Assembly (NCBI GenBank): GCA_029263415.1
Contig: JAJCXN010000044.1
Location: 62,001 to 126,000 of the forward strand
Source: Acidobacteriota bacterium
Lineage (GTDB): Bacteria; Acidobacteriota; Thermoanaerobaculia; Multivoradales; Multivoraceae
Direction of reading: 5' to 3'
Length of the DNA stretch: 64,000 nt
The translations under genes were made by a program, and so were the position numbers. The notes beneath the pieces are model-generated. The model was not told where the DNA came from, searched no databases, and saw only the letters and a program-made list of their open reading frames with translations. Positions 1 through 64,000 of this stretch are shown in pieces. Every line of letters begins with the position of its first letter. Within the stretch, counting starts at the first letter, position 1.

Positions 1-292
1 GGTTGATCCCAGTTTGACCGCCTACTGTGGGTAGGATCGCATCGGGTCGCTCGATCTCGAGGATCCTGGTGATCATGTCCGGGACCAACGGTTCGATGTA
101 GGTCGCGTCGGCAAACTCGGGGTCGGTCATGATCGTCGCCGGGTTCGAGTTGGCGAGAATCACACGGTATCCCTCAGCCCGCAACGCACGACAGGCCTGC
201 GTTCCTGAGTAGTCGAATTCGCAGGCCTGCCCAATCACGATGGGGCCTGATCCGAGGATGAGAATCGATTGGATATCTGTCCGCTTTGGCAT
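1..292 (-). CDS. carB: Carbamoyl-phosphate synthase large subunit, N-terminal part (cut by window edge)
   Basis: This is the first ~97 residues of the large subunit, which makes carbamoyl phosphate from bicarbonate, ATP and ammonia for pyrimidine and arginine synthesis. The N-terminus starts [18 protein letters not shown] and continues with the family motif [18 protein letters not shown], then [15 protein letters not shown] and PTVGGQTG, all hallmarks of the first ATP-grasp half. The ATG at 292-290 gives the expected short leader. The gene runs off the left edge. It lies downstream of carA (2312-3433) on the same strand, but a permease and a small Cys-rich gene separate the two. Identification is secure; the unseen remainder cannot be judged. 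Confidence 0.95.
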
Positions 293-327
293 CGCGGGCG
301 CAGCTTAGCAGCGACTTGGGACTGTAC

Positions 328-606
328 TCACACGCTTTCTGCGTTGGTGTCCTCGGTCTCCGAGCCAAGCGCGCGGTGACCCGCGCAGATCAAGACCGGA
401 AGCGGCGGATAGCGACCGAAACTCGGGTCTTTGTCCGAACGACCACAGCGCAGGAATGAGCTGGATCTCGACGACACCAACCGGGCCCACCAACACTCAC
501 CACACAGGCCTAGATCCGTGCCGACGGCACCCTCCGCCTGCAACCGGGAGGTGACCGGCTCACCCAGCGGATCTGCGCGATCGCCGTGGTCACGAGACCC
601 AGTCAT
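328..606 (-). CDS. Small Cys-rich (zinc-ribbon-like) conserved hypothetical protein
   Basis: A short leftward gene just upstream of carB. Its C-terminal half has LCGECWW, then a Ser-rich stretch, FLRCGRSDKDPSFGRYPPLP and VLICAGH. The pattern is CxxC, a third Cys about 20 residues on, then a YPPLPV-x-x-C ending. I recognise this pattern from small uncharacterised bacterial proteins, and the four Cys suggest one metal site (inference). The start is uncertain: the ATG at 606 gives 92 residues, an ATG at 696 gives 122, and the conserved part covers only about the last 60. The 35-base gap to carB suggests co-transcription. Function unknown. Confidence 0.55.
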   Translation of the reverse strand: MTGSRDHGDRADPLGEPVTSRLQAEGAVGTDLGLCGECWWARLVSSRSSSFLRCGRSDKDPSFGRYPPLPVLICAGHRALGSETEDTNAESV

Positions 607-1042
607 GCTCGGTCTCGGCTTGACCAACGCCAATGGCTTTGGCCATAGACCGTCGGTCCGGTTCCAAAGACCACGGAGAGGGATTTCTTCATCCAACTTT
701 TCTCAAAAAACTCGGCCTCCGAGGAAACGACTTGGCGCACACATACGTATAGCTCAATGAAAGCCCACTGAACAACTGTAGAGAACTGCTTCGCGGTTCC
801 CTGAGGCGTTCAAAGCTTTCATCCACTTCCGGTTCCCCGCCGGATCACATTCGTGATCGGTACTTGGAAAGAGGGAACCAGCAAAACCGGAACGGCGACT
901 CTCGCAGTTGCTGATTCGGTTTCCAGTCACAAATACATACCTCGCATAACCGTTGGACCTTCCGTCCGGCGCGTATCACCCAAAGGGAGCCGCTTGCGGC
1001 TCCCTTCTCTCGTTAGACCCATTTTCCCTATTCGAGCGCTAT
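607..1042. other. Gene-free stretch between the permease and the small Cys-rich gene
   Basis: No convincing coding frame is seen here; the open frames lack recognisable motifs and overlap the end of the permease gene in antisense. It holds a small inverted repeat at 783-799 (GAACTGC / GCGGTTC around TTC) and the terminator-like hairpin at 985-1004. A promoter for the small gene and carB would be expected here, but I could not pick one with confidence. Confidence 0.5.
985..1004 (-). terminator. Strong hairpin downstream of the LolC/E-type permease
   Basis: GGGAGCCG and CGGCTCCC form a perfect 8-bp stem with a four-base loop, 39 bases past the permease stop codon. On the minus strand it is followed only by TTTGGG, so the U-tract is weak. 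On the plus strand CCCTTCTCTC follows. It is probably the end of the carA-permease transcript. Confidence 0.55.
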
Positions 1043-2266
1043 TCACTCGTAACGCAATGCGTCTGCAGGCTTTAGACGAGCCGCCCGAGCGGCCGGAATC
1101 CGCGAAGCTAGCAACATTGCAACAAACGCGAAGCCCACGATCGCCAGCAGATCCCCCCACCGGACCAGAAAGGGGACTTGGTCGATGAAGTAGATCTCTG
1201 CCATACCGGAATCGAAACTCAACACTTCGTACCGGGTCATGATCCAGCACAGCACAACGCCGATCACTAGGCCTGTTCCGGTGCCAGCTAGACCCAGCAG
1301 TAGACCGCACTGAACAAAGACACTGCGCAGTGTCCGGGGGCGCGCCCCCAAGGCCGTCAGCACGCCGATCTCCCGAATCCGTTCACGCACCAGGACGACC
1401 AAGGTTGACACCACGTTGAAGGTCGAAACGACGACGATCAGGCCGAGCAACAAGAACAGGCCCCACTTCTGCAACCGCAACGCACTGAACAGGTCGGGGT
1501 TGTAACTTTGCCAGTTGTGAATCAAGTAGTCGTTGCCTAGAAGTTTCTCCACTTCTCCTTGGACGCGGTCCAGTTCACTGGCAGACGCGATGCTGATCTC
1601 AAAGAACTCGGGGGCTCCGGTCAGTGAAGCGACCAAGTCGGCATCGACGATCACGTATTCTCGATCGAACAGCCAAAACCCTGTCTCGAACACACCACTC
1701 ACTCGCAGTCGCTTGAACCGAAAGGAGTTCGAGCGGTCAAGAGATCCCACATCGAGAGCCCAAAGATCCAAGGTGTCTCCCACGCCAACTCCGAGTCGCG
1801 CGGCCAGATCAACTCCCAGCACTGCACCCGGCTTGCCGTCGCGCACCTCAAGCTGATGGGCCTCGGCTTGCATGACACCGCTTCCCACAGAAGCTCCGCG
1901 CAAGTAGACATCGACTCCGGCCGGCGACGACGCGGTCTTGAGCGATCCCTGCCCTTGCAATGCGGCCCGGACTTGGGTGATTCCCTCGATCTGATCCAGT
2001 AGCTCCACAGAGGGTCGACCTTCATCCATCGCTGGGGTAAAGGTCGGAGCAACGATGATCGCGCCGCCACCCATCATCTTCTCGACCAAGGTCTCGGTAT
2101 AGCCATTCATCAATGACGTCGCGACCACCATCGCGGCTACACCCAGTGCACACGAGCCCAAAGCGGCTCGCGCGGTCCCGTTCAACAGTCGACTACGTCT
2201 CCCGCGCAGGTAACGAGCGGCGAGAAAGAATGCGAAGCGCTGATCCGAGCGGCGCTTCGTACTCAT
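1043..2266 (-). CDS. LolC/LolE/FtsX-type ABC transporter permease
   Basis: A 407-residue membrane protein of the family whose LolC/E members extract lipoproteins from the inner membrane with the ATPase LolD. Near the N-terminus ARYLRGRRSRLLNG precedes a first membrane span at about residues 35-55. A large periplasmic MacB-like domain follows, then three C-terminal spans. The segment STLVVLVRERIREIGVLTAL matches the conserved cytoplasmic loop in which LolC/E have 'REIAILKSMGA'. No LolD-type ATPase lies beside it. It sits 45 bases downstream of carA in the same direction, so probably in that transcript. Family assignment is firm; the lipoprotein role is inferred. Confidence 0.88.
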   Translation of the reverse strand: MSTKRRSDQRFAFFLAARYLRGRRSRLLNGTARAALGSCALGVAAMVVATSLMNGYTETLVEKMMGGGAIIVAPTFTPAMDEGRPSVELLDQIEGITQVRAALQGQGSLKTASSPAGVDVYLRGASVGSGVMQAEAHQLEVRDGKPGAVLGVDLAARLGVGVGDTLDLWALDVGSLDRSNSFRFKRLRVSGVFETGFWLFDREYVIVDADLVASLTGAPEFFEISIASASELDRVQGEVEKLLGNDYLIHNWQSYNPDLFSALRLQKWGLFLLLGLIVVVSTFNVVSTLVVLVRERIREIGVLTALGARPRTLRSVFVQCGLLLGLAGTGTGLVIGVVLCWIMTRYEVLSFDSGMAEIYFIDQVPFLVRWGDLLAIVGFAFVAMLLASRIPAARAARLKPADALRYE

Positions 2267-2311
2267 CCGGATCGGCGCACTAGCGGCGCCTCGTGGAGAG
2301 CTTCAATCAGG

Positions 2312-3433
2312 TCAACGAGCGGCGACTGCGGCATGATCGGTGACCGCCTTGAGGTACTCATCGAAGATCCGAGCCGACTCGTGAGGCCCTGGCGACGCCT
2401 CGGGGTGATACTGAACCGAGAATACCGGTCGATCGTTCACCTCAAAGGCTTGCACGGTTCCGTCGTTGAGATTGATGCCGGTGACGCGACAGTTGTAGGG
2501 AAGCGAATCGCCATCGACGGCGAACCCGTGATTCTGCGAGGTAATCGCCACGGTCCCATTGACCAAGTCCTTGACCGGCTGATTGCCACCGTGGTGGCCA
2601 AATTTGAGCTTGAAGGTGCTACCGCCAACTGCTAACCCCAACAATTGATGCCCCAAGCAGATACCCAGAAGCGGAAGCTCGGCAGCAAGCAGGGTACGAA
2701 CGGCTTCGATGATGCTGGTCAGCGGCTCGGGATCCCCCGGCCCGTTCGAGAGCACGACCCCATCGATACCCAAGGCTAGGCAGTCCTCCGCCGAGGTGCG
2801 AGCCGGTAACACCCTGACCCGCGCCCCGCGCTTCGACAGGCTGCGCAAGATGTTCTCTTTGGCCCCGAAGTCATAAAGAGCGAGAAAGCACCGCTCTTCC
2901 CCTTGCGCGGGCACGTTGTAGGCCTCGTCGCAGGTAACTTCATCCACCAAGGCTCGACCCACCATCCTGGGCATGGTGTGCAAGTGCTCCTTGAGCTCGT
3001 CTGGATCAGCGCTCAACGGCGCGATCACACCTCTGAGCGAACCCGTGGCCCGCAATCGCCTGACCACCGCTCGAGTGTCGATACCTTCTAGGGCAGGCAC
3101 GTTCGATCGCTGTAGGTACTCGATCAACGGCTCACCACCCACGCCTGAAGGCACCCGAGTGAACTCTCGAGCAATAAACCCCTCGACCCACGGACGACGC
3201 GACTCCGACACTTCGGAACTCACCCCATAGTTGCCCATGTGCGGCTGGGTCATCAGCACGACCTGGCCGCGGTACGAGGGATCGGTGATGATTTCCTGGT
3301 AGCCGGTCATGGAAGTGTTGAAAACCACTTCGCCAAAGCACTCGCCCGACGACACCAACGTGCCTTCAAAACGAGATCCATCTTCCAACAACAGAACCCC
3401 AGCTTGGTCAGCCTCTCTCAAAACGAATTCCAC
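2312..3433 (-). CDS. carA: Carbamoyl-phosphate synthase small (glutaminase) subunit
   Basis: This subunit hydrolyses glutamine and channels ammonia to CarB. The 373-residue protein has the usual two-domain form. The N-terminal domain carries GEVVFNTSMTGYQEIITDPS. The class I amidotransferase domain has the nucleophile in LLGICLGHQLLG (Cys259) and the His/Glu pair in QYHPEASPGP (His343, Glu345), so the triad is complete. The length is normal. It heads a leftward transcript followed by the LolC/E-type permease; carB lies 2 kb further on instead of directly adjacent. Confidence 0.96.
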   Translation of the reverse strand: MEFVLREADQAGVLLLEDGSRFEGTLVSSGECFGEVVFNTSMTGYQEIITDPSYRGQVVLMTQPHMGNYGVSSEVSESRRPWVEGFIAREFTRVPSGVGGEPLIEYLQRSNVPALEGIDTRAVVRRLRATGSLRGVIAPLSADPDELKEHLHTMPRMVGRALVDEVTCDEAYNVPAQGEERCFLALYDFGAKENILRSLSKRGARVRVLPARTSAEDCLALGIDGVVLSNGPGDPEPLTSIIEAVRTLLAAELPLLGICLGHQLLGLAVGGSTFKLKFGHHGGNQPVKDLVNGTVAITSQNHGFAVDGDSLPYNCRVTGINLNDGTVQAFEVNDRPVFSVQYHPEASPGPHESARIFDEYLKAVTDHAAVAAR

Positions 3434-3557
3434 TCCGACGGTTCAAAGAAGCAGGTCAGGTAGCGCAGCGCCGCCATCCTCGCACAAGTCAGCTAGAGTT
3501 GACCTAGAAAAGCCCACGCTGGACACAGCCAGCAGTACTCTTTGAAGGCGAGAACCG

Positions 3558-4415
3558 ATGGACACAAAACACCTTCGACCCCCCCAGACCTCAAGTTTTA
3601 GGCGCGGCCCAGGTGGCATCAGTGGCGTCAGTGGCGTCAGTGGCCTGCTACTTCTGTGCCTTCTGCTGGTGCCTAGCGCAACGTTCAGCTACACCATCTA
3701 TTTCCTAGACGGAGGAGAGTGGGCGGTGAAGTCGCCTTACACGGTCCAAGGGGATAGGGCGCTGGTGACCAAGCTGAGTGGCGAGCAAATCACCATCGCT
3801 CTCGCCCTGATCGACCAGCAAAAGACGGCCCGCAACAATGTCGGCCGACTGTCAGACGTGGTCGTGATCGATACTACCGGCACTCGCAAATTCACTCCCG
3901 GCTCAGCTAAGAACGATCCACCCGCCACGTTGCGAGATGCCATCCGGAGCGGTCAGGTCCGCACCCGGGACCTCACCTCGGAGGCGACCAACGCGAACAG
4001 CGGGCGCGACGAAGACGCGAACATCAGCCTGCCGCTAACCCGTGGCGGCTTCCCCGATCTCGACCAGATGCTCCGCGAGCCGCTCGCCAATTCAGAGCTA
4101 GAAGGCAAGCTGAGTTCGTCCATGCGCGCCATTGGCTTGGCCAAGTTCAGGCTCTATCGAGGTACAGCCTCAAGCAGCCTAATGGTCGAGATTACGGCTG
4201 ACGGCCGAGCCGAGGTCTTTGGCCAGCTAGAAGCGCTCAGCGAAGCCCACGGCCTGGCCACAGAGCAGGGCTCTTACCGAGCCCTCGAAGTTCTGATGCT
4301 GACCAAGCACCGCACCCGCTCCGGGCAATTCGTACTGACTCAAGAGAACGTTCCTCTCCTGGCCAACGGCATACTGACGCCGGCTGAGTTCTTCGTGCAG
4401 TACGTTCAGTTCTAG
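3558..4415 (+). CDS. Exported protein of unknown function
   Basis: A 285-residue protein not recognised. It has a long N-terminal leader (about 45 residues) with a basic start, a Gly/Val/Ser stretch and a strong hydrophobic core (LLLLCLLLVPSATFS), so export through Sec is likely. The next segment, YTIYFLDGGEWAVKSPYTVQ, resembles the short 'xVxLxdG' motifs at the start of many acidobacterial secreted proteins. The C-terminal half contains EVLMLTKHRTRSGQFVLTQE. The leader holds three 9-base repeats (3615-3641). It is transcribed divergently from carA with 124 bases between them. A later ATG is possible but would cut the leader. Confidence 0.65.
   Translation: MDTKHLRPPQTSSFRRGPGGISGVSGVSGLLLLCLLLVPSATFSYTIYFLDGGEWAVKSPYTVQGDRALVTKLSGEQITIALALIDQQKTARNNVGRLSDVVVIDTTGTRKFTPGSAKNDPPATLRDAIRSGQVRTRDLTSEATNANSGRDEDANISLPLTRGGFPDLDQMLREPLANSELEGKLSSSMRAIGLAKFRLYRGTASSSLMVEITADGRAEVFGQLEALSEAHGLATEQGSYRALEVLMLTKHRTRSGQFVLTQENVPLLANGILTPAEFFVQYVQF
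3615..3644 (+). repeat. 9-base tandem repeat inside a signal peptide
   Basis: Three units of GGC[A/G]TCAGT (GGCATCAGT, GGCGTCAGT, GGCGTCAGT) followed by GGC encode Gly-Ile/Val-Ser repeats between the basic end and the hydrophobic core of the leader. The unit length and flavour recall the 9-base arrays at 18823 and 21620. Confidence 0.8.
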
Positions 4416-4420
4416 CCTCG

Positions 4421-4458
4421 CCAGATTCCAGATTCTAGAGCCCTAGAGCCCTAGAGCC
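4421..4458 (+). repeat. Short tandem repeats downstream of the exported-protein gene
   Basis: Two CCAGATT units (4421-4434) are followed by three perfect CTAGAGCC units (4435-4458) in the gap between convergent genes. CTAG-containing repeats are usually rare in bacteria. No hairpin with a U-tract is seen, so this is not an obvious terminator. Confidence 0.7.
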
Positions 4459-4498
4459 GTCGTCTGAATCACCTGCTGTGGACTTCGCTGCAATAGGG

Positions 4499-4870
4499 CT
4501 ACGAAGGCACTCCCGCGACTTCTTGCTCGCTCAGGTCCAAGTAGGCGATCACGCTGACTCCGACTCGGCGCTCGAATCTCTGCGAGTAGCTCTCGACCGC
4601 CCCAACCTGCTCGTCGATAAACAGTCGCTCCAGCCTGGACATCGGCACGAACATGGTCGCCAAGCCGATGCTCTGCGCCTCACCCTTGGCCGCCTCAGCG
4701 AGCCAATCATCAAAGCTCGAGAGATTCAAACCACGTAGCCAGAAGCCTAGGCCGTCTAGTCTCAACAACAAGCCCCAGAACTTCTCGGTAGGGTCCTTGA
4801 GGTGAACAATCACTAGCTCAAACTCACCGATTCTGTCGAGCGCCAGTTCAGACTCTGCCAGTTCGCTCAC
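4499..4870 (-). CDS. Conserved hypothetical protein linked to methylmalonyl-CoA epimerase
   Basis: A 123-residue soluble protein with no signal peptide or membrane span. Its start ATG overlaps the stop of the epimerase gene by four bases, so the two are translationally coupled. Visible features are LVIVHLKDPTEKFWGLLLRL, a Trp-rich WLRGLNLSSFDDWL segment and a C-terminal SYSQRFERRVGVSV. 'HLKDPTEKFWG' suggests a conserved compact domain, but I cannot name it. The neighbourhood hints at propionate/methylmalonyl-CoA metabolism or its control, by context only. Confidence 0.7.
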   Translation of the reverse strand: MSELAESELALDRIGEFELVIVHLKDPTEKFWGLLLRLDGLGFWLRGLNLSSFDDWLAEAAKGEAQSIGLATMFVPMSRLERLFIDEQVGAVESYSQRFERRVGVSVIAYLDLSEQEVAGVPS

Positions 4871-5277
4871 TCGCTGTGCTCCTGTGGTTCGGACAACTCA
4901 AGCAGCACACCCCCAGCGGTCTTCGGATGAAGGAACTGAACAAGAGCGCCCTCCGCTCCCAGAGACGGTTGCTCACGCAGCAGCTGAAACCCAGACACTC
5001 TGAGACGGTGATCCTCGGCGCCGATATCGTCCGTGCGCATGCAGATATGGTGGATGCCAGGGCCTCGCTTGTCCAAGAACTTTTGTACTGGTGAGGCTTC
5101 GCTCATCGGCTCCAGCAGTTCGATCCGAGTCTCCCCGCAGGGGATCATTGCCACTCGCACGAGTTCTTGGGGCACCTCTTCAATGTGGGTGACCTCGAGC
5201 CCAAGCCTCTCGTACAACGCCTTCGATTCCTCGATCGAACGGACGGCAATTCCAATGTGGTCAACACCCTCAATCAC
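4867..5277 (-). CDS. mce: Methylmalonyl-CoA epimerase (VOC family)
   Basis: It interconverts (S)- and (R)-methylmalonyl-CoA in the propionyl-CoA/succinyl-CoA route. The 136-residue protein is the usual length and contains two beta-alpha-beta-beta-beta VOC modules. The metal-ligand positions are present: His in GVDHIGIAV, Glu in RIELLEP, His in GIHHICMR and Glu in GVLLELSEP. The final ATGA couples it to the hypothetical gene at 4499. It lies 51 bases downstream of the SPOR-SpoIID gene in the same direction. No mutase gene is in the window. Confidence 0.92.
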   Translation of the reverse strand: MIEGVDHIGIAVRSIEESKALYERLGLEVTHIEEVPQELVRVAMIPCGETRIELLEPMSEASPVQKFLDKRGPGIHHICMRTDDIGAEDHRLRVSGFQLLREQPSLGAEGALVQFLHPKTAGGVLLELSEPQEHSE

Positions 5278-5328
5278 AGCATTCTCTCCTTACGCTTAGC
5301 GCGCGGGCGACGGCCCTTGGTTCTCGAC

Positions 5329-7794
5329 TCACCGCTGCGCTACCGACCACGGCTGCCGTGCGGCATCAATCTGCGAATTCACCACCCGAGCACCGGAATA
5401 GTAGTGCTCCAAGATATCCTGATATCCAACACCCATGACCGCCATACCGTAGGCACCGACTTGGCACATGCCAACTCCGTGCCCCCGACCACGGCCAGAG
5501 AACACCCAACCACTGGCACCGTTGCGGCTGGTTTGCTCGACCGTGAACCACGTGTCAGGCAGATCGAGAATCCACCGCACCTCAAGGCCCTGAACCGATT
5601 CCCGTCGTCCATCGTTCGAGGTTAGGTCAAGCCGTTCAACCCGCGATGACGCACCTCGGCTGACGATCTCGAGACCGCTCAGGGAAAAACCCGGGTAGCG
5701 TTCGGAAACCAACGCTTGCAACCGGCCAAGTGAGCGAAAGCGACTCCACGGCTTGGCCATGACCGGACTACGTCCGTGTCCAGCACCGTCGCTGATAATC
5801 GCTATTGGGCGATCGTGCACCGTTGCCACAATCAACGGATCACCCGGAAACGTCGCGATACTCGCGCGCGACGAGACGATCCCATCCATCTCGACAAACA
5901 ACGGCAGCGATTCTTGAACTTCGACCGTAGCCGCGGCGACCTCCAACGAGGAACCTTGTCGGGAGGCCTTCACCATCCGGCCCGGATCAAACTCGACGAG
6001 TCCAAGTGCTTTCGCGAGACCAAGCACCAGCGCATCCCGAAGAACCGGTTCAACCCGAGCGTTCAGGGGAAGGCCTGAGAGCTCCGCAAAGGCTGTGGCC
6101 AGATCAGCTGTCTTGGCGTCTCGTAGCGCTGACCGATGGGCCGCAGACGTCGGTTCGAACCACTGACGATCTAAGAATAGGTCGAAGACCGACGCTAAAT
6201 ACCGGGTGATCTCCCCTGCAGTCATCGAGCGCAACCGGTCTTTCGGGGGAGCTATCTTGGCCGCATCAGCCAGCGCCAACAGACCATGCTGCAACTGTCC
6301 CCTCACGTCACCGCTTGGCCGATCCCTGACTTCGGAACCGGGCTGGAGCGCCGCAAGAAGGGTACCCGCCAAGCTCTTCGAGCGGCCCCCTTGGCCGGTC
6401 CCAACCAGGCGCACGAGGCCGGCCTCGACACACGGTCGAGCGCGGAGGTAGGGCTCCCGCTTGAGCGGAAAGACTGAGTTGACATCCTCCGTATGCCCGC
6501 CACAGCTCGCGCTGAACATGGCATCCACAATCTCAGAATATGCCTGCGAGCCGGACTGAGTCGCCACCAGAACCTCACTCGCGGTCTCCTCGATCGCTCG
6601 GTCGCTGAATGGGTGTTCGGCCGACATGCCTCCGTACACCTGACAACGTGGAGTCGAACAGATGTCGTAGCCTTCAGCGAGGAACTCGCCCATGTTCTTA
6701 AGGGTGTACGTCCGCGCAGCGACGGCTTGAGCCTTGAGCGCTTCGAGTTCTGGATAGAGATCCGGGCCGAGTTCCTTGGGCACTACGCCGCGCAGGTAGT
6801 CTTCAAACCCCACCAAGTTGATTACGTTGATCTGGGCTCGATCGTTGACAAACAAGAGCAGCCGACCGCGATAGTTGGAACCGTCAAAACGCACCGTCGA
6901 TGAAGGCCTCTCGATCAGCAACCGACGGCCTTCGAAGCGAACGGACCGATGCTCGCCGCCGACCCTAATCGAGGCCACAAAGCCAACCGAACTCTCCGCG
7001 TTCGCCTCCCGCACGATCCAAGGATTGCGGTACCCGAGCTGTTCAAGTCGAGGTTTGAGATTCTCTGCCATCTGTCGACTGGAGACCGGGCCAACGCGCA
7101 CCTTATACAGATCGGTCTGAGCATCGAACACCGAGTCCGCCTGGGCCCCAAGCGCGGCGGCGAGGCGCGTGGCCAGGGCTCCAGCCTGCACCTCATCCTT
7201 GAGCGCTGCGGCCTGCAGGAAGAACACCGAAGGAGCAGCCTGACCTGATCCATCGGTAGACCAGGCGCTGATGACCGTGGCACTGTCCAGATCGTGGTGT
7301 ACCGATTCATTGAACAGCCGAACTGGCTCTTGGCAACAATCAATCTCGACCGCGACTCGATCTGAAGCCAGGCCAACCAGTAGCGCAGCAGGCAAGACCG
7401 GGCGCTGGTCGACCGAGGCTGGTAGACCGAGCTCCAAAGTGACGGAGTCGCGTGGCCGGCCAGCCGTGGCGTTCGCTATCCGCGGATCAGCCACCCGTGT
7501 GCGTGTGACCTCCATGCGTGGCGGCGCCTTGCCAGTAGCGGAGGTCGATGCGGACTGAGCGGATTCCCGGTCTTCTTCGGCGCGATCTGGTTCGGCACGA
7601 TCTGCTTCGGTCCGATCTGCTTCAACACGGCCTGCTCGAGGAGGTTCGACTTCGATCACCGACTCTTCGATGGTCTTCGTGCTCAAGAACGAGAGGCCGC
7701 CGCACGACACCGTTAGCACCGACAGTATCCAGACCAGCACCAGCGCGCCCAGCTTTTCGGCAACTCCCCGCACAGCTGAGCCGGGCGACATCAA
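5329..7794 (-). CDS. SPOR-domain SpoIID/LytB-family cell-wall protein with a large internal insert
   Basis: An 821-residue membrane-anchored envelope protein. Residues 1-35 hold a hydrophobic anchor (LGALVLVWILSVLTVSC), followed by a charged linker with repeated EADR/AEPDR units. A SPOR-like domain lies at about 195-265 (FFLQAAALKDEVQAGALA to GPVSSRQMAENL); SPOR domains bind denuded glycan strands. The SpoIID domain starts at about 300, with the key ELEALKAQAVAARTYTL stretch and CSTPRCQVYGG. Its closing motif GRGRGHGVGMCQVGAYGM appears only near residue 780, so some 300 residues are inserted between the halves. SpoIID-type proteins are lytic transglycosylases or amidase enhancers. Its start overlaps the ATPase gene stop by four bases. 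Confidence 0.85.
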   Translation of the reverse strand: MMSPGSAVRGVAEKLGALVLVWILSVLTVSCGGLSFLSTKTIEESVIEVEPPRAGRVEADRTEADRAEPDRAEEDRESAQSASTSATGKAPPRMEVTRTRVADPRIANATAGRPRDSVTLELGLPASVDQRPVLPAALLVGLASDRVAVEIDCCQEPVRLFNESVHHDLDSATVISAWSTDGSGQAAPSVFFLQAAALKDEVQAGALATRLAAALGAQADSVFDAQTDLYKVRVGPVSSRQMAENLKPRLEQLGYRNPWIVREANAESSVGFVASIRVGGEHRSVRFEGRRLLIERPSSTVRFDGSNYRGRLLLFVNDRAQINVINLVGFEDYLRGVVPKELGPDLYPELEALKAQAVAARTYTLKNMGEFLAEGYDICSTPRCQVYGGMSAEHPFSDRAIEETASEVLVATQSGSQAYSEIVDAMFSASCGGHTEDVNSVFPLKREPYLRARPCVEAGLVRLVGTGQGGRSKSLAGTLLAALQPGSEVRDRPSGDVRGQLQHGLLALADAAKIAPPKDRLRSMTAGEITRYLASVFDLFLDRQWFEPTSAAHRSALRDAKTADLATAFAELSGLPLNARVEPVLRDALVLGLAKALGLVEFDPGRMVKASRQGSSLEVAAATVEVQESLPLFVEMDGIVSSRASIATFPGDPLIVATVHDRPIAIISDGAGHGRSPVMAKPWSRFRSLGRLQALVSERYPGFSLSGLEIVSRGASSRVERLDLTSNDGRRESVQGLEVRWILDLPDTWFTVEQTSRNGASGWVFSGRGRGHGVGMCQVGAYGMAVMGVGYQDILEHYYSGARVVNSQIDAARQPWSVAQR

Positions 7795-8603
7795 AGCGCG
7801 TTGCGGTGCGCGCCGATCTCTCGGCGGTAGTCTGCTGCGCCGGCCATACTGATGACAGCTGCCATCTCAAAGAGCCGTGAGTACAGCATCTCGGGGATGC
7901 GCTGCTCGAGCGGCAACACCCGCATCTCAGCAGGAGATTCGTCGGCGCCGCGATCCAGCTGCACGTGCCGCGCTTGGCTTGTGCCAACGGGGTAGTTGGT
8001 GGTGAAAATCGTTGGCTGCCGATTCTTGTAACGCTCGTTGATCACTGCATAGAGCACGTCGCTGACAAATGGCGTCGACTTACGCACCCCGAGTTCATCG
8101 AGTACAAGAACCTCCGCGTTCTGAACGGGCTGCAACACCGTGTGCTTAGTGGCCATGTTGCGCGGGTCAAACGAAGCCTGAATTTCTTCGATGAGGGAAC
8201 CAAAATCGACGAACAAGCCTTGCACGCCGTAGTGCTCCATGAGCTCACGAAGTACCGCCACAGCAAGATGCGTCTTGCCGGTACCAGGCTTGCCCTGAAA
8301 CAGCAAGCCTGCCTCTCGAAAGCCGCCTTCGAGTTCCAAGAAGCCCTCGACGTAGCGTTGGCTTCTTGCCTTCGCAGCCACCAATGCCTGACTCTCCTCG
8401 GGCCGCGAGGCGCTGGTGTGAAAACCGTCAAGATTGCACGAGCGATAGCGCAGCGGAATGCCGGCCTTTTCGATGCGTTCGCCCAGGGACGATTGCGTCG
8501 CACAGCTGCACCTCCGGGCGGTCTTCTCCCCGTGTTCGTCCACTCCGGTGATCCATTTTCGATCGCGGCAGAGGGGGCAGTTGGGCGTGGGCAACGGCTG
8601 CAT
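7791..8603 (-). CDS. DnaC/IstB-like ATP-binding protein with N-terminal zinc finger
   Basis: A 270-residue AAA+ ATPase of the DnaC/DnaI helicase-loader type. CPLCRDRKWI and RRCSCATQSS form a CxxC...CxC zinc-binding N-terminus as in DnaI-like loaders. Walker A is QGKPGTGKTHL, Walker B is VLVLDELGVRK, and sensor-1 is IFTTNY. No transposase neighbours it, so a helicase-loader role is preferred over IstB; this is inference. It lies between hspR and the SPOR-SpoIID gene in one leftward run, overlapping the latter by four bases. Confidence 0.85.
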   Translation of the reverse strand: MQPLPTPNCPLCRDRKWITGVDEHGEKTARRCSCATQSSLGERIEKAGIPLRYRSCNLDGFHTSASRPEESQALVAAKARSQRYVEGFLELEGGFREAGLLFQGKPGTGKTHLAVAVLRELMEHYGVQGLFVDFGSLIEEIQASFDPRNMATKHTVLQPVQNAEVLVLDELGVRKSTPFVSDVLYAVINERYKNRQPTIFTTNYPVGTSQARHVQLDRGADESPAEMRVLPLEQRIPEMLYSRLFEMAAVISMAGAADYRREIGAHRNAL

Positions 8604-8723
8604 CGGGTAAAGGCTAGCACGGGGTCGAGCGAGGTCTAGTTGAACCTCACAGTCGGTTGTTCAGCTGCCGACTACTTGCTCAGGCCCACGTTGTTCGCCG
8701 ACGCACCAGGGCCCGCTACCGAC

Positions 8724-9110
8724 CTAGTCGTCGATACGGACCAAGGCGCCCTTACCGATCCTCACCAACGCATGCCGGCGGCGAACGCCAACGCGTTGTT
8801 CAGAGATCTCGTTCTCGACGATCCGACGCAGCTGACGGTTCTCTTGACTGAGCTTCTTCACCTCGTCGCGTAGGCGAAGAATGACCTCAACCCCGGCGAG
8901 GTTGACGCCCATGTCCCGGGTGAGCGTAAGGATGGTCTCAAGACGCTTTAGTGACGTCTCGTCATACAGGCGAGTGTTGCCTTGGCTGCGAGTGGGCTCG
9001 ATCAACCCCTCGCGCTCATACATCCGCAACGTCTGCGGATGGATGTCATAGCGCTCAGAGACCACACTGATCATGACGAAGCGTTTGTCTTGGGGCTTTG
9101 CTTTGGCCAT
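8724..9110 (-). CDS. hspR: MerR-family heat-shock repressor, HspR-like
   Basis: A 128-residue MerR-type regulator placed directly downstream of dnaK, the classical position of HspR. The winged-helix motif reads SERYDIHPQTLRMYEREGLI, followed by PTRSQGNTRLYDETSLKRL, typical of HspR. A coiled-coil (LRDEVKKLSQENRQLRRIV) forms the dimer region. HspR represses dnaK with DnaK as co-repressor and binds inverted repeats of the HAIR type; a candidate site is at 11275-11299. The gap to dnaK is 117 bases and contains a stem-loop. Confidence 0.88.
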   Translation of the reverse strand: MAKAKPQDKRFVMISVVSERYDIHPQTLRMYEREGLIEPTRSQGNTRLYDETSLKRLETILTLTRDMGVNLAGVEVILRLRDEVKKLSQENRQLRRIVENEISEQRVGVRRRHALVRIGKGALVRIDD

Positions 9111-9178
9111 CTGTGAATTGGGACGTCGGAGGAGTTAGCGGTGATGCACCAGCAGGCTGGAACGACCGAGTGTAGCGG

Positions 9179-9201
9179 TCGACACCCACACATGGTGTCG
9201 A
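9179..9201 (-). other. Stem-loop between dnaK and hspR
   Basis: TCGACACC and GGTGTCGA form a perfect 8-bp stem with a 7-base loop, 27 bases past the dnaK stop. No U-tract follows on the minus strand, so it is more likely to stabilise or process the transcript than to end it. It could lower hspR expression relative to dnaK (inference). Confidence 0.45.
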
Positions 9202-9227
9202 TGTCGACCACTCAGTCCTAGTTTGAC

Positions 9228-11177
<1,950 letters not shown>

Positions 11178-11274
11178 TGCCTAGGTCTCCTTATCTATCT
11201 CAAAGCCGGTCGAGCCACGCATTGGGCTGATACGGCAAAGGTGTCGTTGAATCGATCAGGCTGAGGAGCGATCT

Positions 11275-11299
11275 CTTGAATCCACAACGCGGATTCAAG
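11275..11299 (-). promoter_or_regulatory. HspR-type operator palindrome upstream of dnaK
   Basis: A perfect inverted repeat: CTTGAATCC, seven bases, GGATTCAAG. The known HAIR site is CTTGAGT-N7-ACTCAAG. Here the CTTGA/TCAAG ends are kept, but the arms are two bases longer each around the same 7-base spacer. It lies 98 bases before the dnaK start and about 104 bases downstream of the -10 element, so it would act inside the leader or on an unseen second promoter. Confidence 0.6.
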
Positions 11300-11402
11300 G
11301 CAATCGAGCTAGCCCTCACCTAAATCGCAGCAGGTCTGCGCTGAATGACCCATCGACAGGTTTGTCGACGACGCCCACCACGCACCCTCTTGCACACCGG
11401 AG

Positions 11403-11431
11403 ATACTAGAAGCTAAGTGCCTCTCTGTCAA
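11403..11431 (-). promoter_or_regulatory. Sigma70-type promoter of the dnaK transcript
   Basis: Reading leftward, TTGACA (11431-11426) is followed after exactly 17 bases by TAGTAT (11408-11403). This is a near-consensus vegetative promoter giving a leader of about 220 bases before dnaK. No sigma32-type CCCCAT -10 was seen. Confidence 0.65.
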
Positions 11432-11469
11432 GTCTGCGACGGAAAATATCTTAGCCCAGAACGCTCAAC

Positions 11470-13023
11470 CTAGTCCACCACCCTGACTCCGGGAGTTTCC
11501 GGCCGATTCGCATTGACCACAAACCGCGGATCAAGGAACAAATCATCGTGAACGCCCCCCCGACGCTGCAGTTGCTCCAGCAGCCGCCCGCCCTCTGCTG
11601 GCCGCAAGCTGTAGCCGTCGCCATCCATCGAATAAGCCAGCCACCGACCTCGCGCGTCGTAAAGGCTGGTTGGAGCCAACAGTTGCAGATCAACCAGAAT
11701 CTCCAAGTCGTCGGGGAATCGGCCATAGAGGAGGTGGTAAACGCGCAACGCAGATTCGATCTTGGCGGCCGTAGCGCTCCAGAGTTTGGTTTCCAGCTGA
11801 TCGGCCGTCCGCGCTTGCCAGAAGAACGGAAATTTGAGGTCCTGGCGCTGAGCGCGAAAGAACACCTGAGTGGCAAGCAAAGCAACGAGCGCGAATGCCA
11901 TCGCTCGCGCGGCCCAAACCGAGAGAATCTGCGCGATGTCCTCGGGACGAGGAACAACTCCCGTGCCACCGTCTGGGTCGACTCGAAAACTCTCTTGCAG
12001 CGAATCAAAAAGCGGGTCGGTCTGCACAAGCGCGGGTCGACCCTGATGCTCTGCCTCCAGCAGGGATCGATCGAGGTCGAGATCAGAGATCTCACGGTCG
12101 CTGGGCCGGAAATCGGCCTCGCCACCGAGTGCAAGCCCACCTACGCCCCCAGGGATCAAAGGGTCGGCCTCCGAGCGGTCCATGGCCGCGGTGCCGAGCA
12201 GGTCAGAAATCTCCCCCTCCGCCCCGAGCAAATCGCGCACATTGCCGGACGCTTGCTTTTCCTCCGCGCCCGCAGCGGGGTTGATCAGCGACCGATCGAG
12301 CAGCACCTGCAGCGCGTACCGGAGCTCATAACTCTCGATTCCAAGATCGAGCAAGAGGTGAGCTGCTGGCTGGGCCGCATCCACCACCTCGAGCACTTGC
12401 AGTTCTAGGGCTGTCAGCCACAGGCTCGGATCGTCCTCAGCGATCCAGTCGCCGTCTCTGCCCAACACCCGGTATGAAGGAGCTACGACGTTCGCTTCAA
12501 ACCGCTCTGCCAGCTCAATTTTAGCAGCGCCGAAGAGTGAGCCCGAATCTTGTTCTTCCCACGAACGTACCAGCAACTCCCCGACACTCAGAGGTTCCAT
12601 GCCCTTCTGAAACGGACTCTCGGCGTCCACACTCCAAGAGAAGATCCCCTGCTCCCATCTCAAAAGTTGGAGTGCCTGGCTCAAGACCTGCTCTCTCACT
12701 GCATCGAGCAAGTCGCCCCGCTCAATCAGTTCCTCCTCAAGTAGGACGTCTCCCGCTAGCCGACCTGTGCCGAGCACAGGGTCGACCACCGACGAGAACT
12801 TGCGAGGGGCAACCAAACCGCGTGCAGCCAGCACTTCGCTGAGCGCCTCTTCCATCGGCCGATTCATCGCGTCAACGGCGACGATCTTGCCTTCGATGAA
12901 CGTCATCGACACCAGATCTTGATCGCCTTGAACCGCCAGCAGTCCTCTGAGCTTGCCTCCCGAGATCGACCGCAAGGCCGACAGAAAACCGCCACTTTCA
13001 AGGGTGCCTTCAAGAACAAACAT
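11470..13023 (-). CDS. DUF4388 protein with a C-terminal membrane-anchored domain
   Basis: A 517-residue protein. Residues 1-60 form the first half of a DUF4388 domain (MFVLEGTLESGGFLSAL, then LAVQGDQDLVSMTFIEGKIV), a roadblock-like fold found in predatory and surface-motile bacteria. The domain ends near residue 150 at LLRWEQGIFSWSV. An acidic linker follows, then one membrane span near 385-405 (MAFALVALLATQVFF) and a C-terminal part with RVYHLLYGRFPDDLEILVDL, as in pilin-like 'YGRYPxxLxxL' segments. It is third in a leftward unit after DUF1844 and the TPR gene (29-base gap). The role is unknown; signalling is inferred. Confidence 0.8.
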   Translation of the reverse strand: MFVLEGTLESGGFLSALRSISGGKLRGLLAVQGDQDLVSMTFIEGKIVAVDAMNRPMEEALSEVLAARGLVAPRKFSSVVDPVLGTGRLAGDVLLEEELIERGDLLDAVREQVLSQALQLLRWEQGIFSWSVDAESPFQKGMEPLSVGELLVRSWEEQDSGSLFGAAKIELAERFEANVVAPSYRVLGRDGDWIAEDDPSLWLTALELQVLEVVDAAQPAAHLLLDLGIESYELRYALQVLLDRSLINPAAGAEEKQASGNVRDLLGAEGEISDLLGTAAMDRSEADPLIPGGVGGLALGGEADFRPSDREISDLDLDRSLLEAEHQGRPALVQTDPLFDSLQESFRVDPDGGTGVVPRPEDIAQILSVWAARAMAFALVALLATQVFFRAQRQDLKFPFFWQARTADQLETKLWSATAAKIESALRVYHLLYGRFPDDLEILVDLQLLAPTSLYDARGRWLAYSMDGDGYSLRPAEGGRLLEQLQRRGGVHDDLFLDPRFVVNANRPETPGVRVVD

Positions 13024-13052
13024 CAGCTAGGGCACTCCAACAACAGTCTTGA

Positions 13053-14837
13053 TCATCGCGCCACTGCGCGCACAGAAAAGAAGATCACCAAAAAGACCAG
13101 GCTGACCCCTACCACCACGGCGCGACCAGGCTCTAGCGTCCACGGCAGTGCGTAGCCGAAGAGGCCGGTGGCCATCCACGTGCAGATCCCGATCGGAACG
13201 ACGATCGCAGCAAAGGCGCGGCCGCCATCCCCGGCCTCAGCCGACTGAAGTCCTGGCAAGATCCTCCGAGCCCATAGGCCAAACGACGATTTGCCTGACT
13301 CGACCACGCGCCACCCACCAGTACTGCCAAACCCTAGCCACTGCAACACAATCGCCAGAAGCAAGATCGTGATTGCGAGCACCAGCGGTTGACCGCACTC
13401 GACCCAATCGATCTCGGCCCTGCGTTCCTTAGCAAGTGATTTGCGAATCTCCGGAATGCGCTCAAACCCACCGAACAAGCTCACGGTCGCGAGACCTTGG
13501 CCTTCCCACTCCTCGACCGACGCCGCGGACGATTCGCGAGCCACGCGCAAGTAGCGCTGCGAGTTGCCAAACTCTAAGAGCTGATCGTAGAGCCGAGACA
13601 GGTTGTAGCCGGCTGTTGCAGCGGACACGTCGAGATCAGCGGCCGACTGCAGAAACTCGATCGCTGCGACGCGCTCCTTGCGGCGCGCATGGAACACACC
13701 GAGATTGTTGAGCGCTGCACCGTTCAGGGGCTCAGCATCTACCACCTGGCGATAATAGGGACGAGCGATATCATCTTGTCCAAACCGCTCGTGAGCGTCT
13801 GCGATGAGGTGAATCACTGCGGGATCATCGGCTCGTTCCCGTTCGAGCGCGGACAGACGCTCCACCAAACGGCCATCGAACCGTCCGAGTTCGAGGCCGT
13901 CCAAGAGTCGCCCCTCAGCGCTCAGCGCGACCGGCAGGCTGCCGGCGAGCAAGTTGAAGCCTGTCGGCACCGCTCCCAGGAGGACGATACACACGGCGAG
14001 AACCCAGCGTTCGCTCTGCGAAACGTAACTCCACAGCAACACCGCCCAGACCAATCCCAACCACAACCAACCACTCGGCAGCAACACGGGAAGACACAAT
14101 AGAGCGATGACCGCACCGCCTCCTAAGAACGGATGCACAGGAAGCCGCTGCCGTAGATCCTTGAGCAGCAGCGCTCCTTTGGTCGCAAACTGTAAGGCAA
14201 TGAACACTCCGGCACTGATCAACAGGGTCAGCATCAACCAGATCACCCCGTTGCGCACCGCCAGGCGACGCAGACCCGGATCGACGAACGCCAAGCGATA
14301 GCCTCGGGCCAGGTGCCCCATGGCACTGAAGTACTGACCATCCCCCCAGTCGGCCCGACCGCGTCCGAAGTGCACGGCAGAGCCATTTTCATCAAGTGGC
14401 ACTGCCAGACCGAAAGCGAGCTCGGCACCGCCATCGTCACCCTGGCGAGCAGCTTCGACACCTCTTGCCGCGAGCGCCAAACTGAGTTCGGGAGCCGAGT
14501 CAAAGCCCATGTTGTTGAAGTTGCCGATCAGATCGTCGACCGCGCTCTTCGCCAGCGAGGCATCGCCCTGCAGGAGGGCGCTATTGAGCAACAGCCATCG
14601 ATCCTGAAGTTGAGCAAAAGCTTCTTGGACGTCACGACTTAGCTTGAAGGACTGCACACGCGGAGCGGCCCCCGCCACGGAGTCGCCAGCATTCGAGTCA
14701 ACCTCCGCCTGCGGACCAACGGTCTGAGCCGTCAACGGCAGCGCAGGCAGCCCCAGCAAGACGCAGGCAACGAAAGGTGCGAGACTCCACAGCGGCAGAG
14801 CCCGCGCCCTCCCCGTGTGTCCAGGTATGGTCTTCAT
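13053..14837 (-). CDS. TPR-repeat inner-membrane protein
   Basis: A 594-residue protein with a signal or anchor (PLWSLAPFVACVLLGLPALP), a periplasmic stretch and a hydrophobic region at about 195-290 with several spans (IWLMLTLLISAGVFIAL, AVIALLCLPVLL, LWLGLVWAVLLWSYV). TPR units lie at about 335-440 (PAVIHLIADAHERFGQDDIA; AALNNLGVFHARRKERVAAI). Two more spans occur near the end. It resembles uncharacterised myxobacterial/acidobacterial TPR membrane proteins. It sits between DUF1844 and DUF4388 genes with 21- and 29-base gaps, so an operon is likely. Function unknown. Confidence 0.75.
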   Translation of the reverse strand: MKTIPGHTGRARALPLWSLAPFVACVLLGLPALPLTAQTVGPQAEVDSNAGDSVAGAAPRVQSFKLSRDVQEAFAQLQDRWLLLNSALLQGDASLAKSAVDDLIGNFNNMGFDSAPELSLALAARGVEAARQGDDGGAELAFGLAVPLDENGSAVHFGRGRADWGDGQYFSAMGHLARGYRLAFVDPGLRRLAVRNGVIWLMLTLLISAGVFIALQFATKGALLLKDLRQRLPVHPFLGGGAVIALLCLPVLLPSGWLWLGLVWAVLLWSYVSQSERWVLAVCIVLLGAVPTGFNLLAGSLPVALSAEGRLLDGLELGRFDGRLVERLSALERERADDPAVIHLIADAHERFGQDDIARPYYRQVVDAEPLNGAALNNLGVFHARRKERVAAIEFLQSAADLDVSAATAGYNLSRLYDQLLEFGNSQRYLRVARESSAASVEEWEGQGLATVSLFGGFERIPEIRKSLAKERRAEIDWVECGQPLVLAITILLLAIVLQWLGFGSTGGWRVVESGKSSFGLWARRILPGLQSAEAGDGGRAFAAIVVPIGICTWMATGLFGYALPWTLEPGRAVVVGVSLVFLVIFFSVRAVAR

Positions 14838-14858
14838 GGGATCTCAGGAAGCGAAACG

Positions 14859-15365
14859 CTAGCCCTTCTTCTCCACGTAGCGCAGCCTCAGGCGATACAC
14901 CAGATCGCCCAGAATGGCTGACTCTTGCTCGTCCAGATTCCCCTGGCACTTGCCCTCGAGTAGCCCAAGAAGATCAATGTGCATGCGCGCGCGATCAAGG
15001 TCCTCCATTGGCTCTTGACCAGGCATCGTGGCGTCGCCAAGAAACAGTGCTACAGGCTCTGCGAGCATGGCAACCAGATCGAGAAACTGCGGTTGACGCG
15101 GTCCGGCGCTGTAGCCCTCTGGGGCGTCTCGCGGACCAGCAGGCGGCACCTGCGGATCGGCCACTGGTTGCGCTTGTGGTTCTCGCGCGGATGCAGCCAC
15201 TGGTTCAGGACGCGAGATCGGTTCGGGAGCTGCTTCGCGCTCGGCCGCAACCTCCGGTTCCGGACTCTCGTTTTCCTCTGGTTCAAATCCCTCGCGCAGC
15301 TCACCTGTGTCGGTGAACATGCGGCGATCCGTGACCTTGATCCCTTGCTGGTTCTCTTCCGCCAT
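14859..15365 (-). CDS. DUF1844 protein
   Basis: A 168-residue protein. The first 80 residues are acidic, Pro/Glu-rich and disordered, with repeated EPEP/PQAQP elements. The conserved DUF1844 domain covers about 88-165: FLDLVAMLAEPVALFLGD, MEDLDRARMHIDLLGLLEGK and the ending LVYRLRLRYVEKKG. DUF1844 is common in Acidobacteriota and Deltaproteobacteria and has no known function. It is first in the leftward run with the TPR and DUF4388 genes and diverges from mazG. Confidence 0.88.
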   Translation of the reverse strand: MAEENQQGIKVTDRRMFTDTGELREGFEPEENESPEPEVAAEREAAPEPISRPEPVAASAREPQAQPVADPQVPPAGPRDAPEGYSAGPRQPQFLDLVAMLAEPVALFLGDATMPGQEPMEDLDRARMHIDLLGLLEGKCQGNLDEQESAILGDLVYRLRLRYVEKKG

Positions 15366-15557
15366 CGAGCGTCTTCCTCTTCTACCGGTGTCCGGGGTAA
15401 TTGCCGAAATTGGACCTTGCTAAAGTCCATCGTAGCAACGACTTGGGACAAGCGACAGCACAGAGGGAGAGCCCTGCGATCGCGGACCCCACCGATCATG
15501 CCATCGGCCCGGCACCGCCAGCGGCCTAAAGGCCACTTGAAGGACGTGAACCGCACC

Positions 15558-16367
15558 ATGGACGCCACCCGGCTGATCGAGATGATCCATACCTTGCGAG
15601 CGCCGGGCGGCTGCCCCTGGGATCAGAAACAACAGCTCGAGGACCTCAGGCCTTACCTGATCGAGGAAGCACACGAGGCTGCTGCAGCAATGGACCGTTA
15701 TGTCGACAGCACTCACAAGAGCGGCGACCAACAAGCGGTCGCAGAGGCCGCCGCTGATTTGTGCGCGGAGCTCGGCGACCTCCAGTTCCAGGTGTGTTTC
15801 GTCATTGACCTAGCCAGCGACCAGGGCGCCTTCGAACCCCAAGACGTAATTGAGCGGGTTCACGCCAAGATGGTTGAGCGCCACCCTCACGTGTATGGCG
15901 ACGCTGTACTCGAAACCGCATCCGACGTGGCCAGGGCATGGGCGGACCGCAAGGCGAAGAAGGATCCGGACCAATCAGTGCTCGCTGGGGTACCAGACTC
16001 GCTGCCAGCACTTACCGCCGCCTTTCGGATCGGGCAGAAGGCGGCTGGCATTGGCTTCGACTGGCCCGAGATCGAACCTGTTCGTGCCAAGCTGGACGAG
16101 GAACTGCGAGAACTCGACGAAGCTCTGGCCGATACTTCCGAAGCAGGCGGCGACGGCAACCGAGCTGCCGTTGAAGAAGAACTCGGCGACGTACTCTTGA
16201 CCATCTCGAGCTTGGCACGGCATCTGGACATCGATCCAGAGCGCGCCCTGGCCCGAGCCAACCTCAAGTTCAGACGCCGCTTTCAACAGATCGAGCATGA
16301 ATTGAAAGGCCAAGATCTCGAAGCCGCGGAGCGCCTCTGGCAAAAGGCAAAACAGCAAACTTGCTAA
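15558..16367 (+). CDS. mazG: Nucleoside triphosphate pyrophosphohydrolase MazG
   Basis: It hydrolyses (d)NTPs to monophosphate and pyrophosphate, cleaning the pool and lowering stress signals. The 269-residue protein contains two MazG domains. The first has LRAPGGCPWDQKQ and LIEEAHEAAAAM; the second has LDEELRELDEAL and AVEEELGDVLLTISSLARHL, the metal-binding EExxE...ExxD pattern. I chose the ATG at 15558 because it opens just before the conserved IEMIHTLRAPGG and follows AAGGACG. The reading frame stays open further upstream, but that part is antisense to DUF1844. It converges on the YibQ-like gene with a 16-base gap. Confidence 0.93.
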   Translation: MDATRLIEMIHTLRAPGGCPWDQKQQLEDLRPYLIEEAHEAAAAMDRYVDSTHKSGDQQAVAEAAADLCAELGDLQFQVCFVIDLASDQGAFEPQDVIERVHAKMVERHPHVYGDAVLETASDVARAWADRKAKKDPDQSVLAGVPDSLPALTAAFRIGQKAAGIGFDWPEIEPVRAKLDEELRELDEALADTSEAGGDGNRAAVEEELGDVLLTISSLARHLDIDPERALARANLKFRRRFQQIEHELKGQDLEAAERLWQKAKQQTC

Positions 16368-16383
16368 GCGGAAACGCCCAACG

Positions 16384-17439
16384 CTAGAAGTCTGAGGACG
16401 AGCGCTCAAGCAACTCGCTGACCGAGACGAACTCGTACCCAAGTTGCTTTGCCGCTTTGACTTCCTCTTCCAGCACCGCAATCGTGTTCGGGTACGGATG
16501 ACCGATCGCAATCGCTGCGCCGAGCGCACGTCCCTCGTCCAACAAGCGCTCAAACTGAGCCCGCACGGCAAGCTTCGAGTCGTCGTTGTCTAAGAAGACA
16601 GTGCGCTCGGCTGAAGCGATGCCGAGTTCTCGAGCAATCTGGAATCCTCGAGATCGGGCCGAGGTGCGCGAATCGAGAAAGAAGAGGTCACGACCGACCA
16701 ACACTTCTAGAACCGAACGCATGCCGCTCTCGTTCTGCGAGAAGGCACTGCCCATGTGGTTATTGACCCCGGACACCGAGCCCACCTGGTCCAAAGCCTC
16801 GCGTGTTCTTTTAGTCACCTCCTCCGCGCTCATCTCCAGCAGGAGAGCGCCGGGCCCCGGATTCTGCGGGCCGGACGCCTGCATCGGCAGGTGTAGCAGC
16901 GTTTCGGCTCCTAACGACTCAAGGACCTGGGCCACCTCCCGCGTCCGCGTCTCGAACGGCAGGATGGCGAAACTGATGGCGGCGTCGACAGCAAAGATAC
17001 GTCGCGCATCTTGCACACTGCGCCCCAAGTCGTCGATCACGATTGCCAACCGAACTCCGTCGCCTCTCGGCACATTACCCAGAACGGGGCCCGGGACCGC
17101 AGCCTCGGACTCCAGTCGATCGCTCGACGTCGGATCTGGAGGTCGAGAGCCCGCTACCGGCTCCGCACGTGCCCGCCGCTCACCAGTGGAAGCGGCGTCA
17201 GATGAAGCGACCTCAGAACCGGCCGCAGCTTGATCGCCCACAGCCGGCGCACCAGTGCTCGAGTGACGCCAATCCCGCATCCACCAAATGGTCAGCACCA
17301 TCGCCGCTACCAAGACCAGCCAAAGCACCACAGCAGGCTGGAGACGCCTCGAGGAGCCCCCACCGCGGCCAGTCGCGCGACCGCCTCTCTTTCTCGCCGC
17401 CACCGTCACTCCCTCACAAGATCCGCCTAAGGCAGACAA
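16384..17439 (-). CDS. Divergent polysaccharide deacetylase (YibQ/DUF610 family)
   Basis: A 351-residue membrane-anchored NodB-fold protein. One N-terminal span (VVLWLVLVAAMVLTIWWM) is followed by a Ser/Ala/Pro linker and the deacetylase-like domain from about residue 125: RLAIVIDDLGRSVQDARRIF, SFAILPFETRTREVA, LLHLPMQASGPQNPGPGAL, NNHMGSAFSQNE and GHPYPNTIAVLEEEV. The IDDLG aspartates and the NNHMGS histidine region are those of the family. It is the third gene of an envC-ctp-yibQ type cluster, 64 bases after the S41 gene. It probably acts in periplasmic cell-wall turnover. Confidence 0.88.
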   Translation of the reverse strand: MSALGGSCEGVTVAARKRGGRATGRGGGSSRRLQPAVVLWLVLVAAMVLTIWWMRDWRHSSTGAPAVGDQAAAGSEVASSDAASTGERRARAEPVAGSRPPDPTSSDRLESEAAVPGPVLGNVPRGDGVRLAIVIDDLGRSVQDARRIFAVDAAISFAILPFETRTREVAQVLESLGAETLLHLPMQASGPQNPGPGALLLEMSAEEVTKRTREALDQVGSVSGVNNHMGSAFSQNESGMRSVLEVLVGRDLFFLDSRTSARSRGFQIARELGIASAERTVFLDNDDSKLAVRAQFERLLDEGRALGAAIAIGHPYPNTIAVLEEEVKAAKQLGYEFVSVSELLERSSSDF

Positions 17440-17503
17440 AATGGTCGCCTGCGTGATCCGCCACCGCCCCTGGAAAGGCTACCTCTCCGAATCAGTGATC
17501 GCG

Positions 17504-18685
17504 CTAGCCAGCGACAGCCTCTTCCTTGGTCTCATCCGAAGCTTGCGACTCGCGCAGCTCCTCGATCGCATGCTGCAAGTAGAGTTCTTCAGCGTTCTCT
17601 TCCTCAGCAGTGAACCGGCGCCGGACTCTCAGATCAGGCTTGATGCCTTCGTCAATCGGTTCGCCCAACGGGCCGGTGTAGTACGCCAAGGTGAATTCAA
17701 GGATGCCTCCTGTACTGAGCCGCTCTTGGCCCAGCCGACCGGCGTGACCGAAAGTTCGTTCCCCTAGCAGCGTCACATTATCGCGCTCCTTAAGGACTGC
17801 CGAGAAGATTTCGACCGCTCCTAAAGAACTGCGATCCTGCAGCAGAACCACCTCGCCATCGAAACTGGTAGCGACGTCGTTCTTGTACTCGTCGAGCACC
17901 TCCCCTCGCGCGCGCAACTCGCCCAACTTGCCACGGTGAAAGAGCGCGGCTAGCGAATAGGCGGCCGCCTCATCACCACCGGCGATACCACGGACGTCAA
18001 GGAACAGAGTGCGCTCGCCAACTGTCGGCAGCTGCGCGCGAACCTGGCCAACCGTCGTCGTGGTGATCTCTGACAGTCGCAAATAGGCCATGCCCTCGCG
18101 ATCAACGATCTCAGTCACTGACTCAGGCCGCTCTCGATCCAGAACCAGCTCAAAAGTCTCTTCATCCGAAGAGCGCACGGCCGCCACCTTGATCGTGGTG
18201 CCTTCCTTCTGGCTCAGAATCTGATGAATCCGCCAAGTCGGCATCGATCTCGTTGAGACCTCGGCGAGATCAGAAATGATGTCTCCCTGCCTCAAACCAG
18301 CCTTTGCCGCCGGCCCGCCCTGATCCAGAGCGACAATCCACGCCACCCCGCGATCCTTGAGCAGAAGCATTCCCGACAACTCCCGACTTGCCTCACGGTT
18401 GGCGACGTAGTTCTTTGCATGCTCAGCCGGGACGTAGGCCGAAAAGGGATCCAGCGCATCCGCCGCGCCGTCCAAGGCGCCACTCATCAACACTCGAAGA
18501 TCCGGCTCTTCAACGTAAGCCTGGCGCACCATCGACAAGACCTCGGTGAACACCGACAGGTACTTGAACAACGAGTCCTTCTCCTCGCCATTCGCGGACG
18601 CCGAGGCGCGGGCGAAGCCGCTGGAAAGGAGGGGGACGACCACTAGGCAGGAGGCGATCAGGAAGGCTAGGCGGCTTTTTGTCAT
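17504..18685 (-). CDS. S41 (C-terminal-processing) protease-like protein with a degenerate active site
   Basis: A 393-residue exported protein with a signal peptide (LAFLIASCLVVVPLLSSGFA), a PDZ domain at about 105-190 (GGPAAKAGLRQGDIISDL) and an S41 fold. In E. coli Prc the catalytic Ser of SASEI and the Lys of FGKG are 25 residues apart. The aligned segments here are SSLGAVEIF and TFGHAG, with the same 25-residue spacing, but Gly289 replaces Ser and His314 replaces Lys. By eye it therefore lacks the catalytic dyad and is probably a non-proteolytic member. The substrate groove (FLDVRG) and PDZ are kept. It lies between the envC-like and YibQ-like genes, but a 3 kb repeat island sits upstream. 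Confidence 0.85.
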   Translation of the reverse strand: MTKSRLAFLIASCLVVVPLLSSGFARASASANGEEKDSLFKYLSVFTEVLSMVRQAYVEEPDLRVLMSGALDGAADALDPFSAYVPAEHAKNYVANREASRELSGMLLLKDRGVAWIVALDQGGPAAKAGLRQGDIISDLAEVSTRSMPTWRIHQILSQKEGTTIKVAAVRSSDEETFELVLDRERPESVTEIVDREGMAYLRLSEITTTTVGQVRAQLPTVGERTLFLDVRGIAGGDEAAAYSLAALFHRGKLGELRARGEVLDEYKNDVATSFDGEVVLLQDRSSLGAVEIFSAVLKERDNVTLLGERTFGHAGRLGQERLSTGGILEFTLAYYTGPLGEPIDEGIKPDLRVRRRFTAEEENAEELYLQHAIEELRESQASDETKEEAVAG

Positions 18686-18822
18686 GGTGTGTCGTCTTGG
18701 GGTTGCGTTGGTTGGATGAGAGGTGAGGTGTAGGCGCTCTCGTGCAGTGTATCTAGAGTCGGCAGGTGCGGGCTACATGGCTTGTACGTGTGGGGGGGCT
18801 CCGTGGTTCCGGGTGGCGGCTG

Positions 18823-18858
18823 CGAGGACGGCGAGGACGGCGAGGACGGCGAGGACGG
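18823..18858 (+). repeat. 9-base tandem array at the edge of repeat copy 1
   Basis: Four perfect units of CGAGGACGG stand immediately before the GCACAGCATGAGC start of copy 1. The corresponding place in copy 2 carries a different 9-base unit. Confidence 0.9.
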
Positions 18859-19200
18859 CGGCACAGCATGAGCGGAATGCGTCTTCGCTCCTTTCGGCGG
18901 ATCGGGATCCCCTCTGGGGGCACCGGCTCCGACCTTGTGCTGAGCGGCTAGGCGTCCCACGGGAGGCTTCGCACTGGTCTCGCCTGCCACTCCCACGGGA
19001 CGCTTCGCAGTCAGTCGCCCGCGACGCGATGGGCTTCTCGATTGGTGCTGTTGAAGGGCTCCTTCGCGAGCTGCCCCCGTCGGGGACGCCCTCACCGCCT
19101 TCGTCGCTAGTGACGCTGGGCCGTGCGGCGATTGCGAAGTGGCATCTAGGGATGCGGTGGCAAAGGGGAGAGGTCTTGCCGGGAGAGGAAAGTGGGAGGC

Positions 19201-19256
19201 CTGGGCTGCGTGAACGAAACCCACAAGCGGGTGAGGGCTCCGTCCACGCAGCCCAG
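19201..19256 (+). other. Conserved hairpin in repeat copy 1
   Basis: CTGGGCTGCGTG (19201-19212) and CACGCAGCCCAG (19245-19256) are perfectly complementary around a 32-base loop. That loop itself holds an ACCC/GGGT mini-stem. The identical 12-base arms recur in copy 2 at 21254-21309. Confidence 0.75.
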
Positions 19257-19281
19257 ACCAAGTGTTCCCGAGGATCGGCTC

Positions 19282-19299
19282 GTTTGGCTAACGCCAAAC
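19282..19299 (+). other. Second conserved hairpin in repeat copy 1
   Basis: GTTTGGC and GCCAAAC pair perfectly around TAAC. Copy 2 has the same 7-base arms around the different loop GCA (21217-21233), so the stem is kept while the loop has changed. Confidence 0.75.
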
Positions 19300-19381
19300 T
19301 CGGGGCCAGAGCAGGACACGCTGGTCGACGCCGACGCCGATATCAAGAGACGAGGGCCGGCTCCGCAGTCCCCATCGACAG

Positions 19382-19451
19382 CGACCTCGACCTCGACCTC
19401 GACCTCGACCTCGACCTCGACCTCGACCTCGACCTCGACCTCGACCTCGAC
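19382..19451 (+). repeat. Hexanucleotide microsatellite (CGACCT)n
   Basis: Eleven perfect CGACCT units plus a partial one, with no interruptions, between repeat copies 1 and 3. Perfect repetition suggests recent expansion or contraction by slippage. In a forward frame it would encode Asp-Leu repeats, but no gene is supported there. Confidence 0.95.
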
Positions 19452-19551
19452 AGAACGATCCCCGGTACCGGAACGAAAGCGCCCAGTACCAACGAGTTCT
19501 CAAGCCGAGACGCGGAGCGCGAGGAGGATAAGGGCCCATCTGTGGGGGCTC

Positions 19552-19790
19552 CACTTCCCACACTCGGCAAACCCTTCCCCCTCTGCCACTACGCCCCTAC
19601 ATTCCGCGATCGGACGCGCTGTCCTGCCCAACTTCACTAGCGACGAAGGCGGTGGAGGCTTCCCCCGAGTCGGCAGCCTGTGCCACGGGGGCTTGGCACC
19701 GAGGTGCCCTTCACAAACGCGCTTGAGGCCCGCCACGCTGCGGGCGACGAGTACGCAGGCAAGGCCCGCTACCCGCTCAAGGGAAGGCCG
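19552..19790 (-). repeat. Intergenic repeat element, copy 3 (diverged, partial)
   Basis: In plus-strand reading this aligns with copy 2. Shared landmarks are CTTCCCAC[T/A]CTCGGCAA, CTTCACTAGCGACGAAGGCGG, CCCTTCA[A/C]ACA and GCGGGCGAC, but with many substitutions and without the two hairpins. It is inverted relative to copy 1, so copies 1 and 3 face each other around the CGACCT array. Confidence 0.65.
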
Positions 19791-19916
19791 CGGGCGGCAC
19801 CAACGAGGGCGGCTCACCGTCCTGAGTACGCTGAATTGTGGGAACAGAGCAGTCTTGAGCTAGAGCTGAGGAACTCGCGGCGGCTAGGACAAGAAGAGTG
19901 ATCGAAAGAATGCGCA

Positions 19917-20567
19917 TCAATCAACCAGCCCTGGAGGCGCCTTCACCAACGTGGTCCAATCGACTCCTGATACGTGCTGATCGCCTCCCAACGGGTAGCC
20001 GAGAGCCTCTTCCTTCACAAAGACCATGTGCCCTGGTGCAGCCCACATTCCCTCCGAGGGCCACATGTACTCGTACGGTGCCAGCAGGGTGTCACCGAGC
20101 TCCGGTAAACGATTCAGTCGAACCTGAGAACAAACCGTGTAGGACGATCCGATGGTGATCTGGACACCGGGAAGCAGGAGCAAAAAGTCGTCCTTGCCTC
20201 GCTCGGTGGGCGAGACCTCTAACAGGAGCACCGGCCGTCTATTGTGCAGTCCTAGTTGAATTCCCTCCACGGAAACAACCGCGAACTCCTTCGCTTTCGG
20301 CCAGTCTTGGCCTAGGCGCACTCCACCCACCACACCGTCGCAGGACCTCCCAACTCCACCAGCAATAGAAACAGCCGATTGAGTTTCCTGCCCCGTTCCA
20401 ACCTCGGAAGCCGTCGAGTGGGCGAAGTTCGAAAACAGGTCGTTAACCGTTTGCTGATCAAGAGTTGGGCCGAGTGGCTGCCAGTACTGAAACTCTTGCG
20501 GAAGATCTGGCATCGCGCAAGAGAAAAGGCAGCTAGCGGAAAGCAGTGTTGCAACAAGTCGAAACAT
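19917..20567 (-). CDS. Predicted lipoprotein of unknown function
   Basis: A 216-residue orphan inside the repeat island. MFRLVATLLSASCLFSCAMP is a typical lipoprotein signal with a lipobox ending in Cys (LFSC). The mature part contains SIAGGVGRSCDGVVGGVRLG, RRPVLLLEVSPTERGKDDF and LLAPYEYMWPSEGMWAAP. I do not recognise the family. I chose the inner ATG at 20567 over one at 20591 because it opens the signal peptide directly. No partner gene is adjacent; it appears to be carried in the island. Confidence 0.65.
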   Translation of the reverse strand: MFRLVATLLSASCLFSCAMPDLPQEFQYWQPLGPTLDQQTVNDLFSNFAHSTASEVGTGQETQSAVSIAGGVGRSCDGVVGGVRLGQDWPKAKEFAVVSVEGIQLGLHNRRPVLLLEVSPTERGKDDFLLLLPGVQITIGSSYTVCSQVRLNRLPELGDTLLAPYEYMWPSEGMWAAPGHMVFVKEEALGYPLGGDQHVSGVDWTTLVKAPPGLVD

Positions 20568-20679
20568 CGAAGCCCCCAGAATGTGGTGCAAGAATGTAGT
20601 GCCGTCTCGGCTGACAGACGGTAGTAGAGAAACCTAGAGCGAACCGCCTCGCGACTAGCACCAACGTCAGCATAGCTAG

Positions 20680-21091
20680 CTACCCCACCTTCTGAAAATT
20701 CTCGAACACCAACTCACGCCAAAGCTCTCAAGAAGCCCCATCGGCTTCCCTTTCAGGTTCGTCCACTCGAACTCGAAGAGGTTCTCCTGGAGCAACTCCT
20801 CGGCCGAGGCAAGGAGAAACAAGTTTGCTGCGACTTCAGCAACGCAGCGCTGAGCAGCCTTCCTGAGGAGGCTTGCGATCCTGCCCGGGTTCTGGGGGTC
20901 GATCGCAAACAGAATCTGCGGTTAACGAAGGCTAGGCGATGGTCGAGGTTCCCCGCTGTTGATGCTCCCTGAGCCTCGGCCTTGTCCCGGTTGACCCAAT
21001 GCACATTCGACTCGTGGTAGAGCACGAGCGTCTTCGTGATCGTCGACTTGTAGAGGTTGGAGGATGGAATTGCTCCGTGCCTCGCCACCAC
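20680..21091 (-). pseudogene. Decayed gene remnant with a frameshift
   Basis: On the minus strand one frame gives TLVLYHESNVHWVNRDKAEA and LDHRLAFVN up to about 20930. The adjacent frame then gives QILFAIDPQNPGRIASLLRK, LFLLASAEELLQENLFEFEW and LKGKPMGLLESFGVSW before a stop near 20680. Both halves have natural-looking composition, while each frame becomes Ser/Arg-rich on the far side of the junction. This suggests a frameshifted gene near 20930. I cannot identify the family. The parent start is not clear, and the remnant may also be truncated. Confidence 0.45.
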
Positions 21092-21216
21092 TCTAGAACT
21101 AGCAAACGGGCTTCTATGTCAGCTTGGCTATGGGCAACGACCGTTCAATGTACATCCTCGTCGAGGGAAGCGCCCTGAGCGCTACCACCAGAGTTCGCTG
21201 CTAGCTGAAGGCCCGA

Positions 21217-21233
21217 GTTTGGCGCAGCCAAAC
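21217..21233 (+). other. Short conserved hairpin in repeat copy 2
   Basis: GTTTGGC and GCCAAAC pair around GCA. It is the counterpart of 19282-19299 with a changed loop. Confidence 0.7.
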
Positions 21234-21253
21234 CGACCTCCGGAACACTTGGC

Positions 21254-21309
21254 CTGGGCTGCGTGGACGGAGCCCTCACCCCCTTGTGGGTTTCGTTCAC
21301 GCAGCCCAG
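21254..21309 (+). other. Long-loop hairpin in repeat copy 2
   Basis: CTGGGCTGCGTG and CACGCAGCCCAG pair perfectly around 32 bases, as in copy 1 (19201-19256); the arms are identical in both copies. Confidence 0.75.
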
Positions 21310-21619
21310 GCCTCCCACTTCCCACTCTCGGCAAGACCTCTCCCCCTTTGCCACCGCATCCCTAGATGCCCAGATCGCAATCGCCGCACGACCCAGCTTC
21401 ACTAGCGACGAAGGCGGTGAGGGCGTCCCCGACGGGGGCAGCTCGCGAGGGAGCCCTTCAACACAACACTTCGAGAAGCACACCGCGCCGCGGGCGACTG
21501 AGTGGCAGGCAAGGCCCCGCCTAGCCGCTCGAGACAAGGTCGCAGCCGGTGCCCCCAGAGGGGATCCCGATCCGCCGAAAGGAGCGAAGACGCACCACGC
21601 TCATGCTGTGCTTACTCGC

Positions 21620-21718
21620 AGCGCCCTGAGCGCCATCAGCGCCATCAGCGCCATCAGCGCCATCAGCGCCATCAGCGCCATCAGCGCCATCAGCGCCATC
21701 AGCGCCATCAGCGCCAGA
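21620..21718 (+). repeat. 9-base tandem array (AGCGCCATC)n directly after the envC-like gene
   Basis: Nine perfect AGCGCCATC units (21629-21709) are flanked by imperfect units AGCGCCCTG and AGCGCCAGA. There are no spacers, so it is not CRISPR. Read on the minus strand it would encode Gly-Ala-Asp repeats, but the envC-like stop lies just before it. Confidence 0.95.
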
Positions 21719-21720
21719 AA

Positions 21721-23043
21721 CTACCCCCCACCACTCAACCACCCCAAAGGATCCTCCGGCACCCTCCCCACCCTCAACTCAAAGTACACCTCCCGCCCAG
21801 CCACCCCAACCCGATCCCCCAACGTCAAAATATCCCCCTCCCCAACCACCGCATCCGCCAATCCCGAGTACATCGTCAACGCATCCCGACTATGCTGCAA
21901 CACCACCACCAACCCAACATCCCTGAACTGCCCCGAATACACAACCCGCCCTGGATACACCGCCCTCACAGCAGTCCCAACCTGAGTCCCGATCGCAATC
22001 CCGTTGTGCGGCACTAACGTCCCATACTGAGCATCTCGATACGGACCAAACCGCCGTCCCAACCGCCCTTGAATCGGCCAATCCAAAGCCCCCTTGAAGT
22101 CCTCGATCGGCAAACCCCCAAGGCCGCCCTGCCCTTCAGCAGCAAGAATCTCCAGCAATCGGTTCATTCGATCGTGCCGACTCTTGACTCCAGACAACCG
22201 AAGCTCGATGTCGCTTCGACGCTGAGCAAGCGCTGCCAACGCAGCAGTCTCTTCTCTGCGACGCGCGGCCAGCCGAGCACTCACTTGACGCTGCTGATCG
22301 AGCCACGACCGCGCAGCCTGCTTGCGTCGCTCAAGTTCCTCTCTGGCCATAGCAGCTTGCTTCCGGTTCGCTTCGAGCTCGGCCATTGCGTCCGCGTCCT
22401 GCCGCACCACCGCCCGCAGCAACCGCAGTCCAGCCAACGGATCCGGCCGATCCCCAACCGAGCGCACGTCGATGTCAGCCTGAGCAGCTCCCACCACAGC
22501 GCTCGCACGATCAGCAACAGCATTTCGGCTGAGCGAGAAGAACATGCGCAAGTTGCCCCAACGACCAAGTTGGTAAAGCCGCCGCGACCGCTGCCGCAAG
22601 CGCTCGAGAAGCACAACGTGTTCGCCGTCCAGGGTCGCTAGTTGGCGCTCTGCCACGCCAACCCCGTCGAGCGCCTCAGCCAAGGCAGCCTGAGCCTCGC
22701 GAACACGAAGCTGTTGCACTTCGAGCGCTTTTCGCAAACGACCGACCCTGCCGACAACATCGTCGGACTGGGCACTCACTCGTTCGAACTCGACCCTGAG
22801 TTCTGCCAGCTCAAGCCGCAGAGCACCAAGCGATTGCTGGCGCGCCTGCTCGCGATCGGTGCTGCGCCCCTGAGCGCGACCGACGCTGGGACCAGTGAGC
22901 CCTGAGCTGAGCACGACCGTTCCGACCAGTGCTAGAGCGCAGAAAAGCCGCGCGGGATTCCCACGCGGCTCCATGGCTATTGATCGCTTGCGCATCAACC
23001 GCTGAGGTCTCAGGCGACGAGCGATCACGACCACTCTTTTCAT
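21721..23043 (-). CDS. EnvC-like murein hydrolase activator (coiled coil plus degenerate LytM/M23 domain)
   Basis: A 440-residue exported protein with a signal segment (LFCALALVGTVVLSSGL), then a long coiled coil at about 70-310 (LAELRVEFERVSAQ; AELEANRKQAAMAREELERR). The C-terminal LytM domain starts at about 335 (LDWPIQGRLGRRFGPYRD). In active M23 enzymes zinc is held by HxxxD and HxH. Here the sites read HNGIAI, MYSGL and EVYFELR, so most ligands are missing. That is the pattern of E. coli EnvC, which activates amidases rather than cutting wall itself. The gene order envC-ctp-yibQ supports this. The start is uncertain (three ATGs in the first 25 codons). Confidence 0.87.
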   Translation of the reverse strand: MKRVVVIARRLRPQRLMRKRSIAMEPRGNPARLFCALALVGTVVLSSGLTGPSVGRAQGRSTDREQARQQSLGALRLELAELRVEFERVSAQSDDVVGRVGRLRKALEVQQLRVREAQAALAEALDGVGVAERQLATLDGEHVVLLERLRQRSRRLYQLGRWGNLRMFFSLSRNAVADRASAVVGAAQADIDVRSVGDRPDPLAGLRLLRAVVRQDADAMAELEANRKQAAMAREELERRKQAARSWLDQQRQVSARLAARRREETAALAALAQRRSDIELRLSGVKSRHDRMNRLLEILAAEGQGGLGGLPIEDFKGALDWPIQGRLGRRFGPYRDAQYGTLVPHNGIAIGTQVGTAVRAVYPGRVVYSGQFRDVGLVVVLQHSRDALTMYSGLADAVVGEGDILTLGDRVGVAGREVYFELRVGRVPEDPLGWLSGGG

Positions 23044-23112
23044 TTGTCTAGCGGCAGCCTCTGACCGATCAGATCTAAACCGATCGCAGGAGTACTGCCA
23101 TGCCGAAGCCCA

Positions 23113-23451
23113 CTATTGATAGGAGGCGACGGCCTCTTCCTCGTCATCGAGGATGTCAAGCACGGTGACTAACTGGGTGATCTGCAGGATGTCGGACACC
23201 CGGGGCGGAATCCCATACAACCGGAGCTTGCCGCCCTTGTTGGTGACGGTGGTATACGCCGCAACGATCTCACCGATGCCCGATGAATCCATGGTCGAGA
23301 CATCTTCCATGTTGAGCAAGATGTTGTTGTTGCCGCCTTCAAGAGCCGCCTCGACCGCATCACGCACTGCCACGTCGCCTACGCCGATCGTGATCTTGCC
23401 CTTGAGGTCGAGGATAGTGACCCCGTCGCGTTCTCGTGTTTCGATCTTCAT
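23113..23451 (-). CDS. STAS-domain anti-sigma factor antagonist
   Basis: A 112-residue single-domain SpoIIAA/RsbV-like protein. It has IKTRERDGVTIL-type strands (here MKIETRERDGVTILDLKGKI), and the switch-Ser segment STMDSSGIGEIVAAYTTV with the phosphorylatable Ser kept. The C-terminus is acidic (DDEEEAVAS). It overlaps the upstream RsbW-like kinase gene by four bases, so the pair is translationally coupled. In partner switching the unphosphorylated form binds the kinase and frees its client. The PP2C phosphatase at 27906 is a plausible third member. Confidence 0.92.
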   Translation of the reverse strand: MKIETRERDGVTILDLKGKITIGVGDVAVRDAVEAALEGGNNNILLNMEDVSTMDSSGIGEIVAAYTTVTNKGGKLRLYGIPPRVSDILQITQLVTVLDILDDEEEAVASYQ

Positions 23452-23921
23452 TCTAGATTTCCTCCCGCGTTGTCCTCTGCAGAACCAGTTGCTTCGCTAC
23501 CCAACTTCTTGTTCAGCGTCACAATGGTACCCCCAGTGGGACCAAAGCTGTATTCAATGTCGTCCATAAAGCGCTTCATGTAGAAGATTCCCCGACCGCT
23601 CGGTTTGAGCAGATTGTCGGGATTGAGCGGGTCGGCCACTTGCGATGGATCAAACCCCTCACCGTCATCTGCGATCTGAATTCTGAGCGCTCCATTCGAA
23701 ACACCCAGGTCGACGGTGACCTGTTTTTCAGGATCCTGCTTGTTACCGTGCTTGATGGCGTTCGCCACCGCTTCTCGAACGGCAATGCCAATCCAATAGC
23801 GGCTATCGTCATCGAGCTGCAAGCGTGAAAGAGAATCTTCCAACACCGCTTGTACAAGCTCGATGTTCTCGAATTGGCTGTCAATCGACAGCTTGACGTC
23901 GGCGATCTGGGTTTCCGTCAT
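23448..23921 (-). CDS. RsbW/SpoIIAB-like serine kinase (GHKL ATPase)
   Basis: A 157-residue ATP-binding protein. The N box is REAVANAIKHGNK, the G1 box is IADDGEGFDPS and the G2 box is GRGIFYMKRFMDD. These are the marks of anti-sigma/anti-anti-sigma kinases. It directly precedes and overlaps the STAS gene. No sigma factor of the SigB/SigF type is next to it, so the client may be a response-regulator-type or another protein elsewhere. Confidence 0.92.
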   Translation of the reverse strand: MTETQIADVKLSIDSQFENIELVQAVLEDSLSRLQLDDDSRYWIGIAVREAVANAIKHGNKQDPEKQVTVDLGVSNGALRIQIADDGEGFDPSQVADPLNPDNLLKPSGRGIFYMKRFMDDIEYSFGPTGGTIVTLNKKLGSEATGSAEDNAGGNLE

Positions 23922-24089
23922 AGTCGGTGGGCGATCTTATCAGGACAGCAAACACCGTAGATAGCTCCAAACAGGTTTCGCCCCCAAGCATCCACGGCGA
24001 ACCCAGCTATCCACTTCCGTCAATACGAACGACCACCGATTGGTATTCGCAGCAGGTCGCTTCTGAGCGCATGGATCAACCGCACAAGC

Positions 24090-24929
24090 TCACGTCATGA
24101 CCCGCAGAGCGGCGGGAATCAAGACCAATAGCTGTACCGCGTCGAACACGAAGTGGGCAGTGATCGAAGCCCAAACGTTGCCGCGCCAGCGAGCTAGGAA
24201 GGCAAAACCCACTGACAGCAGACTGATGCCGATCAACAAGAAGGGCTGGCCATAGGACATATGGGCCAAGACGAAGAGCGCCGAAGAAGGCCAAATGCCA
24301 ATCCGCGGCTGAAGGAAACCGCGAAAGAACACTTCCTCCACCACCCCCGCTGAAACAGCGATCATCAAGCGGAGCGGTATCGACAACGAGGCCATCCAGA
24401 CGATCGTCTGGGGTACTTCTTGTGGCAACGCCTCTCCGCCGCCCAAAACGGTCACCAGCATGCCGATCGCAGTGACCAAGACCAGCACCGCAACCCAGCC
24501 GACGATTCCTAGACCCAGGCCCAAGAGCACTTCACCGCCAACATTGGGCGTTGCTAAACCGAACTGCTGGACCCACTCCTTCGACAACCGGCCACGCATC
24601 TGGGGGAGCCCGCCAAAGCCGAGTAGATACCAAGCGCTCAAGACCCCGACCAGCATCCAGTGGACCCAGAACAACTGCCAGGTCGGAACCTGGCTCAGGT
24701 CGGTCTCCACCTCCACACCGAACATCGCGACCGCTTGAAAGACGGTCAAGAACAAGACGATCGAGAACAAGAAGAGGAAGGAAGCTCGACGCGGTCCGGC
24801 CGAGAGCCCCGCAGTATCGAGAAACCCTGGCGCCTGCAGTCGGCGACGGACACCAGCGAAGTCGATGGCCCACGCGGTGGCAGCTGCCAACAAGATTGGG
24901 AGCAACAAGCGAAAGAGAAGATCTGTCAT
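24090..24929 (-). CDS. CPBP-family intramembrane metalloprotease
   Basis: A 279-residue polytopic membrane protein with about seven hydrophobic segments. The family (Rce1/CAAX-like, ABI) motifs are present: VVEEVFFRGFLQPRIG (EExxxR), LFVLAHMSYGQPF (the FxxxH-like motif) and ASITAHFVFDAVQLL (HxxxD/N-like). Substrates of bacterial CPBP proteins are mostly unknown. It is isolated between the RsbW-like gene and the divergent glpX. Confidence 0.87.
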   Translation of the reverse strand: MTDLLFRLLLPILLAAATAWAIDFAGVRRRLQAPGFLDTAGLSAGPRRASFLFLFSIVLFLTVFQAVAMFGVEVETDLSQVPTWQLFWVHWMLVGVLSAWYLLGFGGLPQMRGRLSKEWVQQFGLATPNVGGEVLLGLGLGIVGWVAVLVLVTAIGMLVTVLGGGEALPQEVPQTIVWMASLSIPLRLMIAVSAGVVEEVFFRGFLQPRIGIWPSSALFVLAHMSYGQPFLLIGISLLSVGFAFLARWRGNVWASITAHFVFDAVQLLVLIPAALRVMT

Positions 24930-25060
24930 TTGAGCATGCTACGGAAAATTCATGGCCAACACGCGAACTAGGGCGCACACACCGACTTTTGGTGGCCAGG
25001 CTGCCATACACTTCGATCGAATCTTGAGCACCACCTACAGAACCTGAAGCGAGCTTTCTA

Positions 25061-26068
25061 GTGAGTAACGACGCCAACGAAACCAGCCAGGCTACTGCCG
25101 AACGAGAGACCCTGGAGCAAGCCTTCATCCAGGTCACCGAAGACGCGGCCGTCGCTGCAGCCCACACCATGGGTTACGGTAAGCGCGACCATTCCGACCA
25201 TGTCGCGGTCGAGGCGATGAGAGAGCGATTGAGCCAACTACCGCTCCGGGCCAAGGTGGTCATCGGCGAAGGTGAACGTGATCAAGCGCCCATGCTCTAC
25301 GTCGGCGAGGAGATCGTGGGTGACGAGAACGGCCTCGCATTCGACCTCGCGGTCGATCCACTCGAGGGCACCAACCTGTGCGCCACGGGAGCTCCAGGCG
25401 CAGTCGCAGTGCTCGCAGCTTCTGAGCCGGGCGGCCTCCTGCACGCGCCGGACGTCTACATGGACAAAATCGTCGTAGGCCCCACTGCCAGCGGCAGGGT
25501 GCATCTCGACGCTCCGGTCGCTGAGAACCTTCGTAACATCGCCGACGCCTTCAAGCGCGATGTCGAAGATCTAGTGGTGGTTGTACTCGAACGCGACCGG
25601 CACGAAGAGCTAATCAACGACATTCGTAGCGCCGGTGCCCGTATCCAGCTGATTGGTGACGGGGACCTGTCTGCCGCAGTGTCCGCGGCAGTGCGTGGCA
25701 CCGGCATTCACGCTGTCATGGGCACCGGGGGTGCACCTGAGGGCGTGATCACGGCGGCCGCAATGCGATGCTTAGGCGGCGAGATTCAAGCGCGACTGGT
25801 CGCTCTTGACGAAGGCCAGGAGCAGCGCCTGTCGGCACTTGGCATCACCGACACCGACCGCATCCTGAGCACCAAGGACCTCGCGCCCGGCAAGCGCATC
25901 GTGTTCTCGTGCAGCGGAGTGACCGATGGTGAACTGCTCCGAGGCGTTCGCTTCTTCGGAGGTGGCTCTCGCACGTCGACCCTCTTCATGTCTTTGTGCG
26001 CTCGAACCATCCGGTTCGTGGACACCATCCAACGTGACGAATCCGACCACGTCGTGAGCTTCTACTAG
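25061..26068 (+). CDS. glpX: Class II fructose-1,6-bisphosphatase (GlpX)
   Basis: It hydrolyses fructose 1,6-bisphosphate to fructose 6-phosphate in gluconeogenesis. The 335-residue protein shows the lithium-sensitive phosphatase metal sites: [19 protein letters not shown] and [14 protein letters not shown]. It also has [29 protein letters not shown] and [12 protein letters not shown], typical of GlpX. The length is normal. A 20-base gap to dcd suggests co-transcription. Confidence 0.95.
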
Positions 26069-26088
26069 GCTCTGGTTTCCCCGTCTAA

Positions 26089-26577
26089 ATGATCAAACCC
26101 GACCACTGGATCCACGCTTGGGGCGAAAGCGGAGGCGTCGAGCCGTTCGAACCAGACCAAGTCAACTCGGCCAGCTACGACGTCCGTGTCAGCGATCACT
26201 GGATCTGCCCAACTCGCGATCCCGAAGAGTTCAAAGCACCGTCGGTCAAGCTGTTTCCCGGGGAGGTCGTGCTGGCTTGCACTCATGAATGGGTCAAGAT
26301 TCCCCGCGATGTAGCCTGTGACCTCAAGCTAAAGTCGACCCTCGGCCGCTTGTGGATCAACCACTCGCTGGCTGGCTGGTGCGATCCCGGGTTCGAGGGC
26401 GACATCACTCTTGAGCTTCAGAATCTCGGGCCGATTCCATTTGTTCTGGAGGCCAACCGCCGCATCGCCCAACTGATCTTCATGGCGATGGAGTCTGAAC
26501 CCGCTGTCGCCTACGGCGAGCCGGGCTCGTCTAGCCACTACCAAGGTCAACGCGGCACCACTCCGGCGAGGACCTAG
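26089..26577 (+). CDS. dcd: dCTP deaminase-like protein
   Basis: A 162-residue member of the dCTP deaminase/dUTPase trimer family, which supplies dUTP for dTMP synthesis. Catalytic and binding segments are present: NSASYDVRV, LKSTLGRLWI (Ser/Arg of the active site), GWCDPGFEGDITLELQN (the Glu) and RRIAQLIFMAME. The C-terminal SSHYQGQRGTTPART lid is typical. It is about 25-30 residues shorter than E. coli Dcd, with the N-terminal alpha-helix reduced (starts MIKPDHWIHAWG). Bifunctional deaminase/dUTPase activity cannot be excluded. Confidence 0.87.
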   Translation: MIKPDHWIHAWGESGGVEPFEPDQVNSASYDVRVSDHWICPTRDPEEFKAPSVKLFPGEVVLACTHEWVKIPRDVACDLKLKSTLGRLWINHSLAGWCDPGFEGDITLELQNLGPIPFVLEANRRIAQLIFMAMESEPAVAYGEPGSSSHYQGQRGTTPART

Positions 26578-26675
26578 GTGATCTGTATCACCCGCATGAG
26601 TTCTTCGTTTCTCAACACTGGCAGCGCGAAGACGAATGCTGTCCGACCCAGCCTCGGCCTGACGTTGTCCACACC

Positions 26676-27896
26676 ATGAGCATCTCGGGCAACCTGCAGA
26701 CCATGGAGCTCTCGGAACTCCTGCAATGGGTCGCCCAGGGCAGCCGCACCGGCACCTTGGTCATTGAAACGGAGGAGACCGCTAAGCGGATCTACTTCAG
26801 TAAGGGCAAGATCATCGCGTCGGGTTCGACTCTCGAGAGCGAACAGCTGGGCCACTTCTTGGTGAGTCGGGGTTACATCAACAACGAGGAGTTGACCAAG
26901 GCTATCGCCATGCAGGGCGAGACCGGCATGCTGCTCGGCAAAATCCTGGTCACAATCGGAGGCATCTCCGAGGAGGAGTTGCTCGAGCTGCTGGTATTGC
27001 AAACCGAGGAGTCGGTCTACGACCTGTTTGATTGGACTGAAGCGGACTTCCGTTTCATCGACAACGAAACACTGACGCGCGGCATGATCCCGCTCGCGTT
27101 GGATGTCACGGCCATCACCCTGCAGGGCATGAACCGCCTCGACGAATGGAGCAGGATTCGCAAGCTCATCTCGTCATCGGCCGCAGTACCGGTCATCGTC
27201 GCCGACTTGGACTTGAGTGCTCGATCAGCCGCGGACCAACGGATCCTGAATGCGATCAACGACCGCAGCTCGATCCACGAGATCTGCAGGACATCCCGCA
27301 CCAGCGAGTTCCTGGTCTCGCGGTTGCTTATGCGCGAACTTCAAAAGAAGCGGGTCAAAGTCGTCGAGCCGCACATTCGCACCGTCGAGACGCCTCGACC
27401 TCCGACACCAGAGCAACCCTCTCAAGAAGCACTTGACGCCATGGATGTTAGTGAGATCAGCCCTGCCGATGTCGATCCACCGCCAACGACTCAGGCTCCG
27501 ACGCTGCCAGCAGTGATCGACGGTGTTGCTTTGTGCGAGCAAGGGATGGGTCATCTCGAGGAAGGCCGTCTTGAAGAGGCACTACGACACCTACGGGCCG
27601 CACTGGTACTCGAGCCGCGCAATTCGAAGCTCAAGGAGGCGTTGACCCGAGGCGAGGATCGCATCCGCAAACAGATTCACAACGACGGACTCGACCTCAG
27701 CGCAGTGCCGATCCTCGAACGCAACTTAGAACAGCTCACCGATCTGCAACTGTCTCCCGAGCAGGGTTTTCTCTTAACCCGCATCGACGGCTCATTGAGT
27801 ATCAAGTCGTTGCTGCGCTTGAGTCCAATCGACCAACTCGACGCTGAACTTGTGTTCTATCGACTGCTTCAAGAGGGGCACGTTCGAATGATCTAA
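26676..27896 (+). CDS. DUF4388 protein with C-terminal TPR-like segment
   Basis: A 406-residue soluble protein. DUF4388 covers about residues 1-155: MSISGNLQTMELSELLQWVA, GTLVIETEETAKRIYFSKGK, LGKILVTIGGISEEELLELL and DLFDWTEADFRF. A winged-helix-like segment follows (ILNAINDRSSIHEICRTS). A Pro-rich linker leads to a TPR-like unit (GMGHLEEGRLEEALRHLRAA). The end (LLTRIDGSLSIKSLLRLSPI) resembles a second winged-helix-like module. Such proteins occur with gliding and signalling genes in Myxococcota and Acidobacteriota. No clear ribosome-binding site precedes the ATG. It converges on the PP2C gene. Confidence 0.83.
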   Translation: MSISGNLQTMELSELLQWVAQGSRTGTLVIETEETAKRIYFSKGKIIASGSTLESEQLGHFLVSRGYINNEELTKAIAMQGETGMLLGKILVTIGGISEEELLELLVLQTEESVYDLFDWTEADFRFIDNETLTRGMIPLALDVTAITLQGMNRLDEWSRIRKLISSSAAVPVIVADLDLSARSAADQRILNAINDRSSIHEICRTSRTSEFLVSRLLMRELQKKRVKVVEPHIRTVETPRPPTPEQPSQEALDAMDVSEISPADVDPPPTTQAPTLPAVIDGVALCEQGMGHLEEGRLEEALRHLRAALVLEPRNSKLKEALTRGEDRIRKQIHNDGLDLSAVPILERNLEQLTDLQLSPEQGFLLTRIDGSLSIKSLLRLSPIDQLDAELVFYRLLQEGHVRMI

Positions 27897-27905
27897 CTCG
27901 ATCGT

Positions 27906-29207
27906 TCAGCCGGTGAACTTGACCGCCGCAATGGTCCGATCATCGGCGGCTGGCTGCTGTCCCGAGAACTCAGCCAGCTCCTCGAACAGCCTTTTGACGA
28001 TCGTCTCAGCACTCTCGTGCTGCAGGCGCCGGCTACTCGCGATGAGGCGCTCGAGCCCGTACTCGTCTTGGTACTCGCCACCGCTGCCAACCGCAGAACT
28101 CTCGACACGGGCCGGTGCGGTTTCCACCACTCCATCGGTGTAGGCCATCAAGAGATCGCCCGGTTCCAATTGCACAAACCCACGTCGGTAGGTCGCCTTG
28201 GGCAATGGGCCTAGCACCATGCCGCCTTCATCGAGCAACCGCCGGTCGCCGTTCGCTCGAATCAATACTGGTGGCGGATGACCCGCGTTGACATAAATCA
28301 ACGCTCCACCGGTCTCAAGCTCGCCGTAGAACATCGACACGAATCGACTGGTGGAGCGACTGAGGTTAATGATCTGGTTAAGGCGTTCCACCGTGCGAAC
28401 GATCTTGAAATCGCGGCTAAGCCCCATGCGCAAGCCCATATAGATGTCCCGCACTTGCAGTGCGGCGGGCAAACCGTGCCCCGAAACATCGGCGATCGCA
28501 AGCCCAAGAACCTTGTCGCTAATCGGGATCGAATCGAAAAAGTCACCGCCGACGGTTTCCAAAGGAATTGTCCGCGCGAACAAATCGTACCCCTCGAAGG
28601 TCGGCTTCTCGCTCGGCATGATTGCGGACTGAATGCGTCGCGCCTCGCGCAGAACGTCTTGGACTTGTTGCTGTTCAATCTTCTGGTCAATCGAGTGGCG
28701 CAACAGCGCCAGCGCGAACAGCACCTGGTCCGGCTCGTGGTCCTTGGCGACGTCGAAGGCAAGCAGATACTCGCGATTGCTTAAGACGATGACCGCGAAG
28801 CAGTTGCTGCCAATGCGATCCTCAAAGTCACGATCTAGTGAGGGGTCCTCTTCATTCATGTAGAGAGTGCCAGCTGCAATGGTGAGTTCCACCGGCCGGT
28901 AGTCGCTCGACACGCGAAGCCCCTTCTCCACCGGCTTTGCGTCGCCAAACGTCGCCCACAGTCGATAGCTATCAGCCTGCTTCAAGTAGAGCCGACCACC
29001 GGTTAGCCCAAGCTCGCGTGCAAACGAGCGGGTTAGCGCGTTGGCCAGCCGCTGCACCGTGGGTGCGCTCTCATCGCTCGCTTCGAGCGAATCCACCACC
29101 CGCTCAACGTCAGCCATCAACTGCCGGTAGTCAATGGCGCTTTGCACGCCAGACGCCGCGCCCCCCTTGGAACCTGCCGAAGCGCCCACAGCCTCTGAAT
29201 CACTCAT
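27906..29207 (-). CDS. SpoIIE/RsbU-type PP2C phosphatase with N-terminal GAF-like sensor
   Basis: A 433-residue serine phosphatase of partner-switching systems. The N-terminal part (about 30-180) looks like a GAF domain (LTRSFARELGLTGGRLYLKQ). A helical linker (LLRHSIDQKIEQQQVQDVL) precedes the phosphatase domain, which has VGGDFFDSIPISDKVLGLAI, ADVSGHGLPAAL and LMAYTDGVVETA with the metal aspartates kept. I chose the ATG at 29207 (MSDSEAVGAS) because GGGGAGGGATGGGAA lies right before it; an ATG at 29273 would overlap the transporter gene. The STAS protein at 23113 is a possible substrate. Confidence 0.9.
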   Translation of the reverse strand: MSDSEAVGASAGSKGGAASGVQSAIDYRQLMADVERVVDSLEASDESAPTVQRLANALTRSFARELGLTGGRLYLKQADSYRLWATFGDAKPVEKGLRVSSDYRPVELTIAAGTLYMNEEDPSLDRDFEDRIGSNCFAVIVLSNREYLLAFDVAKDHEPDQVLFALALLRHSIDQKIEQQQVQDVLREARRIQSAIMPSEKPTFEGYDLFARTIPLETVGGDFFDSIPISDKVLGLAIADVSGHGLPAALQVRDIYMGLRMGLSRDFKIVRTVERLNQIINLSRSTSRFVSMFYGELETGGALIYVNAGHPPPVLIRANGDRRLLDEGGMVLGPLPKATYRRGFVQLEPGDLLMAYTDGVVETAPARVESSAVGSGGEYQDEYGLERLIASSRRLQHESAETIVKRLFEELAEFSGQQPAADDRTIAAVKFTG

Positions 29208-29233
29208 TTCCCATCCCTCCCCATTCCCCCGAG

Positions 29234-30442
29234 TCAGAGCAAGAGGCCCGCGATAGTCGCGGTTTGAAAGCACGCCAGTGAGCCGGCGATCATGGCGCGC
29301 ATACCTAGCTTCGCTAGTTCGCTCTTGCGTTCAGGGGCGATCGTGCCGATGCCGCCAATCTGGATCGCGATCGAAGAGAAGTTGGCGAAGCCACACAACG
29401 CGTAGGTGGAAATCACTACCGAGCGCTCGCTGAGTTGTACGTCGCCCTCGAGCATCTTGCTCAACTCGGCATAGGCGATGAACTCATTTGCGGCGGTCTT
29501 GATGCCCAGCAAACTTCCCACCGTTGTCGCTTCACTCCAAGGCACGCCCATGACCCAGGCGAGCGGTGCAAACAAAACGCCCAAGATCATCTTGAGGCTC
29601 AACGCTTCGATGCCAACCAAGCTGCCGATCGGTGCCAGCCCCCAGTCGACTACCGCAATCAAACCAAGGAACGCCAACAGCATCGCGCCGACATTGAGCG
29701 CCAGCTTCAAACCGTCGCCCGCGCCTTGCGCGGCTGCGTCAATGACATTGACCCAGGGCAGCTTAACGTCCATCTTGACTTCGCCCGCGGTCTGACTGAC
29801 CTCTCGTTCAGGCAACATAATCTTGGCCATCACCAGCGCCGCAGGCGCTGACATGACGCTCGCAGCAATCAGGTGGCCAGCCGACATGCCCATACCAATG
29901 TAGGCCGCAAGAACACCGCCAGCGACGGTGGCAAAACCTCCGGTCATCACCGCCATCAGCTCCGAGCGGGTCATCGAGCCAACGTAGGGCCTTATCAGTA
30001 GCGGTGCCTCCGTTTGGCCTACGAAGATGTTGGCTGCCGCCGACAGCGACTCGGCACCAGAGGTGCCAAGCAAGCGCATCATCACTTTGGCAAACACCTT
30101 GACTACCAGCTGGATAACCCCGAAGTAGTAGAGCACTGCGATGAAGCTCGAAAAGAAGATGATGGTCGGCAACACCTTGAATGCGAAGTAGTGATCGGTG
30201 AAGTTCGGACCGAAGATCTCTGCCGATCCACGGTCAGCAAGATCAAGGAACTCCGTTACCGTCGCGCTCACCTTCCCCATCACAGCCTTGCCGAGCGAAG
30301 TCCGCAGGATGATCAAGCCCAGCAACACCTGCATGCCCATGCCACCCAGCACGATACGCCAGGGGAAGCGCTTGCGATCCCAAGAACAGCCGTAGGCAAT
30401 CGCAGGCATTACCAGCAAACCCAACAGTCCAACAAGCTTCAC
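29234..30442 (-). CDS. Concentrative nucleoside transporter (CNT/NupC family)
   Basis: A 402-residue inner-membrane transporter importing nucleosides with Na+ or H+. Family motifs include [37 protein letters not shown] and, near the end, [20 protein letters not shown]. The length matches NupC. It lies just upstream of the phosphatase gene (26-base gap), so the two may be co-transcribed. It diverges from the helicase gene. Confidence 0.94.
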
Positions 30443-30582
30443 GCGATTACCTCAAGTAGAGCCAAACCTAAAGACCGATCTGAAACCGACTAGCTGGACA
30501 CTCGCCACGCCGAGCGTCAATGGTGGGTCAGATTCTGGTAAGAAGACCCGACAGTTTACCTATAGCGCATCCCTCAAGCTCC

Positions 30583-33207
30583 ATGACTGCTCGATTCGAT
30601 AACGAAACATCCGAACTTCACCTGTCGGTCGCAGACTTGCTTGAGCGAGACGCTGCCCGATCGCTAGGTTTTGCCAACCGTGGTGGCTTCGAACGGCTGT
30701 GGGTCGGCCAGGCGATCCACTCGCAGTATCAAGAGCGAGCCATGCAGAGCGACTCAACCTATCAACGAGAAGTCGCCCTCAAAGCTTCCGTGGTCCATCG
30801 CGGATGGACAGTCCACATCCGTGGGCGTGCAGACGGCATTCGCAGTGACGGCGACCTAACGGTGATTGAGGAGCTCAAATCGGTCAGACCGAACGCCCCG
30901 ATCGCGCAGTCGACGATGGAAATGTACCAGCGTCAAGCGCGCCTCTACGCCTGGATGCACCAGCGCTCAGATCTCGATCCATCCGAACGCATCGAGCGCG
31001 AAGTGCCTACGCCGAATCACGGTGCCGACCAACGTAACGGCCAAGGGAACGGCCAAGGGAACGAGCAAGACGACAGCGGCAAGGCCATGCCTCCAAAGCA
31101 AGGCACCGCCCCAGAACTGGTGTTGATCGAGATCGGCTCAGAGAACGATACCGGCACCGGTCGCCATCGCTTGTCGTTCGATGCAGCGCTCTTTGAACTG
31201 CAAGTTAGGCGTCAGATCAACGGCCTACTGGCTGATCACTACAAACAGCGGGACGAGCAGCTCCGTCGACAAGAAGCTGGGGCCGCGCTCGAGTTCCCCT
31301 TTCACACGCCACGCCCAGGTCAACAAAGCATCATCGATGACGTTAGTCGCGCGCTTGAACAACGCGAACATCTGCTAGTCGAAGCGCCTACCGGCCTCGG
31401 CAAGACCGCGGCAGCCCTCTTCCCGGTGCTGCGACACGCACTGCAGAACGATCTGCGAGTCTACGTCTTGACCGCCAAAAACCTTCAGCAGCGCATGGCG
31501 ACTCGAGTGCTTGACCTGCTCAATCGCGACGGCGGCTTCCGCTCGCTGCAGATGCGTGCCAAGGGCAGGATGTGCGCAAATGGTGAAGTGCTGTGTCATG
31601 AGGAGTATTGCTCTTACGCGCGCGACTATTTCGGAAAACTCCAACAGAGCCGAGTGCTGGACACGCTGTATCAAGAGCACCCCCATCTGGCTCCCGACAT
31701 CATCTTCGAGGCAGCCAAGCGCGCTACCGTCTGCCCGTTCGAGGTCAGCCTCGAGCTCGGACGCAGAGCTCAAGCAGTGGTCTGCGACTACAACTACGCG
31801 TTTGATCCCTACGTCGGGCTTTCAGACTTCAGCGCCGAGGGCGACCTCAGCAACACGATCCTCGTCATCGACGAGATCCACAACCTTGTGCCCCGCGGTC
31901 GCGGTTACTACAGTCCGACATTGTCTGCTGCAGACGCACGCAAGGCCGCGGAACAGATCTCGCACAACTCGCTCGGCGCGAGCGCCCTGATCGGCGCCCG
32001 ACTAGAACGACTCAGCCTCGATCTCGCGGAAGTGATCGAAGACGCCGTTGATGGCGAGATCCAAGCCGACGCACTCCCGCGCGGCCAACGCGACCTCATG
32101 GTGGAAGCATCGTTTCCCGAAGAGCAACTGTGGGCGCTTAGGCCCGCTTTCGACCGATTGTTTGTCGAGTATCTGGAGCACCGTCGCGAGACCAAGTCGT
32201 TTCGTCCTGAAGATCCCTTCGTGCAGCTCTACTTCGACCTACTGCGATTCTTCAACACCATGGTCTTGTCGAGTGCGGCCTCTGATTCGAGCTTCAGCCA
32301 TTGCCACGAACGCAGTGGAAACGATCGCCGCCTGCGCATCCTTTGCAAGGATGCAAGCAAATACTTAGGCGCCATCATCAACCGTTGTCACTCGGTGGTG
32401 GGACTCTCGGCAACTCTTTCGCCCAACGAGTTCTACCGCGATCTGCTGGGGTTCGACGAGGCCCGAACGGTGTGCACGTCCGAAGGCAATCCCTTCCCAG
32501 CCGATCACCGAAAGCTGGCCATAGACGCGACCGTGTCGACCAAGTACCGCGACCGGCAAAGCCACTACCAGCGCATTGCCGACCGACTCGGAGCGTTCGC
32601 CGACGCCGTTCCCGGCAACTGCCTGGCACTCTTCCCCAGCTACGCGTTCTTGGCTGAAGTGGACGCTCGTCTCCCACAACTGCCCAATAAGCGCACGTTG
32701 ATTCAGCAACGAGCGGACACCGAAGCGCAGCGCAACCAGATCCTCGAAACCCTCGAGAACGAGCTCTTCGGCCAGGTCTTGCTCTTAGCGGTCGCGGGCG
32801 GAGTCTTCGCTGAGGGTGTCGACTATCCCGGCGACATGCTCAAAGCAGTGGTCGTCATCAGCCCGTGTCTTCCCTCGGTCAGCCTGGAACAGAAGCTGCT
32901 GCAGAACTACTTCGATGAACGCTTTGACCGCGGCTTCGAATACTCGTTTGTGGTACCCGGAATGACGCGCGTCGTGCAAGCTGCCGGACGACTGATTCGC
33001 TCATCGACCGACCGCGGCGTGATCGTGCTGATGGGCAAACGTTTCAGGTCCAAGCTCTATCAACGCCATATGCCGCGCGACTGGCGCGACTCGCTCAACG
33101 CCATCACGGATGGGCGGGAGGGCGGGCCAGCGGGGGGGCAAACCGACGGCGAAGCGTCTGACCCCGCATCCATCGCGCGAACCTTCTTTGCCGATCACGA
33201 CACCTGA
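30583..33207 (+). CDS. PD-(D/E)XK nuclease-like / XPD-DinG-type Fe-S helicase fusion
   Basis: An 874-residue superfamily 2 helicase. The N-terminal ~230 residues look like a Cas4/RecB-type nuclease module (LWVGQAIHSQYQ, then GRADGI with DLTVIEELKSV, the D...ExK pattern). A low-complexity linker (NGQGNGQGNEQDD) precedes the helicase. Helicase motifs are VEAPTGLGKTAAA (Walker A), LVIDEIHNLV (DEIH) and VVQAAGRLIRSSTDRG (motif VI). Four cysteines between motifs I and II (RMCANGEVLCHEEYCSY, TVCPFEV) would hold a 4Fe-4S cluster as in XPD/DinG. An upstream ATG at 30520 would add 21 residues; I prefer 30583. Likely DNA repair. Confidence 0.87.
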   Translation: MTARFDNETSELHLSVADLLERDAARSLGFANRGGFERLWVGQAIHSQYQERAMQSDSTYQREVALKASVVHRGWTVHIRGRADGIRSDGDLTVIEELKSVRPNAPIAQSTMEMYQRQARLYAWMHQRSDLDPSERIEREVPTPNHGADQRNGQGNGQGNEQDDSGKAMPPKQGTAPELVLIEIGSENDTGTGRHRLSFDAALFELQVRRQINGLLADHYKQRDEQLRRQEAGAALEFPFHTPRPGQQSIIDDVSRALEQREHLLVEAPTGLGKTAAALFPVLRHALQNDLRVYVLTAKNLQQRMATRVLDLLNRDGGFRSLQMRAKGRMCANGEVLCHEEYCSYARDYFGKLQQSRVLDTLYQEHPHLAPDIIFEAAKRATVCPFEVSLELGRRAQAVVCDYNYAFDPYVGLSDFSAEGDLSNTILVIDEIHNLVPRGRGYYSPTLSAADARKAAEQISHNSLGASALIGARLERLSLDLAEVIEDAVDGEIQADALPRGQRDLMVEASFPEEQLWALRPAFDRLFVEYLEHRRETKSFRPEDPFVQLYFDLLRFFNTMVLSSAASDSSFSHCHERSGNDRRLRILCKDASKYLGAIINRCHSVVGLSATLSPNEFYRDLLGFDEARTVCTSEGNPFPADHRKLAIDATVSTKYRDRQSHYQRIADRLGAFADAVPGNCLALFPSYAFLAEVDARLPQLPNKRTLIQQRADTEAQRNQILETLENELFGQVLLLAVAGGVFAEGVDYPGDMLKAVVVISPCLPSVSLEQKLLQNYFDERFDRGFEYSFVVPGMTRVVQAAGRLIRSSTDRGVIVLMGKRFRSKLYQRHMPRDWRDSLNAITDGREGGPAGGQTDGEASDPASIARTFFADHDT

Positions 33208-33286
33208 TCGCAGCATTCGCTCTCCGCGGACCAAAACGAGTTGCTGGCAGTAACCAAACGTTTTGTACTTGCGCACCGTATCTTCT

Positions 33287-33310
33287 GGTGTGACGAGAAA
33301 GGGTCACGCC
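33287..33310 (+). other. First hairpin of a structured segment between convergent genes
   Basis: GGTGTGAC and GTCACGCC pair over 8 bp (one G-U) around the 8-base loop GAGAAAGG. It directly abuts the larger nested hairpin at 33313-33376. Confidence 0.55.
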
Positions 33311-33312
33311 GG

Positions 33313-33376
33313 AACTGTCTCCTCTTGTGGTTCCGGGCTAGGGGCCTTCGGGCTCTTAGCCCACACCACGACAGTT
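33313..33376. ncRNA. Nested long hairpin between the helicase and kinase genes (candidate structured RNA)
   Basis: Four successive stems nest in one arm: AACTGTC/GACAGTT, GTGGT/ACCAC, GGGCTA/TAGCCC and GGGCC/GGCTC, closed by a TTCG tetraloop. A 7-base bulge (TCCTCTT) sits on one side, and small internal loops separate the stems. Total stem length is about 23 bp. No U-tract follows on either strand, so it is not a standard intrinsic terminator. It could be a bidirectional transcript end, an RNA 3' stabiliser or a small RNA. It matches no RNA family I know. Confidence 0.5.
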
Positions 33377-33406
33377 GAGTGAAGTTAGGCCAAGACTAGG
33401 CTCCGA

Positions 33407-36088
33407 TCAAGCCAAGTGGCTGAGAGCAGCCCGCAGCTCGACTGCAGTACTGAACCGTTCAGCTGGCTCCTTCGCCAGACACCGCAGCAGCACAACCTCG
33501 ATCCATGGCGGCAGATCAGGAACCACTGAAGTCGGAGCGAGTGGAGCCTCTTGCAGGTGCTTCACGAAGACTTCTTTGGGGGTCGTTCCAGTAAACGGCA
33601 ACCTGCCAACGAGAAGTTCATAGGCAACCACACCGCAAGCGTAGATATCGCTACGCATATCGCTAGGCCCACCGCTGATCTGCTCTGGCGCCATGTAATA
33701 GGGCGTACCCAGTACCGGGCCGTCCGCGGTCTTGTTGGACACCAGAGGTCGAGCAATACCAAAGTCCATCAGCTTGGCGTGGCCGTCGGGCGCGAGAATG
33801 ATGTTTTCTGGCTTGATGTCGCCGTGCAACACCTGCTGGCTGTGTGCAGCACTGAGGCCAGCACACAACTGCTGTAGCAACCGCAGTGCAGCTGCACGGG
33901 GGATTTGACCCGAGCGCTCGAGCATCTCGCGCAGCGTGATGCCCCGCACGTACTCCATCGAGATGAAAGGTTGCCCGTCGACGACCTGGAAGTCGTGGGT
34001 GCGCAACACATTGGCGTGAGTGACCTTGCGCGCAAGCTTGAGTTCGGACTTCAGTAGCTCAATGACATCCACGCCGAATGTGTCGCTGCCCACCAATGAT
34101 GGCTTGAGTGCCTTCAGCGCCACCAGATCGGTCAGTTCGCGATCGCGCGCCTTGTAGACCACACCCATACCGCCCATGCCCAGAATCGAGAGGATCTCAT
34201 AACGGTCTCCGACAAGCGATCCTGGTTCGAGCAGCGGCACCGAGTTGAGGGTTCCGTCACTCGCCTCGACGCCATCCTCTCCTAACACCAAGGTCTTGAC
34301 ATCCGCCGCCTGACTGTCTCGGAGCGCAGGGCCGAACCGTTTCGACACGGCCGCAGGGTCAACCAAGAAATGCTGTTGCGTGCTCATCAAGGCGTCGCGT
34401 TCTTTGATCTCGACCTTTGCGCTCACCAAGTCACCGCCAAGCAATTGGCTTAGACGCCGCGAGAGCACCAGATCACGAGGGGTTGCCTCGCGCAACAGGC
34501 TGTCTAGCTGCTGGACCGCAGGACCAGCGGCGCTCAGCTGTCGGCGATGGCCGATCCGCAGTGGTCCAACCAGCAGCTGGCCAACGGTGAGGGCACCCAT
34601 GGCCGGACGCGCATCGCGGAATGCATTGTTCGAATCTGCAATTGCTTCCAACGCGTCGCTAAGAGCGACTAAGGCGCGACCCGGGCCATCCGGGCCGGTG
34701 AACGCAACATACAAGCGGTGCCCAAGGAGGGCGACCAGCTGGCCGCCGTGCAGGGTGCAATACTGATGCACCCGCCCGATGTCCTCTTCCAAGCGGCTCA
34801 CGATGGTGTCTGGAACGGCGCCGGCCGTAACCGCGGAACCGTCATCAATGAAGGCCTTACGCAGATCGACTGCGCCGACCGCGACACTCTCCATGCGCAG
34901 CGTCACTGACCCGGTATCCGCCGGCACTTCTCCAGGCTCCGGCAGGTTGCGTGACACCTCGCCGACAAAGGTCTGGAGTTCCTGTTCCGCCCGCAGTTGA
35001 GCCAAGAGTCCCTCAAACGAACGTGACAACCGTCCAACCTCATCGGACCCTGAAGCCTCAAACGCCACGTGGTAGTTGCCTTCGCGAGCTGCTTCGGCAG
35101 CGTCGACCAGTGAGCGCACTGGGCGCAGCAGCCGCTTGGACAGGAGCACCGCAAGTCCAAGACCTATCAACAGACTGAGCAGACCAACTCCCCACATCAC
35201 GCGCACCAAGCGGGAGAGATCTCGCGTTCGTTCTCGACGCGAGGCGAGCGCTACCGTGGCACCCAGTCGCTCGTTGTCCGCGTCGCGAAGCGGCGCCGCT
35301 AAGCCTTCGAACGACTCATCGCCCAACATCAGCTCGACACTGCCGTCGGTGCCCAGCACGCTGTCGAGACCACCGCGAAATCGAATCTGGGATAGCAAGC
35401 GACTCTGCTCAGGACCACTCAGAGTAGTCGCTGCCGTCTCAAGACCGCCGTCGACCTCCACCAAGTAGGCAATCTGGGCTGAACTCAAACGCTCGACTTC
35501 GGCTGCAACGGAATCGTCCAATCGTTGACCCATGATCAGATAGCCGATCAAATCGAATTGCTGAGTCAAAGGCACCGCCACCGCTGCGTACAACACCTTC
35601 GAATCAAGCCAGAAACCCGAAGCAACGCCTTCATCGAACGCGATCTCAACCAGCGGCTCCGAGGCCATGTCCACCGACTCCGCTTCCGGCTGATCGGTGC
35701 GCACCACCAAAAACCCGTCGGCATCCAGCACCAAAGCGACGTCAAACTCGACATCGGCTTGATACTCGGCCAGTAGATCCAATAGCGAGACCGTGCTTTG
35801 GCTGTCCACTGCCTCCAAGAAGAACGAGACGATCGCCGGGTCCCGCGCAAACCACTTGGCCTGAGATTCCAGCTGCTCCAAACGCAACTGAACGAACCGT
35901 GCCTGGACCGTCTGGCTTTGGTCCAGTGCCTCATCGATCGCCTCGCGCGCAACCCGGTTGCCAAAGCCCATGGTCGCCAGGATCGCTGCGCCCATGCACA
36001 GCACAATCAGCAGCACCACGCCGACAATAAGACGTGTCTGCAAACTGACCGCTTGCGTTAGAGACCCCATCGAGAATCGGTTGCTCAT
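33407..36088 (-). CDS. Receptor Ser/Thr protein kinase with Cache-like sensor, HAMP and degenerate cyclase-like domain
   Basis: An 893-residue membrane kinase. A span at about 20-42 is followed by an extracytoplasmic Cache-like domain (about 45-290; LVLDADGFLVVRTDQPE), a second span (about 298-318) and a HAMP domain (LRPVRSLVDAAEAAREGNY). Residues ~399-550 resemble a class III nucleotide cyclase (SVAVGAVDLRKAF; GGQLVALLGHRLYVAF; VGPLRIGHRRQLSAAGPAV). However, the second metal Asp is His457 and the base-selecting Lys is Ala. The kinase domain (629-893) has GMGGMGVVYKARD, Lys659 in LVALKA, HGDIKPENI and MDFGIA, so it should be active. The family's HRD is HGD here. No neighbouring substrate is obvious. 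Confidence 0.88.
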   Translation of the reverse strand: MSNRFSMGSLTQAVSLQTRLIVGVVLLIVLCMGAAILATMGFGNRVAREAIDEALDQSQTVQARFVQLRLEQLESQAKWFARDPAIVSFFLEAVDSQSTVSLLDLLAEYQADVEFDVALVLDADGFLVVRTDQPEAESVDMASEPLVEIAFDEGVASGFWLDSKVLYAAVAVPLTQQFDLIGYLIMGQRLDDSVAAEVERLSSAQIAYLVEVDGGLETAATTLSGPEQSRLLSQIRFRGGLDSVLGTDGSVELMLGDESFEGLAAPLRDADNERLGATVALASRRERTRDLSRLVRVMWGVGLLSLLIGLGLAVLLSKRLLRPVRSLVDAAEAAREGNYHVAFEASGSDEVGRLSRSFEGLLAQLRAEQELQTFVGEVSRNLPEPGEVPADTGSVTLRMESVAVGAVDLRKAFIDDGSAVTAGAVPDTIVSRLEEDIGRVHQYCTLHGGQLVALLGHRLYVAFTGPDGPGRALVALSDALEAIADSNNAFRDARPAMGALTVGQLLVGPLRIGHRRQLSAAGPAVQQLDSLLREATPRDLVLSRRLSQLLGGDLVSAKVEIKERDALMSTQQHFLVDPAAVSKRFGPALRDSQAADVKTLVLGEDGVEASDGTLNSVPLLEPGSLVGDRYEILSILGMGGMGVVYKARDRELTDLVALKALKPSLVGSDTFGVDVIELLKSELKLARKVTHANVLRTHDFQVVDGQPFISMEYVRGITLREMLERSGQIPRAAALRLLQQLCAGLSAAHSQQVLHGDIKPENIILAPDGHAKLMDFGIARPLVSNKTADGPVLGTPYYMAPEQISGGPSDMRSDIYACGVVAYELLVGRLPFTGTTPKEVFVKHLQEAPLAPTSVVPDLPPWIEVVLLRCLAKEPAERFSTAVELRAALSHLA

Positions 36089-36226
36089 CTATTACTCATC
36101 AGTGCCCAAACAAGCCCGACCATCGAGCTGCCGAAGGCGAATATTGATCACGCGTTAAGTAGATGTCAGCCGCTCATCATTCCAGAGCCGACCACCGATT
36201 ACAAAGACCAAGCGTCTCTTCGCAGA

Positions 36227-36544
36227 TCAGGAAAGCTGCTCACCCTCGTCGTCGAAGTAGATCGGGTCCGAAACATAGTGCACACCGCGTTGTGCCAAAG
36301 CCTTACGACTCACCGCTTCTTCAGAGACATCTTCGGGGTCCATCACCGCCACTTCGATCTCTTCGAGCCAGCCATCGAGCATACCGATCGGCTCCCCATT
36401 TTCATCTAGCGCCCGTCCGTTGAGCCATTCGAGAACCGACACGGCTTTGGAATAGGACTCTTCGGTGATGCCATACAAGCGCCCGAAACTCTCGATCTCT
36501 TCTTCATCTTGAACTTTTGGTTCATCGTAGAGAACGGTCACCAT
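36227..36544 (-). CDS. Small acidic hypothetical protein
   Basis: About 105 residues from MVTVLYDEPKVQDEEEIESF, with GRLYGITEESYSKAVSVLEW and LDGWLEEIEVAVMDPEDVSE. It is strongly acidic, with no signal peptide or membrane span. An earlier ATG (36640) would add 32 residues that look unnatural, so I prefer the inner start. The family is not recognised. It lies between the kinase and uvrA on the same strand. Confidence 0.55.
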   Translation of the reverse strand: MVTVLYDEPKVQDEEEIESFGRLYGITEESYSKAVSVLEWLNGRALDENGEPIGMLDGWLEEIEVAVMDPEDVSEEAVSRKALAQRGVHYVSDPIYFDDEGEQLS

Positions 36545-36740
36545 GCAGCGGAAGATGTACAGGTTAGGAGCGATGGCAATTGCTGGATCCAGGATCACGG
36601 CGTGGTCTCTTTCATTGTTCGTCGTCTGTCGTTGTGTCACTGCGATTACGAGCCACTGCGCTCAAGAGCAATACTCTGAGTGTCACAACTCTGAGTTTCA
36701 CTGGGGGTCCCGGATCTCCGGCGTCGGAGTCACTTGAGCT

Positions 36741-39572
36741 TCAATTGAGGATGCGTTTAAGGAACTGTCCGGTGTATGAGCGTTTGGTCGCGGCAACCTG
36801 CTCGGGCGTGCCGGCGACTAGCACCTCGCCACCCTCATCGCCGCCTTCGGGTCCTAGATCGATGATCCAGTCGGCGATCTTGATCACGTCGAGGTTGTGT
36901 TCCACTACCAGCACCGTGTTGCCGCCGTCGGTCAGACGCTGAAGAATCGCCACCAGCTTCTTGACGTCAGCGAAGTGAAGTCCAGTGGTCGGCTCATCGA
37001 GCAAGTACATGGTCTTGCCGGTCGACCGCTTGCACAATTCAGTAGCGAGTTTGACTCGCTGTGCTTCGCCGCCGGACAGGGTAGTGGCCGGCTGTCCCAA
37101 CCGGATGTAGCCCAGGCCGACATCATTCAACGTTGTCAGGATACGCGAGATCGACGGGACGTTCTGGAAAACTTCCGCTGCTCGCTCGACCGAGAGCGCC
37201 AGGATGTCGGCCACGCTCATTCCCTTGAACCGCACCTGCAACGTTTCTCGGTCGTAGCGGCTACCGCCGCACACTTCGCAGGTAACGTACACGTCTGGCA
37301 AGAAGTGCATCTCAATCTTGTTCTGCCCGTCACCCTGGCACGCCTCACATCGGCCGCCTTTGACGTTGAAGCTGAACCGCCCCGGTTTGTAGCCGCGCGC
37401 CCGAGCCTCTTGCGTTTGCGCTAATAGATTACGAATCGGGCCGAAGACGTTGGTGTAAGTGGCTGGATTCGAACGCGGGGTGCGCCCGATCGGGCTTTGG
37501 TCGATCGAGATGATCTTGTCCAAGTGTTCGAGACCATTGATCGCATCGACGTCGCCGGTGGCTTGCGATGACCGATAAAAGTGTCGTGACAGTGCGCGAT
37601 AGAGAACGTCATGGATCAACGAACTCTTGCCCGAGCCTGAGACTCCCGTGACCACCGTCAAACACCCAAGGGGCACGTCGACGTCGACGTTCTTCAGATT
37701 GTTGTGGCGCGCACCTCGGATCTCAAGAGCTTTGCCGTTGCCTTCACGGCGCTCCTCGGGAATCTCGATTTTGAGCGTCCCCCGCAGGTACTGCCCGGTG
37801 AGACTGGTTTTGTGTTTCTTGACCTGGGCATAGGTGCCGGCGACGACCACTTCACCACCGTGCTCGCCCGCACCGGGCCCCAAATCAACGATCCAATCAG
37901 CCGCACGCATCGTGTCCTCGTCATGCTCCACCACCAGCACCGAGTTGCCCAGGTCTCGCATCCCTTGCAGGGTTCCCAATAGGCGATCGTTGTCTCGCTG
38001 GTGCAAGCCAATCGACGGTTCGTCCAACACGTAGAGCACACCCATCAACTTGCTGCCAACCTGAGTGGCCAGTCGGATGCGCTGGCTTTCGCCGCCCGAA
38101 AGCGTGCCCGATGTTCGGCTTAGCGAGAGGTAACCAACGCCCACGTTGTGCAAAAAGCCAGATCGATCGACCACTTCTTGGAAGATCTTGGCGGTGATAC
38201 TCCTCTCCTTCTTAGACAACTTGAGCCCGTTCATCGCATCACGAAGCTCGGTCACTGACAGCGCACACAAGTGGTCGATTGCGAGCCCGCCGACGGTGAC
38301 CGCTAAGGCCTCCGGTCGCAACCTGCGGCCTTCGCAGCCCGGACACTTCTGGATCGACATGTATTTCTCGATCTCGGTGCGCACGCCCTGAGACTCGGTC
38401 TCACGGTGGCGGCGCTCGAGATTCGGGATCACACCCTCGAAACGGCCCCGCCACTTGTAGCTGCTCTTCTTGCCACTGACCTCGAAGTCCATCTCCTTGT
38501 CGCCGGTGCCGAACAGAACGATGTTACGAGCGCGCTTGGACAGCTTGTTCCAGGGCGTGGTCAGTTTGAAGTTCATCGCCGCTGCCACGGCGCGCACCAT
38601 GCGCATTCGCCACGAACGCTTGGTCGGCGGCCACGGCGTGATCACCCCATCCGCGATCGACAGGCTCAGGTCGCCGAGCACCTTCTGGTGATCGACTGCC
38701 ATCAAAGTCCCCAGCCCACCGCAGCTGTCGCAAGCTCCAAAGGGGCTGTTGAACGAGAACAGTCGCGGCGTAATTTCAGCCAGACTGGTGCCACACTGCG
38801 AGCACGCATAGTTCTGCGACAACGTCTCCTCCGGCAGGCCGCTGGGCGCAATCACTGCGAGTCCGCGCCCAACCTTGAGTGCGGTTTCGAACGAGCTCGA
38901 CACGCGAGCCTCGAGCCCATCGCGAATCACCAAGCGGTCCACCACAATGTCGATGTCATGTTTGAGCTTCTTGTCCAAACGAGGCATCTCGCCGGTCGAG
39001 AGATCCACCATCTCGCCGTCGATGCGGGCGCGCAAAAAGCCCTCCCTGCCCATTTGTTCGAGCTGCTTCTTGTACTCACCCTTCTTCCCGCGCACATATG
39101 GGGCAAGCAGCAACAAACGGGTGCCTTCGGGCAACGACAGCACGCGATCGACCATCTGCTGCACCGTTTGCGGCCGGATGATCTCTCCGCAGCTGGGGCA
39201 ATGCGGAATACCGATACTCGCGTAGAGCAGCCGCAGATAGTCGTAGATCTCAGTGACTGTGCCGACCGTCGATCGAGGATTGCGCGACACCGATTTCTGT
39301 TCGATCGAGATCGCCGGCGACAAGCCTTCGATGGCATCGACATCGGGCTTCTCTGCTTGGTTCAAGAACTGGCGTGCGTAGGTCGACAGCGACTCGACGT
39401 AGCGGCGCTGACCTTCGGCGAACAATGTGTCAAACGCCAACGACGACTTGCCCGAACCCGACACGCCGGTAATCACCACCAACTTGTTGCGGGGGATGTC
39501 CAAAGAGACATCTTTGAGATTGTGCTGACGCGCACCCTTGACCCTGATCTGTTCCAAACGAACTACTCCCAA
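36741..39572 (-). CDS. uvrA: Excinuclease ABC subunit A
   Basis: The damage-recognition ATPase of nucleotide excision repair. The 943-residue protein has two ABC modules, with Walker [19 protein letters not shown] and [18 protein letters not shown]. Its signature motifs are [19 protein letters not shown] and [19 protein letters not shown]. Zinc modules show [11 protein letters not shown]...CDSCGG and CEACQGDGQ...CEVCGG. The length is normal. It follows smpB by 66 bases on the same strand. Confidence 0.98.
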
Positions 39573-39638
39573 GTGCAGCCGGCGTTTGACCGGCTTCCAT
39601 CCAACGAACGAACTTGCGCCGCTCTGGTCCCGACGTTC

Positions 39639-40136
39639 TTACTCGTCGACGTCTACCGCGCGTCGACCACTCGACTTCATTGCTTCGTGCGCCTCGCGAT
39701 CGAGATCGCGCTCACGGATCACCTGTCGCTTGTCATGCAGCTTCTTGCCCTGTACTAGTCCCACTTCGACCTTGATGTGGTTGCCCTTGAGGTAAACACT
39801 CAAAGGCACGATGCTGAATCCTTTCAGCACCGACTTCGTCTGGAGCCGATCCAGCTCCCGTCGCCGCATGAGTAGTTTACGCCTTCTTTCCGGCTCGTGG
39901 TTCTCTCGATTCCCATGTGAGTAGGGAGAAAAGTGAGCACCTACCAACCACGCCTCATCATCAACAAACTCAACAAAGGAGTCCTTCAACTGGATCTTGC
40001 CTCCGCGGGCCGCCTTGACTTCAGTCCCCTTCAACGCGATGCCCGCCTCGAGCTGGTCGAGGACGTGGTACTCATACTTGGCCCGCCGGTTGCTGGCGAG
40101 GACCGGCGAGTCCTTGGATTTTGTATTGCTTGACAT
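39639..40136 (-). CDS. smpB: SsrA-binding protein SmpB
   Basis: The partner of tmRNA in trans-translation. The 165-residue protein shows NRRAKYEYHVLDQLEAGIAL, GTEVKAARGGKIQLKDSFV, FSPYSHGNRENHEPERRRKL and the basic C-terminus KKLHDKRQVIRERDLDREAH. I chose ATG 40136 (MSSNTKSKDS), preceded by GGGTAG; the frame stays open upstream, but that part is not conserved. No tmRNA gene was recognised nearby, although ssrA is often close to smpB. It diverges from lpxC. Confidence 0.96.
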   Translation of the reverse strand: MSSNTKSKDSPVLASNRRAKYEYHVLDQLEAGIALKGTEVKAARGGKIQLKDSFVEFVDDEAWLVGAHFSPYSHGNRENHEPERRRKLLMRRRELDRLQTKSVLKGFSIVPLSVYLKGNHIKVEVGLVQGKKLHDKRQVIRERDLDREAHEAMKSSGRRAVDVDE

Positions 40137-40191
40137 GATCACTACCCGCGAAGCGCGGCATTTGGTGGGCGGCGAGTCTAACCGTACGCGG

Positions 40192-40208
40192 GCGCCATGC
40201 AGTGGCGC
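40192..40208. other. Small hairpin upstream of smpB
   Basis: GCGCCA and TGGCGC pair perfectly around TGCAG, in the smpB-lpxC divergent gap. No U-tract follows. Confidence 0.4.
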
Positions 40209-40238
40209 AGGCGGAGTGGAGTGACGCAGGCGAGGTGT

Positions 40239-40260
40239 GGCAAATTTGCAACATGTTGCC
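40239..40260. promoter_or_regulatory. Double palindrome in the smpB-lpxC divergent gap
   Basis: Two perfect palindromes, GCAAATTTGC (40240-40249) and GCAACATGTTGC (40248-40259), share a GC and form a compact symmetric block of 20 bases. Such a site between divergent genes could bind a dimeric repressor, but the regulator is unknown. Confidence 0.35.
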
Positions 40261-40362
40261 GAAAGACCACAACTAGACCGTGAGACTCGAGCCTTAGGCC
40301 TCCAAAAACAAAGGACCTGGGGCTGACCAAGAGATGGCACCACTCTTGCTGTACTGGTCCTG

Positions 40363-41445
40363 ATGGATACCCTACGTTCAACTGTGCCGTTGACTCGCAC
40401 CTCCAACCCACGGAACAACCCACCGAGGCCGGCGGATGTACTTGCTCATCCCCGAGAGCTGTTACCTAACGTCCCCAATGTGCAGAAGGCATTGTTTCAG
40501 CAGAACACCATCGCGCGCGCCACCAGCGTTGAAGGTCTTGGGATCCACACCGGCCGACCAGTCACCCTGCGTTTGCTGCCAGCGCCAGTCGATACCGGCA
40601 TCATTTTTCGCCGAACCGACCGCGGCAATGTGGAGATTCCGGCACGCTGCAGTGAAGTCGTTTCGCTCGACCTCGCCACGACTCTAGGCACTCGTCAGGA
40701 TCCGGCAAACGAGGGCGGTGCATCTGAAGGCAGGGCATCTAGCGTTACGGTATCGACCATCGAGCATCTGATGGCAGCCGCCCACATGATGTCGATCGAC
40801 AACCTGATCGTCGAAGTCAACGGCCCTGAGATCCCCATCCTCGACGGCTCAGCGACACCGTTCATGAAGCTGCTTGAGGCCGCTGGTGTCGAGGGGCTTG
40901 CCGCCACCCGCAAGGTGTTCGTGGTGACGGAGCCGGTTGAACTCGAACTCGAAGACAAGTGGATCCGCGTATCGCCTTATCCTGGTCTCCGGATCAGCTA
41001 CACCCTCGACTACGAGATCGAGTCGATCGGGCACCAAGAGATCGATTTCGTGATCGATCGCACATCGTTTGGCACAGAGCTGGCTTCAGCGCGCACCTTC
41101 GGTCTGCGCCGCGACATTGATCGCTTGCACGCCATGGGCCTAGGGCTCGGCGGCCGCAAAGACAACTGCGTGGTGTTCTCGGCCGATGGCCCGACCAACA
41201 CCGCTCTACGATTCCCTGACGAGCCCGTTCGCCACAAGGCCCTCGACGCCATTGGCGACTTCGCTCTACTCGGCGCACCGCTCTGGGGCCATCTCGAAGT
41301 CAAGCGTGGAGGGCACTTGCTCCACTATCGCCTGATGGAGAAACTGCTGGCGAACCCACACACCTGGAGCTTGGCCAGCCTCGATGCCAGCCACCAGATT
41401 GAAGGCCAAGACGGCCTGCCTCAAGCCGCTCGAGCCACCGGCTAG
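40363..41445 (+). CDS. lpxC: UDP-3-O-acyl-N-acetylglucosamine deacetylase
   Basis: The committed step of lipid A synthesis, showing that the organism makes an LPS-type outer membrane. Zinc-site motifs are present: TIEHLMAAAHMMSIDNL (first His), EIPILDGSATPFM and RHKALDAIGDFALLG (His and Asp). The conserved core begins at FQQNTIARATSVEGLGIHTG, about 44 residues into the frame. A GTG at 40474-40480 near VQKALFQQ may therefore be the true start, while the first ATG at 40363 gives 360 residues. It leads a rightward run with DUF4390, NtrY/NtrX, yqeY and selB. Confidence 0.95.
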   Translation: MDTLRSTVPLTRTSNPRNNPPRPADVLAHPRELLPNVPNVQKALFQQNTIARATSVEGLGIHTGRPVTLRLLPAPVDTGIIFRRTDRGNVEIPARCSEVVSLDLATTLGTRQDPANEGGASEGRASSVTVSTIEHLMAAAHMMSIDNLIVEVNGPEIPILDGSATPFMKLLEAAGVEGLAATRKVFVVTEPVELELEDKWIRVSPYPGLRISYTLDYEIESIGHQEIDFVIDRTSFGTELASARTFGLRRDIDRLHAMGLGLGGRKDNCVVFSADGPTNTALRFPDEPVRHKALDAIGDFALLGAPLWGHLEVKRGGHLLHYRLMEKLLANPHTWSLASLDASHQIEGQDGLPQAARATG

Positions 41446-41613
41446 GCCGCTGGCGCAACAGCGTCTACCTACCTCTTCAAAGCGCGAAACAACCCACTTC
41501 AGCAAAAGGGGTGGTACCATAGCTGGATGTTCTCAGACCATGCAGCATCTGCTCGTCCCTGTGCAGCTCGCATCCCTGCTCTTTCGGACGCCTTTTGGGG
41601 CGCTCCTTCAAGC

Positions 41614-42252
41614 ATGAGGCTCGCAGGCATGAGGCTTGTCAGCCTGGTTCTGCTGATCGGGACAGTCGGAGTATGGAGCCCAGCAGTTAGCGCGCTGGGT
41701 GCTGAGGACCCGGAGATCGTTCATCTGCACTCTTCAGTCGCCGGCCGAGAACTCCAAGCGAGTCTCCATCTCCTGGACGCGTTCGATGAACCGACTCGGC
41801 TACGGCTCGAAGCAGGCATGCCGACGAGCTTCACCTACCACTTCAAGCTTGAGACCAAGCGGCGCTGGTGGTTCGACCCAACCGACGTCACTAGCCAACT
41901 CGAAGTGATCGCCATTTTCGACGCTATCGACCGCGAGTATCAAATCAACTACATGCTCGACGGCCGCTTGGTGCAGAGCCGGGTAGCGCAAGACCTGCGC
42001 TCACTCGAGCGGGCCATGACCGTGATCGGACCAATCAGCATCTTCGAACTCGACGGCAAGCTCAGACTGCGGTTGGAATCGCTCGAAGAAGGCAAGTCGG
42101 TCCTCAGAGCTCGCGCCGTGGTCGGTTCCCGTGCCTGGCTCGGCATCATTCCGACCAGCATCGGCAGTCCCTGGCTAGAAACCGCGGTCCCGGTCAACGA
42201 CTTGAGCCTGCCGCGAGAGCTCGAGCCTGCGCGGCCCTCTCTATTTCAGTAG
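41614..42252 (+). CDS. DUF4390 exported protein
   Basis: A 212-residue protein with a signal peptide (LVSLVLLIGTVGVWSPAVSA). The mature part matches DUF4390 as I know it: beta-rich, with TSFTYHFKLETKRRWWFDPT, QINYMLDGRLVQSRV and a conserved C-terminal LGIIPTSIGSPWLETAVPVN. DUF4390 genes typically stand directly upstream of ntrY-like kinases, as here, and may form an extracytoplasmic part of the signalling system (inference). I chose ATG 41614 because it opens the signal peptide; the frame extends back to 41527. Confidence 0.82.
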   Translation: MRLAGMRLVSLVLLIGTVGVWSPAVSALGAEDPEIVHLHSSVAGRELQASLHLLDAFDEPTRLRLEAGMPTSFTYHFKLETKRRWWFDPTDVTSQLEVIAIFDAIDREYQINYMLDGRLVQSRVAQDLRSLERAMTVIGPISIFELDGKLRLRLESLEEGKSVLRARAVVGSRAWLGIIPTSIGSPWLETAVPVNDLSLPRELEPARPSLFQ

Positions 42253-42423
42253 TTGACTTCTTCTAGCAGGCCGTGGTGAAACTCTCGTGGGCTGAGTTTG
42301 AGCGCCGTCCCCACGGGAGGCTGGCGCACCACGAACTGACTGCCCAGATCCCCGCGCTCAATCCCGCGCGAGTTGCAGGACGGCTACCTGGATGCCCATC
42401 CAGCGCCCAGACTCTGAGCGCAG

Positions 42424-44691
42424 ATGAGCGCTAACGGCGACAAGCCACAGAACCAAGAGCGGCCCACGGTAGGCGCTCGCCTCAAGGACAACCGCACTGT
42501 CTTTTTGGCGTTGACCATCACTCTGTTGGTGATCACCATCGCGTATTACGTGATCTTGCGTGGTCGCGAGCAAGACCCGGCCCTGGTCAACAACCAGATC
42601 CTGCTGTTCTTCCTGCGCAATGTGAACGCCGTGCTGGTCACAGCGCTGGCCTTCGTCCTAGTTCGCAACCTGACCAAACTTTGGTTCGAGTATCGCGGCA
42701 AGCGGCTCGGTGCCAAGCTCAAGACCAAGCTAGTAGTGACCTATATAGGGCTCTCCTTGATCCCGGTGATGCTGCTGTTCGCAATCGGCACCGAGGTCCT
42801 TCAAGGTTCGCTTGACACGGTCTTCCGAACCAACAGCAGCGAACTTCTCGAACCTGGCTACGACGTCTCGCTGGCACTCTCATCGCAGATCGAAAAGCGC
42901 AATCAGATCAACGCCGAGCTGATTCTCGAGTCGATCGGCGAGCTCCCGATCGACGACAACCGAACCCAACCGCAACTCGACCGGGTGCTCAAAGCTCGCT
43001 TGGGCAAGCTCGAACTCGACGTCATCTACGCGTTCCACGAGACCGAGTTCGTGCACGCTGTGACCAACCCGACCAGCGGCATCGTCGACCTCCCGGACAT
43101 CGACTCGGAGCTACTGCTCGCCACCTTGCGCGGAGGTCGCACCTCGCAAGTGCAGCGGCTGCCAGGCAACGCTCAGCGCTTGCTACTGGGCGCTGCGGCC
43201 AGCGAGGACACCGGCTCCGAGCGCACCATCATCGTTGCCGGTTCGGTGTTATCAGAGCAACTCTCTGAGCAGACCAGGATGTTGGTCGATGCTGGTCAAG
43301 CGAGTCGCCAAGTTCTGGTCCAAGAACCAGAAATCCGATCGGTCCAAACCCTCACCTTCCTGATGGTCACGCTAGTTCTACTTCTGACCTGCTCTTGGGT
43401 CGGCCTCTATCTCGCGCGGCAGGTGACGGTGCCCATCCAAGCATTGGCCGACGGCACGCGCCGTATTGCTCAGGGCGATCTTGAGCATCGTGTCGAAGCG
43501 GCTGCCGACGACGAACTCGGCGTACTGGTCGACTCCTTCAATCAGATGACCAGCGAACTTCAACGCAGCAAGACTCTGCTCGAAGAGAGCAACTTCGACC
43601 TGATCACCTCGAACAACGAGCTGGACCAAGCTCGCGAGCGCATCGGCACCGTCTTGAGGAGCGTGTCGACCGGCGTTATCTCGATCGATCAGGAACGACG
43701 CATCACCACCTGCAACGATGCTGCAGGCCAGATGCTGAACCTGGAGCCGAAGAGTATTGAGGGCAAGGATCTCCAAGCAGCGCTCAACCAGCACGAAGCG
43801 CTGCACAACTTGCTAACGGCCCAAGAAGAGACGGAAGACTCGGCGGAGGAGCATCTAGCCTTGAACAGTCGGACTCGACGAAGCCAGCATCGCGCTGCCA
43901 TCAACAATGAATGGAAGACGTTCGAGGTGTCATCAACGCCTCTAGTAGCCAAGGGCGAGAGCCGAGGCCGAGTCGTAGTGCTCGAGGACCTCACTGAGCT
44001 GATTCGGGCGCAAAAGCTCGCCACCTGGAACGAAGCCGCTCGACGCATAGCGCACGAGATCAAGAACCCCCTCACCCCGATCAAGCTGTCCGCCGAACGT
44101 TTGCTCAAGAAGCACAAGGCGAATGATCCAGACTTCGACAGCACGCTCGACGGATCGATCAAGATCATCGTGCGCGAAGTCGAGAAGATGAAGAACCTGG
44201 TGGATGAGTTCGCGCGCTTCGCGCGCATGCCGTCACCGAGTCTGAGCCAACTGGACGCCGGCCAGATGTGCCGCGACGTGGTCAAGCTCTACACCGACAT
44301 CAAACAGGGCGTCGAGGTGATCGCGCTCACCGACACCGACCAGCTCAACGGAGCCTCCGCGCTCACCGTTGCCGGCGACGAGGCGCAACTGCGCAGTGCG
44401 CTAATCAACCTGATCGACAACGCGATCGAGGCGACCACCGGGCCAGGGACTGTAGTGGTGCGGGCTCAACGCCGTGCGACTGAACTCAGGCTGCAGGTCG
44501 CTGATCCAGGCCCCGGTGTTAGGCCCGAAGACAAAGAGCGGTTGTTCCTGCCCTACTTCTCCACCAAAGGCCGCGGCACCGGGCTAGGCTTGTCAATCGT
44601 TCATCGGATCGTGACCGACCACCATGGCACTATTCGGATCGACGACAACCAACCGCACGGCGCAGTCTTCACCATCGACCTCCCAACCTAG
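42424..44691 (+). CDS. NtrY-like sensor histidine kinase
   Basis: A 755-residue membrane kinase. Four hydrophobic segments lie in the N-terminal third (VFLALTITLLVITIAYYVIL; VVTYIGLSLIPVMLLFAIG; a further one at about 315-335). A HAMP domain follows (VTVPIQALADGTRRIAQGDL), then a PAS domain (VSTGVISIDQERRITTCNDA). The H-box is RRIAHEIKNPLTPIKLSAER with the phospho-His kept. The ATPase has NLIDNAIEAT, VADPGPGV and GTGLGLSIVHRIV. The stop codon is two bases from the start of the regulator gene, so the pair is coupled. The signal is unknown; envelope or nitrogen stress are the usual options for this family. Confidence 0.92.
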   Translation: MSANGDKPQNQERPTVGARLKDNRTVFLALTITLLVITIAYYVILRGREQDPALVNNQILLFFLRNVNAVLVTALAFVLVRNLTKLWFEYRGKRLGAKLKTKLVVTYIGLSLIPVMLLFAIGTEVLQGSLDTVFRTNSSELLEPGYDVSLALSSQIEKRNQINAELILESIGELPIDDNRTQPQLDRVLKARLGKLELDVIYAFHETEFVHAVTNPTSGIVDLPDIDSELLLATLRGGRTSQVQRLPGNAQRLLLGAAASEDTGSERTIIVAGSVLSEQLSEQTRMLVDAGQASRQVLVQEPEIRSVQTLTFLMVTLVLLLTCSWVGLYLARQVTVPIQALADGTRRIAQGDLEHRVEAAADDELGVLVDSFNQMTSELQRSKTLLEESNFDLITSNNELDQARERIGTVLRSVSTGVISIDQERRITTCNDAAGQMLNLEPKSIEGKDLQAALNQHEALHNLLTAQEETEDSAEEHLALNSRTRRSQHRAAINNEWKTFEVSSTPLVAKGESRGRVVVLEDLTELIRAQKLATWNEAARRIAHEIKNPLTPIKLSAERLLKKHKANDPDFDSTLDGSIKIIVREVEKMKNLVDEFARFARMPSPSLSQLDAGQMCRDVVKLYTDIKQGVEVIALTDTDQLNGASALTVAGDEAQLRSALINLIDNAIEATTGPGTVVVRAQRRATELRLQVADPGPGVRPEDKERLFLPYFSTKGRGTGLGLSIVHRIVTDHHGTIRIDDNQPHGAVFTIDLPT

Positions 44692-44693
44692 AG

Positions 44694-46109
44694 ATGCAAC
44701 CACAGATCCTGATCGTCGATGACGAAGAAGGCATCCGCGAAACGCTGACTGCGATCCTCGAGGATGAGGGCTACCGCGTGCGTGCGGTGGAGAGCGCCGC
44801 AGCCGCGCGGGGCGCCCTGGCGGGCAACGACTTCGACTTGGTGTTGCTGGACGTTTGGCTACCGGACACCGACGGACTCACCCTGCTGGAGGAAGGTGCC
44901 GGGCAAAAGGCGGACGACTCGGCAGAAGCGGCTGTCCTGTTTGATATGCCGGTAATCGTGATCTCCGGGCACGGCACAGTCGACACCGCGGTGAAGGCAA
45001 TTCGCATCGGCGCCTACGACTTCCTCGAGAAGCCGTTGTCGCTCTCGCGCGTAATCTTGACGGTGGCCAATGCGCTTGAACACGGGCGCTTACAGCGTGA
45101 GGTCGAGACCCTCGCTAGTCGGCTCGATGGCGTCGACTCACTGGTCGGTGCCAGCGAGGTCATGCAGGTGCTCGCGGTCCAGCTGGATCTGATTGCCGAT
45201 TCCGATAGCCGCGTCGTCATCACCGGCGAGAACGGCACCGGCAAAGAATTGGTCGCCCGCCGCATCTGGGCTCGGTCAAGACGCTCAGATCGCGCCTTCG
45301 TTGCGGTCAATTGCGCCGCCATTCCACACGATCTGATCGAGAGTGAGCTCTTCGGTCACGCCAAAGGTGCCTTCACCGGAGCCACCAACGATCGCCGCGG
45401 CCGCTTTGAACAAGCAGATCTGGGCACATTGTTCCTGGACGAGATCGCAGACATGTCGCTGATGACCCAGGCCAAGGTGCTGCGGGTGCTGGAAGAGCAG
45501 CGCTTCGAACCGGTAGGCGGCAGTAACACCATCGAAGTCGATGTCCGTGTGCTCGCAGCCACCAACAAGAACCTCGAAACCGAGATTGCCGAGGGGCGCT
45601 TCCGTGAGGATCTGTTCTTTCGCCTGAACGTCATCCCAGTGCAAGTGCCGCCGCTGCGCGATCGGCCACCCGACATCTTGGCTTTGTTCGAACACTTCAT
45701 CGGCCACTACGCGCAAGAACTCGGCAAGCGCCCCAAGACGCTCCACGAAGAGACCCAACGGCGCTTGCTGCGGTATGCATGGCCCGGCAATGTGCGCGAG
45801 CTGCGCAACCTGGTGGAGCGCTTGATGATACTGGTCCCAAGCGATGAGATCGCGCCGACGGATTTGCCATCCAACTTGCGCAGCAAACAAAGTGCGCGAC
45901 TCAACACTGTTGCCCTGCGCGACTTTCCTTCGCTCAAGGTAGCGCGGGAGGCGTTCGAGTCGTCCTACATCCAACGGCTGCTCCGCGAAGAAGGGGGCAA
46001 CGTCACCCAAACCGCGAAGCGACTCGCAGTCGAACGCAGTAGTCTTCACCGCAAGCTCAAGAGCTACGGCATCGACAGCGGTCAGTTCGCGTCCCTCAAG
46101 GACAAATAG
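44694..46109 (+). CDS. NtrX-like sigma54-dependent response regulator
   Basis: A 471-residue regulator. The receiver domain has [10 protein letters not shown] and the phospho-Asp in [15 protein letters not shown]. The AAA+ domain has [13 protein letters not shown] (Walker A), [14 protein letters not shown] (the GAFTGA sigma54 contact) and [11 protein letters not shown] (Walker B). A Fis-type helix-turn-helix closes the protein ([20 protein letters not shown]). It pairs with the kinase just upstream. The organism must encode RpoN, which is not in this window. Confidence 0.95.
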
Positions 46110-46166
46110 CCGCTCGCTCTGCTCGCAGTATCGCTCCACTCACCAACGTCTCGAAAGATCCCTACC

Positions 46167-46610
46167 ATGCTCCCCCAAACACGACTCGAAACCGATATCA
46201 AGACTGCGATGAAGGCCCGCGATGCCGATCGCCTCTCGACGCTGAGACTGCTCCTAGGCGCGGTCAAGAATCGCAAGATCGAACTTGGCGATGATCTCGA
46301 CGAGGCCGAGTTCTTGGCGATCGTGCAGAAGGCGGTCAAGCAACGCCGAGACGCCGCCGAGCAATTCCACAAAGGCGATCGCACTGAGCTCGCCCACAAG
46401 GAAGAGGCCGAAATCGTGGTGCTCAACGGATACCTGCCTGAGCAAGTGAACGAGGATGACGTGCGGGCGGCGATCGCCGAATTTCTCGCTAGCGGAGACC
46501 TGTCGGGACCGAAGGCAATGGGCCCAGTGATGAAGGCGATGAAAGAGAAGTTCGGCGGTGCCACCGACGGCCAGACCTTGAGCCGCATCGCTCGCGAACT
46601 CCTGACTTGA
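46167..46610 (+). CDS. GatB/YqeY domain protein
   Basis: A 147-residue YqeY family protein, related to the tRNA-binding tail of GatB. The motifs are TDIKTAMKARDADRLSTLRL, AVKQRRDAAEQFHKGDRTEL, LNGYLPEQVNEDDVRAAI and GPKAMGPVMKAMKEKFGG. The function in bacteria is unsettled. Its stop overlaps the TTG proposed as the selB start, suggesting coupling. Confidence 0.93.
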   Translation: MLPQTRLETDIKTAMKARDADRLSTLRLLLGAVKNRKIELGDDLDEAEFLAIVQKAVKQRRDAAEQFHKGDRTELAHKEEAEIVVLNGYLPEQVNEDDVRAAIAEFLASGDLSGPKAMGPVMKAMKEKFGGATDGQTLSRIARELLT

Positions 46611-48553
46611 GCCAAGAGTCAGTGACTGCCCCAGTGCAGCGCATTGTGGTCGGCACCGCGGGCCATATCGATCACGGTAAGACCAGTCTGGTCGCGGCCC
46701 TCACCGGGATCGACTGTGATCGATGGGCGGAGGAGAAGGAACGCGGCATCACCATCGACTTGGGCTTCGCGTACCTGAACGCGGCGCTTGAGTCCGGCGA
46801 GTCACTTCAAATCGGCTTCGTCGACGTGCCAGGTCACGAGCGCTTCGTGCACAACGCCCTCGCTGGTCTCGGTGGGATTCGGTTGATGATGATGGTGGTC
46901 GCAGCCGACGAGGGCATCAAGCCACAAACCGAAGAACACCTCGCGATCTGTTCCCTGCTGCAGATCCCGGCGGGAATCGTGGTGCTGACCAAGAGTGATC
47001 TGGTCGACGACGAAACGCTCGAACTCGCTCAACTCGAGCTCACCGAAGCACTTGAAGGCGGACCGTTCGACGGCGCACCGATGATCCCCGTCTCGTCCAA
47101 GACCGGGGCGGGAATCGACACCTTACGCGACGCCTTAGTGGCGCTTGCCGCTGACCTCAGCGAGGACAACAGCGCTCGCCACCGCGAGGCTCGGCTACCG
47201 GTCGACCGCGCGTTCCACCTGCGCGGGCTGGGTGTACTGATCACCGGCACTCAGCAGGCTGGCACGTTGAGTGCCGGCGACACCTTGTCTTTGTTCCCCC
47301 AGGGAGGCAACACCCGCATCCGTAGTCTGCAGGTACACGGCGAACCGCGAGAGATGTCCTTGGCTGGCGAGCGGGTGTCTGCCCAGCTCACCGGCGTCGA
47401 ACTGGACGAGGTCTCGCGCGGCACCGTTCTGGCGCCAACTGAGTCTCTACCGACGTCGAGAGTACTGCTGGTTCGCTACCGCCACTTGAGCAATGCCAGC
47501 ACCGAACTCCTTCAGTCCACAGAGGTTCGGTTTCATCTACACACGTCCGAAGCATTGGCGCGGATTCGCCCACTCTCACAACCAACCCTGGCCCCTGGCG
47601 AAGAGGGAATCTGCGCGCTGTATCTCAGGAGGCCGGTCTCAGCTGTGCGAGGGGATCGCTTCATCCTGCGTCGCCCGTCCCCTGCCAGTACGCTCGGCGG
47701 CGGCGAAATCCTCGACCCCGAGTGGCGCAAGCCGCGCGGTCGAGAGTTGGCGCCGCACATCGAACGACTCGCTGCGGACACACCTGCGGCAATCAGAGAG
47801 TGGATCGCCGTCGCACGCGAAGCCGGCATCACTTCAAAAACACTGTCTCGGCGGCTGACGCTGACCGAACGCGAGTTGGACCCGATCATCGACGAACTGG
47901 TCAAGAACGCAGTGGTTCTTGAGGCAGGCACCGATCCTCAGTCCGGGAGGCGACTGCTCGCACCCAAGAAGGTGCTTGAGGTCGGCGAGCGCGCCAAGGA
48001 ACGTTTGCGGGCGCACTTCAAAGCTAACCGGCTCGCCCACGGGCTACCCAAGGCCGAGCTCATCTCCTCGATCCTGCCCGCGGCTGCCCGAGACCTAGGC
48101 CCCACCTATCTCGATTGGCTCAGCGCCGGCAAGGTGCTCGTCATCCGGGGCGATCAGGTCAACCTGCCGGGTCGAGCAACCGGCATCACTGACGAAGAGT
48201 CGGCTCTCGCTACCCAGATGACCGAGCTCTACATCAAGGAGGGGCTAACTCCGCGATCGCCTCCTGAATTGCAGCGCTCGCTCGGCGCACCTCCGAAGGT
48301 GTTCGAGGGGCTGCTCAAGTACCTGACCCAACAGCGAGCCATCGTTCGATTGCCCAGCGGCCTGTTTCTTTCCCAGTCTGCGTTGGATCAGCTCAAGACC
48401 GACGTACTCGCTCAACCCTGGACCGAGATCACCGTCGCCGCCTTCAAGGATCACTTTGCCCTGTCCCGCAAGTGGGCGATTCCATTGCTCGAGTATCTCG
48501 ACGCTCAACACGTGACCCGCCGCCGGGGTGATATCAGGCTGGTTCTGCGCTGA
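46607..48553 (+). CDS. selB: Selenocysteine-specific elongation factor SelB
   Basis: It delivers Sec-tRNA to UGA codons with a SECIS element. The 648-residue protein has G1 VVGTAGHIDHGKTSLVAALT, switch EKERGITIDLGFAYL, DVPGHERFVHNALAG and VLTKSDLV, followed by two beta-barrels. Winged-helix repeats form the C-terminal third (LRAHFKANRLAHGLPKAELI; WTEITVAAFKDHFALSRKWA). The start is unsure: TTG 46607 overlaps the yqeY stop, while GTG 46622 follows AAGAG. It implies selenoproteins in this genome. selA, selD and the Sec tRNA gene are not in the window. Confidence 0.95.
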   Translation: MSQESVTAPVQRIVVGTAGHIDHGKTSLVAALTGIDCDRWAEEKERGITIDLGFAYLNAALESGESLQIGFVDVPGHERFVHNALAGLGGIRLMMMVVAADEGIKPQTEEHLAICSLLQIPAGIVVLTKSDLVDDETLELAQLELTEALEGGPFDGAPMIPVSSKTGAGIDTLRDALVALAADLSEDNSARHREARLPVDRAFHLRGLGVLITGTQQAGTLSAGDTLSLFPQGGNTRIRSLQVHGEPREMSLAGERVSAQLTGVELDEVSRGTVLAPTESLPTSRVLLVRYRHLSNASTELLQSTEVRFHLHTSEALARIRPLSQPTLAPGEEGICALYLRRPVSAVRGDRFILRRPSPASTLGGGEILDPEWRKPRGRELAPHIERLAADTPAAIREWIAVAREAGITSKTLSRRLTLTERELDPIIDELVKNAVVLEAGTDPQSGRRLLAPKKVLEVGERAKERLRAHFKANRLAHGLPKAELISSILPAAARDLGPTYLDWLSAGKVLVIRGDQVNLPGRATGITDEESALATQMTELYIKEGLTPRSPPELQRSLGAPPKVFEGLLKYLTQQRAIVRLPSGLFLSQSALDQLKTDVLAQPWTEITVAAFKDHFALSRKWAIPLLEYLDAQHVTRRRGDIRLVLR

Positions 48554-48612
48554 GCCGACCGCCGACTTCACTTCGAGCGCTTCTAACCCTCATTGCGGCA
48601 GTGCCGCCGGGA

Positions 48613-51369
48613 CTAGTCTTTCGCGTCGTACCAGGTCTCGCCGCGACCTACCGAAACCACCAGTGGCACCGAGAGTTCAACGACCCCCTCCATCTCTTCC
48701 ACCAAAGTTGCCGCAGCCACTTCTTCGCTAGCCAATGGTGACTCGATCACCAATTCATCGTGCACGGTCAACAGCAACCGCGGTGCGCCCTTGCCGCTCT
48801 CGTGGTCTGCTGCCCATTCGCGTGCGAGCCGTTTGTCGACCTCTATCATCGCCAGTTTCAAGAGATCCGCTGCGGTGCCTTGAATGCGCGCGTTGATCGC
48901 CATGCGTTTGGCGTTCTCGCGCAGATTGCGATTACGGTTGTTGATGTCGGGCAAGTAGCGACGCCTGCCGTACATGGTCTCGACGTAGCCGAGCTCTTCA
49001 ACCGAAGCCAGTGTCTCATCGGTATAGGTGCGCACGCCCGGGAACCGTTCGAAGTAGGCGTCGATGAATTGCGCCGCATCTTTGCGCGGAATGCTCAATC
49101 GCTGAGCTAGACCAAAGGCGCCCATGCCGTAGGCGATACCGAAGTTGATGGTCTTCGCAACCCGCCGTTGATCCGCGTTGACCAGCGGTTCCGCGACGCC
49201 GAATACCGCTGCCGCGGTCGATTGGTGCACGTCGCCGCCGTTCTTGAAGATGTCGATCAAGGTCTCTTCTTCGGCGATGTGGGCGAGGACCCGTAGTTCA
49301 ATCTGACTGTAGTCTGCCACCAGCAAGCAGCAGCCTGAAGCCGCGCGAAATGCCTTGCGAATGCGCTGGCCCATCTCGGTGCGCACGGGAATGTTCTGTA
49401 CATTGGGGTTGCTCGACGAAAGCCTTCCGGTAGCAGCCACCGCCTGCTGATACGACGTCCGCAGTCGACCGTCGTCACTGACTAGGAGCGGCAGTGCGTC
49501 GACGTAGGTCGACCGGAGCTTGCTGATTTCGCGGTAGCTCAAGATCTTCTCGGGCAACTCGTGACCACGCGCGGAGAGCTCTTCGAGCGTCTCGGCGTTG
49601 GTCGAGTACGACTTGGTCTTGCGCGTGCGCTTGACCACCGGCAAAGCGAGCTTCTCAAATAGGATCTGCCCGAGTTGAGCAGGCGAGTTGATGTTGAACT
49701 CTTCGCCAGCCAAGGCGTAGATCTGGGCTTCGATCGTGTCCAGTTGCTCACCCATCTCTTTTGACATGACTTCGAGAAACTCCGAATCGAGCTCGATGCC
49801 AAGCTGCTCCATACGCAAGAGAACGGGCAGAAGTGGCGCTTCGATCGCATCGAACACCTCACGAGCACGGCCCACCGAGGCGTCGTCGAGTTGCGCCAAC
49901 AGTTGCGGTCGCAGCACCAAAGGCAAAGCCACCGCTTCGGAGGCGTATTGCAACAGTGGCCCGTGATCGGGCATCGGCACTTCGCTCTTCGAGAAGCCCG
50001 CTTCTTCGAGCTTCATGACTCGATGAAAGAGCCGGTCCATCGCCACTTCAGTCAGCGAGTAGCCGCGCGTGGCAGCCGGCAGAAGATAGCTCATCAGCAT
50101 GGTGTCGCTGAGTTGACAAGCAACGCGCGTGACACACAGAAGTTTGAGCGTCTCCTTTAAGTCATGCCCCACCAGTTCGAACTCTGGGTCCGCGCACCAA
50201 GCACCCACGCGCTCCACGCACGCGTCTCGCAGTACGGGATCGCGGAAGTCAGCGTAGTACGACTGCGGTAGTTCGCCGTCCTCCTCGCCAGAACCGAGCG
50301 GAGAAACTGCAATACCGACGAACTCGTGGTTACGCGACACGAGTTCAGCAAGGCACACCCCTTGCCAACCTGCGATGGTCTCCTGCCACTCAGCCACGTC
50401 GTTGATACGTACCGCGGGTGCAACCTCAACACCCGAACTCACTCCACCTGACGCCTTGAGCTCCTCCACCAAGGTCATGAACTCGAGTTCCCGGTAGAGC
50501 TCGAAGAGTGCGTCTTGGTCGGGTTGCTCAAAGACAAACTGCTTAGCGTCGAAGTCAATATCGAGATCACAGTCGATGGTGACCAAACGCTTCGATAGCA
50601 GCGCTTGCTCACGATGCTCTTGCAAGCCCTCGCGGTAGCTCTTGCGTTTGAGTTCGGGGGCCTTGTCGAGCAAGTTGTCGAGCGTGCCGTATTCACCGAT
50701 CAGGGTCTTTGCCCCCTTCTCGCCGATCCCCGGAACGCCCGGAACATTGTCAACGCTGTCGCCCATGAGTGCCAGAACATCGATCACTTGCTCCGGAGGC
50801 AGGCCGAAGTCCTCGGTGACCAGGGCAGGGTCATACAACTTCTCGCGGCCGGTATGGAGCATCGCAACGTCGTCGCTGACCAGCTGCATCAAATCTTTGT
50901 CGGCCGAGACCAGCACCACCTTGAAACCCTCAGCCGCTGCTTTTCTGGCCAAGGTGCCCAAGACGTCATCTGCTTCGAAGCCCTCCTGGCTGTAGATCGG
51001 TATACGGAAACCCTCGATCGCCTTGCGCACGTAGGGAATCTGAACCTTCAAATCATCGGGCATCGGCCGACGATTCGCCTTGTACTCTGCGTACTCATCC
51101 GTTCGGAAGGTCTTGCGACCCACATCGAAGGCAATGCCGATGAAGTCGGGCTCTTCGTCTTTGAGGAGCTTGCGCAACATCTGGATAAAGCCGTAGACCG
51201 CATTGGTCGGCAGACCCTTCGAGTTCGACAGGTTCCGGATCGCGTAGAAGCCACGGAAAATCGTCGAGTACCCGTCGATCAGGAATAGCTTCTTATCGGC
51301 ATTTGCTGGGGTCATAAGGCTCAGATCCGGGTGCGCGCGTTGGTGCATCAACAGAGGGTGCGTGGTCAT
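48613..51369 (-). CDS. polA: DNA polymerase I
   Basis: A replication and repair polymerase of about 918 residues. The 5'-3' exonuclease domain starts LFLIDGYSTIFRGFYAIRNL. The polymerase domain has LVADYSQIELRVLAHIAEE (motif A), KTINFGIAYGMGAFGLAQRL (motif B) and LLLTVHDELVIESP (motif C). The middle domain reads CLAELV, GHDLKET and YASEAV where active 3'-5' exonucleases have DTE, NxKxD and DAD residues, so proofreading is probably absent. Start candidates are ATG 51369 and ATG 51315 (MTPANADKKLFLID), the latter nearest the conserved core. The gene is divergent from the giant TPR/FG-GAP gene with only about 50-100 bases between. Confidence 0.97.
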   Translation of the reverse strand: MTTHPLLMHQRAHPDLSLMTPANADKKLFLIDGYSTIFRGFYAIRNLSNSKGLPTNAVYGFIQMLRKLLKDEEPDFIGIAFDVGRKTFRTDEYAEYKANRRPMPDDLKVQIPYVRKAIEGFRIPIYSQEGFEADDVLGTLARKAAAEGFKVVLVSADKDLMQLVSDDVAMLHTGREKLYDPALVTEDFGLPPEQVIDVLALMGDSVDNVPGVPGIGEKGAKTLIGEYGTLDNLLDKAPELKRKSYREGLQEHREQALLSKRLVTIDCDLDIDFDAKQFVFEQPDQDALFELYRELEFMTLVEELKASGGVSSGVEVAPAVRINDVAEWQETIAGWQGVCLAELVSRNHEFVGIAVSPLGSGEEDGELPQSYYADFRDPVLRDACVERVGAWCADPEFELVGHDLKETLKLLCVTRVACQLSDTMLMSYLLPAATRGYSLTEVAMDRLFHRVMKLEEAGFSKSEVPMPDHGPLLQYASEAVALPLVLRPQLLAQLDDASVGRAREVFDAIEAPLLPVLLRMEQLGIELDSEFLEVMSKEMGEQLDTIEAQIYALAGEEFNINSPAQLGQILFEKLALPVVKRTRKTKSYSTNAETLEELSARGHELPEKILSYREISKLRSTYVDALPLLVSDDGRLRTSYQQAVAATGRLSSSNPNVQNIPVRTEMGQRIRKAFRAASGCCLLVADYSQIELRVLAHIAEEETLIDIFKNGGDVHQSTAAAVFGVAEPLVNADQRRVAKTINFGIAYGMGAFGLAQRLSIPRKDAAQFIDAYFERFPGVRTYTDETLASVEELGYVETMYGRRRYLPDINNRNRNLRENAKRMAINARIQGTAADLLKLAMIEVDKRLAREWAADHESGKGAPRLLLTVHDELVIESPLASEEVAAATLVEEMEGVVELSVPLVVSVGRGETWYDAKD

Positions 51370-51419
51370 TGTGTTCACTCGGCACTCTACCCGGAGAAGC
51401 GAATCGCTATCATTCGTCC

Positions 51420-54400
51420 ATGAAGTCATTTATCCAACACCGCACCGCTACCTGCTTCGCTCTGTTTGCCCTTGCAATTGCATGCACCGTCTATGCGCAG
51501 AACCCTCCCACTGAAGAGGCGCTCTCGCTGCGCAACCTAGGTCTTGCCCAGCTTGAGAACGACAAACCGGAGGAAGCGGAGGCGACCTATCGCAAACTGA
51601 TCCGGGTCGCGAGCCGCGATCCGCTCCCACACGCCAACCTTGCGGTGGCGCTGATCCGACAACAGGAAAGCGCGGCGGCTCTCAAGGCAATCGACAAGGC
51701 ACTCGAACTGAGCCCCGGTCGCGGTGATCTGCTGTCGATCCGCGGCACCGTCTTAGCCTGGTCCAACAGCAACGACGAGGCGCTGCGTAGCTTCACGCAA
51801 GCCTTCGCCGCGACACCGAACCATCCGAAGACTGCATATCTTCTGTTTCGCCATGCCGGCATCTTGCGCGAGTCCAACGCGGATGCTCAAGCGGCCTACG
51901 ATGAAGCGCTGGCCCAGATGGTCGGGCTGCGACCGGACAACCTGACTATTCTTATTGAGCAGGGTCAACGCTCGATCGAGCGCGGCGACCGAGCAGCTGC
52001 GAGCCTAGCCTACCTGCGCATCCGGGAGTTGGTGTGGGCGATTGAACCTCGCAATCGACAATTGGCTGAACGCGTCTTACCGCGAGTTTTGACCGCGCTC
52101 GAGAACAACGAAGTCGAGAAGGCTCGGGTCCCGGCGCTCCAGCTCGGTAATGTTCTGCGTGCCTCGGGCCGCTACCGCAGCAGTCTGGTCGAGTTCTTTG
52201 ACGAGATCATCGGCTATCCGGTTGAGCGGTTCGCTGGCGAGACGGCGCCAACACCGTTCGGTCGCGGCATCGAGATCGCGTTTTCTGGCTCCATCCTGAG
52301 CAGCCTTCCCGGCACCGGCGCTCTGGCGGTTGCCGACTGGAACGAGGACGAGCGCGCTGACGTCGCATGGGGGCGAACAGAGGGCAAGGTCGAGGTGCGG
52401 ACCAGCGGCACCGACCCGATCGGCTTCGATGCAATGGCCACAGGCTTGGTCCTCGCGGACCTAGACAACGACGTCCAGCTCGACCTTCTGGTGATGGAAG
52501 CTGGCAGCACCCTGCTCGCGGCGGGGGCTGACGGAGCCTTCTCAGCTCCTACAGCTGCAGTGTCCGACATCTTTCCCGCAGCAATCGATCTCGACGTGCT
52601 CGACTTTGACAGCGACGGTGACCTCGACCTTGTTTCTGCAACAGCAGTTGAGAACGGCTTTGCGATCGACCTGCACCGCAACGACGGCACAGGCCAGCTC
52701 AGTTCGGTCGGCGGCAACGCGCTCCCAACTTTGGACCTTACGACCTTCTCCAAGATCCTGACCGGCGATCTCGATCGCGATGGCGACCACGACCTGCTGG
52801 TGATCAACAAGGAAGGGGTCCGCTGGGTCGACAACCTGCGCCAAGGCGCCTACCGCGACTTAACGCGAACAGCCGGACTGGCCCGGGCCCCGGGAGCAAC
52901 CGCCGCAGCAATTGGCGATCTGGACAACGACGGCACCGTCGATGTCCTCTTGGCGGGCACCACAGGCAGCGAACGCAAGGTGATCGCGTACCAATCCAAA
53001 GGCGGAGTTCTGCGCGCCGGCCCCAGTTTCGAAGCCAAGGGTGACATCAAAGAAGCACTGCTCTTTGATGCCGACAACGACGGTCTCTTCGACATCGCGC
53101 TTCTGTCAAGTGAGGGCGTCGAAGTGTTCTTGCGCCGCGGCACGCGCTATCAAGCGCTCACCGGTCTCGAGAAACCTGACAGCAAGCTCCGAGACTTCGC
53201 GGGCATTGCTGCCGATGACGCCGACGGCGACGGTGATCTCGATCTCTTTGCGGCTGGCCCCTCTGGGCTCTATCTCTACACCAACAACGGCGGCAACAAG
53301 AACGGCCACATGCGCATTAGCCTCCGCGGCCTGGCACAGAGCACCGGCAGCGACAAGAACAACTCGTTCGGTATCGGGTCAAGTGTGGAGGTGATCTCCA
53401 GTGGCGGGCGTCAGTATCGCGAAGCGCGCGGCCAGGTGACGCACATCGGCCTGGGCTCGGTCCAGGAACCCGACCTCCTGCGCGTGGTGTGGGCCAACGG
53501 AGTACCTCAGAACCGGATCGCTCCTGAGCCCAAGCAGCTGATCGTCGAAGAACAGGTGCTCAAGGGATCGTGCCCATTCCTCTACACCTGGACCGGAAAC
53601 GACAGCGGAAGCGGCATCGAGTTCGTGACCGACCTTCTCTGGGGTGCACCGATCGGTATGCCCGTCGCAGAAGGTATCTACGCCGAGGCGGATCCACACG
53701 AACTAGTTGTTGTCCAAGGCGCAGTGCCTCGCAATGGTCACTACGATCTCCGCATCACCGAGGAACTGTGGGAGGCGGCCTACTTCGACCAGACCCGGCT
53801 GTGGATCGTGGATCATCCCATTGGCACCGAGGCGACTGGCTCGCTGCGAGTGTTCCCTGGTCCCGCGCCGCCCAAGGCCGAATGGCCCGACCGAGTGTTA
53901 ATCGCCGCCGACCTTGAAGCCGTCACAGCTTGGGATGGCGACGGCGTTGAGGTCACCGAACAGGTGGCCGTTCGAGACCACGTCTACGCCGATGGCTACC
54001 AGCTCGGCGCATACCAGGGGATCTCAGATCCTTGGACCTTCACTTTCGACCTAGGTCAGGCGCCGGCGGCTCCAATCCGGCTCTTGCTCGACGGCTGGAT
54101 TTTTCCCTCGGACGCGAGCATCAACATCGCCGCTTCGCAGCGAACCGACATCGACTTCACCTTCACCCGGCTTGAGGCCTTAACCTCAGACGGCTGGCAA
54201 ACTCTGATCGACCCCATGGGCTTTCCCGCAGGCAAGACCAAGACCACCGTCGTTGACACCCCCGCCCTGCCGGCCGGAGTTAGCAAACTGCGCATCGTGA
54301 CCTCGCGTTGGCTGCATTGGGATCGCATTGCCTGGTCAGCGGTGATGCCGGATGAGCAGGCCAAGGTCATCGCTCAGCTCGATCCATCGTCTGCCGAACT

Positions 54401-54800
54401 GTCCTACCGCGGCTTCTCCCGAATGGTGCGTCGCGCTCCGAATGCCCCGCACGAGTACAACTACGACCAACTCCAGAGCGGCTCGCCATGGATTCCATTT
54501 CCCGGTGCATACACGCGCTACGGTGACGTGCGCGAGCAGCTGCTCACCGTAGACGGTGGCCTGGTGGTGATGGCTGCAGGCGACGAACTCCGGCTACTCT
54601 TCGATGCAACGGACCTGCCGCCCGTCGCTCGCGGCCACAAGCGCACACTGTTCCTTGAGAGCTATGGCTGGGACAAAGACGCTGACCGCAACACCCTCGA
54701 CGCCGACACCGCCTGGCCCTTGCCCGCAGGCACGGTACAAGGCAACGGCGCGAAGACCGAGCCACTGCTCACCCGCAAGATCACTGCCGACTCAAGATAG
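51420..54800 (+). CDS. Secreted TPR / FG-GAP (VCBS) / ASPIC-UnbV giant protein
   Basis: An exported 1126-residue protein. A signal peptide (TATCFALFALAIACTVYAQ) is followed by TPR units at about 35-260 (SLRNLGLAQLENDKPEEAEA). FG-GAP/VCBS propeller repeats with Ca-binding D-x-D-x-D motifs come next (FDSDGDLDLVSATA, DLDRDGDHDLLVIN, DADGDGDLDLFAA). An ASPIC/UnbV domain follows at about 640-690 (GIGSSVEVISSGGRQYREA, LRVVWANGVPQN). The last 400 residues form a conserved but unnamed C-terminal region (FLESYGWDKDADRNT). CRTAC1-like proteins of this build are frequent in Acidobacteriota; function unknown. I chose the start at ATG 51420 for the signal peptide. Confidence 0.88.
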   Translation: MKSFIQHRTATCFALFALAIACTVYAQNPPTEEALSLRNLGLAQLENDKPEEAEATYRKLIRVASRDPLPHANLAVALIRQQESAAALKAIDKALELSPGRGDLLSIRGTVLAWSNSNDEALRSFTQAFAATPNHPKTAYLLFRHAGILRESNADAQAAYDEALAQMVGLRPDNLTILIEQGQRSIERGDRAAASLAYLRIRELVWAIEPRNRQLAERVLPRVLTALENNEVEKARVPALQLGNVLRASGRYRSSLVEFFDEIIGYPVERFAGETAPTPFGRGIEIAFSGSILSSLPGTGALAVADWNEDERADVAWGRTEGKVEVRTSGTDPIGFDAMATGLVLADLDNDVQLDLLVMEAGSTLLAAGADGAFSAPTAAVSDIFPAAIDLDVLDFDSDGDLDLVSATAVENGFAIDLHRNDGTGQLSSVGGNALPTLDLTTFSKILTGDLDRDGDHDLLVINKEGVRWVDNLRQGAYRDLTRTAGLARAPGATAAAIGDLDNDGTVDVLLAGTTGSERKVIAYQSKGGVLRAGPSFEAKGDIKEALLFDADNDGLFDIALLSSEGVEVFLRRGTRYQALTGLEKPDSKLRDFAGIAADDADGDGDLDLFAAGPSGLYLYTNNGGNKNGHMRISLRGLAQSTGSDKNNSFGIGSSVEVISSGGRQYREARGQVTHIGLGSVQEPDLLRVVWANGVPQNRIAPEPKQLIVEEQVLKGSCPFLYTWTGNDSGSGIEFVTDLLWGAPIGMPVAEGIYAEADPHELVVVQGAVPRNGHYDLRITEELWEAAYFDQTRLWIVDHPIGTEATGSLRVFPGPAPPKAEWPDRVLIAADLEAVTAWDGDGVEVTEQVAVRDHVYADGYQLGAYQGISDPWTFTFDLGQAPAAPIRLLLDGWIFPSDASINIAASQRTDIDFTFTRLEALTSDGWQTLIDPMGFPAGKTKTTVVDTPALPAGVSKLRIVTSRWLHWDRIAWSAVMPDEQAKVIAQLDPSSAELSYRGFSRMVRRAPNAPHEYNYDQLQSGSPWIPFPGAYTRYGDVREQLLTVDGGLVVMAAGDELRLLFDATDLPPVARGHKRTLFLESYGWDKDADRNTLDADTAWPLPAGTVQGNGAKTEPLLTRKITADSR

Positions 54801-54857
54801 GCGCTGACGCTTCTACCAAGGCGGGCCGCCGCGCATCGGCTCTGGATTCAAGATCAA

Positions 54858-57698
54858 CTAGGGCGACGACCAAGCGCTGGTGCTACCACTCTCGAACCCA
54901 TCCGAGAAGATGGGATCCTGGGTTACCGCAGTCGCGCAGTCGGAGAAGAACGATGTGTTGCCGTCAGCATCGGTGGAGGTCGCGGTCACGATCTCTCCGA
55001 CGGCCAGGGTCCCGCCCGGGCTCACCGAAAAAGAACTGCTCCCGCTGGTCACGAGTGCGCTCCCCAGATATCGCCGCCCCTCACCAGCTCCGCTGCCATC
55101 ACAGACGACGTTGGCAAAAAACTCAAGGGTGGTATCTGAAGCGAGCGGCCCATCGAAGGTACCGGCAACCGCCACCGGCGTCTCGAACACTGTTGTCAGT
55201 TCCGGTGGTTCTTGACCGTCGTTGGTGCCACCGCTGAGGCCGATACCGCCGCCCGAGTTGTCGTATATGGAGTTGGCGCTGACAGTGTTGCCGCTGAAGC
55301 AGCAGCTGTTCTCGGTGACGCGAACACCATCGCCATCGTTGAAGGCGATGGTGTTGGCGGCTCCGAGGGCAGCCCCGCCAACGGTGTTGTCGTCCGCCTC
55401 ATCGATCAGTACACCATGACTGCCGTTGGCAAGATCCGTGCTGCCACCCGCGTTAGTGCCAATGAAGTTGCCGACGATCAGGATGTCCTTCGGCGTCACC
55501 CCAACGCGATCGATCTCGATCCCTTGTTGCAGGTTGCCACCGATGACATTGGCTTCCACTTTGACGGTTACATCGGCGTCGTTGCCAAAGAGATTGGTCA
55601 TTTCGATGCCGTCCTCACCATTCGGGATCACGTCAGTCAAAGCCAGGTTGGTGCCGATGGAGTTCCCCGCAACGACGTTACGAGTGATCGCTGTCAGCCC
55701 AAAATCTGCAATGTGAACGCCGTCGCGATCGTTACCCGAGATTAGATTGCCGGCGCCCGCGACGGTACCGCCGACGGTGACGTCGCTCGCATTCTCGATG
55801 TACACGCCGTGTTCAAACCGACTGATCGCAGCCGTACCAAGAGCATTCGTCCCGATTCGATTGCCTTGGACCTTGGTCCCCGTCGATCCGGTAATGTGAA
55901 GACCGTAGGCGAACGCAAAGTCTGTGTCGTTGCCAGCGATCACATTCAACGCGGCAGGAATCGTGCCGCCAATCAGCGAGTCGATGCCACCGGTGACCCT
56001 CACACCGGACTGACTGGTGCCAACGAGCCGGGCTGCACCGTCTGCTGACGCGCCGAGCATGTTGCCCTGGACCAAGGTGCCGCGGCCGCCGCCAATGCTG
56101 ATCGGGCTCGAGCTAATCGCAGGCGTGAGCGAGCCTGAGATCACGTTGCCTTCGCCTGGCAAGGTGCCACCAATAGTGTTAGCGAGGCAATCGGTGAGGC
56201 CATCGCTACTGATGCCAGTCACCGTAACCCCGCCCCGAGCCATCACGCCACCCGCCACGCCCATGTCGACCGGGGTAGAACCGTCGGCGCGCACGCCGAA
56301 GTAGTTGTTGATGACCCGATTGTCTTCGGCGCAGTTAATTCCACTGCCGATGTCGAGGCTGCCCCTTGCAAAGTAGTTTCGTTCCGCTAGCAACGTGCCG
56401 CCAATCGTGTTGCCGCTGGAGTAGACATCAAGACTGGCATCGCGTAGAACAGTCGTGAGGGCGGGGGTAGTCCCGAAGTAGTTCCCAGTCACAAAGTTGC
56501 CGTCGCCCGTCTCGAGTTCCAGACAGACGCCGTCGAAGATCATCCCGCGCACGGTGCTCGCGCCACCCTCGATCTGAAGGGCACAGCTGCCGGGCGTCCC
56601 GCTTGGATCCACGGTCGCCAGGCCTGCACCGTCGATCACTACCGGCCCGGTGGCCACAATGCCGCCGCGGGCAAAGGTTGGCGAGATCGTCATCGCACCA
56701 GAAAAGGAGATCTCCTGCGTTCCTACAACCACGTTCGCCAGTTCGATCGCGGCTCGCAACGTGCACGGACCCGGGGCTGCACAGCTGACTCCAGACTCAC
56801 CTTCCCCTTCATCACCACTGGAGTTGACAACGTAATCCGAGCCAACCGAGCGGTTCGCGGTGGCGAGAGGTCGTGCGGCCGTTGATGGCCATCGCACGCT
56901 CGCCTGTCTTGACCCGCGACCGACGACGACCGCAACTGGAGCTTTTTGCATGCGCGTCACGGCGACCAATTCGGCATTCAAATGCACGACTCGAGACGGC
57001 GCGGCCAGAGCACCATGCGGCGACTGGAACACCTGGTGGACAAGCTCCTCGCCAGCCGCAACAATCATCACCAGATCCTGGATTCCATCTGCCGGCACAA
57101 GGTCGCTCTTAGCCCAAGAAACCATCTGGCCCACCAAAGCGATCGGTTGAACCGCGGAGAACCGACCGCGTCCGTCACCTCGCGCTACTAGGAAGAAATC
57201 ATCCCCTGAGGCAGCCAATAGCAAGTCGAGGTCGCCGTCACCATCAACATCTGCAGACAAGAGCGACTCGACCGGCGAATCCAGCGTGACGAAGTGTTCA
57301 TCATCTCTCGGCTCATAGAAGAGTGGTTGATCTAGACCGCGAAGGCCAGTCGGCCGCCTCGACATCTCGGAATGAATGGCCGCACGACCGACGAAAACAA
57401 CCAGTCGCTGCGACGCGGTGCCGCCGACATCGCGGACCGCCACCAAGTCAGGCACACCATCGTTGGTGAAGTCCGCGACATGCAGCAGAGCATCCCTTTT
57501 CGAATCATCCCCAGCCCATGCCTCGACGGTCTCAAGGCTAACCGCGAGCTCAAGCTCCGAAGATCCCGCTGCCAGGACAATCAGCGTATCCGCGCCACCG
57601 TCGAGTTCTGAAGCGGTCGCGGAGCCAACCACAAGCGACATCAAGATCAAAAGTGTCAGTCCGAGCCTGGGGCTTTGTCGTCGTGCGACCGTGAACAT
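54858..57698 (-). CDS. Secreted right-handed beta-helix protein with FG-GAP-like start and DGFESG tail
   Basis: A 946-residue exported protein. The signal peptide is LGLTLLILMSLVVGSATASE. The first 250 residues have FG-GAP-like Ca motifs (DFTNDGVPDLVAV, DVDGDGDLDLLLA). From about 300, SSGDEGEGESGVSCAAPGPC and TLRAAIELANV open a parallel beta-helix of the 'CSLREAI' surface type. Its coils repeat IGGT...NVISGN (e.g. TVGGTVAGAGNLISGNDRDG). The C-terminus is IFSDGFESGSTSAWSSP. TAGGAG lies 7-8 bases before the ATG. It is 132 bases downstream of the CHAT gene in the same direction. Adhesin or surface layer role is inferred. Confidence 0.87.
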   Translation of the reverse strand: MFTVARRQSPRLGLTLLILMSLVVGSATASELDGGADTLIVLAAGSSELELAVSLETVEAWAGDDSKRDALLHVADFTNDGVPDLVAVRDVGGTASQRLVVFVGRAAIHSEMSRRPTGLRGLDQPLFYEPRDDEHFVTLDSPVESLLSADVDGDGDLDLLLAASGDDFFLVARGDGRGRFSAVQPIALVGQMVSWAKSDLVPADGIQDLVMIVAAGEELVHQVFQSPHGALAAPSRVVHLNAELVAVTRMQKAPVAVVVGRGSRQASVRWPSTAARPLATANRSVGSDYVVNSSGDEGEGESGVSCAAPGPCTLRAAIELANVVVGTQEISFSGAMTISPTFARGGIVATGPVVIDGAGLATVDPSGTPGSCALQIEGGASTVRGMIFDGVCLELETGDGNFVTGNYFGTTPALTTVLRDASLDVYSSGNTIGGTLLAERNYFARGSLDIGSGINCAEDNRVINNYFGVRADGSTPVDMGVAGGVMARGGVTVTGISSDGLTDCLANTIGGTLPGEGNVISGSLTPAISSSPISIGGGRGTLVQGNMLGASADGAARLVGTSQSGVRVTGGIDSLIGGTIPAALNVIAGNDTDFAFAYGLHITGSTGTKVQGNRIGTNALGTAAISRFEHGVYIENASDVTVGGTVAGAGNLISGNDRDGVHIADFGLTAITRNVVAGNSIGTNLALTDVIPNGEDGIEMTNLFGNDADVTVKVEANVIGGNLQQGIEIDRVGVTPKDILIVGNFIGTNAGGSTDLANGSHGVLIDEADDNTVGGAALGAANTIAFNDGDGVRVTENSCCFSGNTVSANSIYDNSGGGIGLSGGTNDGQEPPELTTVFETPVAVAGTFDGPLASDTTLEFFANVVCDGSGAGEGRRYLGSALVTSGSSSFSVSPGGTLAVGEIVTATSTDADGNTSFFSDCATAVTQDPIFSDGFESGSTSAWSSP

Positions 57699-57830
57699 GG
57701 GCAGTGCTCCTATGAGGGTTCAATGTTCTGTTTGACCGCTGCGGAGTCACCGCCGCTCATCGAACAATGAGAGCGCCCAGAGCCAGTGCCGTTACACCGA
57801 ACACACGGATTCGGCCACAAACCGCTGCCC

Positions 57831-60260
57831 TTAGGGCACGCCTGTCAAAGTGAAAGCGGCCCAGAAGCGTGGATGAGCAAGAGACACCGGCCGCTCACGC
57901 AACACCACTCGACGCTGGGACGTCTGCTGGACCAACTCTCGCCGGGTCAAGAGAAGAGCTCTTGACCGTGGATTCCCTTCGGCAAGGTGGCCATAGAACG
58001 TCTTCATAAAACGCAGCGTGGCTTCGTCGTCGACATCCCACAGCGACGCCAGGACGGACGAAGCACCAGCGTAGAGAAAGGACTGCTGCAGCCCCACAAA
58101 GCCCTCGCCCCGGCGCAGTTGGCCCCGTGCAGTGCGGCACGCGGACAGTGTTACCAAGTCGGCGTCGAGGGTCAACGCCAGCACTTCACCTGCCAACATC
58201 AACCCATCTGCCTCGGCGTCGCCTTCGAGCAGCAGAGCCGAGGTCATAGGAGCAACATCATCAACCAAGCCGTGAGTCGCGAAGTGCAGGATCGAGTAGG
58301 GAGAGCGTCTCTTCAGCACGCTCAGCAACCATGACTCTGACGCAGCGTCGGCCAAGACCACGTTCGATTCAGGCAGCAGCTTGCCGATTGCGCGGGCCTC
58401 CTCCTGTGCGAAGCGTAGCGCCTCGAGCGACGACCTTTGGGCGAGTCCGCGCACGGCGCTACCACCGCCGAGCGGATCGCTCGCGACCCCGGGTGCCACA
58501 GCCAGTACGGCCGTCGCTCGCCCCTCGCCCTTTCCTCGGCTGCGCGCTGCAGACCGTAGGGTGCGCTCGCGTAGCAAGAGCAGGCTACCCGCAGACGGCG
58601 AATAGACGATCTCCTTCTCGAGCCCCAGATACGAACAGTCACGATAGTCGCGATGAAACACCGCCGGGCCGCCCTCGTCGCGGTCTACCCCCTCCGTGCA
58701 GTGAGAGACCAATGCTTCGAACGCCAGGCGATTGAGATCACCGTGCCTCACGATTAGCAGCCGTTGCGCTTGATGCACAGCCGCCGGCAACGGCTCAATC
58801 AACAGACGAAAGAGCGCCCGCCCGTGCCCTAGGTGTTCGCGGGCGCCTCCGCTGAGGTCAAGATCCTCGGCCAGCGCCTGACTCCGTAGAGGCTTCGTGT
58901 ATCCCTCGATCGCTGCTTCCAGCACTCCTGCGGCAAGTGGCACCTGAGTGGTCAAAATTTGAGTCTTGGTCAATGTCCACGCGATCAACCGATCCTGTGC
59001 TCGCCAATATGCGACCAGCACTTCACCCTCTGCGAGCGAGTCGCGCAACTGCTCCTGGCTTGGCTGAGTCGGCCTGACCAGCTCGGCATAGCGCACATCC
59101 TTGCTGCGGATCGCCGAGTGGTGGTCTGCGAGTGCTACCGCGAGTTGCTGGAATGAATCGCCCTCAGCGGCATCTTGCTCACCAAATCGCAGTTGAGCCA
59201 TCTGCGCATAGAGTTCGAGTTCCCGCTCACGCAACGCAGGTACGCGTCGCGCTGCGCGGTCCAGATCGCGCTCGCGCAACATGTCCAGAAAACTGCGCGC
59301 GTGGAACCGCTCAGCAATGTCGAACGCCTGATTGCCACGATAGGTGTCAGCCAGCAGCAGGATCCAACGCTCATAGGCATTGACCTGGCGATCGAGGAAA
59401 TTGGTGCGCTCAGCGCCCAGTAGCTGGTTGGCATCGCGGCTCTCTTCAAAACCCGCGACCGCAGAGCGAAGGTCGTCCTCGGCGTCTTGATAGCGCCCCA
59501 GCTTGCGCAGAAGATCTGCGCGATTACAGTAGGCAAAACGCAGTGTCTGTTGGTCGTTGTGGCTGGCTGCGAGAGGTACCAGAACGTCGTAAGCGGCCAG
59601 TGCCTCATCGACGAGGCCGAGCGCTTGCAGACCGTAGGCTTTGGCGCCCAAGGCACGCGCCGCCTGCGGCTCGGTCACCGGATTGACCTCTTTCAGGACG
59701 CGCACCGCCAGCTCAATCGCTTCCGCGGGCCTAAGTGACGCCATCGCGTTCGCGCGATCTGCGTCCACCTCCGTTGCCCGTTCCACATCCCCCACGGCGC
59801 GCAACAGCTCAACCGAACGTTCCCAGCTGATGAGAGCCGCCTGCCGTCCCTCATTGATGAGCAGCAGAGCACCCCGCGCGAACTCAAGCTCGGCCTCTAT
59901 GCGCCCACTGTGGGTCGTTTGTTCGAGCAGCCGAACCGCTTCCACTAGATCTTCGTTGGCTCGATGTCGGCTCCCAGCGTTGGCCCAGGAGCGTCCTTTC
60001 TGCGCAAGCAATCGCCCGTGCCAATAGTCGTCGAGTGCCTGCCTCGCACGCACGACCGCCGGCTCCAGCACCGCGACAGCTCCTCTGTAGTCCATTGCCC
60101 GGTGCCGTTGCGCCGCCTCTTGTGCGCTCGCTTCAAACGCCCCGACTTGTGCCCAACCGGGGAGGCTGACCATCAGCCCGAGCACAAGCGTCGGTACAGC
60201 GCGGCCGACGATCGACCCCCCAGGTCGTCGCCTCTCAGGCTCTGTCGGCGAAAGTGCCAT
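57831..60260 (-). CDS. Exported TPR-CHAT (caspase-like) protease
   Basis: An 809-residue protein. A signal peptide or anchor (VPTLVLGLMVSLPGWAQ) is followed by about eight TPR-like helical repeats (residues ~45-380; YGLQALGLVDEALAAYDVLV, FAYCNRADLLRKLGRYQDAE). The C-terminal CHAT domain (about 480-809) has the catalytic His in SILHFATHGLVDD and Cys in LVTLSACRTARGQLRRGEGF, then SFLYAGASSVLASLWDVDDE, so it should be active. I chose ATG 60260, which opens the signal peptide; the frame stays open upstream into the anti-sigma gene. It overlaps the anti-sigma 3' end (60271) only if a longer start is used. The setting suggests it is controlled with, or acts on, the sigma/anti-sigma pair. Confidence 0.88.
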   Translation of the reverse strand: MALSPTEPERRRPGGSIVGRAVPTLVLGLMVSLPGWAQVGAFEASAQEAAQRHRAMDYRGAVAVLEPAVVRARQALDDYWHGRLLAQKGRSWANAGSRHRANEDLVEAVRLLEQTTHSGRIEAELEFARGALLLINEGRQAALISWERSVELLRAVGDVERATEVDADRANAMASLRPAEAIELAVRVLKEVNPVTEPQAARALGAKAYGLQALGLVDEALAAYDVLVPLAASHNDQQTLRFAYCNRADLLRKLGRYQDAEDDLRSAVAGFEESRDANQLLGAERTNFLDRQVNAYERWILLLADTYRGNQAFDIAERFHARSFLDMLRERDLDRAARRVPALRERELELYAQMAQLRFGEQDAAEGDSFQQLAVALADHHSAIRSKDVRYAELVRPTQPSQEQLRDSLAEGEVLVAYWRAQDRLIAWTLTKTQILTTQVPLAAGVLEAAIEGYTKPLRSQALAEDLDLSGGAREHLGHGRALFRLLIEPLPAAVHQAQRLLIVRHGDLNRLAFEALVSHCTEGVDRDEGGPAVFHRDYRDCSYLGLEKEIVYSPSAGSLLLLRERTLRSAARSRGKGEGRATAVLAVAPGVASDPLGGGSAVRGLAQRSSLEALRFAQEEARAIGKLLPESNVVLADAASESWLLSVLKRRSPYSILHFATHGLVDDVAPMTSALLLEGDAEADGLMLAGEVLALTLDADLVTLSACRTARGQLRRGEGFVGLQQSFLYAGASSVLASLWDVDDEATLRFMKTFYGHLAEGNPRSRALLLTRRELVQQTSQRRVVLRERPVSLAHPRFWAAFTLTGVP

Positions 60261-60270
60261 CAGCGGACCG

Positions 60271-61356
60271 CTAGCGCTCGGACTCCGCAGCCAGGCTCTT
60301 GAGCCACATCGCTGCGAGTTCGGAGCCAATCCCGATGCGCGTGTACAAAGCCAGCCCAAGTTCCTGAGCGTGACGCAGTTGGTCCAAGTCTTTTGCGGCC
60401 TCCAACAGTTCAGAGCTAGCCGCATCAATGCGCCCCGCTCTTGCAAGGGCGGTGGCGGCAAGTGCGGGATACTGACTCAAAGCGCTCAACGAACGGGCCA
60501 ACCGGCCTTGTTCATCGCTTGAAGACACCCGGAACGGAACGTACGTCGATGCGATCACGTCTCCCTCAATTGAGGCGTTCACCTTCCACACGTAGTCTTG
60601 GCCCCGTTCGAGAGCGCTCCTGCCTTCGGGGAGTCCTGAGCGCAGGATCTCGATGCCGCCGTGGCGAGCGCTCGATTCAGCCACCCAAACCGCAACCGGC
60701 TGCTCGTCGATATTCAGAACATGGATTTCATACTCCACTCGCTCCATTGCGCCGCCTTGGCCAGCACCGCCAACCGCGGCAAACGCAAAAACGGGACGCT
60801 GGGTCTCAACGCTCGACCAGCGCGGCGAGAGCGGTTCGGGCACCGCACTGCTTAGCGACCGAACCACAGCGCCCGAGTTCGTGACCGGGATCTTGGTTAG
60901 CAGGTCGTTCACGGGCCACTGACCGTCTCGCAGCAGGGACTCCACCGATCCACGCTCCGCCACCCCTAGCGACGCGTAGTCGGCCAAGGCGAGACCAGCT
61001 CGAGGTCCTACTTCCTTGGAGAACCACAACACAGCACTCAGACCGACCAAAAGCAGAGCAGCAGCCGCCAATGCGAGCCGGTTCCATCTGATGCGACTGG
61101 AGCTGGTTTCCACCTGCGTGCCAACGCTTTCACCCCCAGCGATGAGTGCCACGGTTCGGCACTCCTCGCAGTCGGCCAAGTGCTCGTCGATTCGCTCCAG
61201 TTCTTTCGTGTTCGAGATCACGCCGTCGATGTACGCGGTCAGTGCTGCGTCGTCCAGATGCAGGCCTTGAGGCGGCCCGGCAGGAGCGCGCAGCACAGCG
61301 CCGAGATCAGCTGCTAGTCGATCCAACTCGTGGGTGGTGTGTTCGTCGCTGGTCAT
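60271..61356 (-). CDS. Zinc-finger transmembrane anti-sigma factor
   Basis: A 361-residue protein. Residues 30-75 form the anti-sigma zinc finger (AYIDGVISNTKELERIDEHL, then ADCEEC, with His59, Cys63 and Cys66). A single span lies at about 95-115 (ALAAAALLLVGLSAVLWF). A periplasmic domain of about 240 residues follows (EYEIHVLNIDEQPVAVWVAE, LERGQDYVWKVNASIEG). It is 58 bases downstream of the ECF sigma gene and ends 10 bases before the CHAT start. The layout is a membrane-anchored sensor releasing the sigma factor upon an envelope signal, as in the RseA type (inference). Confidence 0.88.
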   Translation of the reverse strand: MTSDEHTTHELDRLAADLGAVLRAPAGPPQGLHLDDAALTAYIDGVISNTKELERIDEHLADCEECRTVALIAGGESVGTQVETSSSRIRWNRLALAAAALLLVGLSAVLWFSKEVGPRAGLALADYASLGVAERGSVESLLRDGQWPVNDLLTKIPVTNSGAVVRSLSSAVPEPLSPRWSSVETQRPVFAFAAVGGAGQGGAMERVEYEIHVLNIDEQPVAVWVAESSARHGGIEILRSGLPEGRSALERGQDYVWKVNASIEGDVIASTYVPFRVSSSDEQGRLARSLSALSQYPALAATALARAGRIDAASSELLEAAKDLDQLRHAQELGLALYTRIGIGSELAAMWLKSLAAESER

Positions 61357-61414
61357 GTCACTAATGAGATCCGTACTTCTTGTTAGCGTTACAAAAGTTC
61401 AAGGCGTTCTTGGT

Positions 61415-61993
61415 CTAGGGCCCATCCTGCGAGTCGAGGAATTCCGGCGCCACCTCGCCCACCTCGCGACGCAAGCGCACCAAGGCATCATGCACAGCCT
61501 TGCGGGCTGCGCCCGGCTTCAAACCGATCAAGCCCGCGATGCGGGACGGTGGCTCTTCGTCGCCGAAGCGCAGCCGCAAGACCAGGCGATCCCGCGCCGA
61601 GAGACGCGCTATCGACCGTTCGACAGCACTGCGGCGCTCGCGGGTAGCCACCAGTTCCAGCTGCGGCGCCGGAGCCGCGACCTCTTCGAGATCTCGCTCT
61701 GAGGCCTCGTCCGCAACATGTTGCGGTCGGTTGAGCCACAGCCGAGTTGCGATCACCGTGACATAGGTAGTGATCTTGCCCTCGCCACGCCAAGCCGCCA
61801 GCGCCCGATGATCACGCTCCCACAGCCGCTCAATGGTCGCTTGGAGCAACTCCTCCGCCGCTTCTCGATCGAGCCCAAAACGACCCAAGGCGAGACCGAT
61901 CACCAAACCTCGGCAGCGCTCCGCCAACCGATCCGCGGCATCAGGATCTCGGGTCAAGACAGCCTCGACCAGCTCGACGTCACTCTCAGCCAT
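61415..61993 (-). CDS. ECF-type RNA polymerase sigma factor
   Basis: A 192-residue sigma factor. Region 2 is seen in DRLAERCRGLVIGLALGRFG, EELLQATIERLWERD and the promoter-melting stretch WRGEGKITTYVTVIATRLWL. Region 4 has VERSIARLSARDRLVLRLRF and the helix-turn-helix SRIAGLIGLKPGAARKAVHD. The region 2-4 linker contains EVAAPAPQLE. It stands at the head of a sigma / anti-sigma / CHAT / beta-helix run. No confident promoter motif was found in the 38 bases before it. Confidence 0.92.
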   Translation of the reverse strand: MAESDVELVEAVLTRDPDAADRLAERCRGLVIGLALGRFGLDREAAEELLQATIERLWERDHRALAAWRGEGKITTYVTVIATRLWLNRPQHVADEASERDLEEVAAPAPQLELVATRERRSAVERSIARLSARDRLVLRLRFGDEEPPSRIAGLIGLKPGAARKAVHDALVRLRREVGEVAPEFLDSQDGP

Positions 61994-62031
61994 CAGTGCC
62001 CCTCAATGGTGACGTACTCAGCGGACTCCTA

Positions 62032-63429
<1,398 letters not shown>

Positions 63430-63631
63430 AGCTTGTCCGCTCCAAGAAAAGTGCGTCCCCCCGCCTCAGGCCGTGGCGACCCAGAGGGGTTCTAGGTTTG
63501 GCTGTCGCAGGCGATTGGCGCTCTAGGCCAACGTGTCCCAACTAGCACCGGCTCAATTGAGCCTTCGATGCCACCGACTGGGGTCCTGCAAGAATGTCTG
63601 CAAACGACTGTAACACGCAGCGTTTTGGCTG

Positions 63632-64000
63632 CTACCCGCCCGGCCCCACCACCACCTTCTGTGCGCACTGTGCGTCCAGTCGGACCGTTCTTGGTTCACC
63701 CGGTGCAGCGGTCTCTTCCCTGGCGGGCGTGACTTGGGCGCTGAGCGACCCATCGTCGCGTTCGACCACCCGAATCATCGAGCCCGGCACCACCCCATCG
63801 GCTTCGAGGGCACGCAAGAAATCGGCGGTTTGGTCCAGTACACGAACCACCTTGAGCTCTTCATCGACCGCGCACTCCATCAAGCTCGGCAGCGGCACTT
63901 CCACGATCGGTCCGTCCGACGTCGGAATCGGATCTCCATGCGGATCAGCCCGAGGGAAGCCCAGCATCTCGTCCATTCGTTCGATCAATCGGTCGGAGAC
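63632..64000 (-). CDS. DtxR/MntR-family metal-dependent regulator, C-terminal part (cut by window edge)
   Basis: The last ~122 residues of a metalloregulator. VSDRLIERMDEMLGFPRADP followed by HGDPIPTSDG is the hallmark of the DtxR/IdeR/MntR dimerisation domain (typically 'HPxxDPHGxPIP'). A FeoA/SH3-like domain follows (ADGVVPGSMIRVVERDDGSL). The C-terminus is QKVVVGPGG. The DNA-binding half lies beyond the right edge. It probably controls iron or manganese genes; no metal transporter is visible here. Confidence 0.85.
   Translation of the reverse strand, partial: VSDRLIERMDEMLGFPRADPHGDPIPTSDGPIVEVPLPSLMECAVDEELKVVRVLDQTADFLRALEADGVVPGSMIRVVERDDGSLSAQVTPAREETAAPGEPRTVRLDAQCAQKVVVGPGG

Follow-up and report, generated by a model that had tools for sequence, protein, structure and literature searches.

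The window analysed here, a 64-kb stretch of DNA from an Acidobacteriota genome, carries an envC-like gene and a ctpA gene separated by an unusually wide gap. This gap spans 3,035 nt in the window, compared with 13-188 nt in 11 relatives, where the distance was taken between the final residue of the envC alignment and the opening residue of the ctpA alignment (L057, 13; L058, 97; L059, 188; L060, 55; L061, 37; L062, 26; L063, 15; L064, 124; L066, 15; L078, 13; L079, 134). We searched 24 relatives, 23 of which gave the locus; envC lies beside ctpA in 11 of these 23, and the other 12, which show no envC within the 1.5-kb flank, are uninformative.

An initial annotation had placed a three-copy element in this gap, and the analysis bears this out: copies 1 and 2 are mutual inverted repeats, with matching blocks of 135 nt (90% identity), 112 nt (94%), 94 nt (93%) and 28 nt (100%), and copy 3 is recovered by genome matches. 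Copy 1 (positions 18880-19300, plus strand, from inverted-repeat and genome matches) comprises an X-type core, a big hairpin and an A-type end hairpin. Its core includes a long-range stem, found by alignment folding and positioned from the sequence, whose 5' side lies at 18896-18922 and 3' side at 19072-19099 (both plus strand). The arm alignment also places two 20-bp insertion units in this copy on the plus strand, at position P1 (18955-18974), where most other arms lack it, and at position P2 (18991-19010). The big hairpin, H1, occupies 19198-19259 and pairs best on the minus strand, with G-U wobbles, and the end hairpin follows at 19282-19299 (strand not assigned). Copy 2 (21210-21594, minus strand, from the same two kinds of match) is a single X-type arm with an A-type end hairpin and no 20-bp units; its H1 folds at 21251-21312, where the structured strand is plus. 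Copy 3 (19551-19809, minus strand), described previously as diverged, is genuine, matching another copy of the family at 85% identity over part of its length. It is a truncated Y-type partner arm (type read by eye), tail to tail with copy 1. The three copies thus amount to one pair (copies 1 and 3) and one unpaired arm (copy 2).

The annotated details held up with one correction. The hairpin described as having 12-base arms is indeed kept, yet its size was understated, as copy 2 has 25 paired positions; the smaller hairpin, with its loop change from TAAC in copy 1 to GCA, is as described. Tandem Repeats Finder confirmed a different 9-base tandem unit at each full copy, namely GCGAGGACG repeated 4.3 times outside copy 1 (18822-18860, plus strand) and CAGCGCCAT repeated 10.9 times outside copy 2 (21619-21716, minus strand), the latter array stopping four bases short of the envC-like gene. 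The same program detected a 6-base array (CGACCT, 11.7 repeats; 19382-19451, strand not assigned) in the stretch separating copies 1 and 3. No transposase reading frame was seen in the element region, in line with the earlier report. The most gene-like frame there, from the gene calls, lies between the arms, encodes 224 aa that look lipoprotein-like by eye (19917-20591, minus strand) and has no Pfam match; it is perhaps cargo, or else a gene with no connection to the element. Consensus searches of the locus gave no promoter-like sites, and terminator-like sites numbered five against 2.3 expected.

A lineage-restricted repeat family

BLAST searches of the host genome (6.89 Mb in 60 contigs) with copy 1 and then with a Y-type copy recovered arms or fragments at 23 places on 11 contigs (C15, C26, C37, C38, C41, C44, C46, C51, C54, C55 and C56), once fragments had been merged and hits to the 20-bp unit alone or to the H1 palindrome read backwards had been excluded. 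This number of matching places excludes chance as the source of the repeat. It also rules out a simple local duplication, the outcome for which the initial annotation had named a lack of further copies and of covariation; both were looked for, and both were found. A further fragment beyond the 23 places, on contig C5, consists of an array leading into the first part of an arm. Identity between copies is mostly 69-88%, and the copies differ by 1-nt and 20-nt indels, which argues against a protein-coding gene; that reading was rejected.

With copy 1 as the query, none of 40 relatives and none of 147 other genomes of the class gave a match. The 21-base core pattern occurred in nine stretches of the genome_contigs collection, whose listed similarity to the arms covers only 21-36 bp, and had no match in the viral_contigs collection. 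Plasmid and phage matches were confined to query bases 1-36, that is, to the array, and on this evidence a distribution extending to other bacteria, phages or plasmids was rejected. The repeat family is real, genome-wide and restricted to its lineage.

The other copies adjoin ordinary genes, including those for an FtsX-type permease, an AMP-binding enzyme, MeaB, an aldehyde dehydrogenase and a PLD enzyme. By simple gene calls, which covered 19 of the 23 arms, the outer end of the arm lies at the 3' end of a gene in 11 of 19 cases and near a gene start in the other eight. Outer arrays recur as well: in eight of 19 copies the 98 nt outside the core include a tandem array 20 nt or longer, against two of 262 intergenic control windows and three of 2,761 control windows overall (20 of the 23 places entered this test, one lacking a recognisable core start, and the control windows overlap one another). 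Arrays of the hexamer GATGGC were also seen at four places away from the listed arms (L096, L097, L098 and L099), the one on C5 being the array that leads into a partial arm.

Arm anatomy and pairing

Each arm is about 0.43 kb long and follows a common order: an outer array (in some copies), a variable joint, the core, a segment of low conservation, the 62-nt hairpin H1 and the inner end. The core opens with GCGTCTTCGCTCC, and the long-range stem joins its start to its middle. Two core types (X and Y), two versions of the H1 loop and two types of inner end (A, GTTTGGC..GCCAAAC; B, CTCGACGCTGCGCGTCTCG) are combined variously from copy to copy, which makes the copies mosaics.

The arms lie between genes, for the most part as mirror-image pairs. 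Where two arms share a contig, they are arranged tail to tail in five of five cases (copies 1 and 3, and pairs on C38, C41, C46 and C26), never head to head or in direct orientation, with roughly 0.1-0.24 kb between them. The inner end of copy 3 is lost; the four readable pairs, scored by eye, each join one A end to one B end. This rule suggests that the pair rather than the arm is the unit, and a complete unit is probably a pair of about 1 kb. We infer a sixth pair from the end of C55 and the start of C54, whose nearly identical arms are both cut at the same base by the contig boundary. At four pairs, inspection by eye recognised neither a target-site duplication nor a fixed terminal motif, the array-rich ends blurring the boundary. 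Since copies are mostly only 69-88% alike, nothing points to recent activity, with the possible exception of the C55/C54 pair.

Conserved secondary structure

Covariation was examined in an alignment of the 13 fuller places among the 23. Over a structure of 56 pairs, 97.0% of cells are paired, and double changes occur in seven pairs (12 cells), a count matched by none of 500 shuffles; slid structures gave at most one such pair. Further pair types were not more numerous than in shuffles, 410 of 500 of which reached the same count. RNAalifold scored the minus strand at -103, against -50 (s.d. 5) for 30 column-shuffled controls, and the plus strand at -90, against -59 (s.d. 5); its covariation term by itself lay within about two s.d. 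of the column-shuffled controls. The hairpins are thus kept through compensatory changes, with the qualification that the X/Y double changes may represent one event inherited many times. Together with the 23 places in the genome, these changes support the initial reading of a non-autonomous mobile or structured RNA-like element.

In the arm's minus strand, H1 contains 276 Watson-Crick, 36 G-U, one A-C and 12 other cells. This asymmetry, drawn from five pair columns, suggests that one strand acts in single-stranded form, as RNA or DNA. The long-range stem shows no G-U/A-C asymmetry between strands (2 versus 2). The minus-strand fold of copy 1 outscores all of 100 shuffles (z = -3.66), and its plus-strand fold is ordinary (z = -1.67). 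A search of the 64 kb against Rfam yielded no family at gathering score and only chance-level matches at E ≤ 5. A known RNA family was rejected on this result; the initial annotation had likewise matched the element to no described family.

A nested 20-bp unit

A unit of 20 bp, GTGCGAAGCSTCCCGTGGGA or a close variant of it, occurs in either orientation at one or more of three positions within arms, and in the arm alignment the arms without it miss exactly those 20 bases. A 19-base pattern allowing at most one mismatch occurs 31 times in the host genome, compared with no occurrence of a reversed control, and the 20-base pattern is present in one of 148 genomes of the class, that of the host. 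The unit also interrupts decayed Y1-transposase genes. At one position it is filled in L086, L087, L089 and L094 and empty in L082, L085 and L090; at a second it is filled in L087 and L091 (L093 aligned too poorly to be scored as filled or empty). Being 20 bp long, it shifts the reading frame on insertion into a Y1 gene. Precise presence or absence of about 20 bp in otherwise homologous sequence, the hallmark of small dispersed repeats, is therefore seen at three arm positions and two Y1-gene positions, and two further intergenic repeat families host the unit too. It appears to have entered many sites cleanly and looks like mobile DNA unable to move unaided. The idea that it forms a stable hairpin was dropped, as standard DNA parameters give no stable fold.

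Among the other repeats encountered, a third intergenic family hosting the unit is found at L080 (655-785) and its relatives, and part of it recurs at a spacing of about 88 bases at the end of C56. Another palindromic intergenic family, with ends AGCAGCC..GTGGTGAAACTC, has a copy in the window at 42265-42377, between two plus-strand frames, and many further matches in the host genome.

Y1 transposases in the host genome

An obvious suspect as the mover of a hairpin-based element is a Y1 (HUH) transposase. The host genome has 41 matches to such enzymes, many of which finish at contig ends, and the family is probably high-copy. They resemble RAYT and TIRYT types (for example L103, L105 and L111-L129), and their copy number is probably unusually amplified. 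No Y1 copy flanked by arms was found among the Y1 loci examined, where copies broken at contig ends could hide a case, and no Y1 match adjoins any arm among the arm loci examined. In these loci, Y1 flanks and arms have only the 20-bp unit in common, and the arms were rejected as the ends of these transposases on that basis.

Beside one decayed Y1 gene, L082 carries a group II intron maturase domain at 994-1500 (Pfam GIIM, E = 2e-18). A group II intron was considered as an identity for the arms and rejected: a maturase fragment is present on C8, yet the arms match no Rfam model.

Comparison with known repeats

The organisation is best read as resembling REP/BIME dimers, only far longer, and the nearest parallels are the described REP dimers and TIRtrons (PMC3733652). 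REP dimers, BIMEs and REPINs are described as GTAG- or CGTC-tagged repeats of 20-40 bp, with compensatory pairing in REPINs at that smaller scale (PMC3733652, PMC3116915). They share with the arms a non-coding, mostly intergenic and inverted arrangement, often as tail-to-tail pairs of unlike partners, together with compensatory changes and, for some REP-type repeats, species specificity (PMC3733652, PMC3116915). The five same-contig pairs display this inverted arrangement with compensatory pairing. The arms differ in being about 430 bp long, not palindromic units of 20-40 bp, in having no established GTAG- or CGTC-type tag and in the 23 places found; moreover, no RAYT gene flanked by the repeat was seen in the examined loci, where contig ends inside Y1 genes could conceal one. 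Long intergenic repeats arranged as unlike inverted pairs would enlarge the REP/BIME theme about tenfold in size. TIRtrons and the dispersed TIR families of TIRYTs likewise combine dispersed long inverted repeats with a genome rich in Y1 transposases (PMC3733652). Unlike TIRtrons as characterised there, no examined Y1 gene has arms as its ends, with the same reservation for broken copies (PMC3733652).

Long inverted arms were observed, and no autonomous transposon sharing them was found. MITEs and foldback elements are non-autonomous, inverted-repeat and intergenic. The arm pairs would be like them in all three respects; they differ in arms that are very long relative to the middle and in several hairpins per arm, and no target duplication was visible at the four pairs inspected. 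An open-access literature search for foldback elements in bacterial genomes found nothing. For the 20-bp unit, the parallel is with small dispersed repeats such as SDR5, which Elhai et al. reportedly described in Nostoc in 2008. It is set apart from SDR5 by description, not by sequence: the host differs, and no HIP1-like target was noticed. It resembles SDR5 in inserting precisely, including inside other repeats (PMC4390886). Clean filled and empty sites within one genome offer an opportunity to study how DNA too short to code can multiply, and the paired element and its nested unit could be tested directly with a few strains of the lineage.

Interpretation

We consider the element to be, with fair probability, a lineage-specific, non-coding, non-autonomous mobile repeat that was copied into intergenic gaps, with a separate inserting unit of 20 bp. 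The observations behind this reading are the copy number, the pairing rule, the mosaic make-up, the compensatory changes, the wide envC-ctpA gap and the precise presence or absence of the 20 bp; from them we infer mobility, a single-strand step, a helper enzyme and an origin of single arms as leftovers. The unit would be about 1 kb long, with two unlike arms of about 0.43 kb facing each other tail to tail across 0.1-0.24 kb of spacer, one bearing the A hairpin end and the other the B end, and its outer ends would tend to carry GGTGGCGATGGC-like tandem arrays. Such a pair would have spread by copying into gaps between genes, with an enzyme encoded elsewhere reading the hairpins while they are single-stranded. 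Single arms, copy 2 among them, would be remnants of pairs, recombination among copies would mix X and Y cores and hairpin loops into mosaics, and the 20-bp unit would separately have inserted cleanly into some arms and other repeats. It is a long shot that the pair is a new kind of mobile DNA acting through single strands, in which the A and B halves are both required and which serves as a landing place for a 20-bp unit spreading by itself without target duplication, one enzyme moving both in trans.

As a special case of the mobile-repeat reading, the arms might be non-autonomous partners of the amplified Y1 family, comparable to the TIRs of a TIRYT- or RAYT-type element. HUH transposases act on hairpins in single-stranded DNA (PMC6006769), and long TIRs flanking RAYT-type genes, as well as dispersed TIR families, have been reported (PMC3733652). 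With 41 Y1-like matches, many of them truncated where a contig stops, the genome has candidate enzymes; since no examined Y1 copy has arms as flanks and Y1 matches are absent within the arm loci, we regard this partnership as possible, if on the unlikely side. The pairing evidence could instead reflect a structured RNA that each arm encodes or acts as on the strand running from the pair centre outwards, such as an element at gene ends that undergoes processing or causes termination, with spread being secondary. Compensatory changes, wobble pairs on one strand, the strong minus-strand fold of copy 1 and the 11 scored arms whose outer end faces a gene 3' end all fit such an RNA. The same pairing signature is, however, expected from single-stranded DNA, the plus-strand fold is ordinary, Rfam has no match above chance level, the locus has no promoter-like site and eight scored arms face a gene start, so that an RNA function as the primary explanation appears unlikely. 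Recombination or gene conversion between intergenic regions, with no transposition at all, would account for the mosaic combinations of X/Y, A/B and loop versions and for the near identity of the C55 and C54 arms; we think it very improbable as the sole process, because conversion alone would not seed a first copy at an unrelated site such as the envC-ctpA interval, which measures 13-188 nt in the scored relatives.

Follow-up and report, generated by a model that had tools for sequence, protein, structure and literature searches.

An operon for an ECF sigma factor, a membrane anti-sigma factor and an exported TPR-CHAT protein in Acidobacteriota: a possible split form of the DdvA switch

Introduction

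What might a caspase-like protein of the CHAT family do outside the cytoplasm, when its gene adjoins that of a membrane anti-sigma factor? The question is raised by a group of leftward genes in a 64,000-nucleotide stretch of DNA (the window) from a Thermoanaerobaculia-type Acidobacteriota genome of 6.9 Mb (G000). They encode an ECF sigma factor, its putative anti-sigma factor, a TPR-CHAT protein and a secreted beta-helix protein (Table 1). The initial annotation had suggested that the exported CHAT protein could either cleave the anti-sigma factor or mature its secreted neighbour, by a route not described before. The four genes have the coordinates and intergenic gaps (58, 10 and 132 bases) given there. 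The run is longer than four genes, since the codirectional transporter gene at 62032-63429, 38 bases upstream of the sigma gene, brings it to at least five; this transporter is probably a bystander, and at the other loci the sigma gene has another upstream gene.

Table 1. Features of the operon and its surroundings in the window
Feature	Position	Strand	Basis
ECF sigma factor, 192 aa	61415..61993	-	TIGR02937; orthologues at all six other loci
Membrane anti-sigma factor, 361 aa	60271..61356	-	Pfam zf-HC2, alignment, AF2 model, hydropathy
Exported TPR-CHAT caspase-like protein, 809 aa	57831..60260	-	PF12770, AF2 model, fold comparison
Secreted FG-GAP / beta-helix protein, 946 aa	54858..57698	-	Pfam; G052 homologue
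Sodium-dependent transporter	62032..63429	-	PF00209
Promoter-like element GTAACGCTAACAAGAAGTACGGATCTCA, upstream of anti-sigma gene	61365..61392	-	One of three exact genome matches
Promoter-like element GTAACGGCACTGGCTCTGGGCGCTCTCA, upstream of beta-helix gene	57768..57795	-	Position; exact-form match
His663 of CHAT protein, catalytic-type (ATHG)	58272..58274	-	Invariant, 7 orthologues
Cys708 of CHAT protein, catalytic-type (SACRT)	58137..58139	-	Invariant, 7 orthologues
DGFESG-type C-terminal tail (IFSDGFESGSTSAWSSP) of beta-helix protein	54886..54902	-	Tail-motif search

Results and discussion

The sigma factor, the anti-sigma factor and the CHAT protein

The sigma factor scores 60.9 bits with TIGR02937 (sigma70-ECF; cut-off 42.9) and has only regions 2 and 4 (Pfam), as is characteristic of ECF sigma factors. 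The product of the next gene matches zf-HC2 above the cut-off (25.2 bits) and carries the HxxxCxxC motif beside an ECF sigma gene; its zinc-finger residues H59, C63 and C66 are invariant in an alignment of the seven loci described below. Hydropathy analysis gives one hydrophobic span (approximately residues 94-112) after the zinc finger, and a single span in this position was found in all seven anti-sigma factors, although it is weak in L066. The protein thus combines the two features of zinc-finger transmembrane anti-sigma factors (ZAS), as first proposed. Beyond the span, the AF2 model shows a low-confidence disordered linker, an Ig/Fn3-like sandwich (residues 174-277) and C-terminal helices. 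Overall pLDDT is 58; the model is poor outside the sandwich and reaches about 70-90 over it, and a fold search returned generic Ig/Fn3 matches only. All seven proteins share an arginine (R166) in the linker, immediately ahead of the sandwich. Arginine is the residue after which separase and gingipain R cut, and R166 is therefore, hypothetically, a candidate P1 residue.

The CHAT protein matches PF12770 with an E-value of 1.5e-57 (195.7 bits; curated cut-off 24). Its length is counted from the ATG that begins MALSPTEPER, and the ORF listing extends the frame to a TTG at 60461. The AlphaFold (AF2) model is of good quality (pLDDT 85, pTM 0.86), with a TPR superhelix forming about half of the protein. 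Residues 1-33 are of low confidence, which is usual for signal peptides. Judged by eye, an N-terminal hydrophobic export segment is present in all seven orthologues, and the His/Cys pair is invariant in them, so that the predicted export and the intact dyad of the initial annotation extend to the whole set. Among 106 related CHAT domains examined, 102 also have the pair, and two of the four that lack it are fragments (rows OWN_C48 and OWN_C3b, in the wrong reading frame, were disregarded). This retention, a mark of conservation rather than of activity as such, suggests that proteolytic activity has been kept.

Conservation of the operon

Orthologues of the CHAT protein were found in seven of 149 genomes of the class, representing seven genera and four families, and were absent from the other 142. 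The six other orthologues score 349-425 bits and the next best protein 167. At all seven loci the genes for sigma factor, anti-sigma factor and CHAT protein are adjacent on the same strand, with those for the sigma and anti-sigma factors directly upstream of that for the CHAT protein. Start and stop codons of neighbouring genes frequently overlap, and those for anti-sigma factor and CHAT protein overlap or nearly abut. Orthologues at the six other loci are 41-50% (sigma) and 24-35% (anti-sigma) identical to those in the window. A separate search with the anti-sigma factor recovered five of the six other loci, and the sixth (G043) was found by tblastn, which also identified the sigma or anti-sigma factor at G037 and G057. 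The synteny is far beyond chance, and the three genes form a conserved operon that is intact in every carrier. Synteny beyond close relatives, on which the initial proposal depended, was therefore borne out within the order, the beta-helix gene being the exception (swapped at five of the seven loci). Outside the order the exact operon was not seen in a species-wide scan with two short peptide patterns, which may have missed others.

The window genome contains nine CHAT genes, and up to 18 were counted in its relatives. Five of the nine lie less than 5 kb from a sigma gene, against 0.9 expected under simple uniform placement (P = 0.001). Three further CHAT genes stand beside genes for a sigma factor and a zinc-finger anti-sigma factor, in clusters that also encode a protein with a DGFE-type tail (L051:2542-9098, L053:5947-11133 and L055:6593-11957); the sigma factors of these clusters are non-orthologous. 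An operon in Acidobacteriia encodes a sigma factor and a TPR-CHAT protein that lacks an export segment, together with a small HxxxCxxC protein (L122:2274-6448, L128:4205-8383 and L132:7521-11727); at L130:3520-6964 the small protein is missing. This operon is a possible cytoplasmic counterpart of the module. An anti-sigma factor fused to CHAT was not seen among the Acidobacteriota loci examined.

A common promoter-like element and an exchangeable secreted protein

Comparison of upstream regions at the seven loci revealed a common element, GTAACG-N(17-18)-[TA]CTC[AC]. An AAC-containing -35, a spacer and a -10 are the typical layout of ECF promoters. The element precedes the secreted-protein gene at every locus: this gene heads the operon at five loci and is divergent at G052, and in the window a second site lies ahead of the anti-sigma gene. 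No such element was found upstream of the sigma gene itself in the window. In 659 kb, eight of nine matches fall at the module, compared with two in 2.3 Mb of unrelated loci. The exact TCTCA form has three matches in the whole genome, two of them in this operon, and a control with the reversed pattern gave seven. The element is thus at chance frequency genome-wide, and its support comes from its repeated position at the module. Other genome matches were considered as regulon members and rejected, as they occur at control level and have no consistent downstream genes. Because further matches are nearly absent, the regulon would appear to be very small.

The secreted protein itself is not fixed. 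That of the window has Beta_helix and FG-GAP_3 domains above the Pfam cut-off and shares 31% identity over 844 aa with the product of the divergent gene at G052. At the five other loci its place is taken by an unrelated secreted family of about 600 aa (for example L065:5837-7606), whose members have 38-56% mutual identity and no Pfam match; apart from tail-level matches, this protein is missing from the G000 and G052 genomes. Such exchange makes the secreted protein more likely to be a regulated output than a fixed, obligate substrate, and it weakens the early suggestion that the CHAT protein matures the beta-helix protein. A TPR / FG-GAP / UnbV gene also lies at 51369-54800 in the window, and a homologue (42% identical) stands beside the module in G052 (L062:2-2626); the neighbourhood common to these two beta-helix-type loci may be wider than the module.

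A tailed secreted protein adjoins the module at all seven loci, the tail being DGFE in six and DKFE in G037. The window genome as a whole has 81 DNA matches to DGFE[ST]G-type tails of secreted proteins, compared with one in the control. Most relatives have many such tails and genus g2 has almost none; the tail resembles a sorting or anchoring signal of a kind not yet described.

Relation to known systems

Membrane anti-sigma factors for which site-1 cleavage is the trigger are known from RseA/DegS and RsiW. The module described here resembles these, but the site-1 proteases of both are not clan CD cysteine proteases. In CalpL/CalpT/CalpS an ECF sigma factor is likewise freed by a protease that cuts its inhibitor; in contrast to the present case, that protease is of the Lon type, cytoplasmic and triggered by a cyclic nucleotide.

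A direct phmmer search of PDB sequences with the window CHAT protein gave no match, and it was profile and fold comparison alone that revealed its relatives. The closest solved folds, by Z score, are those of Csx29 (29.5), separase (25-27), DdvA (21) and gingipain (20). Csx29, a TPR-CHAT protease, cleaves Csx30, an inhibitor of an ECF sigma factor, in the type III-E CRISPR route Csx29/Csx30/CASP-sigma, in which all three are encoded at one locus (PMC10028731, which also discusses regulated proteolysis of anti-sigma factors of the RseA/DegS type). Unlike the module, that route is cytoplasmic and triggered by RNA. The window CHAT protein reaches 18.5 bits with the NCBIfam Csx29 model, far below its cut-off of 300, and no CRISPR parts were found at this operon.

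When a profile of the CHAT domain only was compared with the PDB, the best match was DdvA of Myxococcus xanthus (E 3.3e-6), ahead of Csx29. DdvS/DdvA (PDB 8rot, 8rw5, 8rlz) likewise comprises an ECF sigma factor, a zinc-finger transmembrane anti-sigma factor and a TPR-CHAT region, which has the same fold as the window protein (residues 395-991 of DdvA: 550 aligned, rmsd 8.0, 17% identity; VIA-align). A profile alignment shows the His and Cys positions retained (ATHG, AACE), and the anti-sigma profile weakly matches the zinc-finger domain of DdvA (E 0.009). The difference is one of arrangement: in DdvA, zinc finger, span and TPR-CHAT share one chain, whereas at all seven loci two separate genes encode an anti-sigma factor with an Ig/Fn3-like domain and, beside it, an exported CHAT protein. 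These comparisons point to DdvA as a putative fused version of the neighbouring anti-sigma and CHAT proteins. The TPR-CHAT part of DdvA would be periplasmic, because it is placed after the transmembrane segment. According to PMC4374960, it is not known what signal inactivates DdvA.

The claim that such a route was undescribed holds for the split exported form, for which no description was found in the literature searched, a set that included neither the principal survey of ECF classification nor the paper on the DdvA structure. It does not hold more widely, given the cytoplasmic Csx29/Csx30/CASP-sigma route (PMC10028731) and the membrane anti-sigma factor DdvA with its own CHAT region (PDB 8rot). 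The individual parts are of known kinds; the novelty lies in an exported CHAT protein split from the anti-sigma factor, in the constant joint inheritance of the genes, in the common promoter-like element and in the swappable output.

A putative envelope switch and its alternatives

The evidence that the CHAT protein is part of the signalling path is good, and we regard this role as highly probable. The link first proposed between the exported CHAT protein and the membrane anti-sigma factor has gained support from synteny at all seven loci (four families), co-occurrence, the common promoter-like element and the fused DdvA. How the protein acts is less certain. Cleavage of the anti-sigma factor has, in our estimate, a little under an even chance; it is plausible because the dyad is retained, the linker is exposed and Csx29/Csx30/CASP-sigma provides a precedent. 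The scheme built around it is put forward with similar reserve: a switch at the envelope resembling a split DdvA, whose CHAT protein would sense or cleave the periplasmic part of the anti-sigma factor and so bring about release of the sigma factor.

Observed gene order, conservation, dyad, export segment, common element and folds form the basis of this scheme, from which we infer topology in vivo, contact between anti-sigma factor and CHAT protein, cleavage, and recognition of the element by the sigma factor. The membrane zinc-finger anti-sigma factor would retain the ECF sigma factor in the cytoplasm, with the exported TPR-CHAT protein as its periplasmic partner. The TPR superhelix would sense or bind a signal, either a ligand or some damaged part of the envelope; the caspase-like domain would then most likely cut the exposed anti-sigma linker. 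Intramembrane and cytoplasmic proteolysis would follow and release the sigma factor. Once free, this would transcribe from GTAACG-N17-TCTCA the genes for anti-sigma factor and CHAT protein (feedback) and for one secreted surface protein (output).

The presence of TPR-CHAT within the anti-sigma chain of DdvA fits a purely structural sensor equally well, and about half of the CHAT protein is TPR superhelix. The protein might accordingly dock on the Ig/Fn3-like domain as the fused region of DdvA does, a signal shifting the conformation of the anti-sigma factor or exposing it to another site-1 protease. We consider such a non-proteolytic role less likely than cleavage; the His/Cys pair, invariant in the orthologues and present in nearly all relatives, suggests that activity has been kept. 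Somewhat less likely still is that the CHAT protein processes the tailed secreted protein (maturation, sorting or release), the sigma factor merely co-regulating enzyme and substrate. A tailed neighbour with the same element at every locus would fit this, as would the tailed proteins of the three paralogous clusters and the persistence of the tail while the secreted protein differs. However, CHAT is absent from G053 (98% complete), which carries 16 tail motifs, and CHAT-rich genomes such as G027 and G042 have at most five tails, so that tails in general appear to be independent of CHAT; nor does processing explain the fused arrangement of DdvA. A general processing enzyme for DGFESG-tailed proteins was rejected on the same decoupled counts.

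CHAT proteases are known as effectors in conflict systems, and the protein could in principle be a sigma-controlled effector (for example, a periplasmic toxin or an enzyme of predation or defence) with no role in signal perception. This is very improbable, as the CHAT protein is always encoded with the anti-sigma factor and the DdvA fusion places CHAT on the sensing side. A defence effector was also sought with PADLOC and discarded, the only matches (E 0.026-0.04) being no better than background.

Conclusions

Exported CHAT proteins are numerous in Acidobacteriota, and we found no assigned role for them. The split envelope switch may, more speculatively, have a wider meaning: a periplasmic TPR-CHAT protease could be the dedicated site-1 protease of an anti-sigma factor in a portable cassette with swappable secreted outputs, DdvA being the fused form and control of anti-sigma factors by CHAT being general in bacteria, in cytoplasm and periplasm alike. 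Both the DdvA signal and the role of exported CHAT proteins become directly testable with an operon that is present in seven genomes, keeps the dyad intact and has a predicted promoter and output. If the scheme is true, it would connect the CRISPR-linked control of sigma factors by CHAT proteases with ordinary envelope signalling.
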